The position numbers and the translations under genes are program-made. Under the pieces are notes generated by a model that saw only the letters and a list, made by a program, of their open reading frames with translations, did not search any database and was not told the DNA's origin. This document shows positions 1 to 64,000 of a stretch of DNA of 64,000 nucleotides, in pieces. Origin of the DNA: Candidatus Sericytochromatia bacterium (lineage in GTDB: Bacteria > Cyanobacteriota > Sericytochromatia > UBA7694 > JACMQJ01); the NCBI GenBank assembly GCA_026004035.1, contig BPII01000005.1, forward strand, positions 1 through 64,000, written 5' to 3'. Positions within the stretch are counted from its first letter, which is position 1. Every line of letters begins with the position of its first letter.

Positions 1-465
1 CATCTATAACACAAGCACTAGCTTTTTCTCTATTATTTTTATATAAATCTTCAGTCTTCAAATATCTTGCATTTGTTCTTTCTAAAACAAATACTTTTTC
101 ATTATTTCTTAAACTCCAATCTAATTGACCATAACCTACATCAATAGCATATACATATCTTGCACCTTTTTTTAATAAACAATCTGTAAAACCACCAGTA
201 GAAGCTCCAATATCAAGGAATACTTTATTTTGCACATCTATTTTAAATTCTTCAATAGCTTTTTCTAACTTTAATCCACCTTTACTTACATACTTATTTA
301 ACTCTTTAGTTACTATATTTCTTTATTTATATTAATTAATGTTCCTGGTTTATATATAGTTTTATTATCTACTTTTACAAGTCCTGAAATTATAGCTGTT
401 TGTGCTTTTTTTTTTGATTCAAAAATATTTCTATCAACAAGTAATTTATCTATTCTTACCTTCAA
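1..465 (-). pseudogene. tlyA: TlyA-family rRNA methyltransferase, frame-broken and cut by window start
   Basis: The minus strand encodes an S4-type RNA-binding N-terminus (about 466 down to 330, with RIDKLLVDRNIFESKKKAQ), then a FtsJ-like methyltransferase segment with KVFLDIGASTGGFTDCLL and the AIDVGYGQLDW motif. This domain order is that of TlyA/hemolysin-A-like 2'-O-ribose methyltransferases of rRNA. The S4 and methyltransferase halves lie in different frames; an extra dinucleotide near 318 breaks the frame. The probable TTG start overlaps the uppS stop (TTGA), which suggests translational coupling. The 3' end lies outside the window. The frame break may be real decay or a base-calling error. 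Confidence 0.75.
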
Positions 466-1258
466 TTTTCTTTTCCAAATCTTCTATTTCTTTTTTGAAA
501 ATCAAGTAATATGTCTACAAATTCCTTTATTGTAAAATCTGGCCAATTTTGTTTTTGTAATATATAACTCACTATAAGCTGATTGCCATAAGCAAGTAAT
601 TACTTAATCTATATTCTCCACTTGTTCTTATTATTAAATCAGGGATCAGGCAAATTCTTTGTATATAAATAACTTTCAAATAAGTTCTCATTTATTTCTT
701 CCAATAAAAACTTACCATCTTTAAAATCTTTTGCTATATTTTTACAAGCATTTATTATTTCTCTTCTACCTCCATAATTTGCTGCTACATTGAGTATTAA
801 TTTATCTTGTTCTTTAGTTTCATTTTCAATCCAATTTATTTTTTCTTTTAAACTCTCTTTAAATGCTAATTTATATCACCTATAAATTTGACTCTGACCC
901 CATTTTCTTTTAGCTCTTGACATTCATTTAGTATTGATTCTTCAAATAAGATTCATTAAAAAAGTTACTTCAGTCCTTACTTCTATTCCAATTTTCTGTT
1001 GAAAAAGCATAAATAGTCATTACAGGTAAATTTAGATAGCTCTAAATGTCTTTACTAATTCTTTTACAATACTAACACCTTTTTTATGACCAAATACTCT
1101 TGTTTTTCCCTTGACTTGTTGCCCATCTTCCATTACCATCCATTATAAAAGCGACATGTTTTGGTAGTTTATCGAAATCTATATTTATAGACTTAGCAGT
1201 ATTCTACACAATTCGAAGTAATGTTATTTTATTTTCTTCCTTTTTTAAAAAAAAACAT
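462..1258 (-). pseudogene. uppS: Undecaprenyl diphosphate synthase, multiply frameshifted
   Basis: UppS makes the C55 lipid carrier for peptidoglycan synthesis. Family signatures appear in the right order but in changing frames: LPKHVAL followed by MDGNGRW-like residues, GHKKGVSIVKELV, the YAFSTENW block, NGVRVKFIGDI, LNVAANYGGRREI, NLPDPDLIIRTSGEYRLSN, and a terminal RRFG. At least six single-base indels separate them, many in homopolymers, while the amino acids between breaks stay well conserved. The gene is normally essential, so either an intact copy exists elsewhere or these indels are sequence errors. It ends by overlapping the tlyA start. Confidence 0.75.
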
Positions 1259-1276
1259 CTATAAAACCTTCCGATT

Positions 1277-1526
1277 TTAACTATATGCAAATATGATTAT
1301 AACTGCTGGAACAAATAAAAATCCCATTCCTAACATAAACAGAAGTTAAACAAAATAAAAATAACTATACTTGTATCACTAGAGTTAATCAAGACTTTCT
1401 GAAATACTCTTAACCATTATTTTTTTATTTAATAGTAGTTATTGCTATATGGTAAAAACATAAGACTTGAAAGTAATGACAGATATTATGATAGTAAGTA
1501 TAGATAAGAGCATTTAATTTTTCCAT
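1277..1526 (-). pseudogene. Small membrane protein, frame-broken, unknown
   Basis: Between the CBS gene and uppS the minus strand has a start ATG followed, in shifting frames, by two hydrophobic stretches: MLLSILTIIISVITFKSYVF, and near the end LGMGFLFVPAVIIIFAYS before a stop. This looks like a small two-helix membrane protein with about three indels. I do not recognise a family. Position and orientation suggest it was cotranscribed with uppS and tlyA. Confidence 0.35.
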
Positions 1527-1548
1527 AAAATATTATATATACTTAAAT

Positions 1549-2090
1549 TTACTCAAATATAACTTTTAATAAATCCATACTACTTATTAAGCCAACCAAT
1601 ACACCTTCATTATTAACAATATATACCTGATGTATTCTATTTTTATACATTTCCTTTGAAACATTTTCTATTGTTGAGTTTTCTTTTGCTGAAAATACAA
1701 ATGTTTTCATTATATCTTTTACTTCTTTTTCCTCAAGATTTTTTACAAAAGACAATTCATTCATTAAATCGCTTAAGGCTAGACTTCTAGAATCTTTTTC
1801 ATAAGCATTTATTATGTGGTACAAAGATTCTGTATTACTATGAAGTAGTTTTATTAAATCTGTCTTACTGACTAATCCTAATAAATTATTATTTTGATTT
1901 ACAACAGGTAAAGAGTTTATATTTTTTTCTATTATTAGATGATATTGCATCCTTTAATTTTGCATTACTAAATATAGATATGACATTTTTATTCATTACT
2001 TCACTTGCTAGTATTTTACTTGGATGCTTTTTTATCTTTTACTAAAGGCTCCATATACATTTCTAAATCTTGTTCTTTAACCATTTTCAT
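1549..2090 (-). pseudogene. CBS-domain-pair protein, two frameshifts
   Basis: Restoring two single-base changes (near 2037 and 1948) gives a protein of about 180 residues. It starts MKMVKEQDLEMYMEPLVKDKK, continues through ASEVMNKNVISIFSNAKLKDA and reaches the intact 3' segment with INSLPVVNQNNNLLGLVSKT and a second CBS motif, HQVYIVNNEGVLVGLISS. CBS pairs bind adenosyl nucleotides and usually act as regulatory modules. A Shine-Dalgarno-like aagagg precedes the start. The 133-residue 3' frame alone could be translated, but it lacks the first CBS strand, so a broken gene is the better reading. Confidence 0.7.
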
Positions 2091-2257
2091 ACCTCTTAAA
2101 AATAATAAATTAAACTTAAACTCAATTTTTAATTCAAAAGTTAGTTTTTAAACTTTTATATAATTATACTTGATATTTTTAGCATTTTTTATTTTTACAT
2201 AATACTTTATTCAATACCTTGCACATTTTAATATAATTTAACAAACAAGATTAATAT

Positions 2258-2464
2258 ATGATATCTCTAAATTTTGCCAATTTTGATGACAAAAAATTAA
2301 ATAAAACTCAAAGAAAACTATTCTCAATTATCAATTATAAACTTAGAATTCATAATGAAAAACTGCTTAAAGTATTTTTATTCAAGTTTGATCTTGAAGC
2401 TAACTTTACAATAAATCAAAAAAATTATATAGAATCATTTAATTATTGTACTATTTATTCTTAA
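2258..2464 (+). CDS. Hypothetical 68-residue protein
   Basis: This is a short, Asn/Lys/Phe-rich frame with no recognised motif, signal peptide or membrane helix. A TATAAT-like hexamer lies about 25 bases upstream, but no convincing ribosome-binding site precedes the ATG. It sits between two broken minus-strand genes and would be divergent from the CBS gene. It may be a chance frame in A+T-rich DNA. Confidence 0.25.
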   Translation: MISLNFANFDDKKLNKTQRKLFSIINYKLRIHNEKLLKVFLFKFDLEANFTINQKNYIESFNYCTIYS

Positions 2465-2501
2465 ATATGTATCACAAGTATTGATTAATTATTATAAAAA
2501 T

Positions 2502-2811
2502 TTAATCACAATTACATAAACTTCTTAAATGTTCCCAAGTATATATTCCTGCTTTATGCATATCACTAAAGACAAAAGATAATGCATATCTTCCTACTTC
2601 TCCAAACTCTTTTATTGTTATATTATCTTTTATATGTTTTGTATTATCTCCTATTTGTACCTCCATGTCCGCCTCTACATTCAGCACAAGGACACATTTT
2701 TCTTAACATTTACGAGAATCATAATTACATGTTTTATTATCTTTCCAAATTATTTGAAACTCCTTTTCATTTAAAAGTTGATATTTTGAATGGATCATAC
2801 AATTTTTTCAT
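2502..2811 (-). pseudogene. DUF971 (GBBH-like N-terminal) protein, frame-broken
   Basis: The 3' frame has GRYALSFVFSDMHKAGIYTW, matching the DUF971 pattern (YAl-x-F-SDgH-x-xGIYtWeyLr). Upstream, in other frames, are EKEFQIIWKDN and the family's Cys motif LRKMCPCAECRGGHGG. About three indels separate the pieces. DUF971 is the small domain fused to gamma-butyrobetaine hydroxylases and also found alone; its stand-alone role is poorly defined, and the cysteines suggest metal or Fe-S binding. The ATG follows the phoX stop by three bases, so the two were probably one operon. Confidence 0.65.
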
Positions 2812-2814
2812 AAT

Positions 2815-4719
2815 CTATTCCTCAAAAGATGGCAACCCACTAATATAGCCTGCATAAGATTGTCTATCGTCTTCGGAAGAATTTTCAATAAAATTCTTTA
2901 TTGACTTTTTCTCTAAAAACATTTATTGATAAAGTTTTCTAATGGATGTTGTATGGTTAATAAATATATTGTGATTCTTTATTCCATCATCAAGACTCTT
3001 GAAACATGCCTGAAAATTCTGAACCTGTTGGACCAGTCATAACTCTGAATAATTTTTTACTATTTAGTATTATAAGCCCAAGCATAAGGCACAAAATGAT
3101 ATGGTGTATCCTCTGCTATCATTAATATGTTATTTCCAATATATCTTAAATTATCTGGGTTAGCTATATCTATTAGTATCACAGTAGTTTTCCTTAGCAT
3201 CTGGATTACTTTTCATCTAGTTTTCCTACCTGATATTAATTCCTCTATATAATTACCTTTATAGTCTTTGTCTAGACTAATTTTATAGACTACTCCACAT
3301 TCATTTAAAGGTAGCTTTAACATGATTTTGATTTATCATTTTCTAAATTATTGTAATTATCTAAGCATTCCTTTACTTATAGAACTCATAGCTAAATAAA
3401 GTACGATTTTTATCTTTATCATAAGTTATTCCTTCTTCTTTTTGAAACTCTGTTGTTCCACCAAGATATGCACCATACCTTCTCGTTTCTAAAAATGAAG
3501 CTGCTTTTATCAATTCATCATAGTTTTTAAACTTATTGCTTAAAGTAGAACCATTTTTTCCATCTCTCAACCTTATAACTATCGGTTTTATATCTCCTGC
3601 TTTTACTAATTTGAATCCATTTTTACCAATATCATTTTCATTTCCTAATTCAAATATGTCTGAAAAAGTTTATTTTTCTATCTATAATCTCTTTTACTTC
3701 TAAATCACTACCATGACCTAATTTTATCCATTTTAAATTTGCTTTTCCATTATTCTCTGAAGATATTTGTTCCCATTTGGCAATATATAAAGTACCCTTA
3801 GACAAATTCTTTCTCTTTATCAGCTATGAAAAGATATAAGTCCTCTAAAATCCCCATCATCTGTAATATACGCCGTTTTATTGTCAGGCATTACCAATGG
3901 CCATTTCTGGAGCACCTTTACCCATTGCATAGTGCTTTAGATTATTTTTTATATAAGATTTTCCATTTCTTACACCTACTTCTACTATATAACCATAGTT
4001 ATATGGGGTAAAATCATTTTCATCAGTTAAGTATTTATCTCTGCATTCTAGCAACAACACTACAGAAATAATCATTTAAGCTATTTTCGGAATCACATTT
4101 TTCAATATGAGAATCGCTTATATTTACTGTATTTTTGTCAAATCTTATGCCGTCAAAGAAAGTAATCTTCTTCAGCTGTTAAATGTGTATTCCATTTTGT
4201 AACAGAACTGGCACAATTAAGCATTGTTCCGTTTACAGGTAGAAAAATCAATATTTTCAAAATTTTTTAATTTATAGTGAATTATTATTTATTTTCTAAT
4301 TCTCCATAATATATTGCTCCTGGTGTTGTCTCAAAATGTGTTAAGTAAATAAGGTTTATTATTATCCTTTAGTATAGACAGTCCATCAGTTTCATTGCTA
4401 GATTAGTCATTTTATCATTAATATATATAGGTTCTTTTTTTTGATTGTAAATCAATTCCTGCTGTATTATTACCTATTTTATCACCACTTCTAAAGACAT
4501 TTTTGTATTCTAATTTATATGTTCTTTCTGTTTTATCAGAAAACTTTATTCTAGCAAATTCTGATACTCTTATGGACTTTTTTTCTTCGTTCATTTTTTG
4601 GTAACGTAGACATTATCGAATTCTATATCTACAATGTTTTTATTTACTTTAGTATATGAAGGTAATGATATTAATAATAAAAAACTAGTTGTTAAAAATA
4701 AATTTAATTTTTTATTCAT
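2815..4719 (-). pseudogene. PhoX-type (DUF839) secreted alkaline phosphatase, heavily frameshifted
   Basis: An N-terminal signal peptide (LNLFLTTSFLLLISLPSYT) follows a start preceded by aggat. Downstream, in changing frames, come PhoX family blocks in the correct order: YKLEYKNVFRSGDKIGNNTA, LLTHFE-like residues, NCASSVTKWNTHLTAEE, YNYGYIVEVGV, GKGAPEMAI, a GTLYIAKWE-like block, FLETRRYGAYLGGTTEF, and KLPLNECGVVYKISL. PhoX enzymes are exported Ca/Fe-dependent phosphatases that release phosphate from organic esters. More than ten indels are needed to join the blocks, with few substitutions in conserved positions. The gene diverges from the htrA gene. The terminal frame ends YAGYISGLPSFEE just before the DUF971 gene. 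Confidence 0.65.
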
Positions 4720-4857
4720 AAAAAATCCTAAATTAATAAAAATATTATACTATAAAGCAATGATTATATTCTAAAGCTAAAAAACTTTTTTATAAAAACA
4801 TTTCAATTTTAAAGTTAATTATTTATAATAATTTATAAAAAATAATTTTTAAAATGG

Positions 4858-4863
4858 TATAAT
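4858..4863 (+). promoter_or_regulatory. -10 box of the htrA gene, leaderless-type spacing
   Basis: TATAAT ends eight bases before the ATG of the protease gene and no Shine-Dalgarno sequence intervenes. A transcript starting about seven bases after the box would begin at or next to the start codon. No clear -35 hexamer is seen. Confidence 0.55.
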
Positions 4864-4871
4864 ACTTCATT

Positions 4872-6356
4872 ATGAGTAAAAAAATTAGTTTATACATATC
4901 ACTATTTGCAACAGGCTTGCTTGGTATCTTAGTAGGATCGTTTATAGTATCTAAACAAAAGCCAGAAGTGGATTATTCAACTGCAATAGCAAAATCATCT
5001 GAAGTTAAAAGTGAAAATTATAATTTATATGATTTAAATAAGAGTTTTATTAATATATCAAAAGAAGTAACACCAGCAATTGTAAGTATTTATTCTACAA
5101 AAATTATTAAACAAAATAGATATAGAGAATTTTTTGATGATCCATTTTTTAGAAGATTTTTTGGACCTGATATACCATTTCCTGATGATGAAAATCATCA
5201 AGAACAACAAGGGCTTGGTTCAGGAGTAATAGTTAAGAGTGATGGAACAGTATTAACAAATAATCATGTTGTAGATGGTGCTGATGAAATAAGTATTGTT
5301 TTATCAGATAAAAGAAGGTTCAAAGCAAAAATAATAGGTACAGATCCTAAAAGTGATATAGCGGTTATAAAAATTGAAAATCCCAAAGATTTACCATTAG
5401 CTAAACTTGGTGACTCTTCAAGTTTAGAAGTTGGTGAATGGGTCTTAGCTATTGGAAATCCTTTAGGTCTATCTTCTACAGTAACAGCTGGTATAATAAG
5501 TGCAAAAGATCGTTCTAACGTTGGAGTAGCTGATTTTGAAGACTTTATACAAACCGATGCAGCAATAAATCCTGGTAATAGTGGAGGTGCTTTAGTAAAT
5601 CTAAAAGGTGAAGTAATAGGTATAAATACAGCTATTGCATCAAAAACAGGTGGTTATATGGGTATAGGATTTGCTATACCAATTAACATGGCAAAAAAAG
5701 TTATGAATGATATATTAACAAAAGGAAAAGTTACAAGAGGATTTTTAGGAATACAAATACAAAATTTAAATGATAATTTGTCTAAAGCACTTAAAATCCC
5801 TCAAAATACAACAGGTATAGTTGTAGGCGATGTTTATAAAAATTCTCCAGCTGATAAAGCGGGAATAAAAAGTAATGATGTTATTATAAAACTAGATGGA
5901 CAAAGTGTAGAGGATGTAAATTCTTTTAGGAATGAAATAGCAAATAAAAATCCAGGTGAAACTGTTAAACTTGATATAATAAGGAATTCTAAAAATATTT
6001 CTATTAACGTTAAATTGGGTGAATTAAATCAAAGAAGTTTTGAAACAGAAGAAGAAAATATGGAATTACAAACAGAAAAATTAGGTTTCACAGTTGAACC
6101 ACTAACAGATGTTTTAAAAAATAGGCTTGGAATAAATAGAAGAATAAATGGTTTAGTTGTAAGTAAAGTAGAGGAAGGTAGTTCAGCTGAAGAAGCTGGA
6201 TTATTAGTAGGAGATGTTATATTAGAAATAAATAGAAATAAAATAGATAATATATCAGATTTTAATAAAATTGTAAAAGAAATAAAAAGTGGTGATTCTA
6301 TTTTATTAAAAATTCATAGAAACGGAAGTAATCTTTTGATTGCTTTTACTAAATGA
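4872..6356 (+). CDS. Do/HtrA-family periplasmic serine protease (DegQ/MucD-like)
   Basis: This 494-residue protein has an N-terminal hydrophobic anchor or signal (residues 7-26), a trypsin-like domain (about 60-265) and two PDZ domains (about 285-375 and 400-490). The catalytic triad is visible as His132 (LTNNHVVDGA), Asp162 (KSDIAVI) and Ser237 (NPGNSGGAL). HtrA proteases degrade or refold damaged envelope proteins. The length and two-PDZ layout fit DegP/DegQ rather than single-PDZ DegS. A FF/RR-rich loop after residue 85 matches the family's LA loop. It overlaps the next small gene by four bases (ATGA). The start is set by the upstream -10 box. Confidence 0.93.
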   Translation: MSKKISLYISLFATGLLGILVGSFIVSKQKPEVDYSTAIAKSSEVKSENYNLYDLNKSFINISKEVTPAIVSIYSTKIIKQNRYREFFDDPFFRRFFGPDIPFPDDENHQEQQGLGSGVIVKSDGTVLTNNHVVDGADEISIVLSDKRRFKAKIIGTDPKSDIAVIKIENPKDLPLAKLGDSSSLEVGEWVLAIGNPLGLSSTVTAGIISAKDRSNVGVADFEDFIQTDAAINPGNSGGALVNLKGEVIGINTAIASKTGGYMGIGFAIPINMAKKVMNDILTKGKVTRGFLGIQIQNLNDNLSKALKIPQNTTGIVVGDVYKNSPADKAGIKSNDVIIKLDGQSVEDVNSFRNEIANKNPGETVKLDIIRNSKNISINVKLGELNQRSFETEEENMELQTEKLGFTVEPLTDVLKNRLGINRRINGLVVSKVEEGSSAEEAGLLVGDVILEINRNKIDNISDFNKIVKEIKSGDSILLKIHRNGSNLLIAFTK

Positions 6357-6610
6357 TGTTAGACTTTTTAATAAACTCATTTCCACCACTTATACTATTA
6401 CTTTTTATATGGTCATCACTCACATTATTTTATTTCTTCATAAAAAGTCAAATAAAGAAAGAAAAAAAAATTATTAATAAAACTTCAAATAAAGATACTC
6501 GGGAGCTATCAGAAGAAGAAATAAATAATCTTGCAATATACGTTTCACACTTACCTAGACCAAAAGATTTACTAAAAAAATTGGAATTAGATCAAGAAGA
6601 TAATAATTAA
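6353..6610 (+). CDS. Small single-pass membrane protein, unknown
   Basis: An 85-residue protein starts inside the last codons of the htrA gene, so it is probably translationally coupled to it. One membrane helix (about residues 8-30) is followed by a Lys-rich segment and an acidic, helical tail containing SEEEINNLAIYVSHL. No family is recognised. The tight coupling suggests a role in the envelope next to the protease, perhaps as a partner; that is inference only. Confidence 0.65.
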   Translation: MMLDFLINSFPPLILLLFIWSSLTLFYFFIKSQIKKEKKIINKTSNKDTRELSEEEINNLAIYVSHLPRPKDLLKKLELDQEDNN

Positions 6611-6666
6611 TGCATATAAAATAAACTATATAGGTTTAATAATAAGTCTGAATATTATGAATTATA

Positions 6667-7746
6667 TCACTTTTTATTTACAAAAAATAACATTATAGAA
6701 CCAATTACTCCAAAAAGAATATTTTGTATCCATGCTGCAAGTAATGGGTTTAACTGTCCTGTTCCACCTAATGAACGACCAGTATTATATGTTATATACC
6801 ATACAAAAACAAGAGCAATACTAATTGCAACACCAAAGTATGTTCCCATCTTTGCAAATTTTATACCAATTGGAGCAGCTATTAAAGCTACAAAGAATGT
6901 TGCCAAAGGTAATGAGAATTTTAAGTAATAATCAACTTCCATTAATCTTGTATCTATACCTCTTTGTCTAAATTCTTGTAATTGTTTTGCAGCTTCACCT
7001 GAACTTTGCTCTTGAATTGATTTTTGATCTGAAAATATTGTTTTATTTGACAAATCTAATTCTATTTCCATAGTTTCAAAATTTGCTTCATAATGAACAA
7101 AACCTTCAGGTGAATATTTTCTTAAAGTTCCATTTTTTAAAATCCATTTATTATCTTCTCTTGTTGCTGTTTTAGCATTAATTATTTGAGGATATCCAAC
7201 TTTTGTATTGTCAAAAACAAATACATCTTCAAAAACTCCTTTTGCTTTATTTAGTCTCTCTACATAAAAATACCGTTCATCAGAACCTTTATTAAAAAGT
7301 CTTTCTTTTATAGGAGGTAATTTTTGATTAATTATCATATCTTTCATTATTTTTACACTTTGATGATTCGTATGTGGAACAACCTTTTCATTTATTAAAA
7401 ATCCTAAATAACTTATTATTAAAGAAGTAATAAGTATTGGAGTTATCACTCTTGTAAAACTTACACCACAAGCTCTAAGTGCTACGATTTCACTATCTTT
7501 TGATAATCGACCTAAAACTAGTAATGTTGCAAATAAAAATCCAACAGGAAAAGTCAATACTATTATAGCAGGCAAACTATACAGAAGTAAAGAGATTACA
7601 GCACTAGTTGGTAATCCTGTTTTTATTATCATATCAGCAAATAGAAATAAATTATTTGAAAGCATTATTACAACAAATGATGCAACACCAGCACTAAAAG
7701 GCTTTATTAATTCTTTTAATATGTACCTATCTAATATTTTAAACAT
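6667..7746 (-). CDS. LptF/LptG (YjgP/YjgQ) family permease
   Basis: This 359-residue protein has the YjgP/YjgQ layout. An N-terminal amphipathic start (ILDRYILKELIKPF) leads into three membrane helices within about residues 12-125. A beta-jellyroll-like periplasmic region spans about 130-260, and three C-terminal helices follow to residue 356. LptF and LptG form the membrane core of the LptB2FG transporter that extracts lipopolysaccharide from the inner membrane. Only one such gene is present here; some lineages use a single permease as a homodimer. It converges with the upstream protease operon. It supports a diderm envelope. Confidence 0.9.
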   Translation of the reverse strand: MFKILDRYILKELIKPFSAGVASFVVIMLSNNLFLFADMIIKTGLPTSAVISLLLYSLPAIIVLTFPVGFLFATLLVLGRLSKDSEIVALRACGVSFTRVITPILITSLIISYLGFLINEKVVPHTNHQSVKIMKDMIINQKLPPIKERLFNKGSDERYFYVERLNKAKGVFEDVFVFDNTKVGYPQIINAKTATREDNKWILKNGTLRKYSPEGFVHYEANFETMEIELDLSNKTIFSDQKSIQEQSSGEAAKQLQEFRQRGIDTRLMEVDYYLKFSLPLATFFVALIAAPIGIKFAKMGTYFGVAISIALVFVWYITYNTGRSLGGTGQLNPLLAAWIQNILFGVIGSIMLFFVNKK

Positions 7747-7813
7747 TTATTAAAAATAAATTATCAAGATTATATTTTATCATTACTTAATCAATTATCT
7801 TTTTAAATTTAGA

Positions 7814-7819
7814 TATAAT
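7814..7819 (+). promoter_or_regulatory. -10 box of the C39-like gene, leaderless-type spacing
   Basis: TATAAT ends six bases before the ATG, with only ttttatt-like bases between and no ribosome-binding site. The geometry predicts a leaderless mRNA. Confidence 0.55.
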
Positions 7820-7825
7820 TTTATT

Positions 7826-8725
7826 ATGTCTGATATATCAAAAATAAATAGACTTCAACAAGTAAGAACAGTTGAAGCTAGAAAAAAATATAGACAAGAT
7901 GTCCCTGAAAAAGGGAAAATATATTCTGATGTTTTTAGAAGTGAAGGTGATCCTGAAGAAACTATACAAGCTATTCTATATTTTGCTAAAAAAAAATTAA
8001 ATGATAAAGATGAAGGAAGAAAAAAAAGAGAACAAAACAATAAAAAAAAGAAAGAAGAGAAAAAATTTGATGAAAATAAAACTTATGTGATTTCAAGTCC
8101 TGTTTCAGAAACAATGACACAACCAAGAAAGAATGGTTGTGCTCCAACTTGTTTAGCAATGCTTTTAAGAAAATATGGACTTGTAAAAGATGTAAAAGAA
8201 GGATATGAAAAAGTTGAAAATTTAAGAGGTAAGGATGTAAAAGTTTTAAATGATACTGGTTTATCTTTAGAAGATATATCATCTTATGCACAAATGTTAG
8301 GTCTAAAATCAAGAGTTCAAAGAGGTGAAAATTTTATTGTTCAATTTGAAGGACTTTTAAGAGCTTTGAATATAGGTGCAACTCCTATTGCATCTATTCA
8401 ATTACCAGGCATGGGAAATATGAGGCATGCTGTTTTGGTAATAGGAATATCAAATGAAAAAGTCACAATTATAGATCCTGCACAAATAGAAGTTCAAGAA
8501 ATGACTATTGAAGAATTTCAAAAAGCATGGGGAAAACAAAGTGTTTCAAGTTATGGTGTTGGTTTAGCTTATGTTGAAGTATGGGGCCCTAATCCTCAAG
8601 GTAAAATTCATGAACATTTAGATTGGCTTTCTGTATTTCAAGAATTTACAAAAGATAAATTAATGATAAGTTCTATAAATTATAAAAAATCAGAAATACC
8701 AGCTGTTATACCTTTATTTTCTTAG
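7826..8725 (+). CDS. C39-like papain-fold protein with basic N-terminal region
   Basis: Residues 1-90 are hydrophilic, with a Lys/Glu/Arg-rich helix (about 55-85). A peptidase_C39-like domain follows (about 88-250). It shows the expected Gln99, Cys105 within NGCAPTCLAMLLRKYG, His201 within MRHAVLVIGI and Asp217 in TIIDPAQ. C39 domains usually remove double-glycine leader peptides during ABC export, but no ABC transporter domain or neighbour is present and there is no signal peptide. It may be a stand-alone cytoplasmic protease or amidase. It is convergent with the next gene and overlaps its end by 20 bases. Confidence 0.75.
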   Translation: MSDISKINRLQQVRTVEARKKYRQDVPEKGKIYSDVFRSEGDPEETIQAILYFAKKKLNDKDEGRKKREQNNKKKKEEKKFDENKTYVISSPVSETMTQPRKNGCAPTCLAMLLRKYGLVKDVKEGYEKVENLRGKDVKVLNDTGLSLEDISSYAQMLGLKSRVQRGENFIVQFEGLLRALNIGATPIASIQLPGMGNMRHAVLVIGISNEKVTIIDPAQIEVQEMTIEEFQKAWGKQSVSSYGVGLAYVEVWGPNPQGKIHEHLDWLSVFQEFTKDKLMISSINYKKSEIPAVIPLFS

Positions 8726-9146
8726 TAGAACATGAGCTTGAACATGAAGAACCGCATGAACTTTTTATTTTTTTACTAGAAACTTCAAATTTTATACTAA
8801 TATTTTCTACAGGTAAAGATGCTATTTCTCTTTTTATTTTATGAATATTACATTTTTTACAATAAATACCAATGTAATTACAATCTGAACATATTTCTTC
8901 TAAGTTATTTTGAATTAAAAAAATTTTATTTTTATCAAAAGTTAAATCATGTATTGATAAATTATTATTATCAAAGTAATCTACTAAATGGTGAATATTT
9001 TTATTTATAATAATAGATATTTCTCGTAATGAATTATTAATAGAACACTTTTGACAAAATTTATTATATAAATCACATTCTATACAAATATCTTTTAAAT
9101 TATTTACTAAATTATCTAATTTTTTTATATCAAATTCTAAATCCAT
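8706..9146 (-). CDS. Cys-rich protein with duplicated CxxC-x7-CxxC modules and Ser/Cys tail
   Basis: In this 146-residue protein an internal duplication is visible: CIECDLYNKFCQKC (about residues 21-34) and CSDCNYIGIYCKKC (about 85-98), each following a helical DNLxxNLxxI-like segment. The C-terminus has SSCGSSCSSSCST. Each module could bind one Zn or an Fe-S cluster. The tail resembles metal-binding or modified Ser/Cys tails, but I recognise no family. It follows rimI by two bases in the same operon and overlaps the end of the convergent C39-like gene. Confidence 0.7.
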   Translation of the reverse strand: MDLEFDIKKLDNLVNNLKDICIECDLYNKFCQKCSINNSLREISIIINKNIHHLVDYFDNNNLSIHDLTFDKNKIFLIQNNLEEICSDCNYIGIYCKKCNIHKIKREIASLPVENISIKFEVSSKKIKSSCGSSCSSSCSTKKIKV

Positions 9147-9148
9147 AT

Positions 9149-9634
9149 TTAATCTATTGTATCTAAAAAATTTTTATATTGTTCAGTATTTATTTCTTCT
9201 GTCCACATAATAAGAGCATCTTCTCCATCTTGGTGATAATATTTTTTTCTTCTACCTTTTACTGAAAAACCAAATTTTTGATATAGTTTTTGAGCAGGAA
9301 TATTACTTTCTTTAACCTCTAAAGTTGCCCATTTAGCACCTTTTTTTATACCTTCTCTAAGAAGATTTAACAATATTTTTTGTCCTATTTTATTTTTCCT
9401 GTAATCAGGTAAAACTCCCATTATTGTTATATGAACTTCATCTATTATTATCCAAGCACCACCATATGCAATTATTTTATTTTCGTTATTATCTTTAGCT
9501 ACAAGATATATACATTCTTCTTTATCTATTTCTCTCTCAAAAGGTGTTGGTATCCAATTATTACCAAAACAGATTTTTTCTATTTCAAGAACTTTATTTA
9601 TATCTTTTTTATCTAATTTTTCTATTACTATCAT
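9149..9634 (-). CDS. rimI: GNAT acetyltransferase, RimI-like
   Basis: This 161-residue GNAT-fold enzyme resembles ribosomal-protein S18 N-alpha-acetyltransferase. The acetyl-CoA pyrophosphate loop is seen in VLPDYRKNKIGQKIL (R/Q-x-x-G-x pattern), followed by a helix, the ATLEVKESNIPAQKLYQKFG block with the RimI-typical LEV-x-x-N-x-x-A-x-x-LY signature, and KYYHQDGEDALIM. It would acetylate the N-terminus of S18 using acetyl-CoA in the cytoplasm. It is first in a two-gene operon with the Cys-rich protein. Confidence 0.85.
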   Translation of the reverse strand: MIVIEKLDKKDINKVLEIEKICFGNNWIPTPFEREIDKEECIYLVAKDNNENKIIAYGGAWIIIDEVHITIMGVLPDYRKNKIGQKILLNLLREGIKKGAKWATLEVKESNIPAQKLYQKFGFSVKGRRKKYYHQDGEDALIMWTEEINTEQYKNFLDTID

Positions 9635-9709
9635 TTTTTACTGAATTGTTATTTTTAATAAAATGTTTATGTTTAAGTTTTTAGATTTTTAATTTGGAAT
9701 GTTAATTTA

Positions 9710-11287
9710 TTAGTAGTTATAATTATAATCTCTATTTTCATAATAATAGCTAGGTGTTCCATAATTACTATATCCACTACTTCTTCCAGAGTTGTTAAAA
9801 TAGTTAGGACGACTTATATCATATTGATGATGCATTATAAAGCCCCTTTCACCAACAACTATTCCATTACCATTTGGTAGGATATCTATACCATAAAAAG
9901 AAGTACCCACTGTGTTTGCTTGATATTGAGTATCAACTTTTAAATTTTTACCATCAGAAGCTAAAAATACTCCAGGTATTTCATTAACAGCATTACCTAT
10001 TATTTGATTTGGTAGAACATTACTACCTAATACCCATCCTTTACCAGCGGAAATCATACCTACATTTCTTAATGGAACTTGATCCAAATTTGCAGTTGAT
10101 TTATCAAAAGTTCCTCTTACCCATATATCTTTTACTTGATCAAAATAGAACATAAATCCTCTTTTTCCTCTTAAGGAAGATAAAATAGGTGTATATTCAC
10201 CAACAGCCCAACCTTGACTACTATTTAACATTTTTATAGCTTTAACTTCATAAGTTCCATCCCAAGGTTTTACATTATCTAATACACTGCTAAGTAATGT
10301 TGTATTATTAAACCTTGCTCTAGTCCATTTACTACCATCAAACTTAAATATTGAAGGTGGGCCTAAAACTCTTGATTTTCCACCTACCCAAACTTCGTTT
10401 GGACCTAAAGCACAAACTGTATTTAATTCTTTATCTATCTTACTATCTATAGGTTGCCATGAACCTCCTGTATATCTTAATATAAGAGCTTCTCCTTTAT
10501 CTTTACTTCCAACTATCCATCCATCATTAGTACTTACCATATCTATTGCTCTTAATTCACCACCAACAGTCATAGGAAATCTTTCCCAAGAACCATTGTT
10601 ATATCTTATTATAGTACTACCACCAACAGCCCAAGCTTGTCCGTCAGGAGTAACATCAACAGAAAGTAAGTCTTCAGAAACATTAGCATTTCTACTTTCA
10701 TCTATCCAATTACCATTTATATAATGTAATATTGTTCCTCCTTGTCCAACAGCCCAAGCTTCCATGTCATTTACCATTTTTACAGAATATAAATCTTTAT
10801 TTGTAGGACTTATAACTTGTGCCCATATATTCATTGCAGCTGATATATTTACCACAATTGATGTGGAAACTCCACCAATTGTTGCTATCACCTTTGTTTG
10901 TCCTTCTCTTAATGGAGTTAAAACACCTCTTAAATTTATACTAGCAACTTCAGTATTTGAAACTGACCAATTAACAGCATTATAGTTTTTTAGAACTTTA
11001 TTATTATCTAATTTTATATCAACAAAAAATTGTTTAACTTGACCAACAGGTAATGTTACAATATTTGTTTCTTTTTCTTTATCAGACAAACCAGATATTT
11101 TCATATCTACAGGTTTAGTTCCTTCTGGTAAATTTGGTGTAAAATCATTTGTTGGTAAATTATAAGTAGGTGAGCTAAACTCCCTTATAGGCATTTGAGG
11201 TGAAACATTACCATTTACCCTTCCACAACTTGTAGCAAATAAAGTAATTAAAGCTAAACTTAAAATATTATATATTTTTCTATTCAT
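9710..11287 (-). CDS. Lipoprotein with Big2-like domain and Ycf48-like propeller repeats
   Basis: In this 525-residue protein a signal peptide ends in FATSC, with Cys21 as the probable lipidation site. Residues about 60-150 form a bacterial Ig-like (Big2) domain, with SVSNTEVASINLRGVLTPL followed by a GVSTSIVV strand. Residues about 150-490 carry repeats of the type WAVGQGGTILHYINGNW, with MVSTNDGWIVG and MLNSSQGWAVGE, as in Ycf48/BNR-like beta-propellers. The tail is Asn/Tyr/Ser-rich. It probably sits on the outer face of a membrane as a binding or assembly scaffold; the ligand is unknown. A gaggaa ribosome-binding site precedes the ATG. It is monocistronic. Confidence 0.8.
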   Translation of the reverse strand: MNRKIYNILSLALITLFATSCGRVNGNVSPQMPIREFSSPTYNLPTNDFTPNLPEGTKPVDMKISGLSDKEKETNIVTLPVGQVKQFFVDIKLDNNKVLKNYNAVNWSVSNTEVASINLRGVLTPLREGQTKVIATIGGVSTSIVVNISAAMNIWAQVISPTNKDLYSVKMVNDMEAWAVGQGGTILHYINGNWIDESRNANVSEDLLSVDVTPDGQAWAVGGSTIIRYNNGSWERFPMTVGGELRAIDMVSTNDGWIVGSKDKGEALILRYTGGSWQPIDSKIDKELNTVCALGPNEVWVGGKSRVLGPPSIFKFDGSKWTRARFNNTTLLSSVLDNVKPWDGTYEVKAIKMLNSSQGWAVGEYTPILSSLRGKRGFMFYFDQVKDIWVRGTFDKSTANLDQVPLRNVGMISAGKGWVLGSNVLPNQIIGNAVNEIPGVFLASDGKNLKVDTQYQANTVGTSFYGIDILPNGNGIVVGERGFIMHHQYDISRPNYFNNSGRSSGYSNYGTPSYYYENRDYNYNY

Positions 11288-11395
11288 TATAAATATTCCT
11301 CTACTCTACTACCTAAAGTTATAGGATATATTAATTTATAACTTGTTATTTAAATAATAAATTTAAATGAAAATTAAATATAAAATAATCTATTC

Positions 11396-14300
11396 TTAAA
11401 TAGGAAAATATAAATGAAAAGTAGCACCTTTATTTTTACCTTCACTTTCAACAGCAATTTTTCCATTCATTTCTGTCATTGCATTAGCACATGTATGAAG
11501 TCCAAAACCATGTCCATTTTTTTTTGTAGTAAAACCATGAGTAAATATTTTATTTAAATTTTCTTTATCTATACCTATACCATTATCTGTAAAACTTAAT
11601 ACAACATAATTATCTTTAACAATAGTTCTAATTTCTATTATTTTCTCTTTTGTATCTACTAAGGCATCTCTAGCATTTTTTATTAAATTAAATAAAATAC
11701 TTAATACTTTTGACTTTTGTATATTTATTTTTGGAGTTTTGGAATATTTCTTTATTACATTGATATTTTCTTTTGTCAATGTTTCATAGTGCATTGATAA
11801 TACATCTTCTATAATATTTTCAATATATACTGATTCTATCATAAAATCTTTCTTAGCATAACTCTGTTGAGTGTTTATTATATTTTTTATTAAAAATATT
11901 TTTTCTGATAATAATTTTATTTCTTTTTTTAAATCTTCATTTTCTTTTAATAATGAATCACCTATTTTCAGATAATATTCTAGAAGTTTTCTTCCTTTCT
12001 CATTATTTAATATAAAATTTTCTAAATTATTAATATTTTCTCTTAATAAATTATTAGCTTTTATTAGACCATTAATTTTTGAATTAGATATTATATCATT
12101 TATTATCTGATTTGATACATTTATACTATTTAAAACATTGCCAATATTGTGCAATAAACCTGTAGTTATTTCAGCTATTCCAGACGTGTAAGCATTTTCT
12201 ATAAGTTTTCTTTGTGTTAATTTTAACTCTTTTGTTCTTCTATTCACAGTTTCTTCAAGTATGGTTTTATTTTCTTCTAATTTAATATTTAAGTTTCTCA
12301 TGTCATTATAAAGTTTTGCATTTTCTAAAGATATTGCTAATTGAGAAGAAACTAGTTTTAATAACTTAACTCTATTATATGTAAATGCTCCTAAAGTTAA
12401 ATTATTTTCTAAATAAAGAATTCCTAGAAGTTCTTGTTGTTTTAAAATAGGAATACAAATTATTGATTTAGGTTTATTTTCTAATATATATTTATCAGAA
12501 AGAAATATTACATCATTATATGCATCATCAATAATAATTTCTTTATTTGTTCTTTGAACGTAATTAACTACTGATTTAGCTAAATAATCAAACTCATTTA
12601 AATCAATACCTTCAAAAATAGTTGCTTCCCTACTATTTATTGTGTATTCAGATATAACAACAAATTTACTATTTTGATTTAAAATTAAATATCCTTTTTG
12701 TGCTCCTGCATTTTCTATAACTATTTTCATATATTTGGAAATTAATTTATCTAAGAAAACTTCTTCAGATAAAGCTTGATAGGCTTTCATTATTGTGTTT
12801 AAATCAAGTTCTATATCTTCATTTATTTGTAAATTTCCTGTATTCGATGTTGACCTATAATTAATATGATATAAATAATAAGAATATTTTTTTTCAATAT
12901 CTAAAACTTTACTTTTAGCACCCAGAAAGTTAAAATCATTATAAGAGTTAGATATATATTCTCTTGCTTCTTGATTTTTACCTTGATATATCATAAATTT
13001 TGCTACTAGTTCATTGGCTATTGCTTTTATGTTAATATAATTATATTTATCTGCTAATTCTATAGATTTTTTATATAATGCAAGTGCTCCTTCATTATCT
13101 TTTTTTATTCTTTTTAATTCAGCATCAACAAGATAATATTTTGCTAAAAAGTTACTTACACATTTTTCTGAAAATTGTTTTAATTGTTTCTGATTATTTT
13201 TAATAATTTTTAAATATCTTTTAAAAATAATATTTGGTGATTTGGAAAATTTAGCTATTAGTATTAACGAATAATAAAAAAGAAATTCAGCTATCAAAAT
13301 ATTTCCTAGTAAAAAATCTTTATTTTTTTCAAATTCTTCAGCATGTTCTAATGCTTTATCATAGTTTCCTAATAAGAAAAATATTAACATTTTAATAAAG
13401 TGTGCTATTGCTATTGTAGTATAATTTTTTTTCTTTTTTAAATCTTTGAAAAAAAGCTCTTCATTAAAATTATCGTCACTTAAGGATACAAAATTATATG
13501 TCATTCCTTTTAAATTGAGTATTAATTGTTTTGTAAGTGTAAATATATCTATTGAATCAGGATTATTTATTTTGTATATTTTTTCAGAATATATTTCTAT
13601 TTTATTGTATATATCGTCAATATTGTTACCAATTAGAAATAAATATAATAGAATATAGTTTATTGAGTATGAATAATATATTGGATCAGAATTATCAACA
13701 TTAAATTTTGAGTTTATAGATAGAATATCTATACTTGATTTTAAATGATTTCTCCATGGATTTATTAGACAAGCATATATAAAATTAAGTCTCATTTTCA
13801 TGACATTATTTTCAAATGTTTCTCCTAATTTTCTAGCTTCATGGATTATTTCAGAATTATTTATATTTTTACTATCTAATAAAACAGCTAAACTTATAAA
13901 AGAAAAGCTTGAATAATAATTACTACCATTTTTTAAAACACTTTTGAACATTTTTAAAATAGCTAAAAACATTAATTGTCTATCATGCATATAAGAAGCT
14001 GTTATTAGTGCTGAATATAAACTAAGTTTTAGAATATATTTGAAGTCATTGTTTATATTTTTTTCAAAGTCTAGAAAATTTATTTTTTGAATTTTTCTTT
14101 TTATAAAGAAATAGTATAAATAGGTTTCTAAATTTTTTATTCCAAATGATATATTTGTTCCTAAAAATCTAAGTCCATTAATAGAGTATTCAATAGAAGT
14201 TTTTAATTTATTCATTGATAGATATAAAAAAGCTAGTTTTTCACATAAAATAGCTTTATCTAAATTATTATTTGTTTTTTTATATACTTTTAATAAAAGT

Positions 14301-16627
14301 TTCTCTGATTTTTCAAAATTTGATAGAAAATAATGACAATGGGCTAACTCTGTATATAATGAAAATAATATATTATAATCTTTTACCCAATCTTCTTTTT
14401 CAAATATCTTTAAAGACATAGAAAAATATTTTAGTGCTAATGAAAAAGCTAATGCTTTTTTTGCTTTTTGCCCTGACTTAAAATTTAGGATTGCAAAATT
14501 ATATTTTTCATTATAATCTTTTATTAATTCATAAGAAAGATTCAATTGATTAACTATTTCAAATAAATATATATCTAAATGTTCTTTTGAGACGTTATTT
14601 AAAAGTAATTTACCTATTTTATAATGTAATAGTTTTTTTTCTTGCTCTGAAAAGCTATTGTATATAATATCTTGTATTTTGTCATGTATAAATTTAAAGT
14701 AATTTTCAGATATTATAGTTATATTTTGTTTTATTGCCTCATAAATAATATTTTTGATTTCATTATTATTTTTATTAAAAATAAAAGAAAGTAAATCAAG
14801 ATTAAAATTATTTCCTATAAATGCAGCAGTTTTTAATATTTCAAAAGTTTCTTTATTTAAAGAATGTATTCTATTCATAACAATACTTATTAAATTTTCA
14901 GTTCCTTCTAGCTCGTTAATTTTATCTATGTCCCATGTCCATTGATTGTTTTTATCAAATTTTATAATTTGATTTTCACTTAAGCTATTAATAAAGTGTT
15001 GTATAAAAAAAGGATTTCCTCCTGTTTTATTAATTAAAACATTAGCAAGATTAGAAACTTTTTCTATTGGTAATGAAAAAATGTCAGATAGTATTTCACA
15101 TAAACTATATACATTTATAGGATTTAATTTTATTTCTCTTAAACTTAAATGAGCATTTTTAATTTCATTTATAAAATCTTTTACAGCTTCAGAAATTTCA
15201 TTTTCTCTATATGTGCAAATTAAAAATAAGTTTTTTATGTTATTTGTAAATATTAAAGTTTTTATAAAATTAAAAGTTGCTTGATCTATCCATTGTAAAT
15301 CATCAAATCTAATTGTTAAAAGGTTATTATCTTCTATAAATAAAAAAATAAATTTAATTAAAATATTATTCAAATTGTCATATATTTCCGTTTCTTCATT
15401 TTTTACAATAGATATAAAATTTTTACCTACGATTAACTTTATTTCAGGTATTAAATCTATTAGTATATTTAAACTTGAACCAAGTTTATTTATAAGATTA
15501 TATTTAAATTGATTTAATTTTTCATTACTTTCTGATAGTATTCTTTTTATTAATATTCTTATTCCATCTATAAATGATGAGTATGGTTTATTTTGCGTAA
15601 GATTGTCAAATTTTGAGTATATATAATATATATTTTGCTTTTTTATTTCTTCCGATACTTTATCAATTAAACTAGACTTTCCCATACCAGAATCACCTGA
15701 TACAAGAACTATTTCTAAATTACCTTTTTTAAATTTTTCTAATGATTTTGTAATTAGTAGTAATTCTTCATCCCTTCCATAAATTTTTTCAGGAAATTGT
15801 ATTTTTGGATTTATATCATATTTTGCTATTTCAAATTCTTCTATAAAACCTTTATTTTTAATAGATTCTAAAGATTTTTTTAGATCATATTCTATACCAT
15901 AACAATTTTTATATCTATCATTTGGATATTTACTCAATAGTTTATTTATTATTTTAGATAATGTTTTTGGTATATTGCTTGTAATATCAGGATTTTGTGC
16001 TATATGGTAGTGTATTAATTCCATTTGGTCATTAGAGTAAAAAGGCAATTTACCTGTAATCATTTCATAAAAAATTATTCCTAATGAATAAAAATCAGAC
16101 TTATAATCAATAGGATAATTAAACCTTCCTGTTTGTTCAGGTGATACATATTTTAAATCAATGGAACTTATTGTTATAGATAAATCATTTACATTTGTTT
16201 TATTAGAATTTTCTAATCCAAATACTTTAATATCTTTATTGTTATTTATAAGAATATTGTATGGATTTAGATTATAATGAGCTATATTATTTTTATGTAA
16301 ATCAGATATTGCATTTACTATTTTTATAGATATTATCAAAAAATCTTCTAAAGCTATATTATTTTTATTTATATATTCTTTTAGAGTAATTCCATTAAAA
16401 TCTTGAAATAACAAGTAATTTTTATTTAAAAATACTGGTTTTAGAAAAAAATCTGAGTTTATTGATTTCAATATTAAATTTTCATTTTCTAATTTATAAA
16501 ATTTTTTTTCATCTTTTATTGTTTTTAAAATAAAATATCTATTTTTGCTATTATCATATAATCTAATAACTGAAAAATAGTTGTTATCAAATAACTTATA
16601 TACTATTTCATAATCTAAAATTTTCAT
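11396..16627 (-). CDS. Giant hybrid sensor: Ser/Thr kinase-like, AAA, TPR-like, GAF, histidine kinase
   Basis: This 1743-residue cytoplasmic protein starts with a protein-kinase fold (1-260) that has Lys35 and YVSPEQTGR (160-168). Next comes an AAA/STAND ATPase with Walker A GDSGMGKS (311-318), then a long helical TPR-like region (about 700-1250). A GAF domain follows (about 1290-1440), then a coiled coil and a histidine kinase. The probable phosphoacceptor is His1493 (GLLHNIGNVLNSI), with N-box NLIKNARDA (from 1647), DNGIGID and GHGFGLHT. The catalytic Asp of the N-terminal kinase is Asn119 and DFG reads VFG (135-137), so that domain is probably a pseudokinase. Related giants occur in Cyanobacteria and Leptospira. 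No response regulator is adjacent. Confidence 0.9.
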   Translation of the reverse strand: MKILDYEIVYKLFDNNYFSVIRLYDNSKNRYFILKTIKDEKKFYKLENENLILKSINSDFFLKPVFLNKNYLLFQDFNGITLKEYINKNNIALEDFLIISIKIVNAISDLHKNNIAHYNLNPYNILINNNKDIKVFGLENSNKTNVNDLSITISSIDLKYVSPEQTGRFNYPIDYKSDFYSLGIIFYEMITGKLPFYSNDQMELIHYHIAQNPDITSNIPKTLSKIINKLLSKYPNDRYKNCYGIEYDLKKSLESIKNKGFIEEFEIAKYDINPKIQFPEKIYGRDEELLLITKSLEKFKKGNLEIVLVSGDSGMGKSSLIDKVSEEIKKQNIYYIYSKFDNLTQNKPYSSFIDGIRILIKRILSESNEKLNQFKYNLINKLGSSLNILIDLIPEIKLIVGKNFISIVKNEETEIYDNLNNILIKFIFLFIEDNNLLTIRFDDLQWIDQATFNFIKTLIFTNNIKNLFLICTYRENEISEAVKDFINEIKNAHLSLREIKLNPINVYSLCEILSDIFSLPIEKVSNLANVLINKTGGNPFFIQHFINSLSENQIIKFDKNNQWTWDIDKINELEGTENLISIVMNRIHSLNKETFEILKTAAFIGNNFNLDLLSFIFNKNNNEIKNIIYEAIKQNITIISENYFKFIHDKIQDIIYNSFSEQEKKLLHYKIGKLLLNNVSKEHLDIYLFEIVNQLNLSYELIKDYNEKYNFAILNFKSGQKAKKALAFSLALKYFSMSLKIFEKEDWVKDYNILFSLYTELAHCHYFLSNFEKSEKLLLKVYKKTNNNLDKAILCEKLAFLYLSMNKLKTSIEYSINGLRFLGTNISFGIKNLETYLYYFFIKRKIQKINFLDFEKNINNDFKYILKLSLYSALITASYMHDRQLMFLAILKMFKSVLKNGSNYYSSFSFISLAVLLDSKNINNSEIIHEARKLGETFENNVMKMRLNFIYACLINPWRNHLKSSIDILSINSKFNVDNSDPIYYSYSINYILLYLFLIGNNIDDIYNKIEIYSEKIYKINNPDSIDIFTLTKQLILNLKGMTYNFVSLSDDNFNEELFFKDLKKKKNYTTIAIAHFIKMLIFFLLGNYDKALEHAEEFEKNKDFLLGNILIAEFLFYYSLILIAKFSKSPNIIFKRYLKIIKNNQKQLKQFSEKCVSNFLAKYYLVDAELKRIKKDNEGALALYKKSIELADKYNYINIKAIANELVAKFMIYQGKNQEAREYISNSYNDFNFLGAKSKVLDIEKKYSYYLYHINYRSTSNTGNLQINEDIELDLNTIMKAYQALSEEVFLDKLISKYMKIVIENAGAQKGYLILNQNSKFVVISEYTINSREATIFEGIDLNEFDYLAKSVVNYVQRTNKEIIIDDAYNDVIFLSDKYILENKPKSIICIPILKQQELLGILYLENNLTLGAFTYNRVKLLKLVSSQLAISLENAKLYNDMRNLNIKLEENKTILEETVNRRTKELKLTQRKLIENAYTSGIAEITTGLLHNIGNVLNSINVSNQIINDIISNSKINGLIKANNLLRENINNLENFILNNEKGRKLLEYYLKIGDSLLKENEDLKKEIKLLSEKIFLIKNIINTQQSYAKKDFMIESVYIENIIEDVLSMHYETLTKENINVIKKYSKTPKINIQKSKVLSILFNLIKNARDALVDTKEKIIEIRTIVKDNYVVLSFTDNGIGIDKENLNKIFTHGFTTKKNGHGFGLHTCANAMTEMNGKIAVESEGKNKGATFHLYFPI

Positions 16628-16632
16628 AATAT

Positions 16633-16638
16633 ACTATA
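16633..16638 (-). promoter_or_regulatory. -10-like box of the giant sensor kinase
   Basis: On the minus strand TATAGT ends five bases before the ATG, with no Shine-Dalgarno between them. This is the same leaderless-type geometry seen for several other genes in the window. Confidence 0.45.
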
Positions 16639-16669
16639 ATAAACTAAAATTGGTTTGCATATTTTAAGT

Positions 16670-16810
16670 TTAACTTATGTTTTTCAAGTGAAAGTTTAAG
16701 GTAAGTAAAGTTATTGTTGCTATTTTTACATAATCTCTCTTATATTTTTGATTTATTTGAAGTTCTCTTAAGAAATTTATATCTTCAGAAGATAAATTTA
16801 TTTCTTTCAT
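16670..16810 (-). pseudogene. 46-residue remnant, possibly an IS630-type transposase N-terminus
   Basis: A short frame begins MKEINLSSEDINFLRELQ and continues KYKRDYVKIATITLLTL before a stop. The pattern of an acidic start, LRELQ and a basic helix ending in hydrophobic residues resembles the first helix-turn-helix of IS630/Tc1-type transposases. No catalytic domain follows. It lies next to a dispersed repeat, which fits mobile-element debris. The similarity is by eye and weak. Confidence 0.3.
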
Positions 16811-16863
16811 AATAGACTATTATAATGCTAAATTTCATTTATGTAAATATATTTACACTTTAA

Positions 16864-17165
16864 CAATGAAATTATAAATTTAGTGTAAAGTAGTATTCAT
16901 AATATTTGTAGAGCAATATTAAGTTGAAAAAATACAAAATGTTTTATTACTTTTTAAGTAATTTTATAGGTTATAATCTAATTCCTGGTAATTATTTCAT
17001 AAATAATAATAATCATTTTATTAATATTAACTTCTTATCAAGTAAAAAAATATTTTTATTTAGTTACTGACTTGGTTGTTAAGGTTATTTACCTAAAACA
17101 ATTTCTTTCTAATTCTTTTTAACCTTAACAAGGTTTTATAGTATTATTTTTATAAATTAGTGCAA
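16864..17165. repeat. Dispersed repeat family B, copy 1, with flanking shared segments
   Basis: The core (about 16921-17090) begins with aaaaaatacaaaatgtttta and includes agtaattttataggttataa. It recurs at about 50855-51026 in the same orientation and at 44022-44183 in reverse. The left flank (16864-16922) shares its aatgaaattataaatttagtg segment with 36855-36875. The right flank (17148-17165) is the reverse complement of 36813-36830. No coding sequence is seen. Together with the transposase-like remnant this fills the whole 16628-17211 gap. Confidence 0.7.
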
Positions 17166-17211
17166 AAGGTATATTATTTCAAAAGTACTTTGAAAAATAC
17201 TACTAACTATT

Positions 17212-17610
17212 TCAACTTAGTAAGTTATTTTGATAATATTCTATTTCACTTTTTAACCAAAAAGGAAATAATGGAATCTGTGCGAAACTTTCCTCTTCCC
17301 ATTGATTATTATCGTTTTTAAATTCTAATATCCATTTATATTCAATATTTGCTATCTTTATAACTTTTAATCTAATATTTTCAGAAAGAGAATAAGCAAG
17401 AAAATCTAAAGCATCATCTTCAGATAAAAAATTTCTGTGCCAACCTTTTAAATAAATAACAAAACCATTTTCTTTAGCATGAAAAATAATTGGTAAGGTT
17501 TTTTGTCCTTTTTGTATTATCTTTATACAATTATCTGTTTCATCAGAAATAATCAATTTATCTTTATATTTTCTTAAATTATCTTTTATTTTTATAATTG
17601 TTTTATTCAT
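17212..17610 (-). CDS. Hypothetical 132-residue protein downstream of TPR gene
   Basis: This acidic-basic soluble protein has no signal peptide and no motif I recognise. It has GFVIYLKGWHRNFLSEDDAL and ends with an aromatic segment (IPLFPFWLKSEIEYY). The start overlaps the stop of the TPR gene (ATGA), so the pair is translationally coupled. It may act with the TPR protein; the function is unknown. Confidence 0.65.
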   Translation of the reverse strand: MNKTIIKIKDNLRKYKDKLIISDETDNCIKIIQKGQKTLPIIFHAKENGFVIYLKGWHRNFLSEDDALDFLAYSLSENIRLKVIKIANIEYKWILEFKNDNNQWEEESFAQIPLFPFWLKSEIEYYQNNLLS

Positions 17611-18770
17611 AATTTTGACTCTAAATTAAATTTATTTGAAAATAACTCAATAGACTTTTTATAATAATTAACAGCTTCTTTATAATTTGATAGTTCTACA
17701 TAGACGTTTGCAATATTATTGTATAAATACGGATTATCTGGAGCTAATTTAATAGCTTTTTTAAAAGTTTGAATAGATTTATCTTTCCTTCCAATTATAT
17801 TATATATTTTTCCAAGACTATCAAAAGCATTTTCATTTTTAGGATTTATTTTTAATAGTTTTTTATAACATTCTATAGCGTTATCATAATCTTTGATGTT
17901 TTTATAACATTCAGCTAGTTTAAATAAAACTGATTCATTATTATTACTATTATTATTAATATCTAAATATTTTTTATAATTACTTATTGCATTTTTAAAC
18001 TCTGATTTCTCTTTATATATATCCGCTAAGTTTAAGTATGGTAAATCAAAATATGGTTTAACTTTTATAGATTTTTTAAAATATTCAATAGCTTTTACAT
18101 AATCTTTTAAAAAGTCTTTATATATAATACCAATACCATTATAAGGATACTCAAACCTTGGGTTTATTTCAATAGCTTTTTTATAATATTGAACAGCTGT
18201 ATCATAATCACCTAGTAAAGTATAAACATTTCCAAGACCATTATAAGGGTACTCATCTTTTGGATTTATTAATATCATTTTTCTATATGATTCAATAGCT
18301 TTATCATATTCTTTCATGTCTGTATATATTATTCCTAATGTATTATAAATAGTATCATCTCTTGGATTTAATCTTGCACTCATATTACAATATTCAATAG
18401 CTTTATCATATTCTTTTTTTTCATAATAAACTAAAGCTAAATTATGATAAGCATTACTATAATTCCTATTTATGTGTATAGCTGTTTCATAAAATAAGAT
18501 AGCTTTATCATAGTCTTTTATTTCACTATAAAAATCTCCATAACTTTTATAAAAAATATCAATTCTATTTGTTGTTATAGAAATTGATTCAGCTATTTTA
18601 TTTACTTCAGCTTGTTTTTCTTTTTCACCTATTATTCCTAAAGATTCAGATAATCCAGCTAATGACTTAAAAGTTTCATTTTTTCTATCAATTGCTTTTT
18701 GAAAAGCTTTAGCTGCTTTATCATATTTTTTAGCTTTAAAAAGATTCAAAGCATTTTGATAATATTCCAT
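17607..18770 (-). CDS. Tetratricopeptide repeat protein
   Basis: This 387-residue protein is built almost entirely of about ten 34-residue TPR units, each with the consensus Y-x-x-A-I-x-x-Y-x-K-x-x-x-x-x-P, for example YDKAIEYCNMSARLNPRDD and YDNAIECYKKLLKINPKNE. There is no signal peptide or other domain. TPR stacks bind partner proteins. On the minus strand TATAAT lies nine bases before the ATG without a ribosome-binding site, again suggesting a near-leaderless mRNA. It is the first gene of a two-gene operon. Confidence 0.9.
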   Translation of the reverse strand: MEYYQNALNLFKAKKYDKAAKAFQKAIDRKNETFKSLAGLSESLGIIGEKEKQAEVNKIAESISITTNRIDIFYKSYGDFYSEIKDYDKAILFYETAIHINRNYSNAYHNLALVYYEKKEYDKAIEYCNMSARLNPRDDTIYNTLGIIYTDMKEYDKAIESYRKMILINPKDEYPYNGLGNVYTLLGDYDTAVQYYKKAIEINPRFEYPYNGIGIIYKDFLKDYVKAIEYFKKSIKVKPYFDLPYLNLADIYKEKSEFKNAISNYKKYLDINNNSNNNESVLFKLAECYKNIKDYDNAIECYKKLLKINPKNENAFDSLGKIYNIIGRKDKSIQTFKKAIKLAPDNPYLYNNIANVYVELSNYKEAVNYYKKSIELFSNKFNLESKL

Positions 18771-18881
18771 ATTAATTCTATTATATAAAAAAATTGAAAA
18801 TAATTATAATTAAATTATATATAAACAAAAATATAAAAAATAAAATTTTCATATAATTTTTTATGCAAATTACTATAACTA

Positions 18882-20390
18882 TTAAAATTTTAATAATCTA
18901 ACATTAGCATTAATATTTGGTTCAAATATACTTGCAATAATACTAAAAGAATAATAATCCGTATTGTATTTACTAAATAAATACATGTAAGGTTTATTTT
19001 CATAAATACTATATTCAAATAAAATTGCTAGTTCTATGTTATCTATAATCCACCAATTTAAAATTAATCCTAAAAATTGATTAGCAAGTGTATTTTCAAA
19101 AGATAAAGGACTTTTACCATTTACTAATCTTTGTCTATATCTTAATGTATATTCAAAATTCTTAAATATTTCGTGTGTAAATTGAATTTGATAGTTTAGG
19201 CCATATTGAATTGAATTTAAAATATAATTTGAAGCAAATAATTGAGATAGTAATAAAAAATATTTGTTATTTGATATATTAATTCTTGGTGATAATAAAT
19301 CTACAGATCCTCTTATTCTACTAAATTGTTCTTTATTATTTACAATAAAATGAGACATTGCTAAATCATATCTATAACTAATATTTGTAATTTTTTCTTT
19401 TCTGTATATTGAATTAATAGAAATATCAGGTAACCTACTTATTATATTATTACCGATATTTTGATTTATATTAAAACCAAAATTAATAGCTAAATCGTCA
19501 AAATCTCTTATAATATTTAAAGCTGTTGTAAATAAAGAACTCTTGATAAATCTATTATTTTGTTGATAATTACCCGAAAATTGAAGTAAAGTTCCTTTGT
19601 TATCAGTAAAATCATGATATATATCAATATCAAGTTGAGATAATAAGCTATATTCAGTAGTTATAAAGCCATTGCTGTAATCATTACTAAAATATGGTAC
19701 TGTAATACTTGCCCATGGTCCCCTTATACTATCAGAACCAATTCTTGAAAAAAAAGAACCAATTTCAAAAAAACCTCTTATTCTTCTTTGATTTATATAG
19801 TTTCTTGGTAAATTAGGATTTCTTACAAATGTAGAAATTTGAGGTATAGAAATAGGTAATATTTTGTCAAAATCAAATGCACTAAAGTTAATTCCGTTTA
19901 TTTGTAAGAAAAAAAATTTTCCTTTATAGATAGGTAAAACCTTTAAATTTTCAAGTATAATCTTATACTTAAGAAAAAATAATTTATCATCATTATCTTC
20001 AAATTTTAGTTGCTTTATATCTATAAAATCATTATTTACAAATATTTCTTTAGATTTAAATTCAATTATATTATTTATTTTAACTTCATTGTCTTTTATC
20101 AATAAAGATTTACTCTTTAAATCAATTTCTATTTCATTACATAATACTTCAATATCATTATAAATTCCTCTAATATTTCCTTTTGCATATATATAGTCAT
20201 TATTTTTGTCAAAAATTATTTTATCAGCTTCTAATGTAAAATCTTCATAAATAAGAACAACATTATTTTCAAAATAACTTATATTTTGCTCTAAATTCAA
20301 TTTATTTGAATATATATTGAATTTATTATTTTCAGCACTAGAATTTTGTATTAAAAGTAATAAAAAGAATATTATTAATAAAGTTTTCAT
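18882..20390 (-). CDS. OstA/LptD-like outer-membrane protein
   Basis: In this 502-residue protein a signal peptide (MKTLLIIFFLLLLIQNSSAE) is followed by an OstA/LptA-like beta-jellyroll (about 25-135). That region has EADKIIFDKNNDYIYAKGNI and later EVLCNEIEIDLKSKSLL. A long C-terminal region of alternating hydrophobic strands ends in an aromatic residue, typical of outer-membrane barrels. This is the LptD organisation, at the short end of the family range. LptD inserts lipopolysaccharide into the outer leaflet. The start overlaps the preceding gene's stop (TAATG). The paired cysteines of proteobacterial LptD are not obvious. Confidence 0.75.
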   Translation of the reverse strand: MKTLLIIFFLLLLIQNSSAENNKFNIYSNKLNLEQNISYFENNVVLIYEDFTLEADKIIFDKNNDYIYAKGNIRGIYNDIEVLCNEIEIDLKSKSLLIKDNEVKINNIIEFKSKEIFVNNDFIDIKQLKFEDNDDKLFFLKYKIILENLKVLPIYKGKFFFLQINGINFSAFDFDKILPISIPQISTFVRNPNLPRNYINQRRIRGFFEIGSFFSRIGSDSIRGPWASITVPYFSNDYSNGFITTEYSLLSQLDIDIYHDFTDNKGTLLQFSGNYQQNNRFIKSSLFTTALNIIRDFDDLAINFGFNINQNIGNNIISRLPDISINSIYRKEKITNISYRYDLAMSHFIVNNKEQFSRIRGSVDLLSPRINISNNKYFLLLSQLFASNYILNSIQYGLNYQIQFTHEIFKNFEYTLRYRQRLVNGKSPLSFENTLANQFLGLILNWWIIDNIELAILFEYSIYENKPYMYLFSKYNTDYYSFSIIASIFEPNINANVRLLKF

Positions 20391-20899
20391 TAATATTTCA
20401 TGCCATAAGATAAATTTAATCCAATTACACCTGTATTAAAAGCATAATTATTCACTTCTGATTTAATAAATGAGTCATTTATATAGACCTTTGTTGAAAA
20501 ATTTATGACATGTTTATTCTCAAAAATATAATCTATTCCAAAACCTAATATTCCATAAAATTTTATTCCTGAAAAATCTTGTATATTAGAAAAAAAAGGA
20601 TTTATTCCTATAAACATTTGAGGTCTTATATTAAATTTATAATTTCCATCTGGTATATAAGATAATGTTATTGGCACTGACAAAATAAGATCATTTAGAA
20701 TATTAAAATAGAAAGAATAATCTAATCTTATATTTTGATTAATTTCAGAAAATCCTTTAACCCCATATAAAAATGTCACATTACTATTTTTTAATAGGGG
20801 AAATAACATTAATTCAGAACTAACTGCTATTAAATTAGATGAATAAGTTTTACTACAAAAAATAAATACAATTAATAATGACAATATTATTTTTTTCAT
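20390..20899 (-). CDS. Small outer-membrane barrel-like protein
   Basis: A 169-residue protein has a signal peptide (MKKIILSLLIVFIFCSKTYS) followed by alternating beta-strand pattern and a terminal strand GVIGLNLSYGMKY, as in eight-stranded OmpA/OmpX-like barrels. I do not recognise a specific family. It is cotranscribed and overlapped (TAATG) with the OstA/LptD-like gene. It diverges from the TetR regulator, which is therefore a candidate controller. Confidence 0.6.
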   Translation of the reverse strand: MKKIILSLLIVFIFCSKTYSSNLIAVSSELMLFPLLKNSNVTFLYGVKGFSEINQNIRLDYSFYFNILNDLILSVPITLSYIPDGNYKFNIRPQMFIGINPFFSNIQDFSGIKFYGILGFGIDYIFENKHVINFSTKVYINDSFIKSEVNNYAFNTGVIGLNLSYGMKY

Positions 20900-20923
20900 A
20901 TTTTTAAAATAAAATATACTATA

Positions 20924-20945
20924 TATAATCTCTATTATAGAAAGG
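20924..20945 (+). promoter_or_regulatory. -10 box and Shine-Dalgarno of the TetR gene; divergent promoter region
   Basis: TATAAT (20924-20929) and aaagg (20941-20945) precede the TetR start at normal spacing. On the other strand a TATAGT-like box lies in the same 50 bases, upstream of the barrel-like protein. A TetR operator would be expected here, but I see no long palindrome. Confidence 0.45.
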
Positions 20946-20950
20946 TTTTT

Positions 20951-21532
20951 ATGGAAAAAGAAGAAATAGATAAAATAATTTATTCATTCAAAGAGCTTTA
21001 TCAAGACAAAAAAAGTTTAGACAAAATTACAATGAATGACATAGTCAGTTCATCAGGTGTTAGTATGGGAAAAATATATTCATTATTTGAAAGTAAAGAA
21101 GATATAGCTTTACATCTTATTAGTAAAAGAATAGAAGATATATTTATAACCTTTGATGAAGAGGTTGATAATACAATGACTTTAGCAGAGAAGTTAAAAA
21201 CCTTTATAAGTCTTCAATTAGAATTTATAAGTGATATATACCCTCTAGTAAAAGATATGACTTTAGATATAGTAAATCCTTTTTCTAAAGTTCATGATTA
21301 TTATTCTCATCTAAGAAAAAAATATTTTAATTTTATGAAGGATTTAATTATAGAAAATAAAAAAACTTTTTTTAAGGATATTTTAATATCAACTCTAATT
21401 AATTCATTTATTATATTTAATATAACAATTTTTTCTTTCTGGGAAAAAGATAATTCCCCAGGTAAAGAAGAAACTTTAAAGTATATAGATAAAGGAGTGA
21501 AAAATTTTATAGTTATGATTACTTTAATTTAA
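20951..21532 (+). CDS. TetR-family transcriptional regulator
   Basis: This 193-residue protein has an N-terminal helix-turn-helix (about residues 20-60). The recognition region reads ITMNDIVSSSGVSMGKIYSL, followed by F-x-S-KEDIALHLI, the classic TetR ending. The C-terminal ligand-binding half is all-helical. It is one base upstream of an ABC1-kinase gene and divergent from the envelope pair, so it may control either; the ligand is unknown. Confidence 0.85.
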   Translation: MEKEEIDKIIYSFKELYQDKKSLDKITMNDIVSSSGVSMGKIYSLFESKEDIALHLISKRIEDIFITFDEEVDNTMTLAEKLKTFISLQLEFISDIYPLVKDMTLDIVNPFSKVHDYYSHLRKKYFNFMKDLIIENKKTFFKDILISTLINSFIIFNITIFSFWEKDNSPGKEETLKYIDKGVKNFIVMITLI

Positions 21533-21533
21533 T

Positions 21534-22841
21534 ATGGAAGAAGAAAAAGAAAAACCTATAAATTCAAACTTAACATCTAGAATATGGAAACTAGGTACTT
21601 TGACAACAGAAATTTCTGCTAATATTGTTTTAAATAAGATAAAAGACTTTGTAAAAAAAGATAATTCAAGTTCTATTATAAATAATCAAGTAGCTGAAAA
21701 AATAGCTAAAGTATTAGGTGAGTTAAAAGGACCTTTAATGAAATTAGGACAATATTTAAGTCTTCATGATGTATTTAATACAGAAGATGACTTTTTTCAA
21801 AAATTTAATACTCTACATTACCAAGCTCCAAGCATGAGTTTTTATTTTACAAAAATGCAAATAGAAAAAGAATTAGGTAAATCACCTGATTATTTATTTA
21901 AATCATTTAGTAGAAAACCAATAGGTTCAGCATCAATAGGACAAGTTCATGAAGCATTTTTAAAAGATGGTAGAAAAGTAGCTGTAAAAGTTCAATATCC
22001 TGATATGGAAAAAATAATAAAGAGTGATTTAACCACTTTAAAAATTGGACTAACTCCTTTAAAATATATATATAGTACAAATTTAGAACCTATAATAAAT
22101 GAAATTGAAGGAATACTAACAAACGAACTTAATTATAAAAATGAAGCTGATAATATTAAAAAATTTTCAAATTTTTTCAAAAATTATGAGAATATAATAA
22201 TACCTGACTATATACCAGAATTATCAACACAAAAAGTTTTGACTATGAATTTTATAGAAGGAAGACCTTTTGAAGTTGCATTAAAAGAAGACAATTTAAG
22301 TCAAGAAGAGTGTAATAATATTGGTAAATTACTACTTCATTCATTATGGAATCAATTATTTAAAAATAAAACAATACATGCTGATCCTCATCCTGGTAAT
22401 TTTCTTATTGTAAATAGAAATAAATTATGTCTTTTAGATTTTGGATGTGTGAAAGTTTTTTCTAATGATTTTGTAGAGACATATAAAAGATTAATAAGAG
22501 CTATTTTAGAAAAAGATATTTCTACTGAAAAACAATGTTATGTTTTATTAGGTTTTGCAAATGAAAATGAAGAAGAAAAACTAGATGCTATACATAATTT
22601 TTCAGAATTTACATCATTACCTTATACAGGAAAAGATTTTTTTGATTTATCAAAAAATTTAGATAAGTTAAAAGAAGGACAAAAAGAGTTTAAAAAAATG
22701 GCTGATAAAGTTGGTTTTAGACTACCAAAAGATTTTGTTTATTTAAATAGAACACTATTTGGTCTTGGAATGCTTCTTTTTAAACTAAAAGTTAATTTGA
22801 ATTTTTATAATGAAATGGAAAAATACATTTTTGATAATTAA
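21534..22841 (+). CDS. ABC1/AarF/UbiB-family atypical kinase
   Basis: This 435-residue protein has the UbiB/ADCK signatures: a KxGQ-like helix (GPLMKLGQYLSLHD), the Ala-rich loop GSASIGQVHEAF, Lys in KVAVKVQYP, an ExD-like motif in LNYKNEADN, the catalytic segment HADPHPGNFLI and metal-binding LLDFGCVKVF. The family supports ubiquinone or other prenyl-lipid metabolism as an ATPase or kinase. There are no C-terminal membrane helices, so it resembles the soluble cyanobacterial/plant members. It is cotranscribed with the TetR regulator. Confidence 0.88.
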   Translation: MEEEKEKPINSNLTSRIWKLGTLTTEISANIVLNKIKDFVKKDNSSSIINNQVAEKIAKVLGELKGPLMKLGQYLSLHDVFNTEDDFFQKFNTLHYQAPSMSFYFTKMQIEKELGKSPDYLFKSFSRKPIGSASIGQVHEAFLKDGRKVAVKVQYPDMEKIIKSDLTTLKIGLTPLKYIYSTNLEPIINEIEGILTNELNYKNEADNIKKFSNFFKNYENIIIPDYIPELSTQKVLTMNFIEGRPFEVALKEDNLSQEECNNIGKLLLHSLWNQLFKNKTIHADPHPGNFLIVNRNKLCLLDFGCVKVFSNDFVETYKRLIRAILEKDISTEKQCYVLLGFANENEEEKLDAIHNFSEFTSLPYTGKDFFDLSKNLDKLKEGQKEFKKMADKVGFRLPKDFVYLNRTLFGLGMLLFKLKVNLNFYNEMEKYIFDN

Positions 22842-22887
22842 ATCACAAAAATAAATTGATTTAATGTATTTATAAAAGTTTAAATAA

Positions 22888-22915
22888 TTGACAAATATAT
22901 AAAAAATTATATAAT
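22888..22915 (+). promoter_or_regulatory. Sigma70-type promoter of the tRNA pair
   Basis: TTGACA (22888-22893) and TATAAT (22910-22915) are separated by 16 bases. This is the best consensus promoter in the window. Transcription would start near 22922, about 20 bases before tRNA-Ser. Confidence 0.8.
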
Positions 22916-22941
22916 TAATATACTCAAGTGTTCTTTCTACT

Positions 22942-23032
22942 GGAGAGGTGGCTGAGTGGTCGAAAGCGGCTTCCTGCTAAGAAGTTGTACGGGCTAAAAC
23001 CTGTACCGTGGGTTCAAATCCCACCCTCTCCG
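22942..23032 (+). tRNA. tRNA-Ser (GCT)
   Basis: This is a class II tRNA of 91 nt with a long variable arm. The acceptor stem pairs GGAGAGG with CCTCTCC. The anticodon loop ctgctaa gives GCT, and the T arm is gtggg-ttcaaat-cccac. The 3' CCA is not encoded (the DNA continues cttc), so it must be added by the CCA enzyme encoded next door. Confidence 0.95.
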
Positions 23033-23044
23033 CTTCAAAATTAT

Positions 23045-23117
23045 GCACCCGTAGCTCAGTGGATAGAGCATCTGACTACGAATCAGTTGGTCGGGGGTTC
23101 AAGTCCCTCCGGGTGCG
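23045..23117 (+). tRNA. tRNA-Arg (ACG)
   Basis: This 73-nt tRNA has acceptor stem GCACCCG/CGGGTGC and anticodon loop ctacgaa, giving ACG (A34 is normally modified to inosine). CCA is not encoded. It is 12 bases after tRNA-Ser and shares its promoter. Its 3' half overlaps, antisense, the end of the CCA-transferase gene. Confidence 0.95.
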
Positions 23118-24357
23118 CTAGTATAACTTTTATCTTGTTCATAGCATCATTTAAATTATTTACTTCTTTTAATGCTTGAAATAAATTTATTTTTTCCAAA
23201 ACTAATCCTATTTTATTATTAGGTATATATGGAAAATTTGATTTTATTATATTTCCATCTATTATCTTATCTTGTTCATATAATATTTTTTCTTTATTGT
23301 AAATATCAAATAATTTTTGAAATGTATCATATTTTTTTGTGTTATAAAAAATTGATAAATAAATTATTAGTGATTCTTTTAAAATTTTTTTTCTTTCCTT
23401 AAAAAAGTAAAATAAGAAAACTTTATTATTAATATCAATTTTATTTATATCTATTAAATCAAAGTATTTCTTCTGATTTATTATAAACAATAATTCTTTA
23501 TAACTTATTTTTAAATTTCTTAAAAATATTTCAAGTTCTTTTTGAGAAATCTTTTTAAAAATAAATAATATAGATAGTTTTATAAGATATATGTTTTCAA
23601 CTTCTAATTTAAATTTTTTTATTATTATTTCAATGTTTCTTAATGTTTTTATAACTTTGTTTATATTTTCTGAAAAACTTTCAAATATATTCTGATATAA
23701 CTTTGTTTCAAACATTAAATTTATATATTTATATGTTTTTTGAAAAGAAAAAATTTCTGTTATTTCTTTTATTACTCTTTCTTTTGAAACTTTTTTTATG
23801 AGATAAGATAAATCAGAAATATATTCTAATGTCTCTTTATCAATATTAAATTTTAATTTTGATGAAAATCTAAAAACTCTAAGTAATCTCAAAGGATCAT
23901 TTATTATTACATCATAAGAATTTAATTTAATAGTTTTCTCTTTTATATGACTAATTCCGTTTGAATAATCTATTAATAACTCTTCTGAGAATTTTCTATC
24001 TATTTTATTTATTAATTCTATATTTAACTCAATAGCAATAGAATTAATTGTTAAATCTCTACTTAATAAGTCTTCTTTTAAAGAAGTTTTCAAAAAAGAA
24101 AAATCAAAACAAACACCATTACTTTTCCAAGTAACCCTAAATATTTCTCTTTCAATATCCAAATTAATTAATACCCCTCTAGAAAGTTTAGAAAAATTAT
24201 TTAATATTTCTAAATCATTATCAAGCATTATAAAATCTATATCCTTTGAAAATTTACCTAGTAAATTTTCTCTTACAAAACCACCTACAATATAGATTTT
24301 TGATTTTAATAGTGTTAATAACAATTCTAGTTTTTCTTTTATAAAATTAATTATCAT
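23083..24357 (-). CDS. tRNA nucleotidyltransferase (CCA-adding / poly(A) polymerase family)
   Basis: This 424-residue class II nucleotidyltransferase has the GG-x-VR signature in IYIVGGFVRENLLGK, metal-binding DIDFIM, the RDLTINSIAI motif C, and DPLRLLRVFRFSSKL for nucleotide selection. It adds CCA to tRNA 3' ends; both adjacent tRNAs lack encoded CCA. The last codons (AHPEGLEPPTN) are read from the antisense strand of tRNA-Arg, because no stop codon occurs before the tRNA gene. The natural C-terminus is therefore fixed by tRNA sequence. Confidence 0.88.
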   Translation of the reverse strand: MIINFIKEKLELLLTLLKSKIYIVGGFVRENLLGKFSKDIDFIMLDNDLEILNNFSKLSRGVLINLDIEREIFRVTWKSNGVCFDFSFLKTSLKEDLLSRDLTINSIAIELNIELINKIDRKFSEELLIDYSNGISHIKEKTIKLNSYDVIINDPLRLLRVFRFSSKLKFNIDKETLEYISDLSYLIKKVSKERVIKEITEIFSFQKTYKYINLMFETKLYQNIFESFSENINKVIKTLRNIEIIIKKFKLEVENIYLIKLSILFIFKKISQKELEIFLRNLKISYKELLFIINQKKYFDLIDINKIDINNKVFLFYFFKERKKILKESLIIYLSIFYNTKKYDTFQKLFDIYNKEKILYEQDKIIDGNIIKSNFPYIPNNKIGLVLEKINLFQALKEVNNLNDAMNKIKVILAHPEGLEPPTN

Positions 24358-24499
24358 CTTTTAATTTAAGAATAAAAATTCTTATAAAGAGTAACATAAT
24401 TTAATACTTCTATATGTTATTTTTTATTTATTTCAATAATATATATTAGATTAACTTAAGTTATAATTTTTTAAAAATTAAATGACTAATAAATACTAG

Positions 24500-25219
24500 A
24501 TGAATTTGAAAATAATAAACATATTTACTTTAATACTTAGTTTAATAATTGCTGTTATAGCTTTTTGGACATTTAAAAAATATTCATACTCTTTATTAGT
24601 AGAAAATTCTTTTAAAAACTATGTAGATATTTCAAATTCTGATATAACAACATTTATTGGTAAAAACATTATATTAAGAGCTAAAATTAAAGATGAACAA
24701 TTCTTTATATCAAAAAAAAATGGTGATAAAGTAGTTTTAGAATATTTTCTTGTGGAAGAGAATAAAAATTCAAGAACAAAAAAAATAAGTGATTTATCTT
24801 ATTTAAGATATATACCATTTAAAATAAACTTTAATAACATAAATATTATTGTAGAACCTTATGAACTTGATTTAACTTATATTGGTAATATAATAGAAAA
24901 AAAAGAATACAAAAAAGACAATAAATTGATAAGTGAAAAATATTGGAAATTTAAATCTAATGACATTATATACATATTTGGTAAATTAGAAAACAAGGCT
25001 GGTATTCTCTCTATAGTTAATCCTAATATTGAAAAATCTTTTTTTGAGAAAATATTTAACCTATCACCATTTATTATAAGTAATTATGAAATAAACGAAA
25101 TTATTCAAAAAGCTATATATACAAAAAATAGTATGTTGTCTATAACTTCTTTACTATCAATCACAAGTATTTTTTTTATAATTCTATCTATTAAAAAACT
25201 TTTAGATAAGTCTGTTTAA
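24500..25219 (+). CDS. Membrane protein with two terminal helices, GIDE-like in layout
   Basis: In this 239-residue protein one membrane helix lies at about residues 5-24 and another at about 213-232, with a 185-residue soluble domain between. The segment YIFGKLENKAGILSIVNP and a following FIISN resemble the bacterial GIDE-type domain, but the similarity is loose. I do not assign a function. It is a single gene, convergent with the restriction-methylation gene and ending five bases from it. Confidence 0.6.
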   Translation: MNLKIINIFTLILSLIIAVIAFWTFKKYSYSLLVENSFKNYVDISNSDITTFIGKNIILRAKIKDEQFFISKKNGDKVVLEYFLVEENKNSRTKKISDLSYLRYIPFKINFNNINIIVEPYELDLTYIGNIIEKKEYKKDNKLISEKYWKFKSNDIIYIFGKLENKAGILSIVNPNIEKSFFEKIFNLSPFIISNYEINEIIQKAIYTKNSMLSITSLLSITSIFFIILSIKKLLDKSV

Positions 25220-25223
25220 AAGG

Positions 25224-28200
25224 TCAAAAAGTAAAACTCTCATAATCTTCTTTACTTAAACTACTTTTTTTCCCACCTCTTATTTGATAATCGTAGTTTA
25301 TAATATATAATACTTCTTCGTATGAAAAATTATAAAAGTATTTACCTAATATAATATCAATCGAATTTATATCATCTCTTATTTTACTTGTATTAAATCT
25401 ATTTTTCTGAAGATCAAAAACAGAGAACAATTTTTTCATAAAACTTTCTCTTAACTTTTTTAGTTTATCCTTATATTGAGTAATTAATGACTTATCAGGA
25501 ACTGGTATTTCGCAAAGAATATCTTTGTTCATGTCTCTTCCGTCACCATAAATTCTAAACCAGAAATAGAATATTGTAGAATTTATTAACAAAATAAAAA
25601 AATCTGAATACAAAATATCTACATTCATATTTTTTATAGCTGTTCCTTGATAAGGTTGTCTATCAAAAGCGTTATACCAATAATTACCACTTGTTCTTAT
25701 CCAAATTTTTTCAGAATTACAATTATTAATGTAATTTTTGGATTTATCTCTATTAGATAATAATTTATTTAGTATTTGTATATTAAATTTTTCTCCTATT
25801 TTAGGTAATCTGTGTGTATCAGCATAAGTAGAACCGATTGGTAGTAAAAAAGAATCTGAATTACTAAACTCTATATTATTTATGCTAGGAGTTTCCCTAA
25901 AAAAACGACTTGTATATATCCCTAACTTTTTACTTGAATTTTTATTATAAGCTTCTATAATCGATATAGATTGACTCATACTCTCAAATATTCTACATCT
26001 ATCTCTATCAAAAGTTGAAATATAAGTTTTTTCAAAAGAATTATATAATAAAAGTCTTACTTTTGAAAAATCTTTACTGAAAGTGATTGCAAAAGTTATT
26101 ATATATAGTAAATTACCTTTATCTTTAACTAAATTAATAGCTTTTTCTATAAAAGGATTTGAAATATCTGTTGTTTTTGAATATTTATAATTTTCCTCAA
26201 TATATTTTTTATTATCTTTATTTAAAATATTACCATAAGGAGGATTACCAATAACAATGTCAAAGCCATCAGCAATTCCAAACATCCATTCAGAATTAAA
26301 AAAATCAGCACTAGAATTTGGATCATAAGGATTCCATTTTGCTAATTTTTTAGCTTCATTTTCATCAAATTTATTTTCTATTAACAAATTAATTATTTCA
26401 TTTCTTATTTGATTATCTTTTTCTATACATTTCTTTTTTTGTTGAAAAGTTTTAGCATTAAAATAATTTTCTCTAACTTTCTTTAATTTTTCTTCTTTTT
26501 CTTTAATTTGACTATGTATATTAGTATCAATAACATTTAAAGAATTAGATAAGAAAGTCAAAACTTCATTTTCATTTCTTTTTATATCTATAAGAGCATT
26601 AGCACAAACAAATTTAGTTTCTAGATTTGGAAGAGGTATTATTCCAAAATTATAATCATTTCTTTTTATATCTTGGTCTATAACAAGAGAAATAAAAAAT
26701 CTTAATTTAATTATTTGAATAGCTATATTTTGTATATCAACTCCGAATATACAATTTTGAACGATATATAATTTACGTCCATAATCCAATTCATTATTTT
26801 CAAAAGATTTTTCTATATCATCTATAGTTTTTTCTCTTATTACATAATCATCAATATTATTAGCTTTTTCTATTTGTTTATTTTTCCATTTTTCATTATT
26901 AGGATCAAGTTTGCTTAAAATAAAAACGATTTTGTGTAATATTCCCATAGGAAAAGCACCAGAACCACAAGCAGGATCTAATATTTTTATGTTATCTATT
27001 GAATTTATTAATAAATTTACTTCTTCATCATTAAATTTATGTTTTTCTTCATTATAAGATAATAAATCATTTAATTTTTCTTGTATTTCTTTTATTTTTT
27101 TCTCATCATTTATATTAAACTTTTGAATAAATTTATTTTCAAAATATTTACTTAAACTTTGAGTTACCATAAAATTTACAATTTCTCTAGGAGTATAAAA
27201 AGAACCTGTTTGTTTTCTAGCATTTTCTTTTGTTTCTTCATTATAAGATGCAAGTGAGTTTTCAAAAACTTTTCCTAATAATTCAGGGTCTAAAGCTACT
27301 TCTTGGTCTATTTCTGATGCTTCATCTATAGTAAAATTATAACTTTGTAAAATATCTATAAGACCTCTTACTTTTGCATTTTTTTCAAGTCCATATTTAG
27401 ATAAATCACAATTTATTTCTTTTTCTTCAAAAAATAAATAATCAGGTATTTTTGCTTTCTTGCTTTCATTTCTTGAAAATCCATCTATATAAACTATTTT
27501 ATTACTTTCATCTTCTTTATCTAAACAATCAAATAATCCACCATTTAAAAATGGTATATTCTCAAATAATTTTAATATATCTTCTTCTTTTTCTATTAAA
27601 AACTTATCTTTATATCTAAATAAATTCTTTATTCCATATTCTTTTTTATTTTCATTAAAATTTCCTTCTTTTACAAATCTTCTTTCCTCTATTTTCTGAT
27701 TTAATGTAGCAAAAAATAAATTTTGTAATATTGCATTGTAATAATTATGTGCTTCTTTATCCTCGTAAAAATCTTTTACTATATCTTTTATTTTATTTTT
27801 ATCAAATAAATCGGGATTTATAAGTCCTTTTTCTTTTATAAACCAAATAAAAATTATTCTTGTTATTAGTCTTATAAGATTAATTTCATTTTCATTACTT
27901 GGAAAATAAACTTTGTCTAAAGAATAAAAATACCAATTTTGTAATTCTTTATAAAATTGTTTTGTTACAGGTTCAACAGAAAAAGCTTCTTTTATTTCAT
28001 TTATACTTGAAAAATTACATTTTGATATTTGCTCTATAAATGTTTTATTTGTTAAGCTTGGACTAACAAAAAATGTAAATCTCTTATAGTAAGAGAATTC
28101 TCTTCTTATTCCTAAATATTCAACATATATAAATGAAAAACGAAAGTTTCCAGTAGATTTGTCATAAAAAATAAATATTCCTGCATCTATATTATTATCT

Positions 28201-28460
28201 TTTATTATTTTTTTTCCTAAATCATATTGTAACTTTTTACTACTTCTATGATTTAGTTCTTTACTTGTTTCTATATAAAAAAACTTTATTTTAGTAATTT
28301 CATCAAATTCTAATTGACCTATACTTTTTATTTCAGAAAAATTTTCATTTCCATAATTAGAATAATCTTCTTGTATTCTTCTGAAATTGGAATTTCTATA
28401 AGAAAAAAAATCTTGTAAGTTTTCTATAGAACAATTATTTATTACTTTTTCTAATGACAT
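25224..28460 (-). CDS. Type IIG (Eco57I-like) restriction-modification protein
   Basis: This 1078-residue fused enzyme has an N-terminal nuclease-like region (about 1-160) with FYIETSKELNHRSSKK, resembling the PD-(D/E)XK end of Eco57I-type proteins. A gamma-type N6-adenine methyltransferase follows, with motif I DPACGSGAF near residue 493 and motif IV NPPYGN near 737. A TaqI-like target-recognition region covers about 850-1078. Such proteins methylate one strand of an asymmetric site and cut unmodified DNA, so no separate endonuclease gene is needed. The segment before motif I (TGSFYTPREIVNFMV) is a family hallmark. It diverges from the Rpn array. Confidence 0.88.
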   Translation of the reverse strand: MSLEKVINNCSIENLQDFFSYRNSNFRRIQEDYSNYGNENFSEIKSIGQLEFDEITKIKFFYIETSKELNHRSSKKLQYDLGKKIIKDNNIDAGIFIFYDKSTGNFRFSFIYVEYLGIRREFSYYKRFTFFVSPSLTNKTFIEQISKCNFSSINEIKEAFSVEPVTKQFYKELQNWYFYSLDKVYFPSNENEINLIRLITRIIFIWFIKEKGLINPDLFDKNKIKDIVKDFYEDKEAHNYYNAILQNLFFATLNQKIEERRFVKEGNFNENKKEYGIKNLFRYKDKFLIEKEEDILKLFENIPFLNGGLFDCLDKEDESNKIVYIDGFSRNESKKAKIPDYLFFEEKEINCDLSKYGLEKNAKVRGLIDILQSYNFTIDEASEIDQEVALDPELLGKVFENSLASYNEETKENARKQTGSFYTPREIVNFMVTQSLSKYFENKFIQKFNINDEKKIKEIQEKLNDLLSYNEEKHKFNDEEVNLLINSIDNIKILDPACGSGAFPMGILHKIVFILSKLDPNNEKWKNKQIEKANNIDDYVIREKTIDDIEKSFENNELDYGRKLYIVQNCIFGVDIQNIAIQIIKLRFFISLVIDQDIKRNDYNFGIIPLPNLETKFVCANALIDIKRNENEVLTFLSNSLNVIDTNIHSQIKEKEEKLKKVRENYFNAKTFQQKKKCIEKDNQIRNEIINLLIENKFDENEAKKLAKWNPYDPNSSADFFNSEWMFGIADGFDIVIGNPPYGNILNKDNKKYIEENYKYSKTTDISNPFIEKAINLVKDKGNLLYIITFAITFSKDFSKVRLLLYNSFEKTYISTFDRDRCRIFESMSQSISIIEAYNKNSSKKLGIYTSRFFRETPSINNIEFSNSDSFLLPIGSTYADTHRLPKIGEKFNIQILNKLLSNRDKSKNYINNCNSEKIWIRTSGNYWYNAFDRQPYQGTAIKNMNVDILYSDFFILLINSTIFYFWFRIYGDGRDMNKDILCEIPVPDKSLITQYKDKLKKLRESFMKKLFSVFDLQKNRFNTSKIRDDINSIDIILGKYFYNFSYEEVLYIINYDYQIRGGKKSSLSKEDYESFTF

Positions 28461-28531
28461 AAATAATTTTCAAAAAAATAATGCTTAAATTTTAACATTA
28501 ATGGTTTTTGTATTCAAGAATTTTTTTATAT

Positions 28532-28537
28532 TATAAT
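28532..28537 (+). promoter_or_regulatory. -10 box of Rpn copy 1, leaderless-type spacing
   Basis: TATAAT ends six bases before the ATG that aligns with the starts of the other four copies. It shows that the upstream in-frame ATG at 28508 is not the real start. Confidence 0.6.
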
Positions 28538-28543
28538 TTATCC

Positions 28544-29554
28544 ATGAAAAAGAAAGAACTATATAAAATTTATGACAGAAATTATAAGGAGTTCTTTTCC
28601 AACACATTTGCAATAAGAGAATTATTAGAAACATTTGTAAATGTAGATTTAGTCAAATATATAGACTTTAATAGTGTAGAGATAATAAACAAATCATTTA
28701 TTCTTGATAGTAATAAAGAGAAAGAATCTGATATTATCTATAAAATAAAGTTAAAAGAACAATATTCTGATATATCACTATATATAGTCATATTACTAGA
28801 ATTTCAATCAAGTGTAGATAAAAATATGCTTTATAGAATGATAGAATATACTTTGTTATTGTACAAAGAATTAGAGAAAACAAATAAAAAGTTACCCCCT
28901 GTTTTTCCAATAGTTTTATACACAGGTAGTAAAAAATGGAATGTTCCTAATGATTTAAATCAAATAGTAAAAGGTAATGAATTACTAAAAGACTATGGAC
29001 TTAAATTTAAATATTTTCTTTTGGATGTAAATAAATATACAAAAGAACAATTACAAGAAATAGGAAATATAATATCAACATTATTTTTAGCTGAAATAAT
29101 AGAAACTGAAAATATTCAAGAATTAGGAAATCAAATTGATAAATTGATAGAAAATGAAAATAATAAAGAAAACATTAAACAGCTAATAAAGTTTATTCTA
29201 AATATTTACAAGAAAGATGAAGAAATAGACTATAATAAATTACAGGAAGACTTAAATAGTAAGTTTAGGAGTGGTTCTATGTTAGTTGAAAATGTTCTTA
29301 AATTTGAAAAAAAAGCTAGAATGAAAGGTTTTAAAGAAGGTATTGAAAAAGGTAAAATTGAAGGTTTAAAAGAAGGTGAGTTAATAGCTACAAGGAATAA
29401 GTTAATAAAATTATTATTAAAAAAATTCAGAGAATTACCAAAGGAAATAGAAGAAAAAATAAATAATTGTAATGATTTAAATAAATTAGACCTAATCATT
29501 GACAATATTTTTGATATTTCTTCTTTAGACGAAATAAATAAATTTTTAGAATAA
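28544..29554 (+). CDS. Rpn/YhgA-like PD-(D/E)XK nuclease, array copy 1 (intact)
   Basis: This 336-residue protein of the Rpn (recombination-promoting nuclease, Transposase_31/PDDEXK_2) family is the only full-length copy. Catalytic-type residues are Asp63 (ESDIIYKI) and the E-x-Q motif in LLEFQSS (Glu86, Gln88). These are followed by MLYRMIEYTLLLYKEL and LPPVFPIVLYTG, both family hallmarks. The C-terminal third is helical, with Lys/Glu/Gly repeats (GIEKGKIEGLKEG). I chose the ATG aligned with the other copies and six bases after a -10 box. An internal start near the end could give a separate small protein. It diverges from the restriction gene. Confidence 0.9.
   Translation: MKKKELYKIYDRNYKEFFSNTFAIRELLETFVNVDLVKYIDFNSVEIINKSFILDSNKEKESDIIYKIKLKEQYSDISLYIVILLEFQSSVDKNMLYRMIEYTLLLYKELEKTNKKLPPVFPIVLYTGSKKWNVPNDLNQIVKGNELLKDYGLKFKYFLLDVNKYTKEQLQEIGNIISTLFLAEIIETENIQELGNQIDKLIENENNKENIKQLIKFILNIYKKDEEIDYNKLQEDLNSKFRSGSMLVENVLKFEKKARMKGFKEGIEKGKIEGLKEGELIATRNKLIKLLLKKFRELPKEIEEKINNCNDLNKLDLIIDNIFDISSLDEINKFLE
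29267..29271 (+). promoter_or_regulatory. Internal Shine-Dalgarno inside Rpn copy 1
   Basis: AGGAG lies seven bases before an in-frame ATG at 29279. The same motif and spacing occur at 30312, 31381, 32438 and 33500 in the other copies. Here it is embedded in codons for the residues FRSGSM. Confidence 0.6.
29279..29554 (+). CDS. Candidate intragenic small protein (RpnS-like) within Rpn copy 1
   Basis: Translation from the internal ATG gives 91 residues (MLVENVLKFEKKARMKGFKE onward) that share the nuclease gene's frame and stop. It contains the charged Gly/Glu/Lys repeat region and the C-terminal helices. Known E. coli rpn genes make a short C-terminal product from an internal start that neutralises the long nuclease. 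The strong Shine-Dalgarno conserved in all copies suggests the same here. This is inferred from sequence layout only. Confidence 0.5.
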   Translation: MLVENVLKFEKKARMKGFKEGIEKGKIEGLKEGELIATRNKLIKLLLKKFRELPKEIEEKINNCNDLNKLDLIIDNIFDISSLDEINKFLE

Positions 29555-29588
29555 CTATTTAATAGTTCAACCTATTAAAATAATTTTT

Positions 29589-30464
29589 ATGGAAAATAAA
29601 GAGCTATATAAAATCTATGACAGAAATTATAGAGAGTTTTTTTCAAATAAATTTGCAATAAGAGAATTATTAGAAACATTTGTAAATGTAGATTTAGTCA
29701 AATATATAGACTTTAATAGTGTAGAGATAATAAACAAATCATTTATTCTTGATAGTAATAAAGAAAAAGAATCTGATATTATCTATAAAATAAAGCTAAA
29801 AGAACAATATTCTGATATATCATTATATATAGTCATATTACTAGAATTTCAATCAAATGCAGATAAAAATATGCTTTATAGAATGATAGAATATACATTG
29901 TTATTATACAAAGAACTAGAGAAAACAAATAAAAAGTTACCCCCTGTTTTTCCAATAGTTTTATACACAGGTAGTAATAAATGGAATGTTCCTAATGATA
30001 TAAATCAAATAGTAAAAGGTAATGAATTACTAAAAGATTATGGACTTAAATTTAAATATTTTCTTTTAGATGTAAATAAATATACAAAAAAACAATTACA
30101 AGAAATAGGAAATATAATATCAACATTATTTTTAGCTGAAATAATAGAAGCTGAAAATATTCAAGAATTAGGAAATCAAATTGATAAATTGATAGAAAAT
30201 GAAAATAATACAGAAAATATTAAACAGCTAATAAAATTTATTCTAAATATTTACAAGAAAGATGAAGAAATAGACTATAATAAATTACAGGAAGACTTAA
30301 ATAGTAAATTTAGGAGTGGCTCTATGTTAGTTGAAAATGTTCTTGAATTTGAAAAAAAAGCTAGAATGAAAGGTTTTAAAGAAGGTATTGAAAAAGGTAT
30401 TGAAAAAGGCATTGAAAAAGGTATGAAATTGAAGGTAAAATTGAAGGTAAAATTGAAACATTAA
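29589..30464 (+). CDS. Rpn-family nuclease, array copy 2, C-terminally frameshifted
   Basis: This copy is nearly identical to copy 1 through the nuclease domain, with Asp and E-x-Q residues intact. Within the repeat tail a one-base loss in a run of A shifts the frame, so translation ends at 291 residues after a KLKVKLKVKLKH tail. The original C-terminus (INNCNDLNKLDLIIDNIFDI) is still readable in another frame up to a stop at 30622. The catalytic domain could still be active. The internal AGGAG/ATG at 30312/30324 would now give a 46-residue product. Confidence 0.75.
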   Translation: MENKELYKIYDRNYREFFSNKFAIRELLETFVNVDLVKYIDFNSVEIINKSFILDSNKEKESDIIYKIKLKEQYSDISLYIVILLEFQSNADKNMLYRMIEYTLLLYKELEKTNKKLPPVFPIVLYTGSNKWNVPNDINQIVKGNELLKDYGLKFKYFLLDVNKYTKKQLQEIGNIISTLFLAEIIEAENIQELGNQIDKLIENENNTENIKQLIKFILNIYKKDEEIDYNKLQEDLNSKFRSGSMLVENVLEFEKKARMKGFKEGIEKGIEKGIEKGMKLKVKLKVKLKH

Positions 30465-30657
30465 AACAAAAACATTAAAATTATTATTAAAAAAATTCAG
30501 AATTACCAAAGGATATAGAAGAAAAGATAAATAATTGTAATGACTTAAATAAATTAGACTTAATTATTGACAATATTTTTGATATTTCTTCTTTAGATGA
30601 AATAAATAACTTTTTAAAATGACTTATTTAATAAACAACTCTATTAAAATAATTTTT

Positions 30658-31678
30658 ATGGAAAATAAAGAGCTATATAAAATCTATGACAGAAATTATA
30701 GAGAGTTTTTTTCAAATAAATTTGCAATAAAAGAATTATTAGAAACATTTGTAAATGTAGATTTAGTCAAATATATAGACTTTAATAGTATAGAATAATA
30801 AATAAATCATTTATTCTTGATAATAATAAAGAAAAAGAATCTGATATTATTTATAAAATAAAACTAAAAGAACAATATTCTGATATATCACTATATATAG
30901 TTATATTACTAGAATTTCAATCAAGTGTAGATAAAAATATGCTTTATAGAATGATAGAATATACATTGTTATTATACAAAGAATTAGAAAAAACAAATAA
31001 AAAGTTACCCCCTGTTTTTCCAATAGTTTTATACACAGGTAGTAAAAAATGGAATGTTCCTAATGATATAAATCAAATAGTAAAAGGTAATGAATTACTA
31101 AAAGAATATGGACTTAAATTTAAATATTTTCTTTTAGATGTAAATAAATATACAAAAAAACAATTACAAGAAATAGGAAATATAATATCAACATTATTTT
31201 TAGCTGAAATAATAGAAAGCTGAAAATATTCAAGAATTAGGAAATCAAATTGATAAATTGATAGAAAATGAAAATAATAAAGAAAATATTAAACAGCTAA
31301 TAAAATTTATTCTAAATATTTATAAGAAAGATAAAGAAATAGACTATAATAAATTACAGGAAGAGTTAAATAGTAAATTTAGGAGTGGCTCTATGTTAGT
31401 TGAAAATGTTCTTGAATTTGAAAGAGAAGCTGAATTAAGAGGTATTGAAAAAGGTATCGAAAAAGGTAAAATTGAAGGTAAAATTGAAGGTAAAATTGAA
31501 GGTAAAATTGAAACATTAAAACAAAAACATTAAAATTATTATTAAAAAAATTCAGAAGTTACCAAAGGATATAGAAGAAAAGATAAATAATTGTAATGAC
31601 TTAAATAAATTAGACTTAATTATTGACAATATTTTTGATATTTCTTCTTTAGATGAAATAAATAACTTTTTAAAATGA
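30658..31678 (+). pseudogene. Rpn-family nuclease, array copy 3, frameshifted
   Basis: The start aligns with copy 2. A one-base deletion near 30795 puts a stop early in the gene, a one-base insertion near 31218 breaks it again, and the tail has the same frame loss as copy 2 (ending LKQKH). The nuclease core (from MLYRMIEYTLLLYKEL) is readable in pieces. The deletion near 30795 is shared with copy 4, so the two copies have a common broken ancestor. The internal start at 31393 remains, with an expanded GKIE repeat. Confidence 0.85.
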
Positions 31679-31712
31679 TTATTTAATAATCAAATCTATT
31701 AAAATAATTTTT

Positions 31713-32740
31713 ATGGAAAATAAAGAGCTATATAAAATCTATGACAGAAATTATAGAGAGTTTTTTTCAAATAAATTTGCAATAAAAGAATTATTAGAAA
31801 CATTTGTAAATGTAGATTTAGTCAAATATATAGACTTTAATAGTATAGAATAATAAATAAATCATTTATTCTTGATAATAATAAAGAAAAAGAATCTGAT
31901 ATTATTTATAAAATAAAACTAAAAGAACAATATTCTGATATATCACTATATATAGTTATATTACTAGAATTTCAATCAAGTGTAGATAAAAATATGCTTT
32001 ATAGAATGATAGAATATACATTGCTTATTATACAAAGAATTAGAAAAAACAAATAAAAATTACCCCCTGTTTTTCCAATAGTTTTATACACAGGTAGTAA
32101 AAAATGGAATGTTCCTAATGATATAAATCAAATAGTAAAAGGTAATGAATTATTAAAAGATTATGGACTTAAATTTAAATATTTTCTTATTAGATGTAAA
32201 TAAATATACAAAAAAACAATTACAAGAAATAGGAAATATAATATCTACTTTATTTTTAGCTGAAATAATAGAAGCTGAAAATATTCATGAATTAGGAAAT
32301 CAAATTGATAAATTGATAGAAAATACAAGATAATAAAGAAAGTATTAAACAGCTAATAAAATTTGTATCTGAAGATTTACAAGAAAGATAAAGAAATAGA
32401 CTATAATAAATTACAGGAAGAGTTAAATAGTAAATTTAGGAGTGGCTCTATGTTAGTTGAAAATATTCTTAAATTTGAAAAAAAAGCTGAATTAAAGAGG
32501 TATTGAAAAAGGTATTGAAAAAGGTAAAATTGAAGGTATTGAAAGAAGGTAAGAATTGAAGGTAAAATTGAAGACGTTAAAAACAAAAACATTAAAATTA
32601 TTATTAAAAAAATTCAGAAAGTTACCAAAGGATGTAGAAGAAAAGATACAAAATTGTAATGACTTAAATAAATTAGACTTAATTATTGACAATATTTTTG
32701 ATATTTCTATTTAGATGAAATAAATAACTTTTTAAAATGA
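31713..32740 (+). pseudogene. Rpn-family nuclease, array copy 4, heavily indel-broken
   Basis: This is the most damaged copy. It shares the early one-base deletion with copy 3 (near 31850) and has further short insertions or deletions at about 32025, 32057, 32190, 32326, 32366, 32497, 32540 and 32712. Most are one to four bases in otherwise near-identical sequence, so part of this may be assembly error in a repeat. The internal AGGAG/ATG (32438/32450) is kept but its frame stops after about 16 codons. Confidence 0.85.
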
Positions 32741-32775
32741 CTTATATAATAAACAAATCTGTTAAAATAATTTTT

Positions 32776-33736
32776 ATGGAAAATAAAGAGTTATATAAAA
32801 TCTATGACAGAAATTATAGAGAGTTTTTTTCAAATAAATTTGCAATAAAAGAATTATTAGAAACATTTGTAAATGTAGATTTAGTCAAATATATAGACTT
32901 TAATAGTGTAGAGATAATAAACAAATCATTTATTCTTGATAGTAATAAAGAAAAAGAATCTGATATTATTTATAAAATAAAACTAAAAGAACAATATTCT
33001 GATATATCACTATATATAGTTATATTACTAGAATTTCAATCAAGTGTAGATAAAAATATGCTTTATAGAATGATAGAATATACATTGTTATTATACAAAG
33101 AATTAGAAAAAACAAATAAAAAGTTACCCCCTGTTTTTCCAATAGTTTTATACACAGGTAGTAAAAAATGGAATGTTCCTAATGACTTAAATCAAATAGT
33201 AAAAGGTAATGAATTACTAAAAGATTATGGACTTAAATTTAAATATTTTCTTTTAGATGTAAATAAATATACAAAAAAACAATTACAAGAAATAGGAAAT
33301 ATAATATCAACATTATTTCTAGCTGAAATAATAAAAGCTGAAAGATATTCAAGAATTAGGAAATCAAATTGATAAATTGATAGAAAATGAAAATAATAAA
33401 GAAAATATTAAACAGCTAATAAAATTTATTCTAAATATTTACAAGAAAGATGAAGAAATAGACTATAATAAATTACAGGAAGATTTAAATAGTAAATTTA
33501 GGAGTGGCTCTATGTTAGTTGAAAATGTTCTTGAATTTGAAAGAGAAGCTGAATTAAGAGGTATTGAAAAGGGTAAAATTGAGACATTAAAATATTTACT
33601 AAAGAAAAAGTTTAAAGAATTACCAAAGGAAATAGAAGAAAAAATAAATAATTGTAATGATTTAAATAAATTAGACTTAATTATTGACAATATTTTTGAT
33701 ATTTCTTCTTTAGATGAAGTTAATAAATACTTATAA
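32776..33736 (+). pseudogene. Rpn-family nuclease, array copy 5, one frameshift; small C-terminal frame intact
   Basis: The nuclease domain is intact from the aligned ATG to about residue 189. An extra G near 33343 (aaagata versus aaaata in the other copies) then shifts the frame and stops translation. The frame resumes and runs intact to the natural stop. The internal AGGAG (33500) and ATG (33512) give a 74-residue product with a shortened repeat (RGIEKGKIETL) and a complete C-terminus. The small protein is therefore kept although the long one is broken. Confidence 0.8.
33512..33736 (+). CDS. Candidate intragenic small protein of Rpn copy 5
   Basis: This frame of 74 residues starts seven bases after AGGAG and ends with KLDLIIDNIFDISSLDEVNK plus two residues. 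It aligns with the C-terminus of copy 1 except for a shorter charged repeat. Unlike the long frame of this copy it is unbroken. Expression is inferred from the ribosome-binding site only. Confidence 0.4.
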   Translation: MLVENVLEFEREAELRGIEKGKIETLKYLLKKKFKELPKEIEEKINNCNDLNKLDLIIDNIFDISSLDEVNKYL

Positions 33737-33737
33737 T

Positions 33738-34445
33738 TCAATCTCCTAAATACATTCTTTCAACAAATATGTCTAATTCATTCTGTATTTTATCTAATTC
33801 TTCTTTTGCATTTTTCTCTGTCATCTCACCACTAAATTTTTTTTTCTGAATATTGTAAGCTCTATTAAAAATATTCTCTAGTTTTTCTTTTTGCTCCTGA
33901 TTTGGAATTATAATTGGTAGTTGTCTAGCATCGTTTATTTGAAAATTAACACTAAAATTCATAAATTGTTCAGAAAAGTTATTATTAATTTTGGAATTGA
34001 TTAATGATACAATTATTTTATTATCAATTTTTTCTAACAAAGAGATTAATCTCATACTACCAACATCATAAACGCTTTTTTCAACTAACCTAAATTTTAA
34101 ATCGTTAGTACTTCTAGTTCCATTTATTAAGTTCCAACAAAACCCTTCTTTAAAATAGAAATTATATCCTTGCCATCTTGCTTTTTTATCATTTTTCAAA
34201 AATCTGACATTATCAACAGACCAATCTATATAATAAGGAGTAGGAGAATACCAACGATTACCATCTTTATCACCTTTATCATAAGGGACAAAAGTTTTAT
34301 TTCCTTTTATACCATTAGTTTTTTCTTCTTCTGTAAGTTCATCTACATTAGCTATTTCATTTTGACTTACAATTCTATAAAGCCAACCTTGACCGAAAAT
34401 GTCTCTTCCGTATTTTTCTTTTAAATCATCAAATAATTTTGACAT
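33738..34445 (-). pseudogene. C-terminal fragment of an Eco57I/PglX-like methyltransferase
   Basis: These 235 residues cover only target-recognition and C-terminal helices: WYSPTPYYIDWSVDNVRFLK, RSTNDLKFRLVEKSVYDVGS and a final DKIQNELDIFVERMYL. All are typical of the last third of type IIG or PglX-like adenine methyltransferases. No DPACGSG or NPPY motif remains. The frame begins exactly where repeat A1 starts, so the repeat marks the truncation point. It is convergent with Rpn copy 5, two bases away. Confidence 0.75.
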
Positions 34446-34571
34446 TGGGATTGAGTTATAGAAAAAATTATCTCCAAAAGCTTATAAATACTAAATTTAA
34501 AGTATATTTTAATATAAATCTTTAAAATGCTTACTATTAAGGGATTTTAAGCTTATCAAAAAATAACATTA
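34443..34571 (+). repeat. Dispersed repeat family A, copy 1
   Basis: The ~130-bp unit starts ca(t/c)tgggat and contains gagttatagaaaaaatta and aaaatgcttactattaa. It ends cttatcaaaaaataacatta. Near-identical copies in the same orientation lie at 36935-37063 and 53008-53137. No coding potential or clear terminal inverted repeat is seen. This copy abuts the truncated methyltransferase. Confidence 0.85.
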
Positions 34572-34595
34572 GTCTGGGGTCAAACTAATAAATTT

Positions 34596-36050
34596 CTAGT
34601 TAATAGGAACATTAGGAATATTAGGAATATTAGGCTGTGTTGGTACAGTTGGATTTGGTACAAAAGGATTATTTCCTATTGGTGTTCCAAAGAAATTATA
34701 AGGTCTTTGTCTTGCCCATCTAGCTTCTGTTACATTTGTAATTCCACCTTCTTCTATTGGTTCAGAAAATGAACCTCTTATATTGCTAACAGTTCCAACA
34801 TCTATTGAAACAACGGAACGTTCAGTTCCTCTTGCTCTAACATAAGTTATAGTTCTTCCATCAGGTGTCCAGCTAGGATAGTCTTCAACAATATTTGCAT
34901 CAAAAGCTCTTGATACAATTTGACCAAAACCTGAACTATTTAGTCCAAAATTTATCATCCATATCTTTTGAAAATTTTCTAAATTTGCTAATTGTCTAAA
35001 TTGATATTTTCTTGTATATACTATTTTCTGTCCATCAGGTGACCATTGAGGATTAAATGCACCTTTATTTGGAACAGTTTCAAAGGTATATTGTGTTTGT
35101 TTTCCTGTTTGAACATCTAATACCCATAAATTTCTATACTGATTTGATTGTCTATTATTACTATCAAATGTGCTACTAAATGCTATGCTTTTACCATCTG
35201 GGGACCAACTAGGTTGAAAGTCATTTCCAGCTGTGTTTGTTATTTGTTTTAAATCATAACCATTTACATGAACTCTCCATAAATGATATTTTTCACCATG
35301 CCCTGAAACAACATTACCAACACCACCTGTCCCAATATCTATATTTCCAGAGTTAGAACTTATTCTATCAGAAGAAAATACCAAATATAAATTACCATCA
35401 TTTCCTATAGGAGACCAAGAAGGATCTATATTAAAAGACATATGATTTGTTATATTTGTCTCATTTCCTACAGGATCCTTAACTATTATTTGACTAGTTC
35501 CATCACCGGGATAATAAACATATGCCACATATCTACCATCTGGAGATATTACAGGTGTTCTTCCCCAACCTATTTCTTTTACTTGTGTAGAACCTCTAAC
35601 AGAAGCTATTTTTATTAATCCATTTTCATAATCACCTAATTGAGTACCTGTATTTGGTAATTCAACATAAGCCATACTCTCACCTTGAACAAAAACTTGT
35701 TGCGTTATAACAGGTAAATTAATATTATCTGTTTTATTAAATATAGAAACTCTTATTGTATCAGGACCACCTGTAAAAGGCGCATAATATATAGCTGTAG
35801 AACCTGTGCTATTAGCTATTACTTGTCCTCTATCAGCTGTATATCTATATTCTAATTGATGGTTCCAAGGATTACTAACCATTACTCTTATAGGCACTTT
35901 ATCAGCTATTCTTATATCTGTTTTAGATAAATTTAAAGCAGCGAAATTATCAGTTGGATTTCTCATTATAGATCCACAACCAGAAAAAGCTAATGATGAT
36001 AAAATAAGTGATGATAAGATGTTTAACTTAAAAACATTTTTTAATTTCAT
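34596..36050 (-). CDS. TolB-like WD40/PD40 beta-propeller lipoprotein
   Basis: This 484-residue protein has a lipoprotein signal ending LAFSGC (Cys25). Residues about 35-125 form an Ig-like domain. From about 130 come PD40-type propeller repeats, SWSPDG or close variants: PSWSPIGNDGNLYLVFSSDR, PSWSPDGKSIAFSST, PQWSPDGQKIVYTRK and PSWTPDGRTITYVRA. The C-terminal tail is Pro/Asn-rich. TolB-like propellers sit in the periplasm and bind envelope partners such as Pal; none is adjacent here. A gagataga purine run precedes the start. Confidence 0.85.
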   Translation of the reverse strand: MKLKNVFKLNILSSLILSSLAFSGCGSIMRNPTDNFAALNLSKTDIRIADKVPIRVMVSNPWNHQLEYRYTADRGQVIANSTGSTAIYYAPFTGGPDTIRVSIFNKTDNINLPVITQQVFVQGESMAYVELPNTGTQLGDYENGLIKIASVRGSTQVKEIGWGRTPVISPDGRYVAYVYYPGDGTSQIIVKDPVGNETNITNHMSFNIDPSWSPIGNDGNLYLVFSSDRISSNSGNIDIGTGGVGNVVSGHGEKYHLWRVHVNGYDLKQITNTAGNDFQPSWSPDGKSIAFSSTFDSNNRQSNQYRNLWVLDVQTGKQTQYTFETVPNKGAFNPQWSPDGQKIVYTRKYQFRQLANLENFQKIWMINFGLNSSGFGQIVSRAFDANIVEDYPSWTPDGRTITYVRARGTERSVVSIDVGTVSNIRGSFSEPIEEGGITNVTEARWARQRPYNFFGTPIGNNPFVPNPTVPTQPNIPNIPNVPIN

Positions 36051-36147
36051 TTCTCTATCTCTATAAATTAATCTAGTAAAATTATAGTTATAATTTATTA
36101 TTACTTACTTAAGTATTAACTTAGATTTAGTTAATTTTAATTTAAGA

Positions 36148-36705
36148 TTATTTTAAATTATTTATTATTTCTTTAGGAATATTATTTTTTTCCATCATAT
36201 TTTTTAAATCATAAGCTCTATTCATCTTTGCTTCTGATATAGAGGATATACCTAGAGTAAATAAAGCTAGAAATACTGATGTTATAGTTCCAGCTTCACT
36301 TTGATTTACCAATGTTCCAAGTGATTTATAAACTTGTTCAAGTTTTTTATTTTTATGTAAATCCATTATCAAATCACTAAAAACATTATTTTTTTCAGCA
36401 TCACTAAAAATATCTATAATTTTATTTTTATCTTCAAGTTCTAAATAAACTTTTTTATCTATTATGTTAAAAATTTCTTTTTTATAATCTTTTATTGATT
36501 TAGAGTTAGTTTTATTGTCTATAATATTAATTATAGGCACATCATTTTTTCCATTTATTTTTATATCGTTTTTATCATTATTAATAATACCATTTTTTTC
36601 TTCTTTATTATTTGCTTTTTGATTATTTATTGTATTATTTAGATAATAAGGAACATTTATATTCTTTATATTCTTGTTAGAAGCATTATTATTATTTACA
36701 ATCAT
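36148..36705 (-). CDS. Hypothetical Asn/Lys-rich protein
   Basis: This 185-residue protein has a low-complexity N-terminal 75 residues rich in Asn, Ile and Lys, then a helical domain with VYLELEDKNKIIDIFSDAEK and a hydrophobic stretch TITSVFLALFTLGISSI. No family is recognised. An upstream in-frame ATG would add 33 residues, but a TATAGT -10-like box lies inside that extension and part of it is repeat-derived sequence, so I chose the inner start. Confidence 0.5.
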   Translation of the reverse strand: MIVNNNNASNKNIKNINVPYYLNNTINNQKANNKEEKNGIINNDKNDIKINGKNDVPIINIIDNKTNSKSIKDYKKEIFNIIDKKVYLELEDKNKIIDIFSDAEKNNVFSDLIMDLHKNKKLEQVYKSLGTLVNQSEAGTITSVFLALFTLGISSISEAKMNRAYDLKNMMEKNNIPKEIINNLK

Positions 36706-36812
36706 AAAAACACCAAAAAATATACTATAATTATAGTTTATAATACTGATTACTTGTTTTATATTAGGGTTTTTAAAATAAAGAAATTTACATAACCTCA
36801 ACAATAGACTTC

Positions 36813-37063
36813 TTGCACTAATTTATAAAAGTTATAGTATAAAATCATTAAGAATGAAATTATAAATTTAGTGTAAAGTAATATTTATAATATTTAGAGT
36901 ATAATATTTATAATATTTAGAGAATAATATTAAGCACTGGGATGGAGTTATAGAAAAAATTACCTTTAAATGCTGATAAATACTAAATTTAAAGTATTTT
37001 TTAATATAAAGCTTTAAAATGCTTACTATTAAAAGATTTTTAGCTTATCAAAAAATAACATTA
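36813..37063 (+). repeat. Composite repeat block: IS-end-like segment, shared segment, repeat A copy 2
   Basis: Bases 36813-36830 (ttgcactaatttataaaa) are the reverse complement of 17148-17165. Bases 36853-36934 match the left flank of repeat B1 and contain a tandem tataatatttagag-type duplication. Bases 36935-37063 are repeat A copy 2. No gene is seen. This accounts for most of the gap between the hypothetical gene and tRNA-Leu. Confidence 0.75.
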
Positions 37064-37151
37064 TCTCATTGCTCAAACTTGTAAATAAAAATAAATGTTT
37101 TTAACTTAGACTTAACTATAATTACTATTTACTATTATAGTAATAAAATGT

Positions 37152-37157
37152 TATAAT
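37152..37157 (+). promoter_or_regulatory. -10 box upstream of tRNA-Leu
   Basis: TATAAT lies 16 bases before the tRNA 5' end. The matching -35 region is poor. Confidence 0.5.
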
Positions 37158-37173
37158 AAATTAAAATTTTTAA

Positions 37174-37257
37174 GCCGATGTGGCGAAACGGCAGACGCAG
37201 TTGACTCAAAATCAACCGGATTTTACATCCGTGTCGGTTCAAATCCGACCATCGGCA
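37174..37257 (+). tRNA. tRNA-Leu (CAA)
   Basis: This is a class II tRNA of 84 nt. Acceptor GCCGATG pairs with CATCGGC, the anticodon loop is ctcaaaa (CAA), there is a long variable arm, and the T arm is gtcgg-ttcaaat-ccgac. The 3' CCA is not encoded. Confidence 0.95.
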
Positions 37258-37377
37258 TTAAATTACTGTCTCAAAATATTTTAACCAATCTAAATATGCT
37301 TCCCAATCTTCTTTGGGATATAAAATACCACTTATATTATTAATTTCTTTTCTTTCTTTAGACTTACATTTCAGCAT
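37258..37377 (-). CDS. 39-residue ORF, possibly a shifted extension of the Rho_N-like gene
   Basis: The frame starts within the last codons of the upstream gene and encodes a Trp/Tyr-rich end, SGILYPKEDWEAYLDWLKYF. The composition looks real rather than random. It has no ribosome-binding site of its own and its stop abuts tRNA-Leu on the other strand. It could be the true C-terminus of the Rho_N-like protein after one frameshift, or a small coupled gene. Confidence 0.4.
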   Translation of the reverse strand: MLKCKSKERKEINNISGILYPKEDWEAYLDWLKYFETVI

Positions 37378-37600
37378 AAGAATTTCCTTTTTCATAATGT
37401 CCTTCAGAAACTAGGCTTAATTTATTTGTTTCTTCTGAAGTTTTTTCTTCATCAAAGTTTTTTTCAATGGAACTAGAACTATTATGTTTTTCTATTAAAG
37501 CTATTAATTCAACTTTAGACAATTTAGAAAGACGTTTTAGTCCAAGTTCTTTTGCAATATCTAATAATTCTTTCTTAGTTTTTTCAATCAAATTTTCCAT
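37364..37600 (-). CDS. Small protein with Rho N-terminal (SAP-like) domain
   Basis: This protein has about 78 residues. The segment TKKELLDIAKELGLKRLSKL and the following KVELIALIEKH match the Rho_N/SAP-like helix-extension-helix, which binds nucleic acid. The tail is Ser/Glu-rich. I chose the ATG giving MENLIEKT; a start 33 bases earlier is possible but adds only hydrophobic residues absent from the domain. The function is unknown. Confidence 0.65.
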   Translation of the reverse strand: MENLIEKTKKELLDIAKELGLKRLSKLSKVELIALIEKHNSSSSIEKNFDEEKTSEETNKLSLVSEGHYEKGNSYAEM

Positions 37601-37765
37601 AATTTTAAGAAGTAATATGAAAATATTAATCAAATCTTGATCTTAACTGAATATTTTACTATGTCAATATGTTTTACAAAAATTTATATTTAATAGCTTA
37701 CTGCAAATAAAAAACTTAGAAACAAGGTACAGACGTATTAGAATTTTTACTCTAAGTTTAATTAT

Positions 37766-39610
37766 TTATTCTTCGTATCGTCCACCCAAATTTTTAGCAA
37801 GAAATTTTTCAGCTTCTTTATAAAATTTTATTTTATTTTCAGGTTTTACAAAGCCGTGTCCTTCATTTTCAAACAACATATATGTATAATCTATACCTTT
37901 TCTTTTCATAGCTTCAACTATTTGTTCAGATTCAGATTGTTTAACTCTAGGATCATTTGCACCCTGTGCTATAAGTATTGGTATTTTTATATTATCAACT
38001 TTAAATAAAGGTGATATTTCTTTTAAAAATTCTTCTTCTGTATCAGGATCACCAACTCTTTTTTTAAAGTTATATAAAAAATTTACCCAGTATGGAGGAA
38101 TATTTTTTATTAAAGTAATAATGTTACTAGGTCCTACTATATCAATAGCACATTTAAAAACATCAGGAGTAAATGTTGCACCCACGAGTGCAGCATATCC
38201 ACCATAAGAACCACCATATATAGCTATTCTTTCTTTATCAGCATAACCTTGTTCAATAGCCCAATTAACAGCATCTATTAAATCGTAGTGCATTTTTCTT
38301 CCCCATTCTTTATCACCTGCATTTAAAAAATCTTTTCCGTATCCGGTAGAACCTCTAAAATTGACTTGTAAGCAAGCATAACCTCTATTAGCAAACCATT
38401 GAGCTTCAGGATTGTAGCCCCAAGTATCTCTATACCAAGGACCACCGTGAACATTTAAAACCATAGGTAAGTTTTTTTGATTTTCAATAGGTGGTAATGT
38501 TAAATATCCATGTATAGTTAATCCATCTCTTGCTTTGAATGATATTGGTATCATTTCAGCAAGTTTATATTCCAACAAAGCAGGCTTATTATAGAAAAGA
38601 AATGTTGCTTTTTTATTTTCTCTATCATAAGAATAAAATGAATATGGAGCATTATCGGTAGTAAAACCTACAAGCCAATGTTTATCATCATTATCTCTAT
38701 CATATATTAAAAAATCTCCTCTTGTTAATTTACTAATTATATTAATATCTTCTTTTATACTTTCATCTAATACTAAATTTTCTTGTCTTTCTTTATTAAA
38801 GGTTACCATTTGAACTTCATATGTATCAGGATTTATCAAAACATTACTAACATCATAAATTTTGTCTTCAGCTATCACTTCTATTTCCAAAGTTTTTAAA
38901 TTCATTTTTACTAATCTTGAAGTGTTAGCATTTCTAGAATCTATTAAATAAATACTATTTCCATCTTTTGTGAATCCTAATAAATGACTATTTAAACTAT
39001 CCTCTATTGACCAACTTAAAATTGTTTTCCATTCAGACTCTTCTGTATCTCTTATAAGTAAATCAAAACCACCTTCTAAATTAGATGCCATAGCACCTCT
39101 TACTTTCAAGTTATAATCAGTGGTCCAACTTATAATATTTCCTGGATTTTCAGCTACTTTTTTTAATTCATGAGTTTCTATATTAAAATGATAAATATCA
39201 TGCAACATTTCATTATCTTTGTTCATCGCTATGATAATATCATTAGGAAACCTTTTATTATGATCAATAATTTGAACTTGAACATTTTCAAAAGGTGTTA
39301 AGTCTTTAACTTCCTTTGTATCTATATTGACTAAATACAATCGCCAATTTTCATTTCCATTTAAATCTTGCAAATAGAATATATGTTTATTATCTTGTGC
39401 CCAAAAATAATTTAGAACTCCTCTATTTTTATCAAAAGTTATAGGTCTATCATCATTTTGTCCTATTGTTGAAACCCATAAGTTTAAAACATTATCAACA
39501 GGTGCTAAATAAGACATCATTTTTCCATTTGGAGATATTTGAGGGTTTGTTTTTACAGGATTACCAAATAATACTTCTCTTGGTATTAATTTTAATTCTT
39601 CTAATTTCAT
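37766..39610 (-). CDS. S9-family (prolyl oligopeptidase-like) peptidase
   Basis: This 614-residue protein has an N-terminal beta-propeller (about 1-350, with SPNGKMMSYLAP) and a C-terminal alpha/beta-hydrolase domain. The triad is Ser468 in YGGSYGGYAAL, Asp553 in GANDPRVKQSE and His585 in NEGHGF. NVHGGPWYRDTWGYNP gives the oxyanion region. No signal peptide is present, so it is probably a cytoplasmic acylaminoacyl- or dipeptidyl-type peptidase acting on short peptides. It lies 20 bases downstream of gcvH and is probably cotranscribed. Confidence 0.92.
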   Translation of the reverse strand: MKLEELKLIPREVLFGNPVKTNPQISPNGKMMSYLAPVDNVLNLWVSTIGQNDDRPITFDKNRGVLNYFWAQDNKHIFYLQDLNGNENWRLYLVNIDTKEVKDLTPFENVQVQIIDHNKRFPNDIIIAMNKDNEMLHDIYHFNIETHELKKVAENPGNIISWTTDYNLKVRGAMASNLEGGFDLLIRDTEESEWKTILSWSIEDSLNSHLLGFTKDGNSIYLIDSRNANTSRLVKMNLKTLEIEVIAEDKIYDVSNVLINPDTYEVQMVTFNKERQENLVLDESIKEDINIISKLTRGDFLIYDRDNDDKHWLVGFTTDNAPYSFYSYDRENKKATFLFYNKPALLEYKLAEMIPISFKARDGLTIHGYLTLPPIENQKNLPMVLNVHGGPWYRDTWGYNPEAQWFANRGYACLQVNFRGSTGYGKDFLNAGDKEWGRKMHYDLIDAVNWAIEQGYADKERIAIYGGSYGGYAALVGATFTPDVFKCAIDIVGPSNIITLIKNIPPYWVNFLYNFKKRVGDPDTEEEFLKEISPLFKVDNIKIPILIAQGANDPRVKQSESEQIVEAMKRKGIDYTYMLFENEGHGFVKPENKIKFYKEAEKFLAKNLGGRYEE

Positions 39611-39630
39611 ATAAGCCTCATATAAATAAT

Positions 39631-40020
39631 TTATTTTAAAGTGCTTACAAAAGATGCATAATCTTCAGCTTTCATAAGATTTTCTAACTCTGACTTATCA
39701 TCAATTTCAATTTTTACTATCCAACCTCTTTCATAAGGACTTTCTGTTATCATTTCAGGGTGATCTTGAAGAGCTTCATTAACTTCTAATATTTTACCTG
39801 TTATAGGTGAATATAAATCAGATACTGATTTAACAGATTCAATAACTCCAAATGAATCTCCAACTGTATATAGAGAGCCTACTTTAGGTAACTCTACATA
39901 AACTATATCTCCTAATTGCTCAGCTGCATAATCAGTTATTCCTATTGTTGCAACATTTCCATCAACAGAAACATACTCATGAGATTCACTATAAAGAAAC
40001 TCTTCTGGAAAATTTTCCAT
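39631..40020 (-). CDS. gcvH: Glycine cleavage system H protein
   Basis: This 129-residue lipoyl carrier protein has the family's length. The lipoylated Lys64 lies in GVIESVKSVSDLYSP. The N-terminal SESHEYVSVDGNVATIGITD and AAEQLGDIVYVELP blocks are canonical. It shuttles the aminomethyl group between the P, T and L proteins during glycine breakdown. It follows gcvT by one base. gcvP and lpd are not in the window. Confidence 0.96.
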   Translation of the reverse strand: MENFPEEFLYSESHEYVSVDGNVATIGITDYAAEQLGDIVYVELPKVGSLYTVGDSFGVIESVKSVSDLYSPITGKILEVNEALQDHPEMITESPYERGWIVKIEIDDKSELENLMKAEDYASFVSTLK

Positions 40021-40021
40021 A

Positions 40022-41131
40022 TTACACTCTCCTATTCCTACTATAAAATGGTAAATTAACTACTTCTACATCATAAAAATTATTTCTTATTTTTACACTA
40101 AGTTTATAAGTATTTTCACATTTTTTACTATTATTTACATTAATATATGCTAAAGCAATAGAATAATTTAAAGTAGGTGAATAAATCCCACTTGTTATTC
40201 TACCTATATAATTTCCCTCCTGAAATAATTCATAAGTATTTCTTAAAATTACTTTAGATAAAGCTTTTATACCTATAAGTTTTTTATTAGTCCCATTTTC
40301 TTTTTGTTTTAATAATACATCTTTTCCAATAAAGTTTTTTGAAAAATCTATACACCAACTCAAACCTGCTTCGATAGGGCTAGTTTTTTCATCTAGCTCA
40401 TTGGAATACAAAGGAAGAGCAGCTTCTAATCTTAAAGTATCTCTTGCACCAAGACCTATAAGCTTCAAATCAAATTTTTTACCAATAGCTATAATCTTAT
40501 TCCATACATCTATTGCTATAGAATTATTGACTATTATTTCAAAACCATCTTCACCTGTATATCCCGTCCTTGAAATTATGTAATCAACATTATTATAGTT
40601 ATGAACAAATAAATTAAATTTTTTTATATTACTTAAATCTAAATTTGTGTATTCTTCAATAATTTTAAAAGAATTTGGCCCCTGTAAAGCAAATATTGAA
40701 GTATTATCAGAAATATTTAATAAAGAAACATTATCAATTAAATTATTCTTTAACCAATTAAAATCTTTTTCAACATTAGAAGCATTTACAACTAAATAAT
40801 AATCATTATTATCTACCTGATAAATTATTAAATCATCTATTATTCCACCTTCATAATTACAAAATTGTGTATATATTGCTTTTCCTTTTTTTATTTTTCC
40901 AATATTGCTTGTAGTTACTTTTTGTAAAAACTCAAGAGAATTTTTACCATTTACTAAAAAAGTTCCCATATGTGAAACATCAAAAAGTCCTACATTATTT
41001 CTGACAGAATTATGTTCTTCTATTATAGAAGTATATTGAATTGGCATCTCCCAACCTGCAAATTCAATAAGTTTAGCACCATTATTTTTATGAAATTCAT
41101 TTAACAAAGTTTTTTTCAAAGTTTTCTCCAT
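40022..41131 (-). CDS. gcvT: Glycine cleavage system T protein (aminomethyltransferase)
   Basis: This 369-residue protein is the usual length. Signatures include AGWEMPIQY, VGLFDVSHMG, a folate-binding Asp region near QFCNYEGGIIDDLI, SRTGYTGEDGFEI and LGARDTLRLEAALPLY. It transfers the methylene group from aminomethyl-lipoyl-H protein to tetrahydrofolate, releasing ammonia. It is first in an operon with gcvH and the S9 peptidase. The upstream region has a TATATT box about five bases from the ATG; I see no glycine riboswitch. Confidence 0.96.
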   Translation of the reverse strand: MEKTLKKTLLNEFHKNNGAKLIEFAGWEMPIQYTSIIEEHNSVRNNVGLFDVSHMGTFLVNGKNSLEFLQKVTTSNIGKIKKGKAIYTQFCNYEGGIIDDLIIYQVDNNDYYLVVNASNVEKDFNWLKNNLIDNVSLLNISDNTSIFALQGPNSFKIIEEYTNLDLSNIKKFNLFVHNYNNVDYIISRTGYTGEDGFEIIVNNSIAIDVWNKIIAIGKKFDLKLIGLGARDTLRLEAALPLYSNELDEKTSPIEAGLSWCIDFSKNFIGKDVLLKQKENGTNKKLIGIKALSKVILRNTYELFQEGNYIGRITSGIYSPTLNYSIALAYINVNNSKKCENTYKLSVKIRNNFYDVEVVNLPFYSRNRRV

Positions 41132-41195
41132 AATAAAATATAAACTTACATTCTAAAATATTTTTTAGCTATGTAGATAGTACAATTTTGACAAT

Positions 41196-41305
41196 TTTGT
41201 TTAATTATACTAAAATTCTTATTTACCATAATTTAACATACAAAATATTAAAAGTTAATGTTTTTTATAGTTATAACTTTGTTTAATTATACTAAAATTC
41301 TTATA
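41196..41305. repeat. Direct repeat of about 27 bp
   Basis: The segment tttgtttaattatactaaaattcttat occurs twice, near 41196 and 41279, separated by about 55 bases. It lies between gcvT and a transposase remnant and may be element-end debris. Confidence 0.5.
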
Positions 41306-41399
41306 TCTTTAAAATAAAGTTTTTTACAAAAATAGAAAATGGTTATAGTATAATATTTACAATAGTTTAGCAATATAGTGTTTTTTTTAATAAAAATTT

Positions 41400-41664
41400 A
41401 TGAAAATAAGTATAAAAAAATTAACAACAGATAGAAAATGGAGAGTATCTACTGGATTATCTCAGAAGCAATTTTTAAAGTTATTAGATTTATTCAAAGA
41501 AGAGTATATAAGCATATGTGGTAAGAGATTAGAAGATAGATAATAAGAATTTGTTAGTGAAGAATAAATCAATTATAGAAAAAGAAGAAGACTTATTATT
41601 AGTACTGTTTAGTTTAAAATCTGGATTAACAAATGAATTAATTATAAGCGTACAACAACTCTAA
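41400..41664 (+). pseudogene. Remnant of an IS5-superfamily transposase N-terminus
   Basis: One frame reads MKISIKKLTTDRKWRVSTGL, then SQKQFLKLLDLFKEEY; another reads KEEDLLLVLFSLKSGLTNEL. The order matches the N-terminal helix-turn-helix of DDE transposases of the IS5/IS427 type (TGLs-x-xqF-x-x-LL ... EDkLLl-x-Ly-x-Ksy-T). There is one frame break near 41540, and no DDE catalytic region remains before the end of the sensor-free gap. Confidence 0.6.
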
Positions 41665-41671
41665 ATTTTAA

Positions 41672-42922
41672 TTACTTTTTAATATTATCTAATCTTTCCA
41701 TAAATTCTTTAGGATTTTCAAAACCTGTTAAGGTACTTTTTTCTAGTACTTTACCTTCTGGAGAAATAAAAATTATTAATGGTAAGCCAACTATATTGTA
41801 CTTTTCTATTAATTTTTCCTTTTTTTCATCTATTTTTGTTAAGTCTATTTTTACACTTATAAAATTTTTATTTAATTTATTTATCACTTCACTATTATTA
41901 TAAGTAAATTTCTCTAATTCTAAACAAGATGGGCACCAATCAGCGTAAAAATCTATCATTAAGTATTTATTTTCTTTTTTTGAAATTTTAATTCCTTCTT
42001 CTTCATCATAAATCCAATTTATTTTTTCTTTTTTAATTTCACTTAAATTTTTACTTTCAGATTTAAAAAAAGATAATTTTGTATTAATACTACCGATAAA
42101 TATATATATTCCTAGTGAAATAATTATTATTGATATTGACTTTCTAATAAAAAAGTTTCCTCCTTGATTTATAAATGAACCAATTATTATTAATAACATT
42201 CCAAACATTATATATGAAATATAATCAGGAAGTATATTTTTTATATAGTAAACAGATATTCCAAACATCATAAATCCAATTATTTTTTTTATTTCTTCCA
42301 TCCAGGGACCAGCTTTTGGCATATTTATTAATTTATTTGAAAAAGTACCAAAAATTATTAATATTAAACCCATTCCAATAGCAAAAGTAAATAATAACCA
42401 GAAACCTAAAAATATATTTTTTGTTTGAGCTACATAGGTTAATAAGCTTACTATAACAGGACCAACACAAGGTGTAGCTATTAAACCAGATATAAGACCC
42501 ATTATAGCTATACCTAGAATATTATTCTTATTTTGATTTTTATAAATTTTAGATAACTTATTCTGCCATTCTATAGGTATTTGAACAAAAAATAAGTCAA
42601 ACATACTTAAACCCATAAGAAAAAAAATGATTGAAATTATTACTATAAAGTATGAATTTTGTAGTAATGAACCAAATAAAGAACCACTAAGAGCTGAAAT
42701 AATACCTAAAATTGAATAGGTTATAGATATGCCAAGAACATAAATAGTTGATATAAAAAAACTATGAAAAGTATTATTTGATTTTTTTGTACCTATTACT
42801 GTTATTGTTATAGGCAACATTGGAAATATACATGGAGTCAGACTAGTAAGTAATCCAGCTATAAAAACAAATATAAATGTTAGAAATAAATTTTTATCCA
42901 GATTTATTAAAATATCTTCCAT
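41672..42922 (-). CDS. dsbD: DsbD membrane and thioredoxin domains (CcdA-like plus C-terminal Trx)
   Basis: This 416-residue protein has a CcdA/DsbD membrane core of about eight helices (15-285), with the redox pair Cys31 (LTPCIFPMLP) and Cys152 (IATPCVGPVI). A linker and a thioredoxin-like domain with WCPSC (Cys330, Cys333) in FYADWCPSCLELEKF follow. It carries electrons from cytoplasmic thioredoxin to the periplasm. The N-terminal alpha domain is absent from this polypeptide and is encoded by the upstream gene, whose stop shares a base with this start. Confidence 0.9.
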   Translation of the reverse strand: MEDILINLDKNLFLTFIFVFIAGLLTSLTPCIFPMLPITITVIGTKKSNNTFHSFFISTIYVLGISITYSILGIISALSGSLFGSLLQNSYFIVIISIIFFLMGLSMFDLFFVQIPIEWQNKLSKIYKNQNKNNILGIAIMGLISGLIATPCVGPVIVSLLTYVAQTKNIFLGFWLLFTFAIGMGLILIIFGTFSNKLINMPKAGPWMEEIKKIIGFMMFGISVYYIKNILPDYISYIMFGMLLIIIGSFINQGGNFFIRKSISIIIISLGIYIFIGSINTKLSFFKSESKNLSEIKKEKINWIYDEEEGIKISKKENKYLMIDFYADWCPSCLELEKFTYNNSEVINKLNKNFISVKIDLTKIDEKKEKLIEKYNIVGLPLIIFISPEGKVLEKSTLTGFENPKEFMERLDNIKK

Positions 42923-43347
42923 TATCTTTTATTAAAGTTTAATGTCAATTTTTGTCTCTGTGGTAAAAAACAAACCTTTGATGTGCAACCTTGATATTTT
43001 ACTGTTAAATTTACTTGATTATTTTTTATTTTCAAATCTTTTAAATTAATAATTAATGAAAAATCTCTATCATATAAATCTCTTCTCTTATTAGAAAATT
43101 TATCCAATTTATTTATAGAGTATGGAAATTTTATTTTATAATTTGGTATTTCCTCTATAGAAATTGAATCTTTATATATATGAGCATCTCCTTTTAATTT
43201 AAAATTAACCTTTATCTTATCATTATCCTGAGATAAGCTTAGTTTGAAAGGAATATCTATTCTACCACCTATAAATTGTGCATTTGAATTCAATGTTATA
43301 CTTAATATGATAAATAATGGAAATAAAAGTATTTTATAAATAAACAT
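42922..43347 (-). CDS. DsbD N-terminal alpha domain encoded as a separate protein
   Basis: This 141-residue protein has a signal peptide (about 1-23) and an immunoglobulin-like DsbD-alpha domain with the redox pair Cys121 and Cys126 in VKYQGCTSKVCFLPQ. In E. coli this domain is the first part of one DsbD protein and passes electrons to DsbC or DsbG. Here it is a separate secreted protein in the same operon, so the electron relay must work between two polypeptides. Confidence 0.85.
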   Translation of the reverse strand: MFIYKILLFPLFIILSITLNSNAQFIGGRIDIPFKLSLSQDNDKIKVNFKLKGDAHIYKDSISIEEIPNYKIKFPYSINKLDKFSNKRRDLYDRDFSLIINLKDLKIKNNQVNLTVKYQGCTSKVCFLPQRQKLTLNFNKR

Positions 43348-43428
43348 ATATATTAAAGATAAATAATACTAGGTAATATTTTATCTTAAAAAGATTAATT
43401 TTTTTTATGATTTTACAAAAAAATTATT

Positions 43429-43893
43429 TTATTTTTCAAATAGAGACAATAAGCTTTCTGTTAGACCATAAGATTTATAATTTGAAAGTTCTTCAGACAT
43501 ATTAAACATATCTGATTCCGAAGAAAATTCTTCACCACCATAAGCTAATCCATCAAACCAATTTTCTAATGCTTTATAAAATAAAATTTCTTCATCAATA
43601 GGTAAAACATATATAACATCACTTTTAAACATATCTATAAGTCTTTGATTTTGAAACTCTATTCTTTGCCAACCTTGAATTTCACTTCTACTATATATAG
43701 AGTGTCCTTCTTTTAATTTTTTTTGAACATAATCAGGCAATTTATCAAAACCTAACATCTTTTCAAATACAGCATAAGGATTTGTATTAAATTTCATTAA
43801 TTGCAAATCACTCTCAAAATCGTTTGTAAATTTCCATTCACCTCTTGCTGGATAAAAGATTTCATTTAATGTTGGTTCATAAAATGATGTCAT
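43429..43893 (-). CDS. Hypothetical 154-residue acidic protein
   Basis: A soluble protein without signal peptide starts MTSFYEPTLNEIFYPARGEW and contains EIQGWQRIEFQNQRLID and an acidic, Ser-rich C-terminus. No family is recognised. A strong aaggag ribosome-binding site lies about six bases before the ATG, so it is likely a real, well-translated gene. It is not tightly linked to its neighbours. Confidence 0.65.
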   Translation of the reverse strand: MTSFYEPTLNEIFYPARGEWKFTNDFESDLQLMKFNTNPYAVFEKMLGFDKLPDYVQKKLKEGHSIYSRSEIQGWQRIEFQNQRLIDMFKSDVIYVLPIDEEILFYKALENWFDGLAYGGEEFSSESDMFNMSEELSNYKSYGLTESLLSLFEK

Positions 43894-44021
43894 AAAAATT
43901 CTCCTTAATTAAACCTATATAATATGATTTTATTTTATGTAAAAAATAAAGTCAATTAATTTAATCAAAAGATAAAAAAAACTCAATACTTTTAATCAAA
44001 ATATAAAAAATTATAGTATAA

Positions 44022-44183
44022 TACCTCAACAATGAAATTAAAAACTAGTTAAAAACATTTTCACTTGATAAAAGATTAATATTAATAAAATGATTAGTAT
44101 AATTTATAAAAGAATTACAGAAACTAGATTATAACCTATAAAATTACCTAAAAAGTAATAAAACATTTTGTATTTTTTTAAAT
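44022..44183 (-). repeat. Dispersed repeat family B, copy 3 (inverted)
   Basis: Read on the minus strand this begins aaaaaatacaaaatgtttta, includes ttttataggttataatct and matches copies 1 and 2 over about 160 bases. The adjoining 44184-44222 resembles the left flank of copy 1. No gene is seen in the 43894-44262 gap apart from this. Confidence 0.75.
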
Positions 44184-44262
44184 TAATATTATTCTCTCAA
44201 TATTATACTTTGCAATAAACTTATAGTTCAATTGTTAAGATTTTAAAGTTACAACAAATTTA

Positions 44263-45069
44263 TTATTTTAAACTTTTATTTTTTATTTTAACAATAATCC
44301 ATTTTTTATTTTTTGTAATTGAAGATATTAAAACATCAAAGTCAAATATTTTTTTTAAATAATCTAAATAAGGATAATGTGTATAGTCATCTATCAAAAT
44401 AACAGTACCATTATTGATAAGCTTATAAAATAATGGAAATACTAAGCTTCTTCCGTTACCATGAGGACCATCTAATATTATTCCAGAAAAATTTGGTAAA
44501 TTATTAATAAAATCTTTACTTAAAGCATAAAAAGTATTTCTAATACTAGTATTACGATAATCATTTTTATCACATAATTTTCCATATTTTTCAAATTTAT
44601 TTATAGCTTCATAATCTTTAAAATTAAAAATATCATTAAATTCTGAATCGGAAAGTAATTTAATATCACAATTAATAATATTAGTGTTTTTTAATTTTTT
44701 TTTTAACTTATTAAACCATAGTTGATCATGTTCAAGCGAAAAATATTTAAAATTATATATGCTATAAATCTTATCAAAAAATAATGTAGAAGCTCCACTA
44801 CCAAACTCTATTATATTTATTTTCTTATTATTAGAATTATTTTCTAAAATATAAGATAAAAAATATCTTATAGAAGATTTTGACAATGACCAATCTGTAA
44901 ATTTGATTTCAGATAAAAATTGCTCAATAATATAATATTTTTCTATTTTTGATTCTGCAAATTCTAAAGAGCTTTTATTTTCTTTATTAATTAAAAAAAT
45001 TTCTTCTTTATCTTTGTTTTTAAATTTTTTTTTAATATATCTAAAAGCCCTAGTAAAAAAATTCTTCAT
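44263..45069 (-). CDS. SAM-dependent methyltransferase-like protein
   Basis: This 268-residue protein has a basic N-terminus (FFTRAFRYIKKKFKNK). A Rossmann-type region follows with NIIEFGSGASTLFFDK (motif I), an acidic residue in FSLEHDQLW after the next strand, SGIILDGPHGNGRSLVFPL and TVILIDDYTHYPYL. The motif order fits class I methyltransferases acting on small molecules or glycans, but the substrate is unknown. It is a single gene with a duplicated promoter-like repeat upstream. Confidence 0.65.
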   Translation of the reverse strand: MKNFFTRAFRYIKKKFKNKDKEEIFLINKENKSSLEFAESKIEKYYIIEQFLSEIKFTDWSLSKSSIRYFLSYILENNSNNKKINIIEFGSGASTLFFDKIYSIYNFKYFSLEHDQLWFNKLKKKLKNTNIINCDIKLLSDSEFNDIFNFKDYEAINKFEKYGKLCDKNDYRNTSIRNTFYALSKDFINNLPNFSGIILDGPHGNGRSLVFPLFYKLINNGTVILIDDYTHYPYLDYLKKIFDFDVLISSITKNKKWIIVKIKNKSLK

Positions 45070-45087
45070 AATTTATCAAAAAAGTAT

Positions 45088-45129
45088 ATTTTCATTTATT
45101 ATACTAAAATTTTCATTTATTATACTAAA
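45088..45129 (-). repeat. Tandem 21-bp duplication carrying -10-like boxes
   Basis: The unit attttcatttattatactaaa occurs twice in a row. On the minus strand each unit contains tagTATAATaaatg, so the methyltransferase gene downstream has two -10-like boxes 21 bases apart. The rest of the gap up to 45378 shows no gene or other repeat. Confidence 0.6.
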
Positions 45130-45378
45130 AAAATAAAAGAACTATGCTCAAGTAACTTATTGCAGAAACAAGTAGAGTATTGTAAAACTTAGGTATTTAT
45201 TTAAAATTCATTAAGGTTAGTTATTCTTATTCTCTTTGGTATATAAAATTTTTGTGGCTTTTTTGCAAGATGTTCTGCATTATACTATAAATTAATATTC
45301 TCATATTAAAAATACAAAATTGATATAAATCAAATTTTTACTTGAAAAATATCATTAACATAGCTAATTTAGGAATAA

Positions 45379-45404
45379 TATAATATCTTTATATTTTTTA
45401 GGAG
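45379..45404 (+). promoter_or_regulatory. -10 box and Shine-Dalgarno of the CBS gene
   Basis: TATAAT (45379-45384) is followed by a 5' leader with AGGAG (45400-45404), eight bases before the ATG. This is one of the few genes here with a conventional leader. Confidence 0.55.
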
Positions 45405-45412
45405 AAATAAAT

Positions 45413-45826
45413 ATGAAAAAGAGGGAACCAGTATCAAAAATAATGAGTACAAATTTAAAAACAGTGAATCTTACCAATGATTTAAATGATGTAAAAGCTA
45501 TATTTAATGAACATAAAGTAAGACATATACCTGTTGTAAGTGGTAATAAGTTAATAGGATTAATAAGTTTAACTGATTTTATGAGAATAACATATAACGT
45601 AGGAGAAGTAAAAGATCAAATAAATCAAGCTATATTTAGCACTTTAGGTATAAAAGATGTTATGACTACAGATTTAATAACAGTATCACCTAATGATACA
45701 ATAAGAGATGTTGCTGAGATTTTAGCAAATAAAGAATTTCATGCCTTACCTGTAGTTGAAGGAGATGAGTTAAAAGGTATAGTATCTACAACTGATATAA
45801 TAAAATATTTATTGGAACAATACTAA
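45413..45826 (+). CDS. CBS-domain-pair protein
   Basis: This 137-residue protein consists of two CBS motifs only: IMSTNLKTVNLTNDLNDVKA followed by VRHIPVVSGNKLIGLISLTD, and VMTTDLITVSPNDTIRDVA followed by FHALPVVEGDELKGIVSTTD. Such stand-alone pairs bind AMP, ATP or similar ligands and sense energy state. It is complete, unlike the broken CBS gene near the window start. Its stop overlaps the convergent zinc-ribbon gene by four bases. Confidence 0.9.
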   Translation: MKKREPVSKIMSTNLKTVNLTNDLNDVKAIFNEHKVRHIPVVSGNKLIGLISLTDFMRITYNVGEVKDQINQAIFSTLGIKDVMTTDLITVSPNDTIRDVAEILANKEFHALPVVEGDELKGIVSTTDIIKYLLEQY

Positions 45827-46167
45827 TTCTTTAAGTATTTCATCCAATCACTACCAAGATTTTTTATAAAATTATGAGCTTCTATAACATCATCTGTAGT
45901 TATTGATGGTTTTCCACTGAATTTCTTGATATCATTATCAGTTAATTCAATATTTTTTATTTCTTTTTTAGAACCGTTAATTTCTAAATGTTCTATTCCA
46001 ACTATTGCTATACCAGCTAAAGTGTTACAAGTATTACAAAATATCTTTACAATCCAAAAATCATTTTCTTTCTTTAATAATTTAATTCCATCTTGTGAAA
46101 AGTTACTATCACAATTAGGACAATTTAAATTAGAAAAATGTTCTTGTATTAGTCTAAAATCATTCAT
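45823..46167 (-). CDS. Zinc-ribbon protein, unknown
   Basis: This 114-residue protein has CPNC near residue 17 and CNTC near residue 43 (FCNTCNTLAGIAIVG), forming a four-Cys zinc ribbon. The C-terminal half is helical with ITTDDVIEAHNFIKNLGSDW. A similar ribbon plus short tail is seen in conserved hypothetical proteins of unknown role. Its end overlaps the convergent CBS gene. Confidence 0.65.
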   Translation of the reverse strand: MNDFRLIQEHFSNLNCPNCDSNFSQDGIKLLKKENDFWIVKIFCNTCNTLAGIAIVGIEHLEINGSKKEIKNIELTDNDIKKFSGKPSITTDDVIEAHNFIKNLGSDWMKYLKN

Positions 46168-46292
46168 AAAAACACCTAATTAAAAATAGGAACTATATAT
46201 AAATTACCTTAAATTTTGAATTTAAAACAAGAATATATATTAATAAATATTAATTTTGTATTTTTTTTAATTAAAAATTTAGACAAATATAA

Positions 46293-46826
46293 TTAAGCCT
46301 TAATTCTTTTTTTTTCATTTATATCATCAACCGTAAGAAATAATTTATCTATATTCTTATCAAAACTAAGGTCATCATTATTCATTTTCTTTAAAGAGTT
46401 AATACTCATGTTACCTGGAGTGAACATATAAACATCTTTTGTTATTTGTTTTTGATTTCCATCTATTGCATAAACAGCACCACATATAAAATCAATTATA
46501 TGTAATTTATCAGTTTCAGATAACTTTGTATTTACAAATGTAAGAACAACACCTATCTTACTTCTTAGTAAATTAACAACTTTAGGTGCATCATCATAAC
46601 TTTCAGGCTCTACAATTATCATTTCACTTACTGCAACTGGTGAAATATCTATTATATTATTACGAGATTGCTTTCTTTTTTTATATAAATTTTCTTCATT
46701 TTGATTCTCTATATTATCTGTATTTTGAACAGAATTTAAATTACTTAAATCATTGGAACTATTACCATCATCTATTTCTTCTGTTAGTCCTAAAATGCTT
46801 CTAAATTTTTCTAAAAAATTACTCAT
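46293..46826 (-). CDS. sepF: Cell division protein SepF
   Basis: This 177-residue protein has an N-terminal amphipathic helix (SNFLEKFRSILGL) for membrane binding, a Ser/Asn-rich linker, and the SepF core (about 72-160). The core shows EPESYDDAPKVVNLLRSKIG, FICGAVYAIDGNQKQI and VYMFTPGNMSI. SepF anchors FtsZ to the membrane and stacks into rings. It lies 20 bases after yggS, the usual partner in Firmicutes and Cyanobacteria. It is a phylogenetic clue in a diderm. Confidence 0.92.
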   Translation of the reverse strand: MSNFLEKFRSILGLTEEIDDGNSSNDLSNLNSVQNTDNIENQNEENLYKKRKQSRNNIIDISPVAVSEMIIVEPESYDDAPKVVNLLRSKIGVVLTFVNTKLSETDKLHIIDFICGAVYAIDGNQKQITKDVYMFTPGNMSINSLKKMNNDDLSFDKNIDKLFLTVDDINEKKRIKA

Positions 46827-46846
46827 AAAAAAATCTCCTTCTTAAA

Positions 46847-47512
46847 CTATAATCTTTCCCCAAAAATAGCTCTTCCTAATCTTATCATATTAGAACCTTC
46901 TTCTATTGCTATTTTATAATCATTAGACATTCCCATAGATAATATTTCTAATTGATTAGAAAAAATATTTTTATTATTTATATTTTCTTTTATATTTCTC
47001 AAACTTGAAAAATTATTTCTTAAAATATTCTCATCTTGAGTATTTTTTGCAATAGTCATTAAACCTTTTACATTAATATTTTTCATTTTTGATATTTTAA
47101 ATAAATCATCTAATAAATTGTCGTTATTAAGAAACCCACTTTTAGTTTCTTCTTCCGATATATTTATTTGTATTAAAATATCCTGAACTTTATTAATCTC
47201 TTTTGCTTTATCATTTATTAGACTAGCAATTTCTAAACTATCAACAGATTGAATTAAATCAAAAATTCTAACAGCTTTATTAACTTTATTTTTTTGTAAA
47301 TGCCCTATTAAGTGAAACTTAATATTATGATTTTTTAAAACATCATACTTAATTAATGCTTCTTGCACTTTATTTTCACCAATATTTTTTATTCCACAAT
47401 TTAATACTTTTAATATATTTTCTAAACTTATCGTTTTGGTTACTAAAACTAGCTCAACATTAGGTGGTATAGAATTTAAAATATTAAAAGCATTTTTTTC
47501 TATATCCAACAT
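46847..47512 (-). CDS. YggS-family pyridoxal-phosphate homeostasis protein
   Basis: This 221-residue PLP-binding TIM-barrel protein has VELVLVTKTISLENI with the PLP lysine region, NIGENKVQEALIKYD, FHLIGHLQKNKVNKA, VKGLMTIAKNT, LSMGMSNDYKIAIEEGSNMI and RLGRAIFG. It is the usual length (about 220-235). The family buffers free PLP. It is first of two genes with sepF. Confidence 0.93.
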   Translation of the reverse strand: MLDIEKNAFNILNSIPPNVELVLVTKTISLENILKVLNCGIKNIGENKVQEALIKYDVLKNHNIKFHLIGHLQKNKVNKAVRIFDLIQSVDSLEIASLINDKAKEINKVQDILIQINISEEETKSGFLNNDNLLDDLFKISKMKNINVKGLMTIAKNTQDENILRNNFSSLRNIKENINNKNIFSNQLEILSMGMSNDYKIAIEEGSNMIRLGRAIFGERL

Positions 47513-47560
47513 TGTAAAAGCTAATTTTAATTAAAAAAAATATCAGTGAATATTATCACA

Positions 47561-48793
47561 TTAAACAGCTTGCAATGATTTTTCTTCTATAAATGCTTCA
47601 TGTATAACTCTTGTTGCCAACTCACTTTTTTCTAAATCAACTATGCAAGAAATTTTTATTTCAGAAGTACTAATCATTTGTATATTTATACCAGCTTCAC
47701 CTAATACATTAAACATAGTAGCAGCGACACCTGGACGTCCTACCATACCTGCACCAACAATAGAAACCTTAGCTACGTTTTCATCTATTATTACTCCTTT
47801 AGCTCCTATTTCTAAAGCAACTTGTTTTGCTATTTTTTCCACTTCTTCAAAGTCATCTCTTGAAACTGTAAAAGCTATATCGTTAGTTTCTTTTCCATGA
47901 ACTGATTGTATTATCATATCAACAGCATAACCTTTGTCAGCTATTGAAGTAAATAGTTTTCCAGCCATACCAGGTATGTCAGGAACTTCAAGCAAAGCTA
48001 TTTTTACTTGATTTTTATCTAATGCAACACCACTTACAGAATTTTTTACTTCCAATTCATTTACTCCTTTTACAAAAGTACCAATTTCATTTTTAAAACT
48101 TGACCTAACATGTATTATAGTATCATAATAACTAGCACATTCAACAGCTCTAGGATGTAGAACTTGTGCTCCTAAACTTGCTAACTCTAGCATTTCATCA
48201 TAGGATATTTCTTTTAATTTTCTAGCATTAGGTACTACTCTAGGGTCAGCTGTATAAACTCCATCTACATCTGTATATATATCACAAACCTTTGCATTTA
48301 AAGCTGATGCAAGAGCTACTGCTGTTGTATCTGAACCACCTCTACCTAATGTAACAATTTCTGTATTTTCTGTTATACCTTGAAAACCTGCGACAATTAC
48401 TATATAATCATTTTTCAGATAATCTTTTATTTTTTCTGTTTCAATTTCTAGTATTCTGGCTTTGGAATAAACTTGTTCTGCTTTTATTTTTGCTTGAAAT
48501 CCAGTTAAAGAAATTGCTTTTAATCCTAACTCATGTAATGCCATTGTTAAAAGTGCAATAGATACTTGCTCACCAGTTGCAAGTAACATATCCATTTCTC
48601 TACTATTTCTAACTGACGAAACTTGCTTTGCTAAATTAATCAATTCATCAGTAGTATGTCCCATTGCTGAAACTACTACTACAAAAGCATCTTTCGTTTC
48701 TTCTTTAGAATTTTTTATCAATCTAGCAACATGCCTTATTCTTTCAGGACTTCCAAGTGATGTTCCACCAAACTTTTGAACTCTTATATTCAT
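47561..48793 (-). CDS. lysC: Aspartate kinase
   Basis: This 410-residue monofunctional enzyme makes L-4-phospho-aspartate, the first step to lysine, threonine, methionine and diaminopimelate. It has KFGGTSLGSPERI at the N-terminus, TLGRGGSDTTAVALA and DGVYTADPRVVPNARKL. Two C-terminal ACT domains (about 265-400) have the allosteric MISTSEIKISCIVD ending. The length fits LysC alpha chains of Gram-positive and cyanobacterial type. No lysine riboswitch is apparent in the upstream bases. Confidence 0.96.
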   Translation of the reverse strand: MNIRVQKFGGTSLGSPERIRHVARLIKNSKEETKDAFVVVVSAMGHTTDELINLAKQVSSVRNSREMDMLLATGEQVSIALLTMALHELGLKAISLTGFQAKIKAEQVYSKARILEIETEKIKDYLKNDYIVIVAGFQGITENTEIVTLGRGGSDTTAVALASALNAKVCDIYTDVDGVYTADPRVVPNARKLKEISYDEMLELASLGAQVLHPRAVECASYYDTIIHVRSSFKNEIGTFVKGVNELEVKNSVSGVALDKNQVKIALLEVPDIPGMAGKLFTSIADKGYAVDMIIQSVHGKETNDIAFTVSRDDFEEVEKIAKQVALEIGAKGVIIDENVAKVSIVGAGMVGRPGVAATMFNVLGEAGINIQMISTSEIKISCIVDLEKSELATRVIHEAFIEEKSLQAV

Positions 48794-48895
48794 AATTTAA
48801 CCATAAATTAATTTATTTTTAAATTATATAACTTAAAAAATATAAATTCAATATATTTTTAAAAGTTTTTATTATTTTTACAACTTATAAATAAA

Positions 48896-49606
48896 TTAAT
48901 ATTTTTCTTTTATAAGTAAATGATATTTGTTTTCAAAAATAGAATCTTTGAATCCATTATTATTACAAAAATCAGTTAAATTTTCAATTAAATTTTTATT
49001 TTTTATTAGATTCATTGGATGTTCTTTTTCTCCTACCTTGCCCTTACTTAATATAAGTAATCCTGAAGAATTTAATAATTCATAAAATTTTTTTATATGT
49101 ATCTCCGGTTTTTCTAATACTTCTATTACATCAAGAGCTATTATTATATCAAATTTAGTTTTAATTTGGTTTAGTGATGTGTATATATCTATATTCAAAT
49201 TTTTTCTTTTAAATCTCCATTTTGCAAAATTTAATGTTTCACTTGGTACTTCCAAAAAACTTACATCAATGTTTTTACTTGCTAAATTTATACTTAGTTC
49301 TCCTATACCACCTCCAAAATCTAAAACTTTTCCTTTTCTTATAGAACATATTTGTGAAATATAATTTATTATATCTTGATATTTTTTTTCAGAATTCCAT
49401 TTTACAAGACAATACATTGAATATTTACTATTGCAGTGAAAATATAATGTAGATATACTAGAAAATTCTTCCCATTCCAAATTTCTATTTTTTAAAGCAT
49501 TTTTTAGTATCTCTAGTATTTCATCTTCCTTTTTTCCTGTATATAAAGTAAGCTCGTAGATTTTTTCATCAATTATTTCTTTTGAATATGTAGTTTCATA
49601 CAGCAT
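48896..49606 (-). CDS. SAM-dependent methyltransferase
   Basis: In this 236-residue protein motif I is KVLDFGGGIGELSINLA (about residue 95), followed by a motif II region with VSFLEVPSE, FDIIIALDVIEVLEKPEIH and LLNSSGLLILSK. This is a standard class I methyltransferase of the UbiE/COQ5 type, with unknown substrate. The start shares one base with the stop of the calpain-like gene, so the two are coupled. Confidence 0.8.
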   Translation of the reverse strand: MLYETTYSKEIIDEKIYELTLYTGKKEDEILEILKNALKNRNLEWEEFSSISTLYFHCNSKYSMYCLVKWNSEKKYQDIINYISQICSIRKGKVLDFGGGIGELSINLASKNIDVSFLEVPSETLNFAKWRFKRKNLNIDIYTSLNQIKTKFDIIIALDVIEVLEKPEIHIKKFYELLNSSGLLILSKGKVGEKEHPMNLIKNKNLIENLTDFCNNNGFKDSIFENKYHLLIKEKY

Positions 49607-50685
49607 TAGAAAAATCTTTTAAATATATTTTTTATACCTGTAAATTTTCCTTCTTCTTCTGTTTCAAAAGATATATCTAGAAAGTATTTCCTCAAATCTT
49701 TTACATTGAAAGCCATAAGTCCATCTGTATTAGTAACTTCTTTTACTTTTCCGTTTTCATCATAAAATTCATATTTACCATATGGATCTCTTATATATAC
49801 AATCCCTTTTTCTTTATCAAGACCTGTTATTGTCATGATATGAGCTTTACTCAATTTATATTCATTTTTTTTAGGATTAAAAATTGTAGATATATTTCCT
49901 TTTAAAAAAGTACAAATTGTTATTACTTTTTTATTATTCAAATATTTTTCTATGTTATCTAATAACTTTTTTTCATCATAAAAATCTAATAAAAAACTTT
50001 CAGCTCTATGTCCTGTTTGTGTTTCTATACCTTCCCAAGTCAAACCATAATCTGATACAAAGTCTTTAGCAAAAATATGTTTAAAAGGTCTTCCTCCACT
50101 TTCACCATATTTAGTATATGCATTTACCATTAAAGGAACCCAAATAGAACCATTTTTGCCTGGAAAAATTAATTTTTCTAAATCATTAGTACTAGGATAA
50201 TTTACTTTAAAAGTATTATTTCCTTTTATACCAGGAAAAGTAATAGTGAATGTATTATCTCTATTTTTATCTATCATTTTTAAAATATCATCTTCTCTTT
50301 TATTTAAAGCTAATCCTGCCAAAGATGCTAAAAAGTAACAAACATTTCTTTTCCCTTGTTGAATATCACTGATAGATATCTTAGTAATGCCTCCTGGGAA
50401 AACTTTTTCATCTAATTCTACTAATTCATAAACAAGTTTTTCATTAGAGTTAATAGCTTTTTGTATTTTATTTAAAACTAATTCACTACTTTCAGAATCA
50501 AAACCAAAATTTAATAATTCATCCTTTGAAACTATATTATCATTATTTTTATCTACTTCTTTTAAAATTTCATCATATATAATTCCTTTATCTGTTTTAT
50601 CTGTGTCTAATTGATTTAATAAGCTTTGATAAGTTCCTGTTTTTTTATTAAAGTCAGTTAGTTCTACTAAATAAATTATAATCAT
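49606..50685 (-). CDS. EF-hand and calpain-like cysteine protease
   Basis: This 359-residue frame has an EF-hand loop at 45-56 (DKNNDNIVSKDE, with acidic or Asn ligands at 1, 3, 5, 9 and 12) and a weaker one near 27-39. A calpain-type (C2) domain follows, with Cys116 in QQGKRNVCYFLASLAGLAL, the SIWVPLMVNAYTKYGESGG block, and His282 in SKAHIMTITGLD. The usual third-site Asn is Asp300 (IRDPYG). The frame has no signal peptide, but one is encoded just upstream in another frame, so this is probably the 3' part of a secreted lipoprotein gene. It is coupled to a methyltransferase. Confidence 0.75.
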   Translation of the reverse strand: MIIIYLVELTDFNKKTGTYQSLLNQLDTDKTDKGIIYDEILKEVDKNNDNIVSKDELLNFGFDSESSELVLNKIQKAINSNEKLVYELVELDEKVFPGGITKISISDIQQGKRNVCYFLASLAGLALNKREDDILKMIDKNRDNTFTITFPGIKGNNTFKVNYPSTNDLEKLIFPGKNGSIWVPLMVNAYTKYGESGGRPFKHIFAKDFVSDYGLTWEGIETQTGHRAESFLLDFYDEKKLLDNIEKYLNNKKVITICTFLKGNISTIFNPKKNEYKLSKAHIMTITGLDKEKGIVYIRDPYGKYEFYDENGKVKEVTNTDGLMAFNVKDLRKYFLDISFETEEEGKFTGIKNIFKRFF

Positions 50686-50818
50686 TTAACTTTGATACAA
50701 TATTACCTTGATTATTATTAATATTATCTGTACTAGAATAGTTATAAATTACATTAGAGTTATTATTACAAGAAAATGTAAATAAACTTACTAATAAAAA
50801 AATACACTTTTTTTTCAT
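50654..50818 (-). pseudogene. Frameshifted lipoprotein N-terminus of the calpain-like gene
   Basis: The 54-residue frame starts with signal peptide MKKKCIFLLVSLFTFSC (lipobox Cys17) and an Asn-rich spacer. It runs to a TGA that overlaps the first codons of the calpain-like frame by about 30 bases. A single-base change in gattataatttatttagtag would join the two. The downstream ATG has no ribosome-binding site. The frame break could be real, phase-variable or a sequence error. Confidence 0.55.
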
Positions 50819-50854
50819 AATTAGATATTATATCAATAAAATTGATAATATAGG

Positions 50855-51026
50855 TTAAAAAAATACAAAATGTTTTATTACTTTTTAAGTAATTTTATAG
50901 GTTATAATCTATTTTTTATAATTCTTTTATAAAAAATTATACTAATCATTTTATTAATTGGAATCTTATTAAGTAAAGAAAATATTTTTAGCTAGTTACT
51001 AATAATTTCTTATTGCTAAGGTTATA
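50855..51026 (+). repeat. Dispersed repeat family B, copy 2
   Basis: Matches copy 1 from aaaaaatacaaaatgtttta through ttttataggttataatct, actaatcattttattaa and a terminal ctaaggttat. It fills the space between the calpain-like gene's 5' end and nuoI. Confidence 0.75.
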
Positions 51027-51092
51027 ATATAATTTTTAAATATGATATAATTATTTTTAATATAGAGAAATTAAAAAAACTGTCTATTTCTT

Positions 51093-51629
51093 TTATAATC
51101 TATTCCAAGGATTGCGAGGATCTTTAATATCTAGTTTTTGTTTTTTTGTATCTTGTGGTTCTGTTGCTAATAATTGTTCTTTTGTAACTACAAAATCACT
51201 TCTATTAAAATCAACTATAGAATATATTCCTGAATCCATTCTTATTGCATCTACAGGGCATGCTTCAACACACATGCCACAAAAAACACACTCTAATAAA
51301 TCTATATCAAATCTAGCAGGATATTTTTCTACTGTAGGATCAGGTGATTCATTAGCTTCTATGTGTATGCAATTAGCAGGACAAGCTGTTGCACACATCA
51401 TGCAAGCTACACATTTTGGTTCGCCGTTTTCTCTTTTTGTTAATCTATGTTTTCCTCTATAACCTTTTGGTATTCCTTTTTCTTGATTTGGATAATCAAT
51501 AACAGGCATTTTTCTAAGGTTAAGTAAATTAGAAAACATGTGTCTAAATGTTATAGCAAGTCCTTTTAAGACTTCTATTATATAAAGGTTATCTTTTAAA
51601 GATCTTGCATCTCTCTTAACTTTAATCAT
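51093..51629 (-). CDS. nuoI: NADH-quinone oxidoreductase subunit I
   Basis: This 178-residue protein has two 4Fe-4S motifs: CVACMMCATACP and CVFCGMCVEACP, carrying clusters N6a and N6b. The N-terminal amphipathic segment (ITFRHMFSNLL) and YRGKHRLTKRENGEPKC are typical of NuoI/NdhI. The subunit passes electrons toward the membrane arm of complex I. It follows nuoH by two bases. The other nuo genes are not in the window. Confidence 0.95.
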   Translation of the reverse strand: MIKVKRDARSLKDNLYIIEVLKGLAITFRHMFSNLLNLRKMPVIDYPNQEKGIPKGYRGKHRLTKRENGEPKCVACMMCATACPANCIHIEANESPDPTVEKYPARFDIDLLECVFCGMCVEACPVDAIRMDSGIYSIVDFNRSDFVVTKEQLLATEPQDTKKQKLDIKDPRNPWNRL

Positions 51630-51631
51630 AA

Positions 51632-52915
51632 TTACTCCAAAAACAACATAAGAGAACCTGTAACAAATATATTAGCTAAAGCTAATGGTAAAAGACCTTT
51701 CCAACCTAAATTCATTAATTGATCATATCTAAATCTTGGTAATGTCCATCTAACCCATACAAAAAGCCAACAAATGAAAGATACTTTTAATAAAAATATG
51801 CCTATTTGTGCTATAGTTGCAAAAAGTGATGGTAACCAATAAGGATGTTCAATATTGGAAAATACGAACAATATTATGATAAAAAATATACTTGTAATAA
51901 ATGATAAAATACTAAATATTAATCCTTCTTTATCTCTAGAATCTTTCCATCTATTTTTATGATATTCATAATGATCATAGAGCTTGTAACCTATTAATAT
52001 AAAAATAAGAGATGCTACTATAAGCGAACATTGTATTAATATTTTATAATTATCTATAAGTGCTTGAGTATTAAAATAAGGAACTTGCCAACCGCCTAAA
52101 AACAATGTTGTAATTAATGCTGAAGAAACTACTATTGATATATATTCACCCATAAAAAATAATCCAAATTTCATACTACTATATTCCGTATGAAATCCTC
52201 CTACTATTTCTGACTCACCTTCAGCTAAATCAAAAGGTGTTCTATTTGTTTCAGCAAAAGCACAAACTATAAATATTAAAGCACTTATTGGTTGTAAAAA
52301 TATACCCCAGTTAGGTAATATACCAAATAATAAATTACCTTGTGCTTTAACTATTTCATTTAAATTAGCTGTTCCAAATACCATTAATAAACTTATTACA
52401 GATAATCCCATTGGTATTTCATAACTAAGCATTTGTGCTGATGCTCTTATACCACCAAGCAAAGAATATTTGCTATTTGATGACCAACCAGCAAAAACTA
52501 TAGAATAAACAGATAATGAAACAATAGCAAAAAACCATAAAAGGCCTATATCTAAATCTAATACTTGCATTCCTATTTCTTTATCACCTATTACTAATTT
52601 ATCAGCAAAGGGAATTACAGCAAAAGTTAAAAAAGGAACAAAACCTGCTATCCAAGGTGCTAAATAGTAATAAAATTTATTTACAAACTTTGGAGTAATA
52701 TCCTCTTTAAAAAAGATTTTAATAGAGTCAGCTACTATATGGACTAATCCAGCTAATCTTAAAAATCCTATTGAAGCTCTATTTGGACCTATTCTATCTT
52801 GTATAATTGCTGCACCTTTTCTTTCAAGCCATATCATAAGTGGAACGAATGTTAATGCGGTAATAACTACAAATAAAACTTTAATAATTACTATTGTATA
52901 CTCAAATATAGTCAT
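51632..52915 (-). CDS. nuoH: NADH-quinone oxidoreductase subunit H
   Basis: This 427-residue membrane protein has the quinone-site signature LERKGAAIIQDRIGPNR and EGESEIVGGFHTEYSSM, followed by RWTLPRFRYDQLMNLGWK. At about 330 residues the E. coli subunit is shorter; the extra length is an insertion near 300-345 (YHKNRWKDSRDKEG plus an additional hydrophobic pair). It links the peripheral and membrane arms of complex I at the quinone cavity. It is coupled to nuoI. Confidence 0.95.
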   Translation of the reverse strand: MTIFEYTIVIIKVLFVVITALTFVPLMIWLERKGAAIIQDRIGPNRASIGFLRLAGLVHIVADSIKIFFKEDITPKFVNKFYYYLAPWIAGFVPFLTFAVIPFADKLVIGDKEIGMQVLDLDIGLLWFFAIVSLSVYSIVFAGWSSNSKYSLLGGIRASAQMLSYEIPMGLSVISLLMVFGTANLNEIVKAQGNLLFGILPNWGIFLQPISALIFIVCAFAETNRTPFDLAEGESEIVGGFHTEYSSMKFGLFFMGEYISIVVSSALITTLFLGGWQVPYFNTQALIDNYKILIQCSLIVASLIFILIGYKLYDHYEYHKNRWKDSRDKEGLIFSILSFITSIFFIIILFVFSNIEHPYWLPSLFATIAQIGIFLLKVSFICWLFVWVRWTLPRFRYDQLMNLGWKGLLPLALANIFVTGSLMLFLE

Positions 52916-53007
52916 ATTTTAAATAAAAAAATATATTTATATAGAGTATGCCAATATTAAATTAATTTGTCAAAGGTATTAAATAAAACTTAAGCAGATT
53001 AGTTCGG

Positions 53008-53137
53008 CACTGGGATTGAGTTATAGAAAAAATTAGCTTCAAAAGCTTTATAAATACTAAATTTAAAATGTATTTTAATATAAATCTTTAAAATGCTTAC
53101 TATTAAAGGATTTTTAGCTTATCAAAAAATAACATTA
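53008..53137 (+). repeat. Dispersed repeat family A, copy 3
   Basis: This is the same ~130-bp unit as at 34443 and 36935, same orientation, with a few substitutions. It occupies the 52916-53231 gap, about 95 bases upstream of the mreD-like start, so it may contribute to that gene's promoter region. No gene is seen in this gap. Confidence 0.85.
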
Positions 53138-53231
53138 GCGCAATCTTGCAATTGTTTCTGCAATAAATTAGGTTTTATACTATAATCCTATTATTAATTT
53201 TGTTTAATTATAATTAAAAGGTTGAAAGTTT

Positions 53232-53738
53232 TTGAAAAAAATAAATTTTTTATTTTTAATACTATTAAGTTTAATATTATTCTTTTTAGAAATAGTAAAT
53301 TTAGATAGATTAGAAATATTTTTTTTAGAAATAAAATTCTCTTATACTCTAGTATTAACTATTTTAGTATCTTTGAATTGTAGAAATATTTACCAGGTAT
53401 TAATTTTTTGTTTAGTAAATGGTCTATTAATAGATATTTTCAATAATTTTACATCCTTCTATTTTATAAATCTAATTATAATGTCATTAATAGTTAATAA
53501 TTTTTCTAAAAAAGTAACTTTTTCAAATCTGTATTTATTTATAATAATATCTTTTTCAACTTTCTTTGTAGAAATTATAAATGCTACATTAATAGGATTT
53601 TTTTATTATGGATTTGAAAATAATCTAGTATCATACCAAATATTTAAAGAAAATATACTGAAATATGTTATAGGTAATAATATTATAGGTTATTTTTTTA
53701 ATTTATTTATTAAGAAAATATTTATTAAACAAGCATAA
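53232..53738 (+). CDS. MreD-like rod-shape membrane protein
   Basis: This 168-residue, very hydrophobic protein has about five membrane helices. The segment CLVNGLLIDIFNN matches the MreD hallmark (GLl-x-D), and the length fits MreD (about 160-180). MreD works with MreB and MreC in cell elongation, but neither is adjacent, so the assignment is moderate. Translation starts at TTG, preceded by aaagg. The 3' end overlaps the convergent rplQ by 14 bases. Confidence 0.6.
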   Translation: MKKINFLFLILLSLILFFLEIVNLDRLEIFFLEIKFSYTLVLTILVSLNCRNIYQVLIFCLVNGLLIDIFNNFTSFYFINLIIMSLIVNNFSKKVTFSNLYLFIIISFSTFFVEIINATLIGFFYYGFENNLVSYQIFKENILKYVIGNNIIGYFFNLFIKKIFIKQA

Positions 53739-54177
53739 CAACAGCCATTGGTGCAGCATCTCCTTTTCTAGGAGGAGCTTTTACAACTCTTACATATCCA
53801 CCATTTCTTTCTTTATATCTAGGTGCAATATCATTAAATAGCTTTTGTAAAGGTGTTTTTTCATATATCAGAACTTTTCTATCTTTCTTTTTTATTTCAG
53901 AATACTTTTCAGTATCAATTTTTTCTTTTTCATCAACAATTAAAACTTTTCCTCTTCTTTTACTATATAGGTAATTACTTGCTATTCTTCTTGAATGTAA
54001 ATCACCTTTTTTACCAAAGGTTATTAATTTCTGAACTAATTTACTTACTGCTTTTGCTCTAGCTTCAGTTGTAAGTATTTTCCCATTCTTTATCAATTCA
54101 GTTGCCAAAGATTTAAGAAGAGCTTTTCTTTGGTCTGCTGGTTTGCTTAGTAAATCAACTTTTTTTCTATGTCTCAT
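53725..54177 (-). CDS. rplQ: 50S ribosomal protein L17
   Basis: This 150-residue protein starts MRHRKKVDLLSKPADQRKAL, the L17 signature, with LLKSLATELIKNGKILTTEA. It is about 30 residues longer than the E. coli protein owing to a Lys/Glu-rich insertion (near 80-100). It is last gene of the ribosomal operon and overlaps the convergent mreD-like gene. Confidence 0.96.
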   Translation of the reverse strand: MRHRKKVDLLSKPADQRKALLKSLATELIKNGKILTTEARAKAVSKLVQKLITFGKKGDLHSRRIASNYLYSKRRGKVLIVDEKEKIDTEKYSEIKKKDRKVLIYEKTPLQKLFNDIAPRYKERNGGYVRVVKAPPRKGDAAPMAVVMLV

Positions 54178-54188
54178 AAATTTACTCC

Positions 54189-55163
54189 TTATTCATAATC
54201 ATCTCTTAAGGTAGTTCTTGGACCACCTGGTTTTAACTGATAGCCCATTGCTTTAATTCTTTCTATTACTTCTTCAGCTGATTTTCTACCAAAATTTTTA
54301 ATTTCCATGAGTTCTCTTTCTGTTCTCTTCAATAAATCACTAAGAGACGTGATATTTGCTCTTTTTAAGCAATTATAAGCTCTAACAGAAAGTTCTAAAT
54401 CTTCAATAGTTAAATCATCACCTTTTGATTTAGATTTAGCTTCTTCAGAACCTTGTTCTTCCTGAATTGCTATAGTTTCACCAGATAAAGAAACAAAATC
54501 TTTTAATTGATTTATTAAATTCATAGCAGCTGAGCTTACAGCTTTTACAGGTTCAATACTACCATTTGTCCAAACTTCTAGAGTTAGTTTATCATAATCA
54601 CTTTCTTGACCAACTCTTGTATCTTCAACAAAATAATTTACTTTTTTTACAGGCATAAAATTAGCATCTACTGGTATCCAACCTAAAGGTAATTGAGTTC
54701 TTCTTGGTGCTTCTGATGGCAAAAATCCTTTTGATTTTTCTATCATCATTTCAATTTCAAGTGAAAAACCTTCATTTAAAGTAGCTATATAATGATCTGG
54801 ATTTATTATTTCAAAATCAGGATCCTGTATTATATCAGAACAAGTTACAGCACCTGCTCTATTTGCCATTAATTTTACTACTTTTGGTTCACTAGAATGT
54901 AAATTTACTACAACACCCTTTAAGTTAAGAATAATATCAATAACATCTTCTACAACTCCTGGTAAAGAAGAGAATTCATGGCTTATTCCAGGTATTTTTA
55001 TAGCTGTAACAGCACAACCTTCTAAATCAGATAATAATATTCTTCTCAAAGAATTACCTAAAGTAATACCATATCCTTTTTGTAAAGGTTCTGCTACAAA
55101 CTTTGCATAGTGTAAACCTTCATCTGTAATTTTAGTATTTATACACTCTATAGTCTTTTCCAT
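54189..55163 (-). CDS. rpoA: RNA polymerase alpha subunit
   Basis: This 324-residue protein has an N-terminal assembly domain with GYGITLGNSLRRILLSDLEG and PLGWIPVDANFMPVKKVNYF. The C-terminal domain has DLELSVRAYNCLKRANI and GRKSAEEVIERIKAMG. It dimerises to nucleate RNA polymerase; the C-terminal domain contacts UP elements. Its place between rpsD and rplQ is standard. Confidence 0.97.
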   Translation of the reverse strand: MEKTIECINTKITDEGLHYAKFVAEPLQKGYGITLGNSLRRILLSDLEGCAVTAIKIPGISHEFSSLPGVVEDVIDIILNLKGVVVNLHSSEPKVVKLMANRAGAVTCSDIIQDPDFEIINPDHYIATLNEGFSLEIEMMIEKSKGFLPSEAPRRTQLPLGWIPVDANFMPVKKVNYFVEDTRVGQESDYDKLTLEVWTNGSIEPVKAVSSAAMNLINQLKDFVSLSGETIAIQEEQGSEEAKSKSKGDDLTIEDLELSVRAYNCLKRANITSLSDLLKRTERELMEIKNFGRKSAEEVIERIKAMGYQLKPGGPRTTLRDDYE

Positions 55164-55181
55164 TAAAATCTCCTTATAATA

Positions 55182-55808
55182 TTATTTAGAGTAAAACTCA
55201 ACAACAAAATTTTCTTTTATAGAATTAAAAGTATCTATTTCATCTCTTACAGGCAAAGATAGGACTTGTCCCGTTAAAGCATCTTCATTAACAGATATCC
55301 AATTAGGAATTGGACTTCCATAGAAACCTTCTAATTCTCTTTTTACAAAATCTCTACTTTTTTCTTTTACACTTATAACTTGTCCTGGTTTTACTTGATA
55401 AGATGGTATATCAACTTTTTTACCATCAACTAATATGTGACCATGTGAAACTAGCTGTCTAGCTTGTGCTCTTGTTGTAGCAAATTTCATTCTATATACA
55501 ACATTATCAAGTCTTCTTTCTAGTAATTGAACTAAGACTTCACCTGTTACTCCTTTTGAATTGCTTGCTTTTACATAATACTTTCTTAGTTGTCTTTCAT
55601 ATAAGCCATACATAAACTTTAACTTTTGTTTTTCTTTTAATCTTATACCATATTCAGAAAGTTTTTGTCTATTTTGTCCATGCTGACCAGGTCTAGTTCT
55701 ACCTTTTTTAAAAGAAGTTTTACCTGCTTCAGCTCTTTTTCCTTTAAGATTAAGATCTATACCAACAGATCTTGAAAGTCTTTCTGTTGGTCCTGTATAT
55801 CTACCCAA
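55182..55808 (-). CDS. rpsD: 30S ribosomal protein S4
   Basis: This 208-residue protein has KLKFMYGLYERQLRKYYVKA, LERRLDNVVYRMKFATTRAQ and the S4 RNA-binding fold (ARQLVSHGHILVDGKKV). It binds 16S rRNA early in assembly. The N-terminus lacks the Cys zinc motif of C+ forms. Within this operon it precedes rpoA, as in Proteobacteria; in cyanobacteria rpsD usually lies elsewhere. Confidence 0.96.
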   Translation of the reverse strand: MGRYTGPTERLSRSVGIDLNLKGKRAEAGKTSFKKGRTRPGQHGQNRQKLSEYGIRLKEKQKLKFMYGLYERQLRKYYVKASNSKGVTGEVLVQLLERRLDNVVYRMKFATTRAQARQLVSHGHILVDGKKVDIPSYQVKPGQVISVKEKSRDFVKRELEGFYGSPIPNWISVNEDALTGQVLSLPVRDEIDTFNSIKENFVVEFYSK

Positions 55809-55834
55809 AGTATCCTCCTTATTTTAATAATCAA

Positions 55835-56221
55835 CTATACTCTTCTTCTTTTTGGTGGTCTGCAACCATTATGTGGTATTGGCGTAATATCTTTTATTAA
55901 AGTAACTTCCAATCCCGATGTTTGTAATGCTCTTATTGCTGTTTCTCTACCTGCTCCGGGACCATTTACCAAAACTTCTACTTGCTTCATACCATGCTCA
56001 ATAGCAATTTTAGCTGCTTGTTCTGCTGCTGATTGTGCAGCAAAGGGAGTTCCTTTTTTTGTTCCTTTAAATCCTGAACTACCAGCACTAGCCCAACAAA
56101 TAGTGTTTCCTCTTATATCAGATATAGTTACTATAGTATTGTTAAAAGTTGATTGTATATGAACGTGCCCTTGATGAATATTTTTTTTATCTTTACGTTT
56201 TACTTTAGTATCTTTAGCCAT
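55835..56221 (-). CDS. rpsK: 30S ribosomal protein S11
   Basis: This 128-residue protein has [40 protein letters not shown] and the terminal [13 protein letters not shown]. It sits on the platform of the small subunit near the E site. Confidence 0.97.
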
Positions 56222-56232
56222 TTAAACACTCC

Positions 56233-56613
56233 TTACTTTTTCTTTCCAGCAACAGTCTTTTTAGCACCTCTTCTTGTTCTAGCATTAGTTTTAGTTCTTT
56301 GACCGCGAACAGGAAGACCTTTACGATGCCTTATACCTCTATAGCATCCTATTTCTATGAGTCTTTTAATATTCATAGAAATTTCTCGTCTAAGGTCACC
56401 TTCTACATGATGACCATTTTCATTCCTTTTATCAATTTCATCTCTTAATCTAGCTATTTCTTCATCAGTTAGATTATAAACTCTAGTATCTGGATTTATA
56501 TTTGTAGCTCTTAGTATATCTTGACTAGTTTTTAAACCTATACCAAAAATATATGTTAAAGCTACTTCTATTCTTTTATTACGTGGCAAGTCTACACCTG
56601 CAATACGAGCCAT
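56233..56613 (-). CDS. rpsM: 30S ribosomal protein S13
   Basis: This 126-residue protein starts [20 protein letters not shown] and has [11 protein letters not shown], a [20 protein letters not shown] block and a basic tail ([16 protein letters not shown]). It lies on the head of the 30S subunit and contacts the P-site tRNA. Confidence 0.97.
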
Positions 56614-56634
56614 TAAATTAACCTCCTTATAATA

Positions 56635-56748
56635 TTAACCTTGTCTTTGTTTGTGCTTAGGGTTTTCACATATAACCATAACTTTACCATGCCTTTTAAT
56701 TACTCTACATTTCATGCAAATAGGCTTAACAGAAGCTCTAACTTTCAT
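56635..56748 (-). CDS. rpmJ: 50S ribosomal protein L36
   Basis: The 37-residue protein [20 protein letters not shown]... ends in NPKHKQRQG and has the zinc ligands of the C+ form (CMKC ... C ... H). It lies between infA and rpsM, the standard position, with an aaagga-type ribosome-binding site upstream. Confidence 0.95.
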
Positions 56749-56762
56749 ATTTATTCCTTTCA

Positions 56763-56981
56763 TTACTTTAATCTAAATGTTATTCTTCCTCTTGTTAAAT
56801 CATAAGGTGAAAGCTCAACCTTCACTTTATCACCTGGTAATATTTTTATAAAATGCTTTCTCATTTTACCAGATATATGAGCTAATACTTTATGCCCATT
56901 TTCTAATTCAACTCTAAACATAGCATTTGGAAGTGCTTCTTCTATAGTTCCTTCCATTTCAATTACATCTTGTTTTGACAA
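56763..56981 (-). CDS. infA: Translation initiation factor IF-1
   Basis: The protein reads [20 protein letters not shown] and continues [20 protein letters not shown], with a [10 protein letters not shown] end: the S1/OB-fold IF-1. I chose a TTG start because it gives exactly the family's 72 residues and lies nine bases after aaaggg. An ATG 24 bases upstream would add eight residues (MYFKGCLS) unlike any IF-1. Confidence 0.93.
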
Positions 56982-57043
56982 GCTTAAACACCCTTTAAAA
57001 TACAAAGTATAGCAAATTAATAATTATATCAAAAAAAATAAAT

Positions 57044-57724
57044 TTAGTCCATTTTTAAACTTAAATTAATATTAAGTTTTTTATTAATTATAGTAACAAT
57101 TTCAGAAGTTATTTCATCAATATTTTTACTACCATCAACTTTAAAGTAAATATTTTTTTTCTTATAATAATCTATCAATGGTAAAGTTTGTTCTTTATAA
57201 ACTTTAAGTCTATTTAAAACAACTTCTTCTTTATCATCGTTTCTTTGATATATATCGTTACTACCACAATAATCACATATATCATCTACTTTAGGTTTTT
57301 TAAAATCAATATGATAAGGTGCTTGACAGTTTCTACAAATTCTTCTGCCAGTTATTCTCTTAATAAGCAAATCTTTATTAACATCTACTTCTATAGCTAC
57401 ATCAAGTTTTTTATTTAATTCAGATAATAAATTGTCAAATGCTACTGCTTGATTTAAAGTTCTAGGAAAGCCATCCATTAACCAATTATCTGTAAAGTTT
57501 TCTTGAGAAAAAACTTCTTTAATTAGTTCTATCATTAAATTATCAGGTACCAATTTACCTTCATCCATAAAAGATTTAGCTTTATTACCTAAATCTGTTT
57601 TATTTTCAATAGCTTTTCTAAGTATATCACCTGTTGATATTTGTAATATACCAAATTTATTTTCAAGTATTTTAGATTGAGTACCTTTACCTGAACCAGG
57701 TGGACCTAAAAAAAGTATATGCAT
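57044..57724 (-). CDS. adk: Adenylate kinase
   Basis: This 226-residue enzyme has P-loop GPPGSGKGTQ, DGFPRTLNQAVAF, and a LID with four cysteines (CRNC ... CDYC) that would bind zinc, the long-LID form. It converts ATP plus AMP to two ADP. The ATG directly follows the secY stop, the classical secY-adk coupling. Confidence 0.96.
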   Translation of the reverse strand: MHILFLGPPGSGKGTQSKILENKFGILQISTGDILRKAIENKTDLGNKAKSFMDEGKLVPDNLMIELIKEVFSQENFTDNWLMDGFPRTLNQAVAFDNLLSELNKKLDVAIEVDVNKDLLIKRITGRRICRNCQAPYHIDFKKPKVDDICDYCGSNDIYQRNDDKEEVVLNRLKVYKEQTLPLIDYYKKKNIYFKVDGSKNIDEITSEIVTIINKKLNINLSLKMD

Positions 57725-59032
57725 TTATTTTAAAAATCCTTCATATTGTCTTGCTAATAAATGAGCTTGTAATTGGTTAAATAAATCTATTGCTACTCCT
57801 ACCATTATTAGTAAAGCTGTACTACCTAAACCACTTAAAGTATTAACACCTAAAGCTCTTTCAGCTATCATTGGTATTAGAGCTATACTACTTATAAATA
57901 ATGCTCCTAACAATGTAATTCTGTTTAATATAGTTTCTAAATATTCAGCAGTTGGTCTTCCTGGTCTATATCCTGGTATAAAACTACCGTATCTTTTAAG
58001 GTTATTTGCTATTTCTATTGGATTTAATGTTATAGAAGCATAGAAAAAAGTAAAGAAAAATATTAAAGCACAATATAATATTGGATATAATGGTTTTGAC
58101 GGATTTAAATAATCTGTTATAGTTTTTAACCATCCAGCACTAACAAATTGTGATATAGTAGCAGGAAATAATAACACAGATGAAGCAAATATTATTGGCA
58201 TTACTCCACCTTGGTTAATTCTAAATGGTAAATATGTTGCTCTACCGCCATACATTTTATTACCAACTTGTCTTTTAGCTGATTGAACAGGTATTTTTCT
58301 AGCTCCTTCAGAAGCGTAAACAATTGCAATAATTAAAGATAAGAATATTAAAAGTAATAAAGAAACTGAAAACCAGTTTGTAGCTCCTGCTTCTACTGAT
58401 TCCATTGTAGATTTAAAGTAACTAGGAAACCTTGATATTATACCTATGAATATTAATATAGATGCACCATTTCCAATACCTTTTTCTGTAATTTGCTCAC
58501 CTAACCACATTATAAATATAGTACCTGCAACTAGTAATAAAACAGTGTTCAAAATAAATAATATTGGTGGTGATGAAGCTGCTGGATGTCCTATTATAGC
58601 ATTACTTCGCCATAAAGCTATAACAATACCTGTAGATTGTAAAGTTCCTAATACTATTGTTAAGTATCTAGTTATTTGTGCTAATTGTTTTCTACCAGCT
58701 TCTCCACCTTCTTTTTGTAACTCTTCTAATTTTGGTATCACAGATGTCATTAGTTGAATTATTATAGAAGCATTAATATAAGGAACTATACCCATAGCAA
58801 GAATAGAAAAGCTAGATAGAGCACCCCCTGAAAACATATCAATAAGACCTAACAAATTTCCGCTATTAAAAAGTTTTTGTAATATAGATGTATCCAATCC
58901 AGGTACAGGTATAAAAATACCAATTCTAAATACAATAATTATTCCTATTGTAAAAAGTATTTTTTGTATTAATCCTGAAGATTTAAGCATTTCGCCTACA
59001 ACTTCAGGTCTTAAAATTCCATTATTTTTCAT
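57725..59032 (-). CDS. secY: Protein translocase subunit SecY
   Basis: This 435-residue protein has ten predicted membrane helices. Signatures include FRIGIFIPVPGLDTSIL, the plug-region GGALSSFSILAMGIVPYINA, KIPVQSAKRQVG and YRPGRPTAEYL. It forms the protein-conducting channel with SecE and SecG. Its position between rplO and adk is canonical. Confidence 0.97.
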   Translation of the reverse strand: MKNNGILRPEVVGEMLKSSGLIQKILFTIGIIIVFRIGIFIPVPGLDTSILQKLFNSGNLLGLIDMFSGGALSSFSILAMGIVPYINASIIIQLMTSVIPKLEELQKEGGEAGRKQLAQITRYLTIVLGTLQSTGIVIALWRSNAIIGHPAASSPPILFILNTVLLLVAGTIFIMWLGEQITEKGIGNGASILIFIGIISRFPSYFKSTMESVEAGATNWFSVSLLLLIFLSLIIAIVYASEGARKIPVQSAKRQVGNKMYGGRATYLPFRINQGGVMPIIFASSVLLFPATISQFVSAGWLKTITDYLNPSKPLYPILYCALIFFFTFFYASITLNPIEIANNLKRYGSFIPGYRPGRPTAEYLETILNRITLLGALFISSIALIPMIAERALGVNTLSGLGSTALLIMVGVAIDLFNQLQAHLLARQYEGFLK

Positions 59033-59034
59033 TT

Positions 59035-59484
59035 TTAACCTTCAAGAACAATAGCTTCTCCACCTAAGGATGTTATTTTTTCTTTAGCTGATTGACTAAA
59101 ATGATGTGCTTCTACTTTTAATTTAACAGATAATTCTCCATTACCTAAAACTCTTAAAGCTTGACTATGTTTATCAACTAATTTATCTTTTAGTAATAGA
59201 TCGAGATTAACTAATGTTCCTTCAGGATACCTATTCAAATCTTTAACATTTACAACACCATAATTAACTTTTTTTACAACATGAAAATATTTCTTTTTTG
59301 GTAATCTTCTGAATAGAGGCATTTGACCACCTTCAAATCCTGGTCTTACTTCTGAACCTGATCTTTGTCCTTGACCATTATAACCTCTACCAGCAGTTTT
59401 ACCTTTACCTGAGCCCCAACCTCTAGCTTTTCTTTTTGATTTTTTATTTGAACCTTTAGCCGGTTTTAAATCTGATAGTTTCAT
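59035..59484 (-). CDS. rplO: 50S ribosomal protein L15
   Basis: This 149-residue protein has RKARGWGSGKGKTAGRGYNG, PGFEGGQMPLFRRLPKK and a C-terminal VKVEAHHFSQSAKEKI. It is a late-assembly protein of the large subunit. It starts four bases after the rpsE stop. Confidence 0.97.
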   Translation of the reverse strand: MKLSDLKPAKGSNKKSKRKARGWGSGKGKTAGRGYNGQGQRSGSEVRPGFEGGQMPLFRRLPKKKYFHVVKKVNYGVVNVKDLNRYPEGTLVNLDLLLKDKLVDKHSQALRVLGNGELSVKLKVEAHHFSQSAKEKITSLGGEAIVLEG

Positions 59485-59488
59485 ATTT

Positions 59489-60026
59489 TTATACCTCTTG
59501 TTTTTCTACATGATTTATAATTTCAAAAGGTTTTAAACCTCTTAAGTAAGCTATATCTTTAAGAGTTCTTAATTTTGATAAAGCATCAATTGTAGCTCTA
59601 GCATTATTTATTGGTGAGTCAGAACCTAATGATTTTCCTACCACATCTCTTAATCCTGCTGCTTCTAATACAGCTCTTACTGCTCCACCAGCAATAATAC
59701 CGCTACCTTCAGGAGCTGGTTTTATTAAAACTTTACTAGCACCATTTTTAGCAACTGATATATGTGGTATAGTTGTTCTGTCAATAGGAACTTCAATTTG
59801 ATGTTTTTTAGCATCAGCTATTGCTTTTTGTATAGCACCTATAACTTCATTAGACTTACCTACTCCAACTCCGACATTACCTTTACCATTACCAACAATA
59901 ACAACAGCTCTAAAGCTTAATTTTTTTCCACCTTTTACAACTTTAGTTACTCTTCTTATTTGAATAACTTTTTCAATAGTATCTATTTCTAACTCTTCTG
60001 CTGATTTTTTTTTTACTTTTTGCCAT
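59489..60026 (-). CDS. rpsE: 30S ribosomal protein S5, out of frame at a poly-A tract near the start
   Basis: From about codon 8 the frame is a clear S5: [60 protein letters not shown] and a [18 protein letters not shown]-like end. The ATG with good ribosome-binding site (aaggagtaaat) is followed by gca aaa agt and then ten A residues. This leads to an early stop; nine A would give [15 protein letters not shown] and a 178-residue S5. No other start fits. S5 is essential for decoding accuracy, so either slippage at A10 restores the frame or the run length is wrong in the sequence. Confidence 0.9.
60005..60014 (-). other. A10 homopolymer in rpsE (candidate slippage site)
   Basis: Ten consecutive A residues in the coding strand, after the fourth codon of rpsE. 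One base fewer (or two more) is needed to keep the frame. Confidence 0.7.
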
Positions 60027-60035
60027 ATTTACTCC

Positions 60036-60398
60036 TTAAAACTCTAAACCATTTTGTCTAGCTGCATCAGCTAAAGATTTTACTTTTCCATGATAAATAT
60101 AACCGCCTCTATCATAAACAACAGAATTTATACCTTTAGCTTTAGCTTTTTTAGCTATATCTTCACCTACTTTAAAAGCTGCTTCTACAGTGTTACTACT
60201 TTCTAAAGATTTTCTTAATTCAGGATCCAATGTTGAAGATGCCACTAATGTATTACCTGTTTCATCATTAATAATTTGTGCATATATATGCTTATTGCTT
60301 TTAAAAATACATAATCTTGGTCTTTCAGCTGAACCATGAACTTTTTTACGTATTCTTTTATGTATTCTTTTTCTAGCTTCTTGTCTTGTTTCTCTCAT
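60036..60398 (-). CDS. rplR: 50S ribosomal protein L18
   Basis: This 120-residue protein has [35 protein letters not shown] and [20 protein letters not shown]. It binds 5S rRNA together with L5. Confidence 0.97.
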
Positions 60399-60407
60399 AA
60401 AATACTC

Positions 60408-60947
60408 CTATTTTTTACCAGATTTACCAGCTTTTCTACGAACTACTTCTGTAGAATATTTTATACCTTTACCTTTATAAGGTTCAGGTTTACGAACTGC
60501 TCTAATTTTTGCAGCAACATCTCCAACTAATTGTTTATCAATACCTTTAACATTAATTTTATTAACACCTTCTACAGAAAACTCAATTCCTTCAGGTGCT
60601 TCTATTTCTACTGAATGAGAATAACCAACTTGTAAAACAAGTTTTTTACCTTGTAATTGACATCTATAACCAACACCTACTAAATCAAGTGATTTAACAA
60701 ATCCTTTACTTACTCCTTCTATCATATTTGATACTAAAGTCCTTGTTAAACCATGTAATGATTTATGTATCTTATCATTACCGTTTCTACTTACTATTAT
60801 TTTATTATTTTCAATGCTTAAAGAAATTTCGTTTCTAATAGTTCTTTTTAAAGTTCCTTTAGGTCCTGAAATTATAACTTCATTTCCTTTTATTTCTACT
60901 TTAGTACCATTTGGTACATCTATAGGTTTATTGCCAATACGCGACAT
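60408..60947 (-). CDS. rplF: 50S ribosomal protein L6
   Basis: This 179-residue protein has [20 protein letters not shown] at the start and the signature [20 protein letters not shown] near the end. Two similar folds bind 23S rRNA near the factor-binding site. Confidence 0.97.
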
Positions 60948-60980
60948 TGTAAAAAATCCTCCTAATATTTTTTATGGAAA

Positions 60981-61373
60981 TTACCAAACATAACAAATAA
61001 TTTCACCACCGACTTTATGGAATCTTGCTTTTCTATCAGTCATAATTCCTTTAGATGTTGATAGAATAGCTATTCCAAATCCTCCAAGAACTCTTGGAAT
61101 ATCTTTATAACCTGAATATATACGTAATCCTGGCTTGCTTATTCTTTTTATACCACTAATAACCTGTTGTCCATTTACATATTTTAGTTTAACTTTCAAA
61201 GTTTTCTTTTTATCATTTTCTAATTCTTCAAATTCAGATATATAACCTTCATTTTTTAATAAGGTTAGTAACTCTTTTTTTAGTTTAGAAAAAGGAACTT
61301 CTACAAATAAGTGAGAAGCCATACAAGCATTTCTTATACGTGTTAGCATATCTGCTATTGGATCTGTGTGCAT
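60981..61373 (-). CDS. rpsH: 30S ribosomal protein S8
   Basis: This 130-residue protein starts [16 protein letters not shown] and ends with [18 protein letters not shown] and GGEIICYVW, the S8 signatures. It binds the central domain of 16S rRNA and often regulates the operon by binding its mRNA near rplE; I cannot identify that site here. Confidence 0.97.
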
Positions 61374-61385
61374 AATTTTCTCCTT

Positions 61386-61571
61386 TTACCAACTTGCTTT
61401 CATAACACCAGGAAGCTCACCTCTGTGAGCTAATTCTCTAAAACATATTCTACATATACCAAATCTTTTATAAACAGCATGTGGTCTTCCACATCTAGTA
61501 CATCTAGTATATGCTCTTGTAGAAAATTTAGGTTTTCTTTTACATTTTGCTATTAAAGATTTCTTAGCCAA
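61386..61571 (-). CDS. rpsN: 30S ribosomal protein S14, zinc (type Z) form
   Basis: The 61-residue protein is the short zinc-binding form, with [20 protein letters not shown] providing four Cys ligands and [17 protein letters not shown] at the end. The family length is exactly 61. Confidence 0.97.
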
Positions 61572-61583
61572 ATTATTTCTCCT

Positions 61584-62147
61584 TTACTTTTTAAATGGAA
61601 ATCCTATATAAGTTAATAAAGCTTTAGCTTCTTTATCTGTTTTAGCTGTAGTTACAATACTTATTTGTAATCCTCTTATTTTATCAATTTTATCATAATC
61701 TATTTCAGGAAATATTAATTGTTCTTTTAAACCTAAAGAAAAATTACCTTTGCCATCAAAACCTCTAGGTGATATACCTCTAAAGTCTCTTATTCTAGGT
61801 AAATTTAAAGTTATAAGTTTATCCAAAAACTCATACATTCTTGAAGCTCTTAAAGTAACTTTAACACCATTTGGCATACCTGCTCTAAGTTTAAAACCTG
61901 CTATAGACTTTTTAGCTTTTGTAACTATAGGCTTTTGTCCTGTTATTAATGATATATCTCTTAAAACATTCTCTAATATTTTAGTATTTTGTACGTATTC
62001 ACCAATACCTATATTAACAACAATTTTTTCTATTTTAGGAACCTGCATTTTATTTTTATAATTAAAATCTTTCATTAGAGCAGGTATAACTACGTTCTCA
62101 TATTTATCTTTTAACCTTGGAATAGTTTTTTCTTTAACTTCTGTCAT
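61584..62147 (-). CDS. rplE: 50S ribosomal protein L5
   Basis: This 187-residue protein has [59 protein letters not shown] and [20 protein letters not shown]. It binds 5S rRNA and forms the central protuberance. Confidence 0.97.
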
Positions 62148-62166
62148 ATATTAGTTACTCCTCTTA

Positions 62167-62541
62167 TTAATCAAATTGTGTATCAGATTTCTTTGATACT
62201 CTAACTTTTCTACCATTTTCTAAAAATACTTTTTTTGTTCTAACACCTTTTTTTAAAGTTTCATCATAAAGCATTACTTTACAACTAGGTATAGGAGCTT
62301 CCTTTTTTATAAGCCCACCTCTTGGATTTTCAGGTGAAGGCTTTGTAGCTTTTGTTATTAGATTTATTTTTGCTTCTTCCTTTGGATCTAAAGATTCTAC
62401 TAATACCTTTCCTTCTTTACGAAAAACCTTTTTTACTTCACCTATTTTTCCTTTATCTTTACCTGATATAACTACAACTTTATCACCTTTTTTGACATGT
62501 ATTTTTTTAGGTAAAGATTTTAATTTAGAATTTAATTTCAT
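62167..62541 (-). CDS. rplX: 50S ribosomal protein L24
   Basis: This 124-residue protein has a KOW motif in KGDKVVVISGKDKGKIGEVK and GGLIKKEAPIPSCKVMLYD. It is slightly longer than the usual 102-110 residues. Its first base is shared with the last base of the rplN stop. Confidence 0.95.
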   Translation of the reverse strand: MKLNSKLKSLPKKIHVKKGDKVVVISGKDKGKIGEVKKVFRKEGKVLVESLDPKEEAKINLITKATKPSPENPRGGLIKKEAPIPSCKVMLYDETLKKGVRTKKVFLENGRKVRVSKKSDTQFD

Positions 62542-62912
62542 TATAAAACCTCCGGTGCTAAGGATATTATTTTCATAAAGTTCTTATCTCTTAATTCTCT
62601 TGCTACTGGTCCAAAAACTCTAGTTCCTCTTGGACTGTTATCTTTTGGATTTATAATAACAGCTGCGTTTTCATCAAATTTTATGTAAGAACCATCTTCT
62701 CTTCTTAATCCTTTTTTGGATCTAACAATAACAGCTTTTACAATATCACTTTTTTTAACAGGCATATTAGGAGTTGCGTCTTTAACAACAGCAACAATAA
62801 TATCTCCTATATTGGCATATCTTCTTCTTGTTCCACCAAGAACTTTTATACACAAAAGTTCTTTAGCACCTGTATTATCAGCTACAACTAACCTTGTCTC
62901 TTGTTGAATCAT
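62541..62912 (-). CDS. rplN: 50S ribosomal protein L14
   Basis: This 123-residue protein has [34 protein letters not shown] and [22 protein letters not shown]-like signatures. It contacts 16S rRNA in an inter-subunit bridge. Confidence 0.97.
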
Positions 62913-62914
62913 AA

Positions 62915-63163
62915 TTATTCTCCTGCTTTTTCAACTATACGTAATAATCTCCAAGTTTTATGCTTACTATATGGCTTAGACTCAATTATTTCAACTAAAT
63001 CACCAATATTACAATCATTATTTTCATCATGAAATTTATATTTTTTAGTTTTCTTTATTACTTTACCATATAAAGGGTGTGGTTTTAGCGAAACAACAGA
63101 TAAAACACCTGTTTTTTGCATTTTATTACTAACTACTTTTCCTAATAACACTCTTTTAGGCAT
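62915..63163 (-). CDS. rpsQ: 30S ribosomal protein S17
   Basis: The 82-residue protein [20 protein letters not shown] has the OB fold and a [20 protein letters not shown] end. I chose the ATG six bases after gaggtg; a GTG three codons earlier is possible but would fall inside that ribosome-binding site. It overlaps the end of rpmC by eight bases. Confidence 0.94.
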
Positions 63164-63374
63164 TTTTAGCACCTCTCAAATTTAATAATCTTTCTTGATT
63201 AACTGTTTTTATTTGTGCTATACGATGTTTTAGTTGCCCAAGTTTAGCAGTATTTTCTAATTGCTTAAGTGCATGCTTAAATTTTAATTGAAAAAGTTCT
63301 TCTTTAGCTTTTTTTAATTCGTCTTCTAATTCTGTATCACTTAATGCTCGTAATTCTTCCAATGCTTTATTCAT
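63156..63374 (-). CDS. rpmC: 50S ribosomal protein L29
   Basis: The 72-residue protein [20 protein letters not shown] has two long helices and a [20 protein letters not shown] motif. The start is fixed by aaggag seven bases upstream; the longer in-frame start would add 15 hydrophobic residues foreign to L29. Confidence 0.95.
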
Positions 63375-63375
63375 A

Positions 63376-63873
63376 TCAAATCTCCTTATCAGTAGAATTA
63401 TTTTCAGAAGAGTTTTCAACTTTTATCTTTTTAGGTCCAATCTTTTTTTCAAATTCTTTTTCTGCCATTTCTTTTGTCAAAAACTTTGTTTTTATAGGTA
63501 ATTTTGCTGCTGCTAATCTCATAGCTTCTTTTGCTACTTCTTCTGTTGTACCTTTTATTTCAAACAAAATTCTACCTGGTTTAACAACTGCTACCCAATA
63601 TTCAGGAGAACCTTTACCTGACCCCATTCTTGTTTCAGCTGGTTTTGCTGTTACAGCTTTATCAGGAAATATTCTTATAAAAATCTTTCCACCTCTTCTC
63701 GTGTATCGTGTCATTGCTCTTCTAGCTGCTTCTATTTGTCTTGATGTTATCCATGCAGGTTCAAGAGCTTGAAGACCAAAATCACCAAAATCAACTTTAT
63801 TACCTCTTGTTTCAGTGCCTTTCATTCTTCCTCTATGATGTTTTCTGTATTTTGTTTTTTTAGGCATTAACAT
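63376..63873 (-). CDS. rplP: 50S ribosomal protein L16
   Basis: This 165-residue protein starts [19 protein letters not shown] and has [20 protein letters not shown]-like, [20 protein letters not shown] and [10 protein letters not shown] blocks. It has a 20-residue Asn/Ser/Glu tail beyond the normal end. aggagg lies eight bases before the first ATG. It overlaps the rpsC stop. It organises the A-site tRNA region. Confidence 0.96.
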
Positions 63874-64000
63874 TTGCTTTTCCTCCTAATTTTTTATTGA
63901 ATTGTCCAGGAAAAATTTCACCTTTACATATCCAAACTTTAACTCCTATTTTACCAAAAACTGTATCAGCTTCAGAAAAACCATAATCAATATCAGCTCT
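63860..64000 (-). CDS. rpsC: 30S ribosomal protein S3, C-terminal part (cut by window end)
   Basis: The 46 residues present read [20 protein letters not shown] then [14 protein letters not shown], the S3 C-terminal domain signature. The 5' end lies beyond the window. Its stop overlaps the rplP start region by 14 bases, which continues the operon upstream. Confidence 0.95.

Follow-up and report, generated by a model that had tools for sequence, protein, structure and literature searches.

The gene for a calpain-like protease in the genome of a Sericytochromatia bacterium is split, in the assembled sequence, from a lipoprotein leader that overlaps its start one base out of step, and this observation is confirmed and exceeds chance. 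Judging from the sequence, we consider that the natural gene probably encodes, in a single frame, an exported cysteine protease held by a lipid anchor, and that the one-base offset would most likely be a residual extra base left in the assembly. The predicted protein would then consist of a lipoprotein signal with an Asn-rich tether, followed by an EF-hand loop and by a C2 core with Cys116, His282 and Asp300. Once exported and lipid-modified with the help of signal peptidase II, the putative protease would work on the cell surface or within the periplasm, and the EF-hand loop would probably serve it as a calcium sensor or stabiliser.

The DNA that was analysed, called the window below, is a stretch of 64,000 nucleotides. 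The coordinates of the features are collected in Table 1.

Table 1. Features around the split protease gene, in window coordinates.
Feature	Position	Strand	Basis or remark
Lipoprotein leader frame, 54 codons	50654–50818	−	Reading and lipobox scan; coding score favours the leader frame to ~50670
Overlap zone, in which the coding signal moves from leader to protease frame with a one-base offset	50654–50685	−	Best switch at 50671
EF-hand/calpain-like (Peptidase_C2) frame, 359 codons	49606–50685	−	PF00648 match
Canonical EF-hand loop, residues 45–56	50518–50553	−	Direct reading; EF-hand_1 19.4 bits vs cut-off 25.4
Cys116 codon, calpain nucleophile position	50338–50340	−	Invariant in 11/11; in register with solved calpains
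His282 codon, calpain general base position	49840–49842	−	Invariant in 11/11
Asp300 codon, Asn position of calpains	49786–49788	−	Asp in 3/11, Asn in 8/11 aligned
SAM-dependent methyltransferase frame	48896–49606	−	Start overlaps protease stop by one base

Leader and Protease Frames

The leader frame opens with an ATG at 50818 and closes with a stop codon at 50656–50654. A charged start is followed by a hydrophobic stretch, a Cys at codon 17 (50768–50770) and an Asn/Ser-rich tail, as expected from the initial annotation, which had described a 54-residue lipoprotein leader with a lipobox Cys. No recognisable domain was matched in it. The overlap of about 30 bases reported there, with the two frames out of step, is also confirmed: the protease frame starts at the ATG at 50685, overlaps the leader by 32 nt and is offset from it by one base.

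The genome contains one other C2 copy (40% identity over residues 74–358), and a family search found no further Peptidase_C2 gene in it beyond these two. This paralog, too, has a lipoprotein leader in front, which overlaps the protease frame and, at the corresponding junction, is likewise shifted by one base against it. In both genes the protease ATG lies inside the overlap. Both copies have the charged start, the hydrophobic stretch and the lipobox Cys, as judged by a lenient scan pattern, and in neither do the signal and the mature protein share one frame as assembled. The window copy has Thr at position −3 of the lipobox, where Leu is the usual residue and Thr is weaker.

The lipobox scan was applied to 443,274 bases of the same genome, of which 72,000 were masked and 371,274 readable. 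It returned 14 candidates, including one that lies opposite a longer ORF in antisense. A short leader overlapping a long frame was seen in two of the 14, and these are exactly the two C2 genes of the genome. A chance leader is ruled out, because a second one recurs ahead of the paralog. An alternative genetic code was also considered and set aside, since it is the reading frame that changes at the junction. The upstream neighbour of the paralog (L002, 2601–3185) is another lipoprotein, in frame, with sub-cut-off matches to models of DNA-repair and other proteins.

To locate the frame change, we used a coding model based on 240 training ORFs, with the calpain ORFs excluded. In the window gene the best switch point scores 6.6 bits over a switch at the protease ATG, and in the paralog the best point likewise falls after the ATG, with a gain of 4.6 bits over the ATG itself. 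As the leader frame thus keeps the coding signal beyond the start of the protease, the arrangement resembles one gene cut in two. The view that leader and protease belong together is supported both by this signal and by the same arrangement in the paralog, and the two halves very probably belong to one lipoprotein.

The start signals are less informative. It had been pointed out that the protease frame lacks a ribosome-binding site; this holds for its ATG, but it does not distinguish the frame, as the leader has none either. An SD-like motif precedes 70 of the 185 ORFs of at least 200 aa, compared with 128 of 2000 random positions, a control that is somewhat too low since about one sixth of these positions fall in masked sequence. 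A TATAAT motif is found 8 bases ahead of the leader ATG (50819–50832), and the leader transcript is possibly leaderless. The pattern TANNNT at a spacing of 5–9 bases occurs upstream of 52 of the 185 ORFs and at 357 of 2000 random positions, about one sixth of them again masked, so that the enrichment is slight.

At its other end, the protease gene shares the final base of its stop codon with the start of the methyltransferase frame; the two therefore probably form one operon. The methyltransferase frame gives a PADLOC match to mad2 (2.1e-07), which probably reflects the general methyltransferase fold only.

Protease Core and EF-Hand Loop

The assignment as a calpain-like C2 protease is borne out by a match to Peptidase_C2 (PF00648) with E 2.1e-11 and 43.9 bits, above the curated cut-off of 23.8, and by the alignment of the triad positions. 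The paralog scores 55.3 bits against the same cut-off. NCBIfam gave no match for either of them. In an alignment of 11 sequences (the window protein, the paralog and nine relatives), the oxyanion Gln (Q110), C116 and H282 are invariant in all 11. The third catalytic residue is Asp300 instead of Asn, in agreement with the initial annotation; Asp is shared by the window protein, the paralog and one same-class relative (one of the nine other relatives), while the remaining eight have Asn. Asp in place of Asn at this position of calpains is a known variation. A profile of the 11 sequences matches solved calpains with a best E of 5.1e-19, with the same residues in register.

Calcium-binding loops had also been claimed. 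One canonical EF-hand loop can indeed be read directly, whereas the Pfam EF-hand models, which match the window protein around residues 37–60, all remain below their cut-offs (19.4 vs 25.4 bits for EF-hand_1). In the paralog no EF-hand match is present. Among nine relatives that were scanned, EF-hand models score above the Pfam cut-offs in seven but not in the other two. The seven are calpain-like proteases with N-terminal EF-hands (loci L003, L004, L005, L007, L008, L010 and L012). PMC4631099 describes bacterial calpain homologues as having no EF-hand domain; the union of EF-hand and C2 in seven of the nine relatives contradicts this statement and is the more novel point. No report of bacterial EF-hand calpains was found in the titles and abstract openings of the papers listed in the literature searched, which does not prove their absence from it. 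The N-terminal EF-hand calpains of the related genomes bear on the origin of calcium control in calpains.

The description of such proteases as uncommon in bacteria needs to be qualified: Peptidase_C2 is above the cut-off in 59 of 386 genomes of the phylum, the present genome counted. Judged by the PPC-like relatives, this phylum would be Cyanobacteriota. For the suggested role as a candidate effector, we found no support in the present analysis, and PADLOC gave no match to a defence system for either protease. The structure predicted from the window sequence alone has a mean pLDDT of 36.5 and is unusable.

Frame Breaks in the Assembly

It is important to note that the calpain gene is not the only broken one. 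The assembly has a completeness of 74.9%. When proteins of a genome of the same family (G001) were aligned to it with frame shifts allowed, seven of 39 genes were broken, with 19 extra and 0 missing bases. The same procedure with proteins of a second genome (G008) gave 18 genes, four of them broken, with 8 extra and 0 missing bases, all 8 being among the 19. These figures were obtained after an overlap filter; the first such alignment (44 genes, 22 extra and 1 missing base) included ORFs judged to be antisense. The reverse controls were not clean, as two of 39 genes on G001 and two of 31 on G008 were shifted (3 extra, 1 missing). An identical base adjoins 17 of the 19 extra bases, against an expected fraction of 0.53 (P 8e-4), with positions that are uncertain by a few bases in protein-guided alignments.

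Seventeen of the 19 extra bases are concentrated in a single patch of ~4.7 kb, from rpsL to rplW, while elsewhere one of 33 aligned genes is broken; the stretches of G001 and G008 were chosen partly to cover fusA–rplD, and breaks there are accordingly over-represented. The patch (L028, 2234–6931, corresponding to ~66.2–70.9 kb of G000:C5, just past the window) hits rpsL, fusA, rpsJ, rplC, rplD and rplW. According to the gene names, which were given by reading of the translations, fusA, rplC and rplD are cut several times. Ribosomal protein L4 gives four separate match stretches here, compared with a single match in 10 of 12 relatives and none in the other two. Canonical EF-G is a frame of 487 aa here and one frame of 700–732 aa in eight of 12 relatives, the best matches in the other four being partial or distant. 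Outside the main patch, metG, Sua5 and der are split with the same sign, and their pieces match successive parts of the proteins. The breaks in these housekeeping genes are most simply explained as insertion-type sequence errors, since no cell could live with all such genes broken.

We have also scanned for frame-switch pairs, of which 147 and then 176 were listed; true breaks are mixed with ordinary gene overlaps in these lists, and the scans serve as a lead only. The calpain ORFs were included in their training set. Among the pairs without a start codon near the stop in the 176-pair scan, the sign is +1 in 27 and +2 in 14. The contig end that carries the paralog has 11 switch-like pairs of sign +1 in 14 kb. 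Many switch-like pairs, on both strands, are present in L036 at ~7000–14007 (end of contig C12), including der and, by eye, a PhoD-like gene. Within the window, two near-identical gene copies at 30610–31223 and 31674–32333, which resemble the Rpn/PD-(D/E)XK nuclease type, are split at the same place, and the second is broken further. The frames next to the window protease gene look intact by length.

The suspicion of a sequence problem at the junction is strengthened by these extra-base breaks, which include essential genes. A residual extra base is our leading explanation because the break in the calpain gene shares its sign with the breaks in the essential genes. Together, the leaders ahead of both C2 genes, the coding signal that extends past both ATGs and the broken essential genes make it the likeliest one. 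If it is correct, extra bases are crowded into one or more patches of the draft genome and interrupt genes such as fusA, rplC and rplD, and other findings of split genes in this genome call for equal caution.

Several observations speak against an extra base. Both paralogs break within the same zone of ~30–50 bases, a coincidence that we estimate random errors to produce in only a few per cent of cases, even with the high rate of switch-like pairs at the contig end of the paralog. The paralog junction contains a near-perfect 13-base tandem repeat, whose appearance suggests genuine slippage more than a read error. The concentration of the extra bases in one patch, the neighbouring frames that look intact and the unclean reverse controls weigh in the same direction, as do the relatives, for which no leader was seen in the loci read and among which no joined frame was found.

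Relatives and Alternative Explanations

The initial annotation had named orthologues beginning at the second ATG without any leader as the observation that would speak against its proposal, and here the outcome is mixed: no lipobox was flagged in the relatives that were read, while the paralog, the closest relative, has a leader that is out of step. All 10 loci from the order and the class were free of a flagged lipobox at the first three Met starts. At the level of the phylum, none was flagged in the 17 readable loci of 29, some of which are the same genes as the order and class loci; several frames may extend beyond the locus or use another start. Searches of genome contigs with the window protein and with a two-copy alignment returned no relative with a joined leader–protease frame, nor did searches of viral contigs and of the own order, or of the class with the paralog. 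In the phylum, the two-copy alignment gave no match closer than those from the order and the class. The window protein is matched in six of the seven genomes of its order, its own counted. The family has one further genome among those listed, G001, and no match to the C2 protease was found in it.

The clustering of the breaks, the zone shared by the paralogs and the tandem repeat are the reasons why a real loss of the anchor and a frame switch have to be weighed as rivals. A real break is a serious competitor to sequence error. In that case small insertions at the junction would have detached the leader of each paralog, leaving a cytoplasmic protease translated from the internal ATG, like its relatives. 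The common junction and the repeat at the paralog fit this scenario, and so do the protease frames, which are intact and each have an ATG in the overlap, and the lack of a leader in the relatives that were read. On the other hand, the first codons after the ATG at 50685 score higher in the leader frame, as only a recent break would allow if the break is real. The leaders, moreover, show no sign of decay, and essential genes of the assembly have breaks of the same sign. On balance, we regard anchor loss as rather unlikely.

Another option considered was that the frame is switched in the living cell, by programmed +1 frameshifting or by slippage at a repeat, such that each gene would yield both an anchored and a soluble protease. 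The two paralogous calpains, of which one has an EF-hand loop, share both the position and the sign of the offset, and short two-unit repeats occur at both junctions. However, no slippery motif common to the two junctions could be found by eye, the repeats seen by eye have two units only, far from the many short repeats of a typical phase-variable tract, and the same-sign breaks elsewhere in the assembly have no common motif. That a frame switch decides between a surface-anchored and a soluble enzyme is thus improbable in our judgement, and the mechanism itself equally so; if the sequence is right, the genes would represent calpains for which a frame switch sets the location in the cell.

Two separate products, a small lipoprotein and a translationally coupled protease independent of it, would agree with the protease ATG within the overlap and with the start codons that lie at or just before the upstream stop in many of the listed frame-switch pairs, but no domain is recognisable in the leader and in both copies the coding profile resembles one gene cut in two, which makes this the least probable case, and very improbable.

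Comparison with Known Systems

We now turn to the known systems that are closest to the single lipoprotein protease proposed here. The layout of the leader, with its lipobox-like Cys, is that of lipoproteins processed by signal peptidase II, from which the present gene differs in that its leader and its enzyme do not share a frame in the assembly. The solved calpain-1, -2, -8 and -9 (PF00648) show the oxyanion Gln, the Cys, the His and the third catalytic position in matching order. The window protein has Asp at the third position, whereas calpains have Asn, and its EF-hand is located N-terminal to the protease and not C-terminal. No other calpain domains were matched in it in Pfam.

Among bacterial enzymes, Tpr of Porphyromonas gingivalis is also a C2 protease, likened here by its description in PMC4631099, according to which it was as of 2015 the only one with biochemistry. 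The same source states that some bacterial calpain homologues have predicted signal peptides and may be secreted. Cyanobacterial calpains are described in PMC9380684 as CysPc with or without PPC and with a C/H/N triad. The present protein resembles the homologues described in these two papers in being a C2 protease without the eukaryotic accessory domains, and it differs from them, as so described, in having an EF-hand loop, an Asp at the third catalytic position and a lipoprotein leader.
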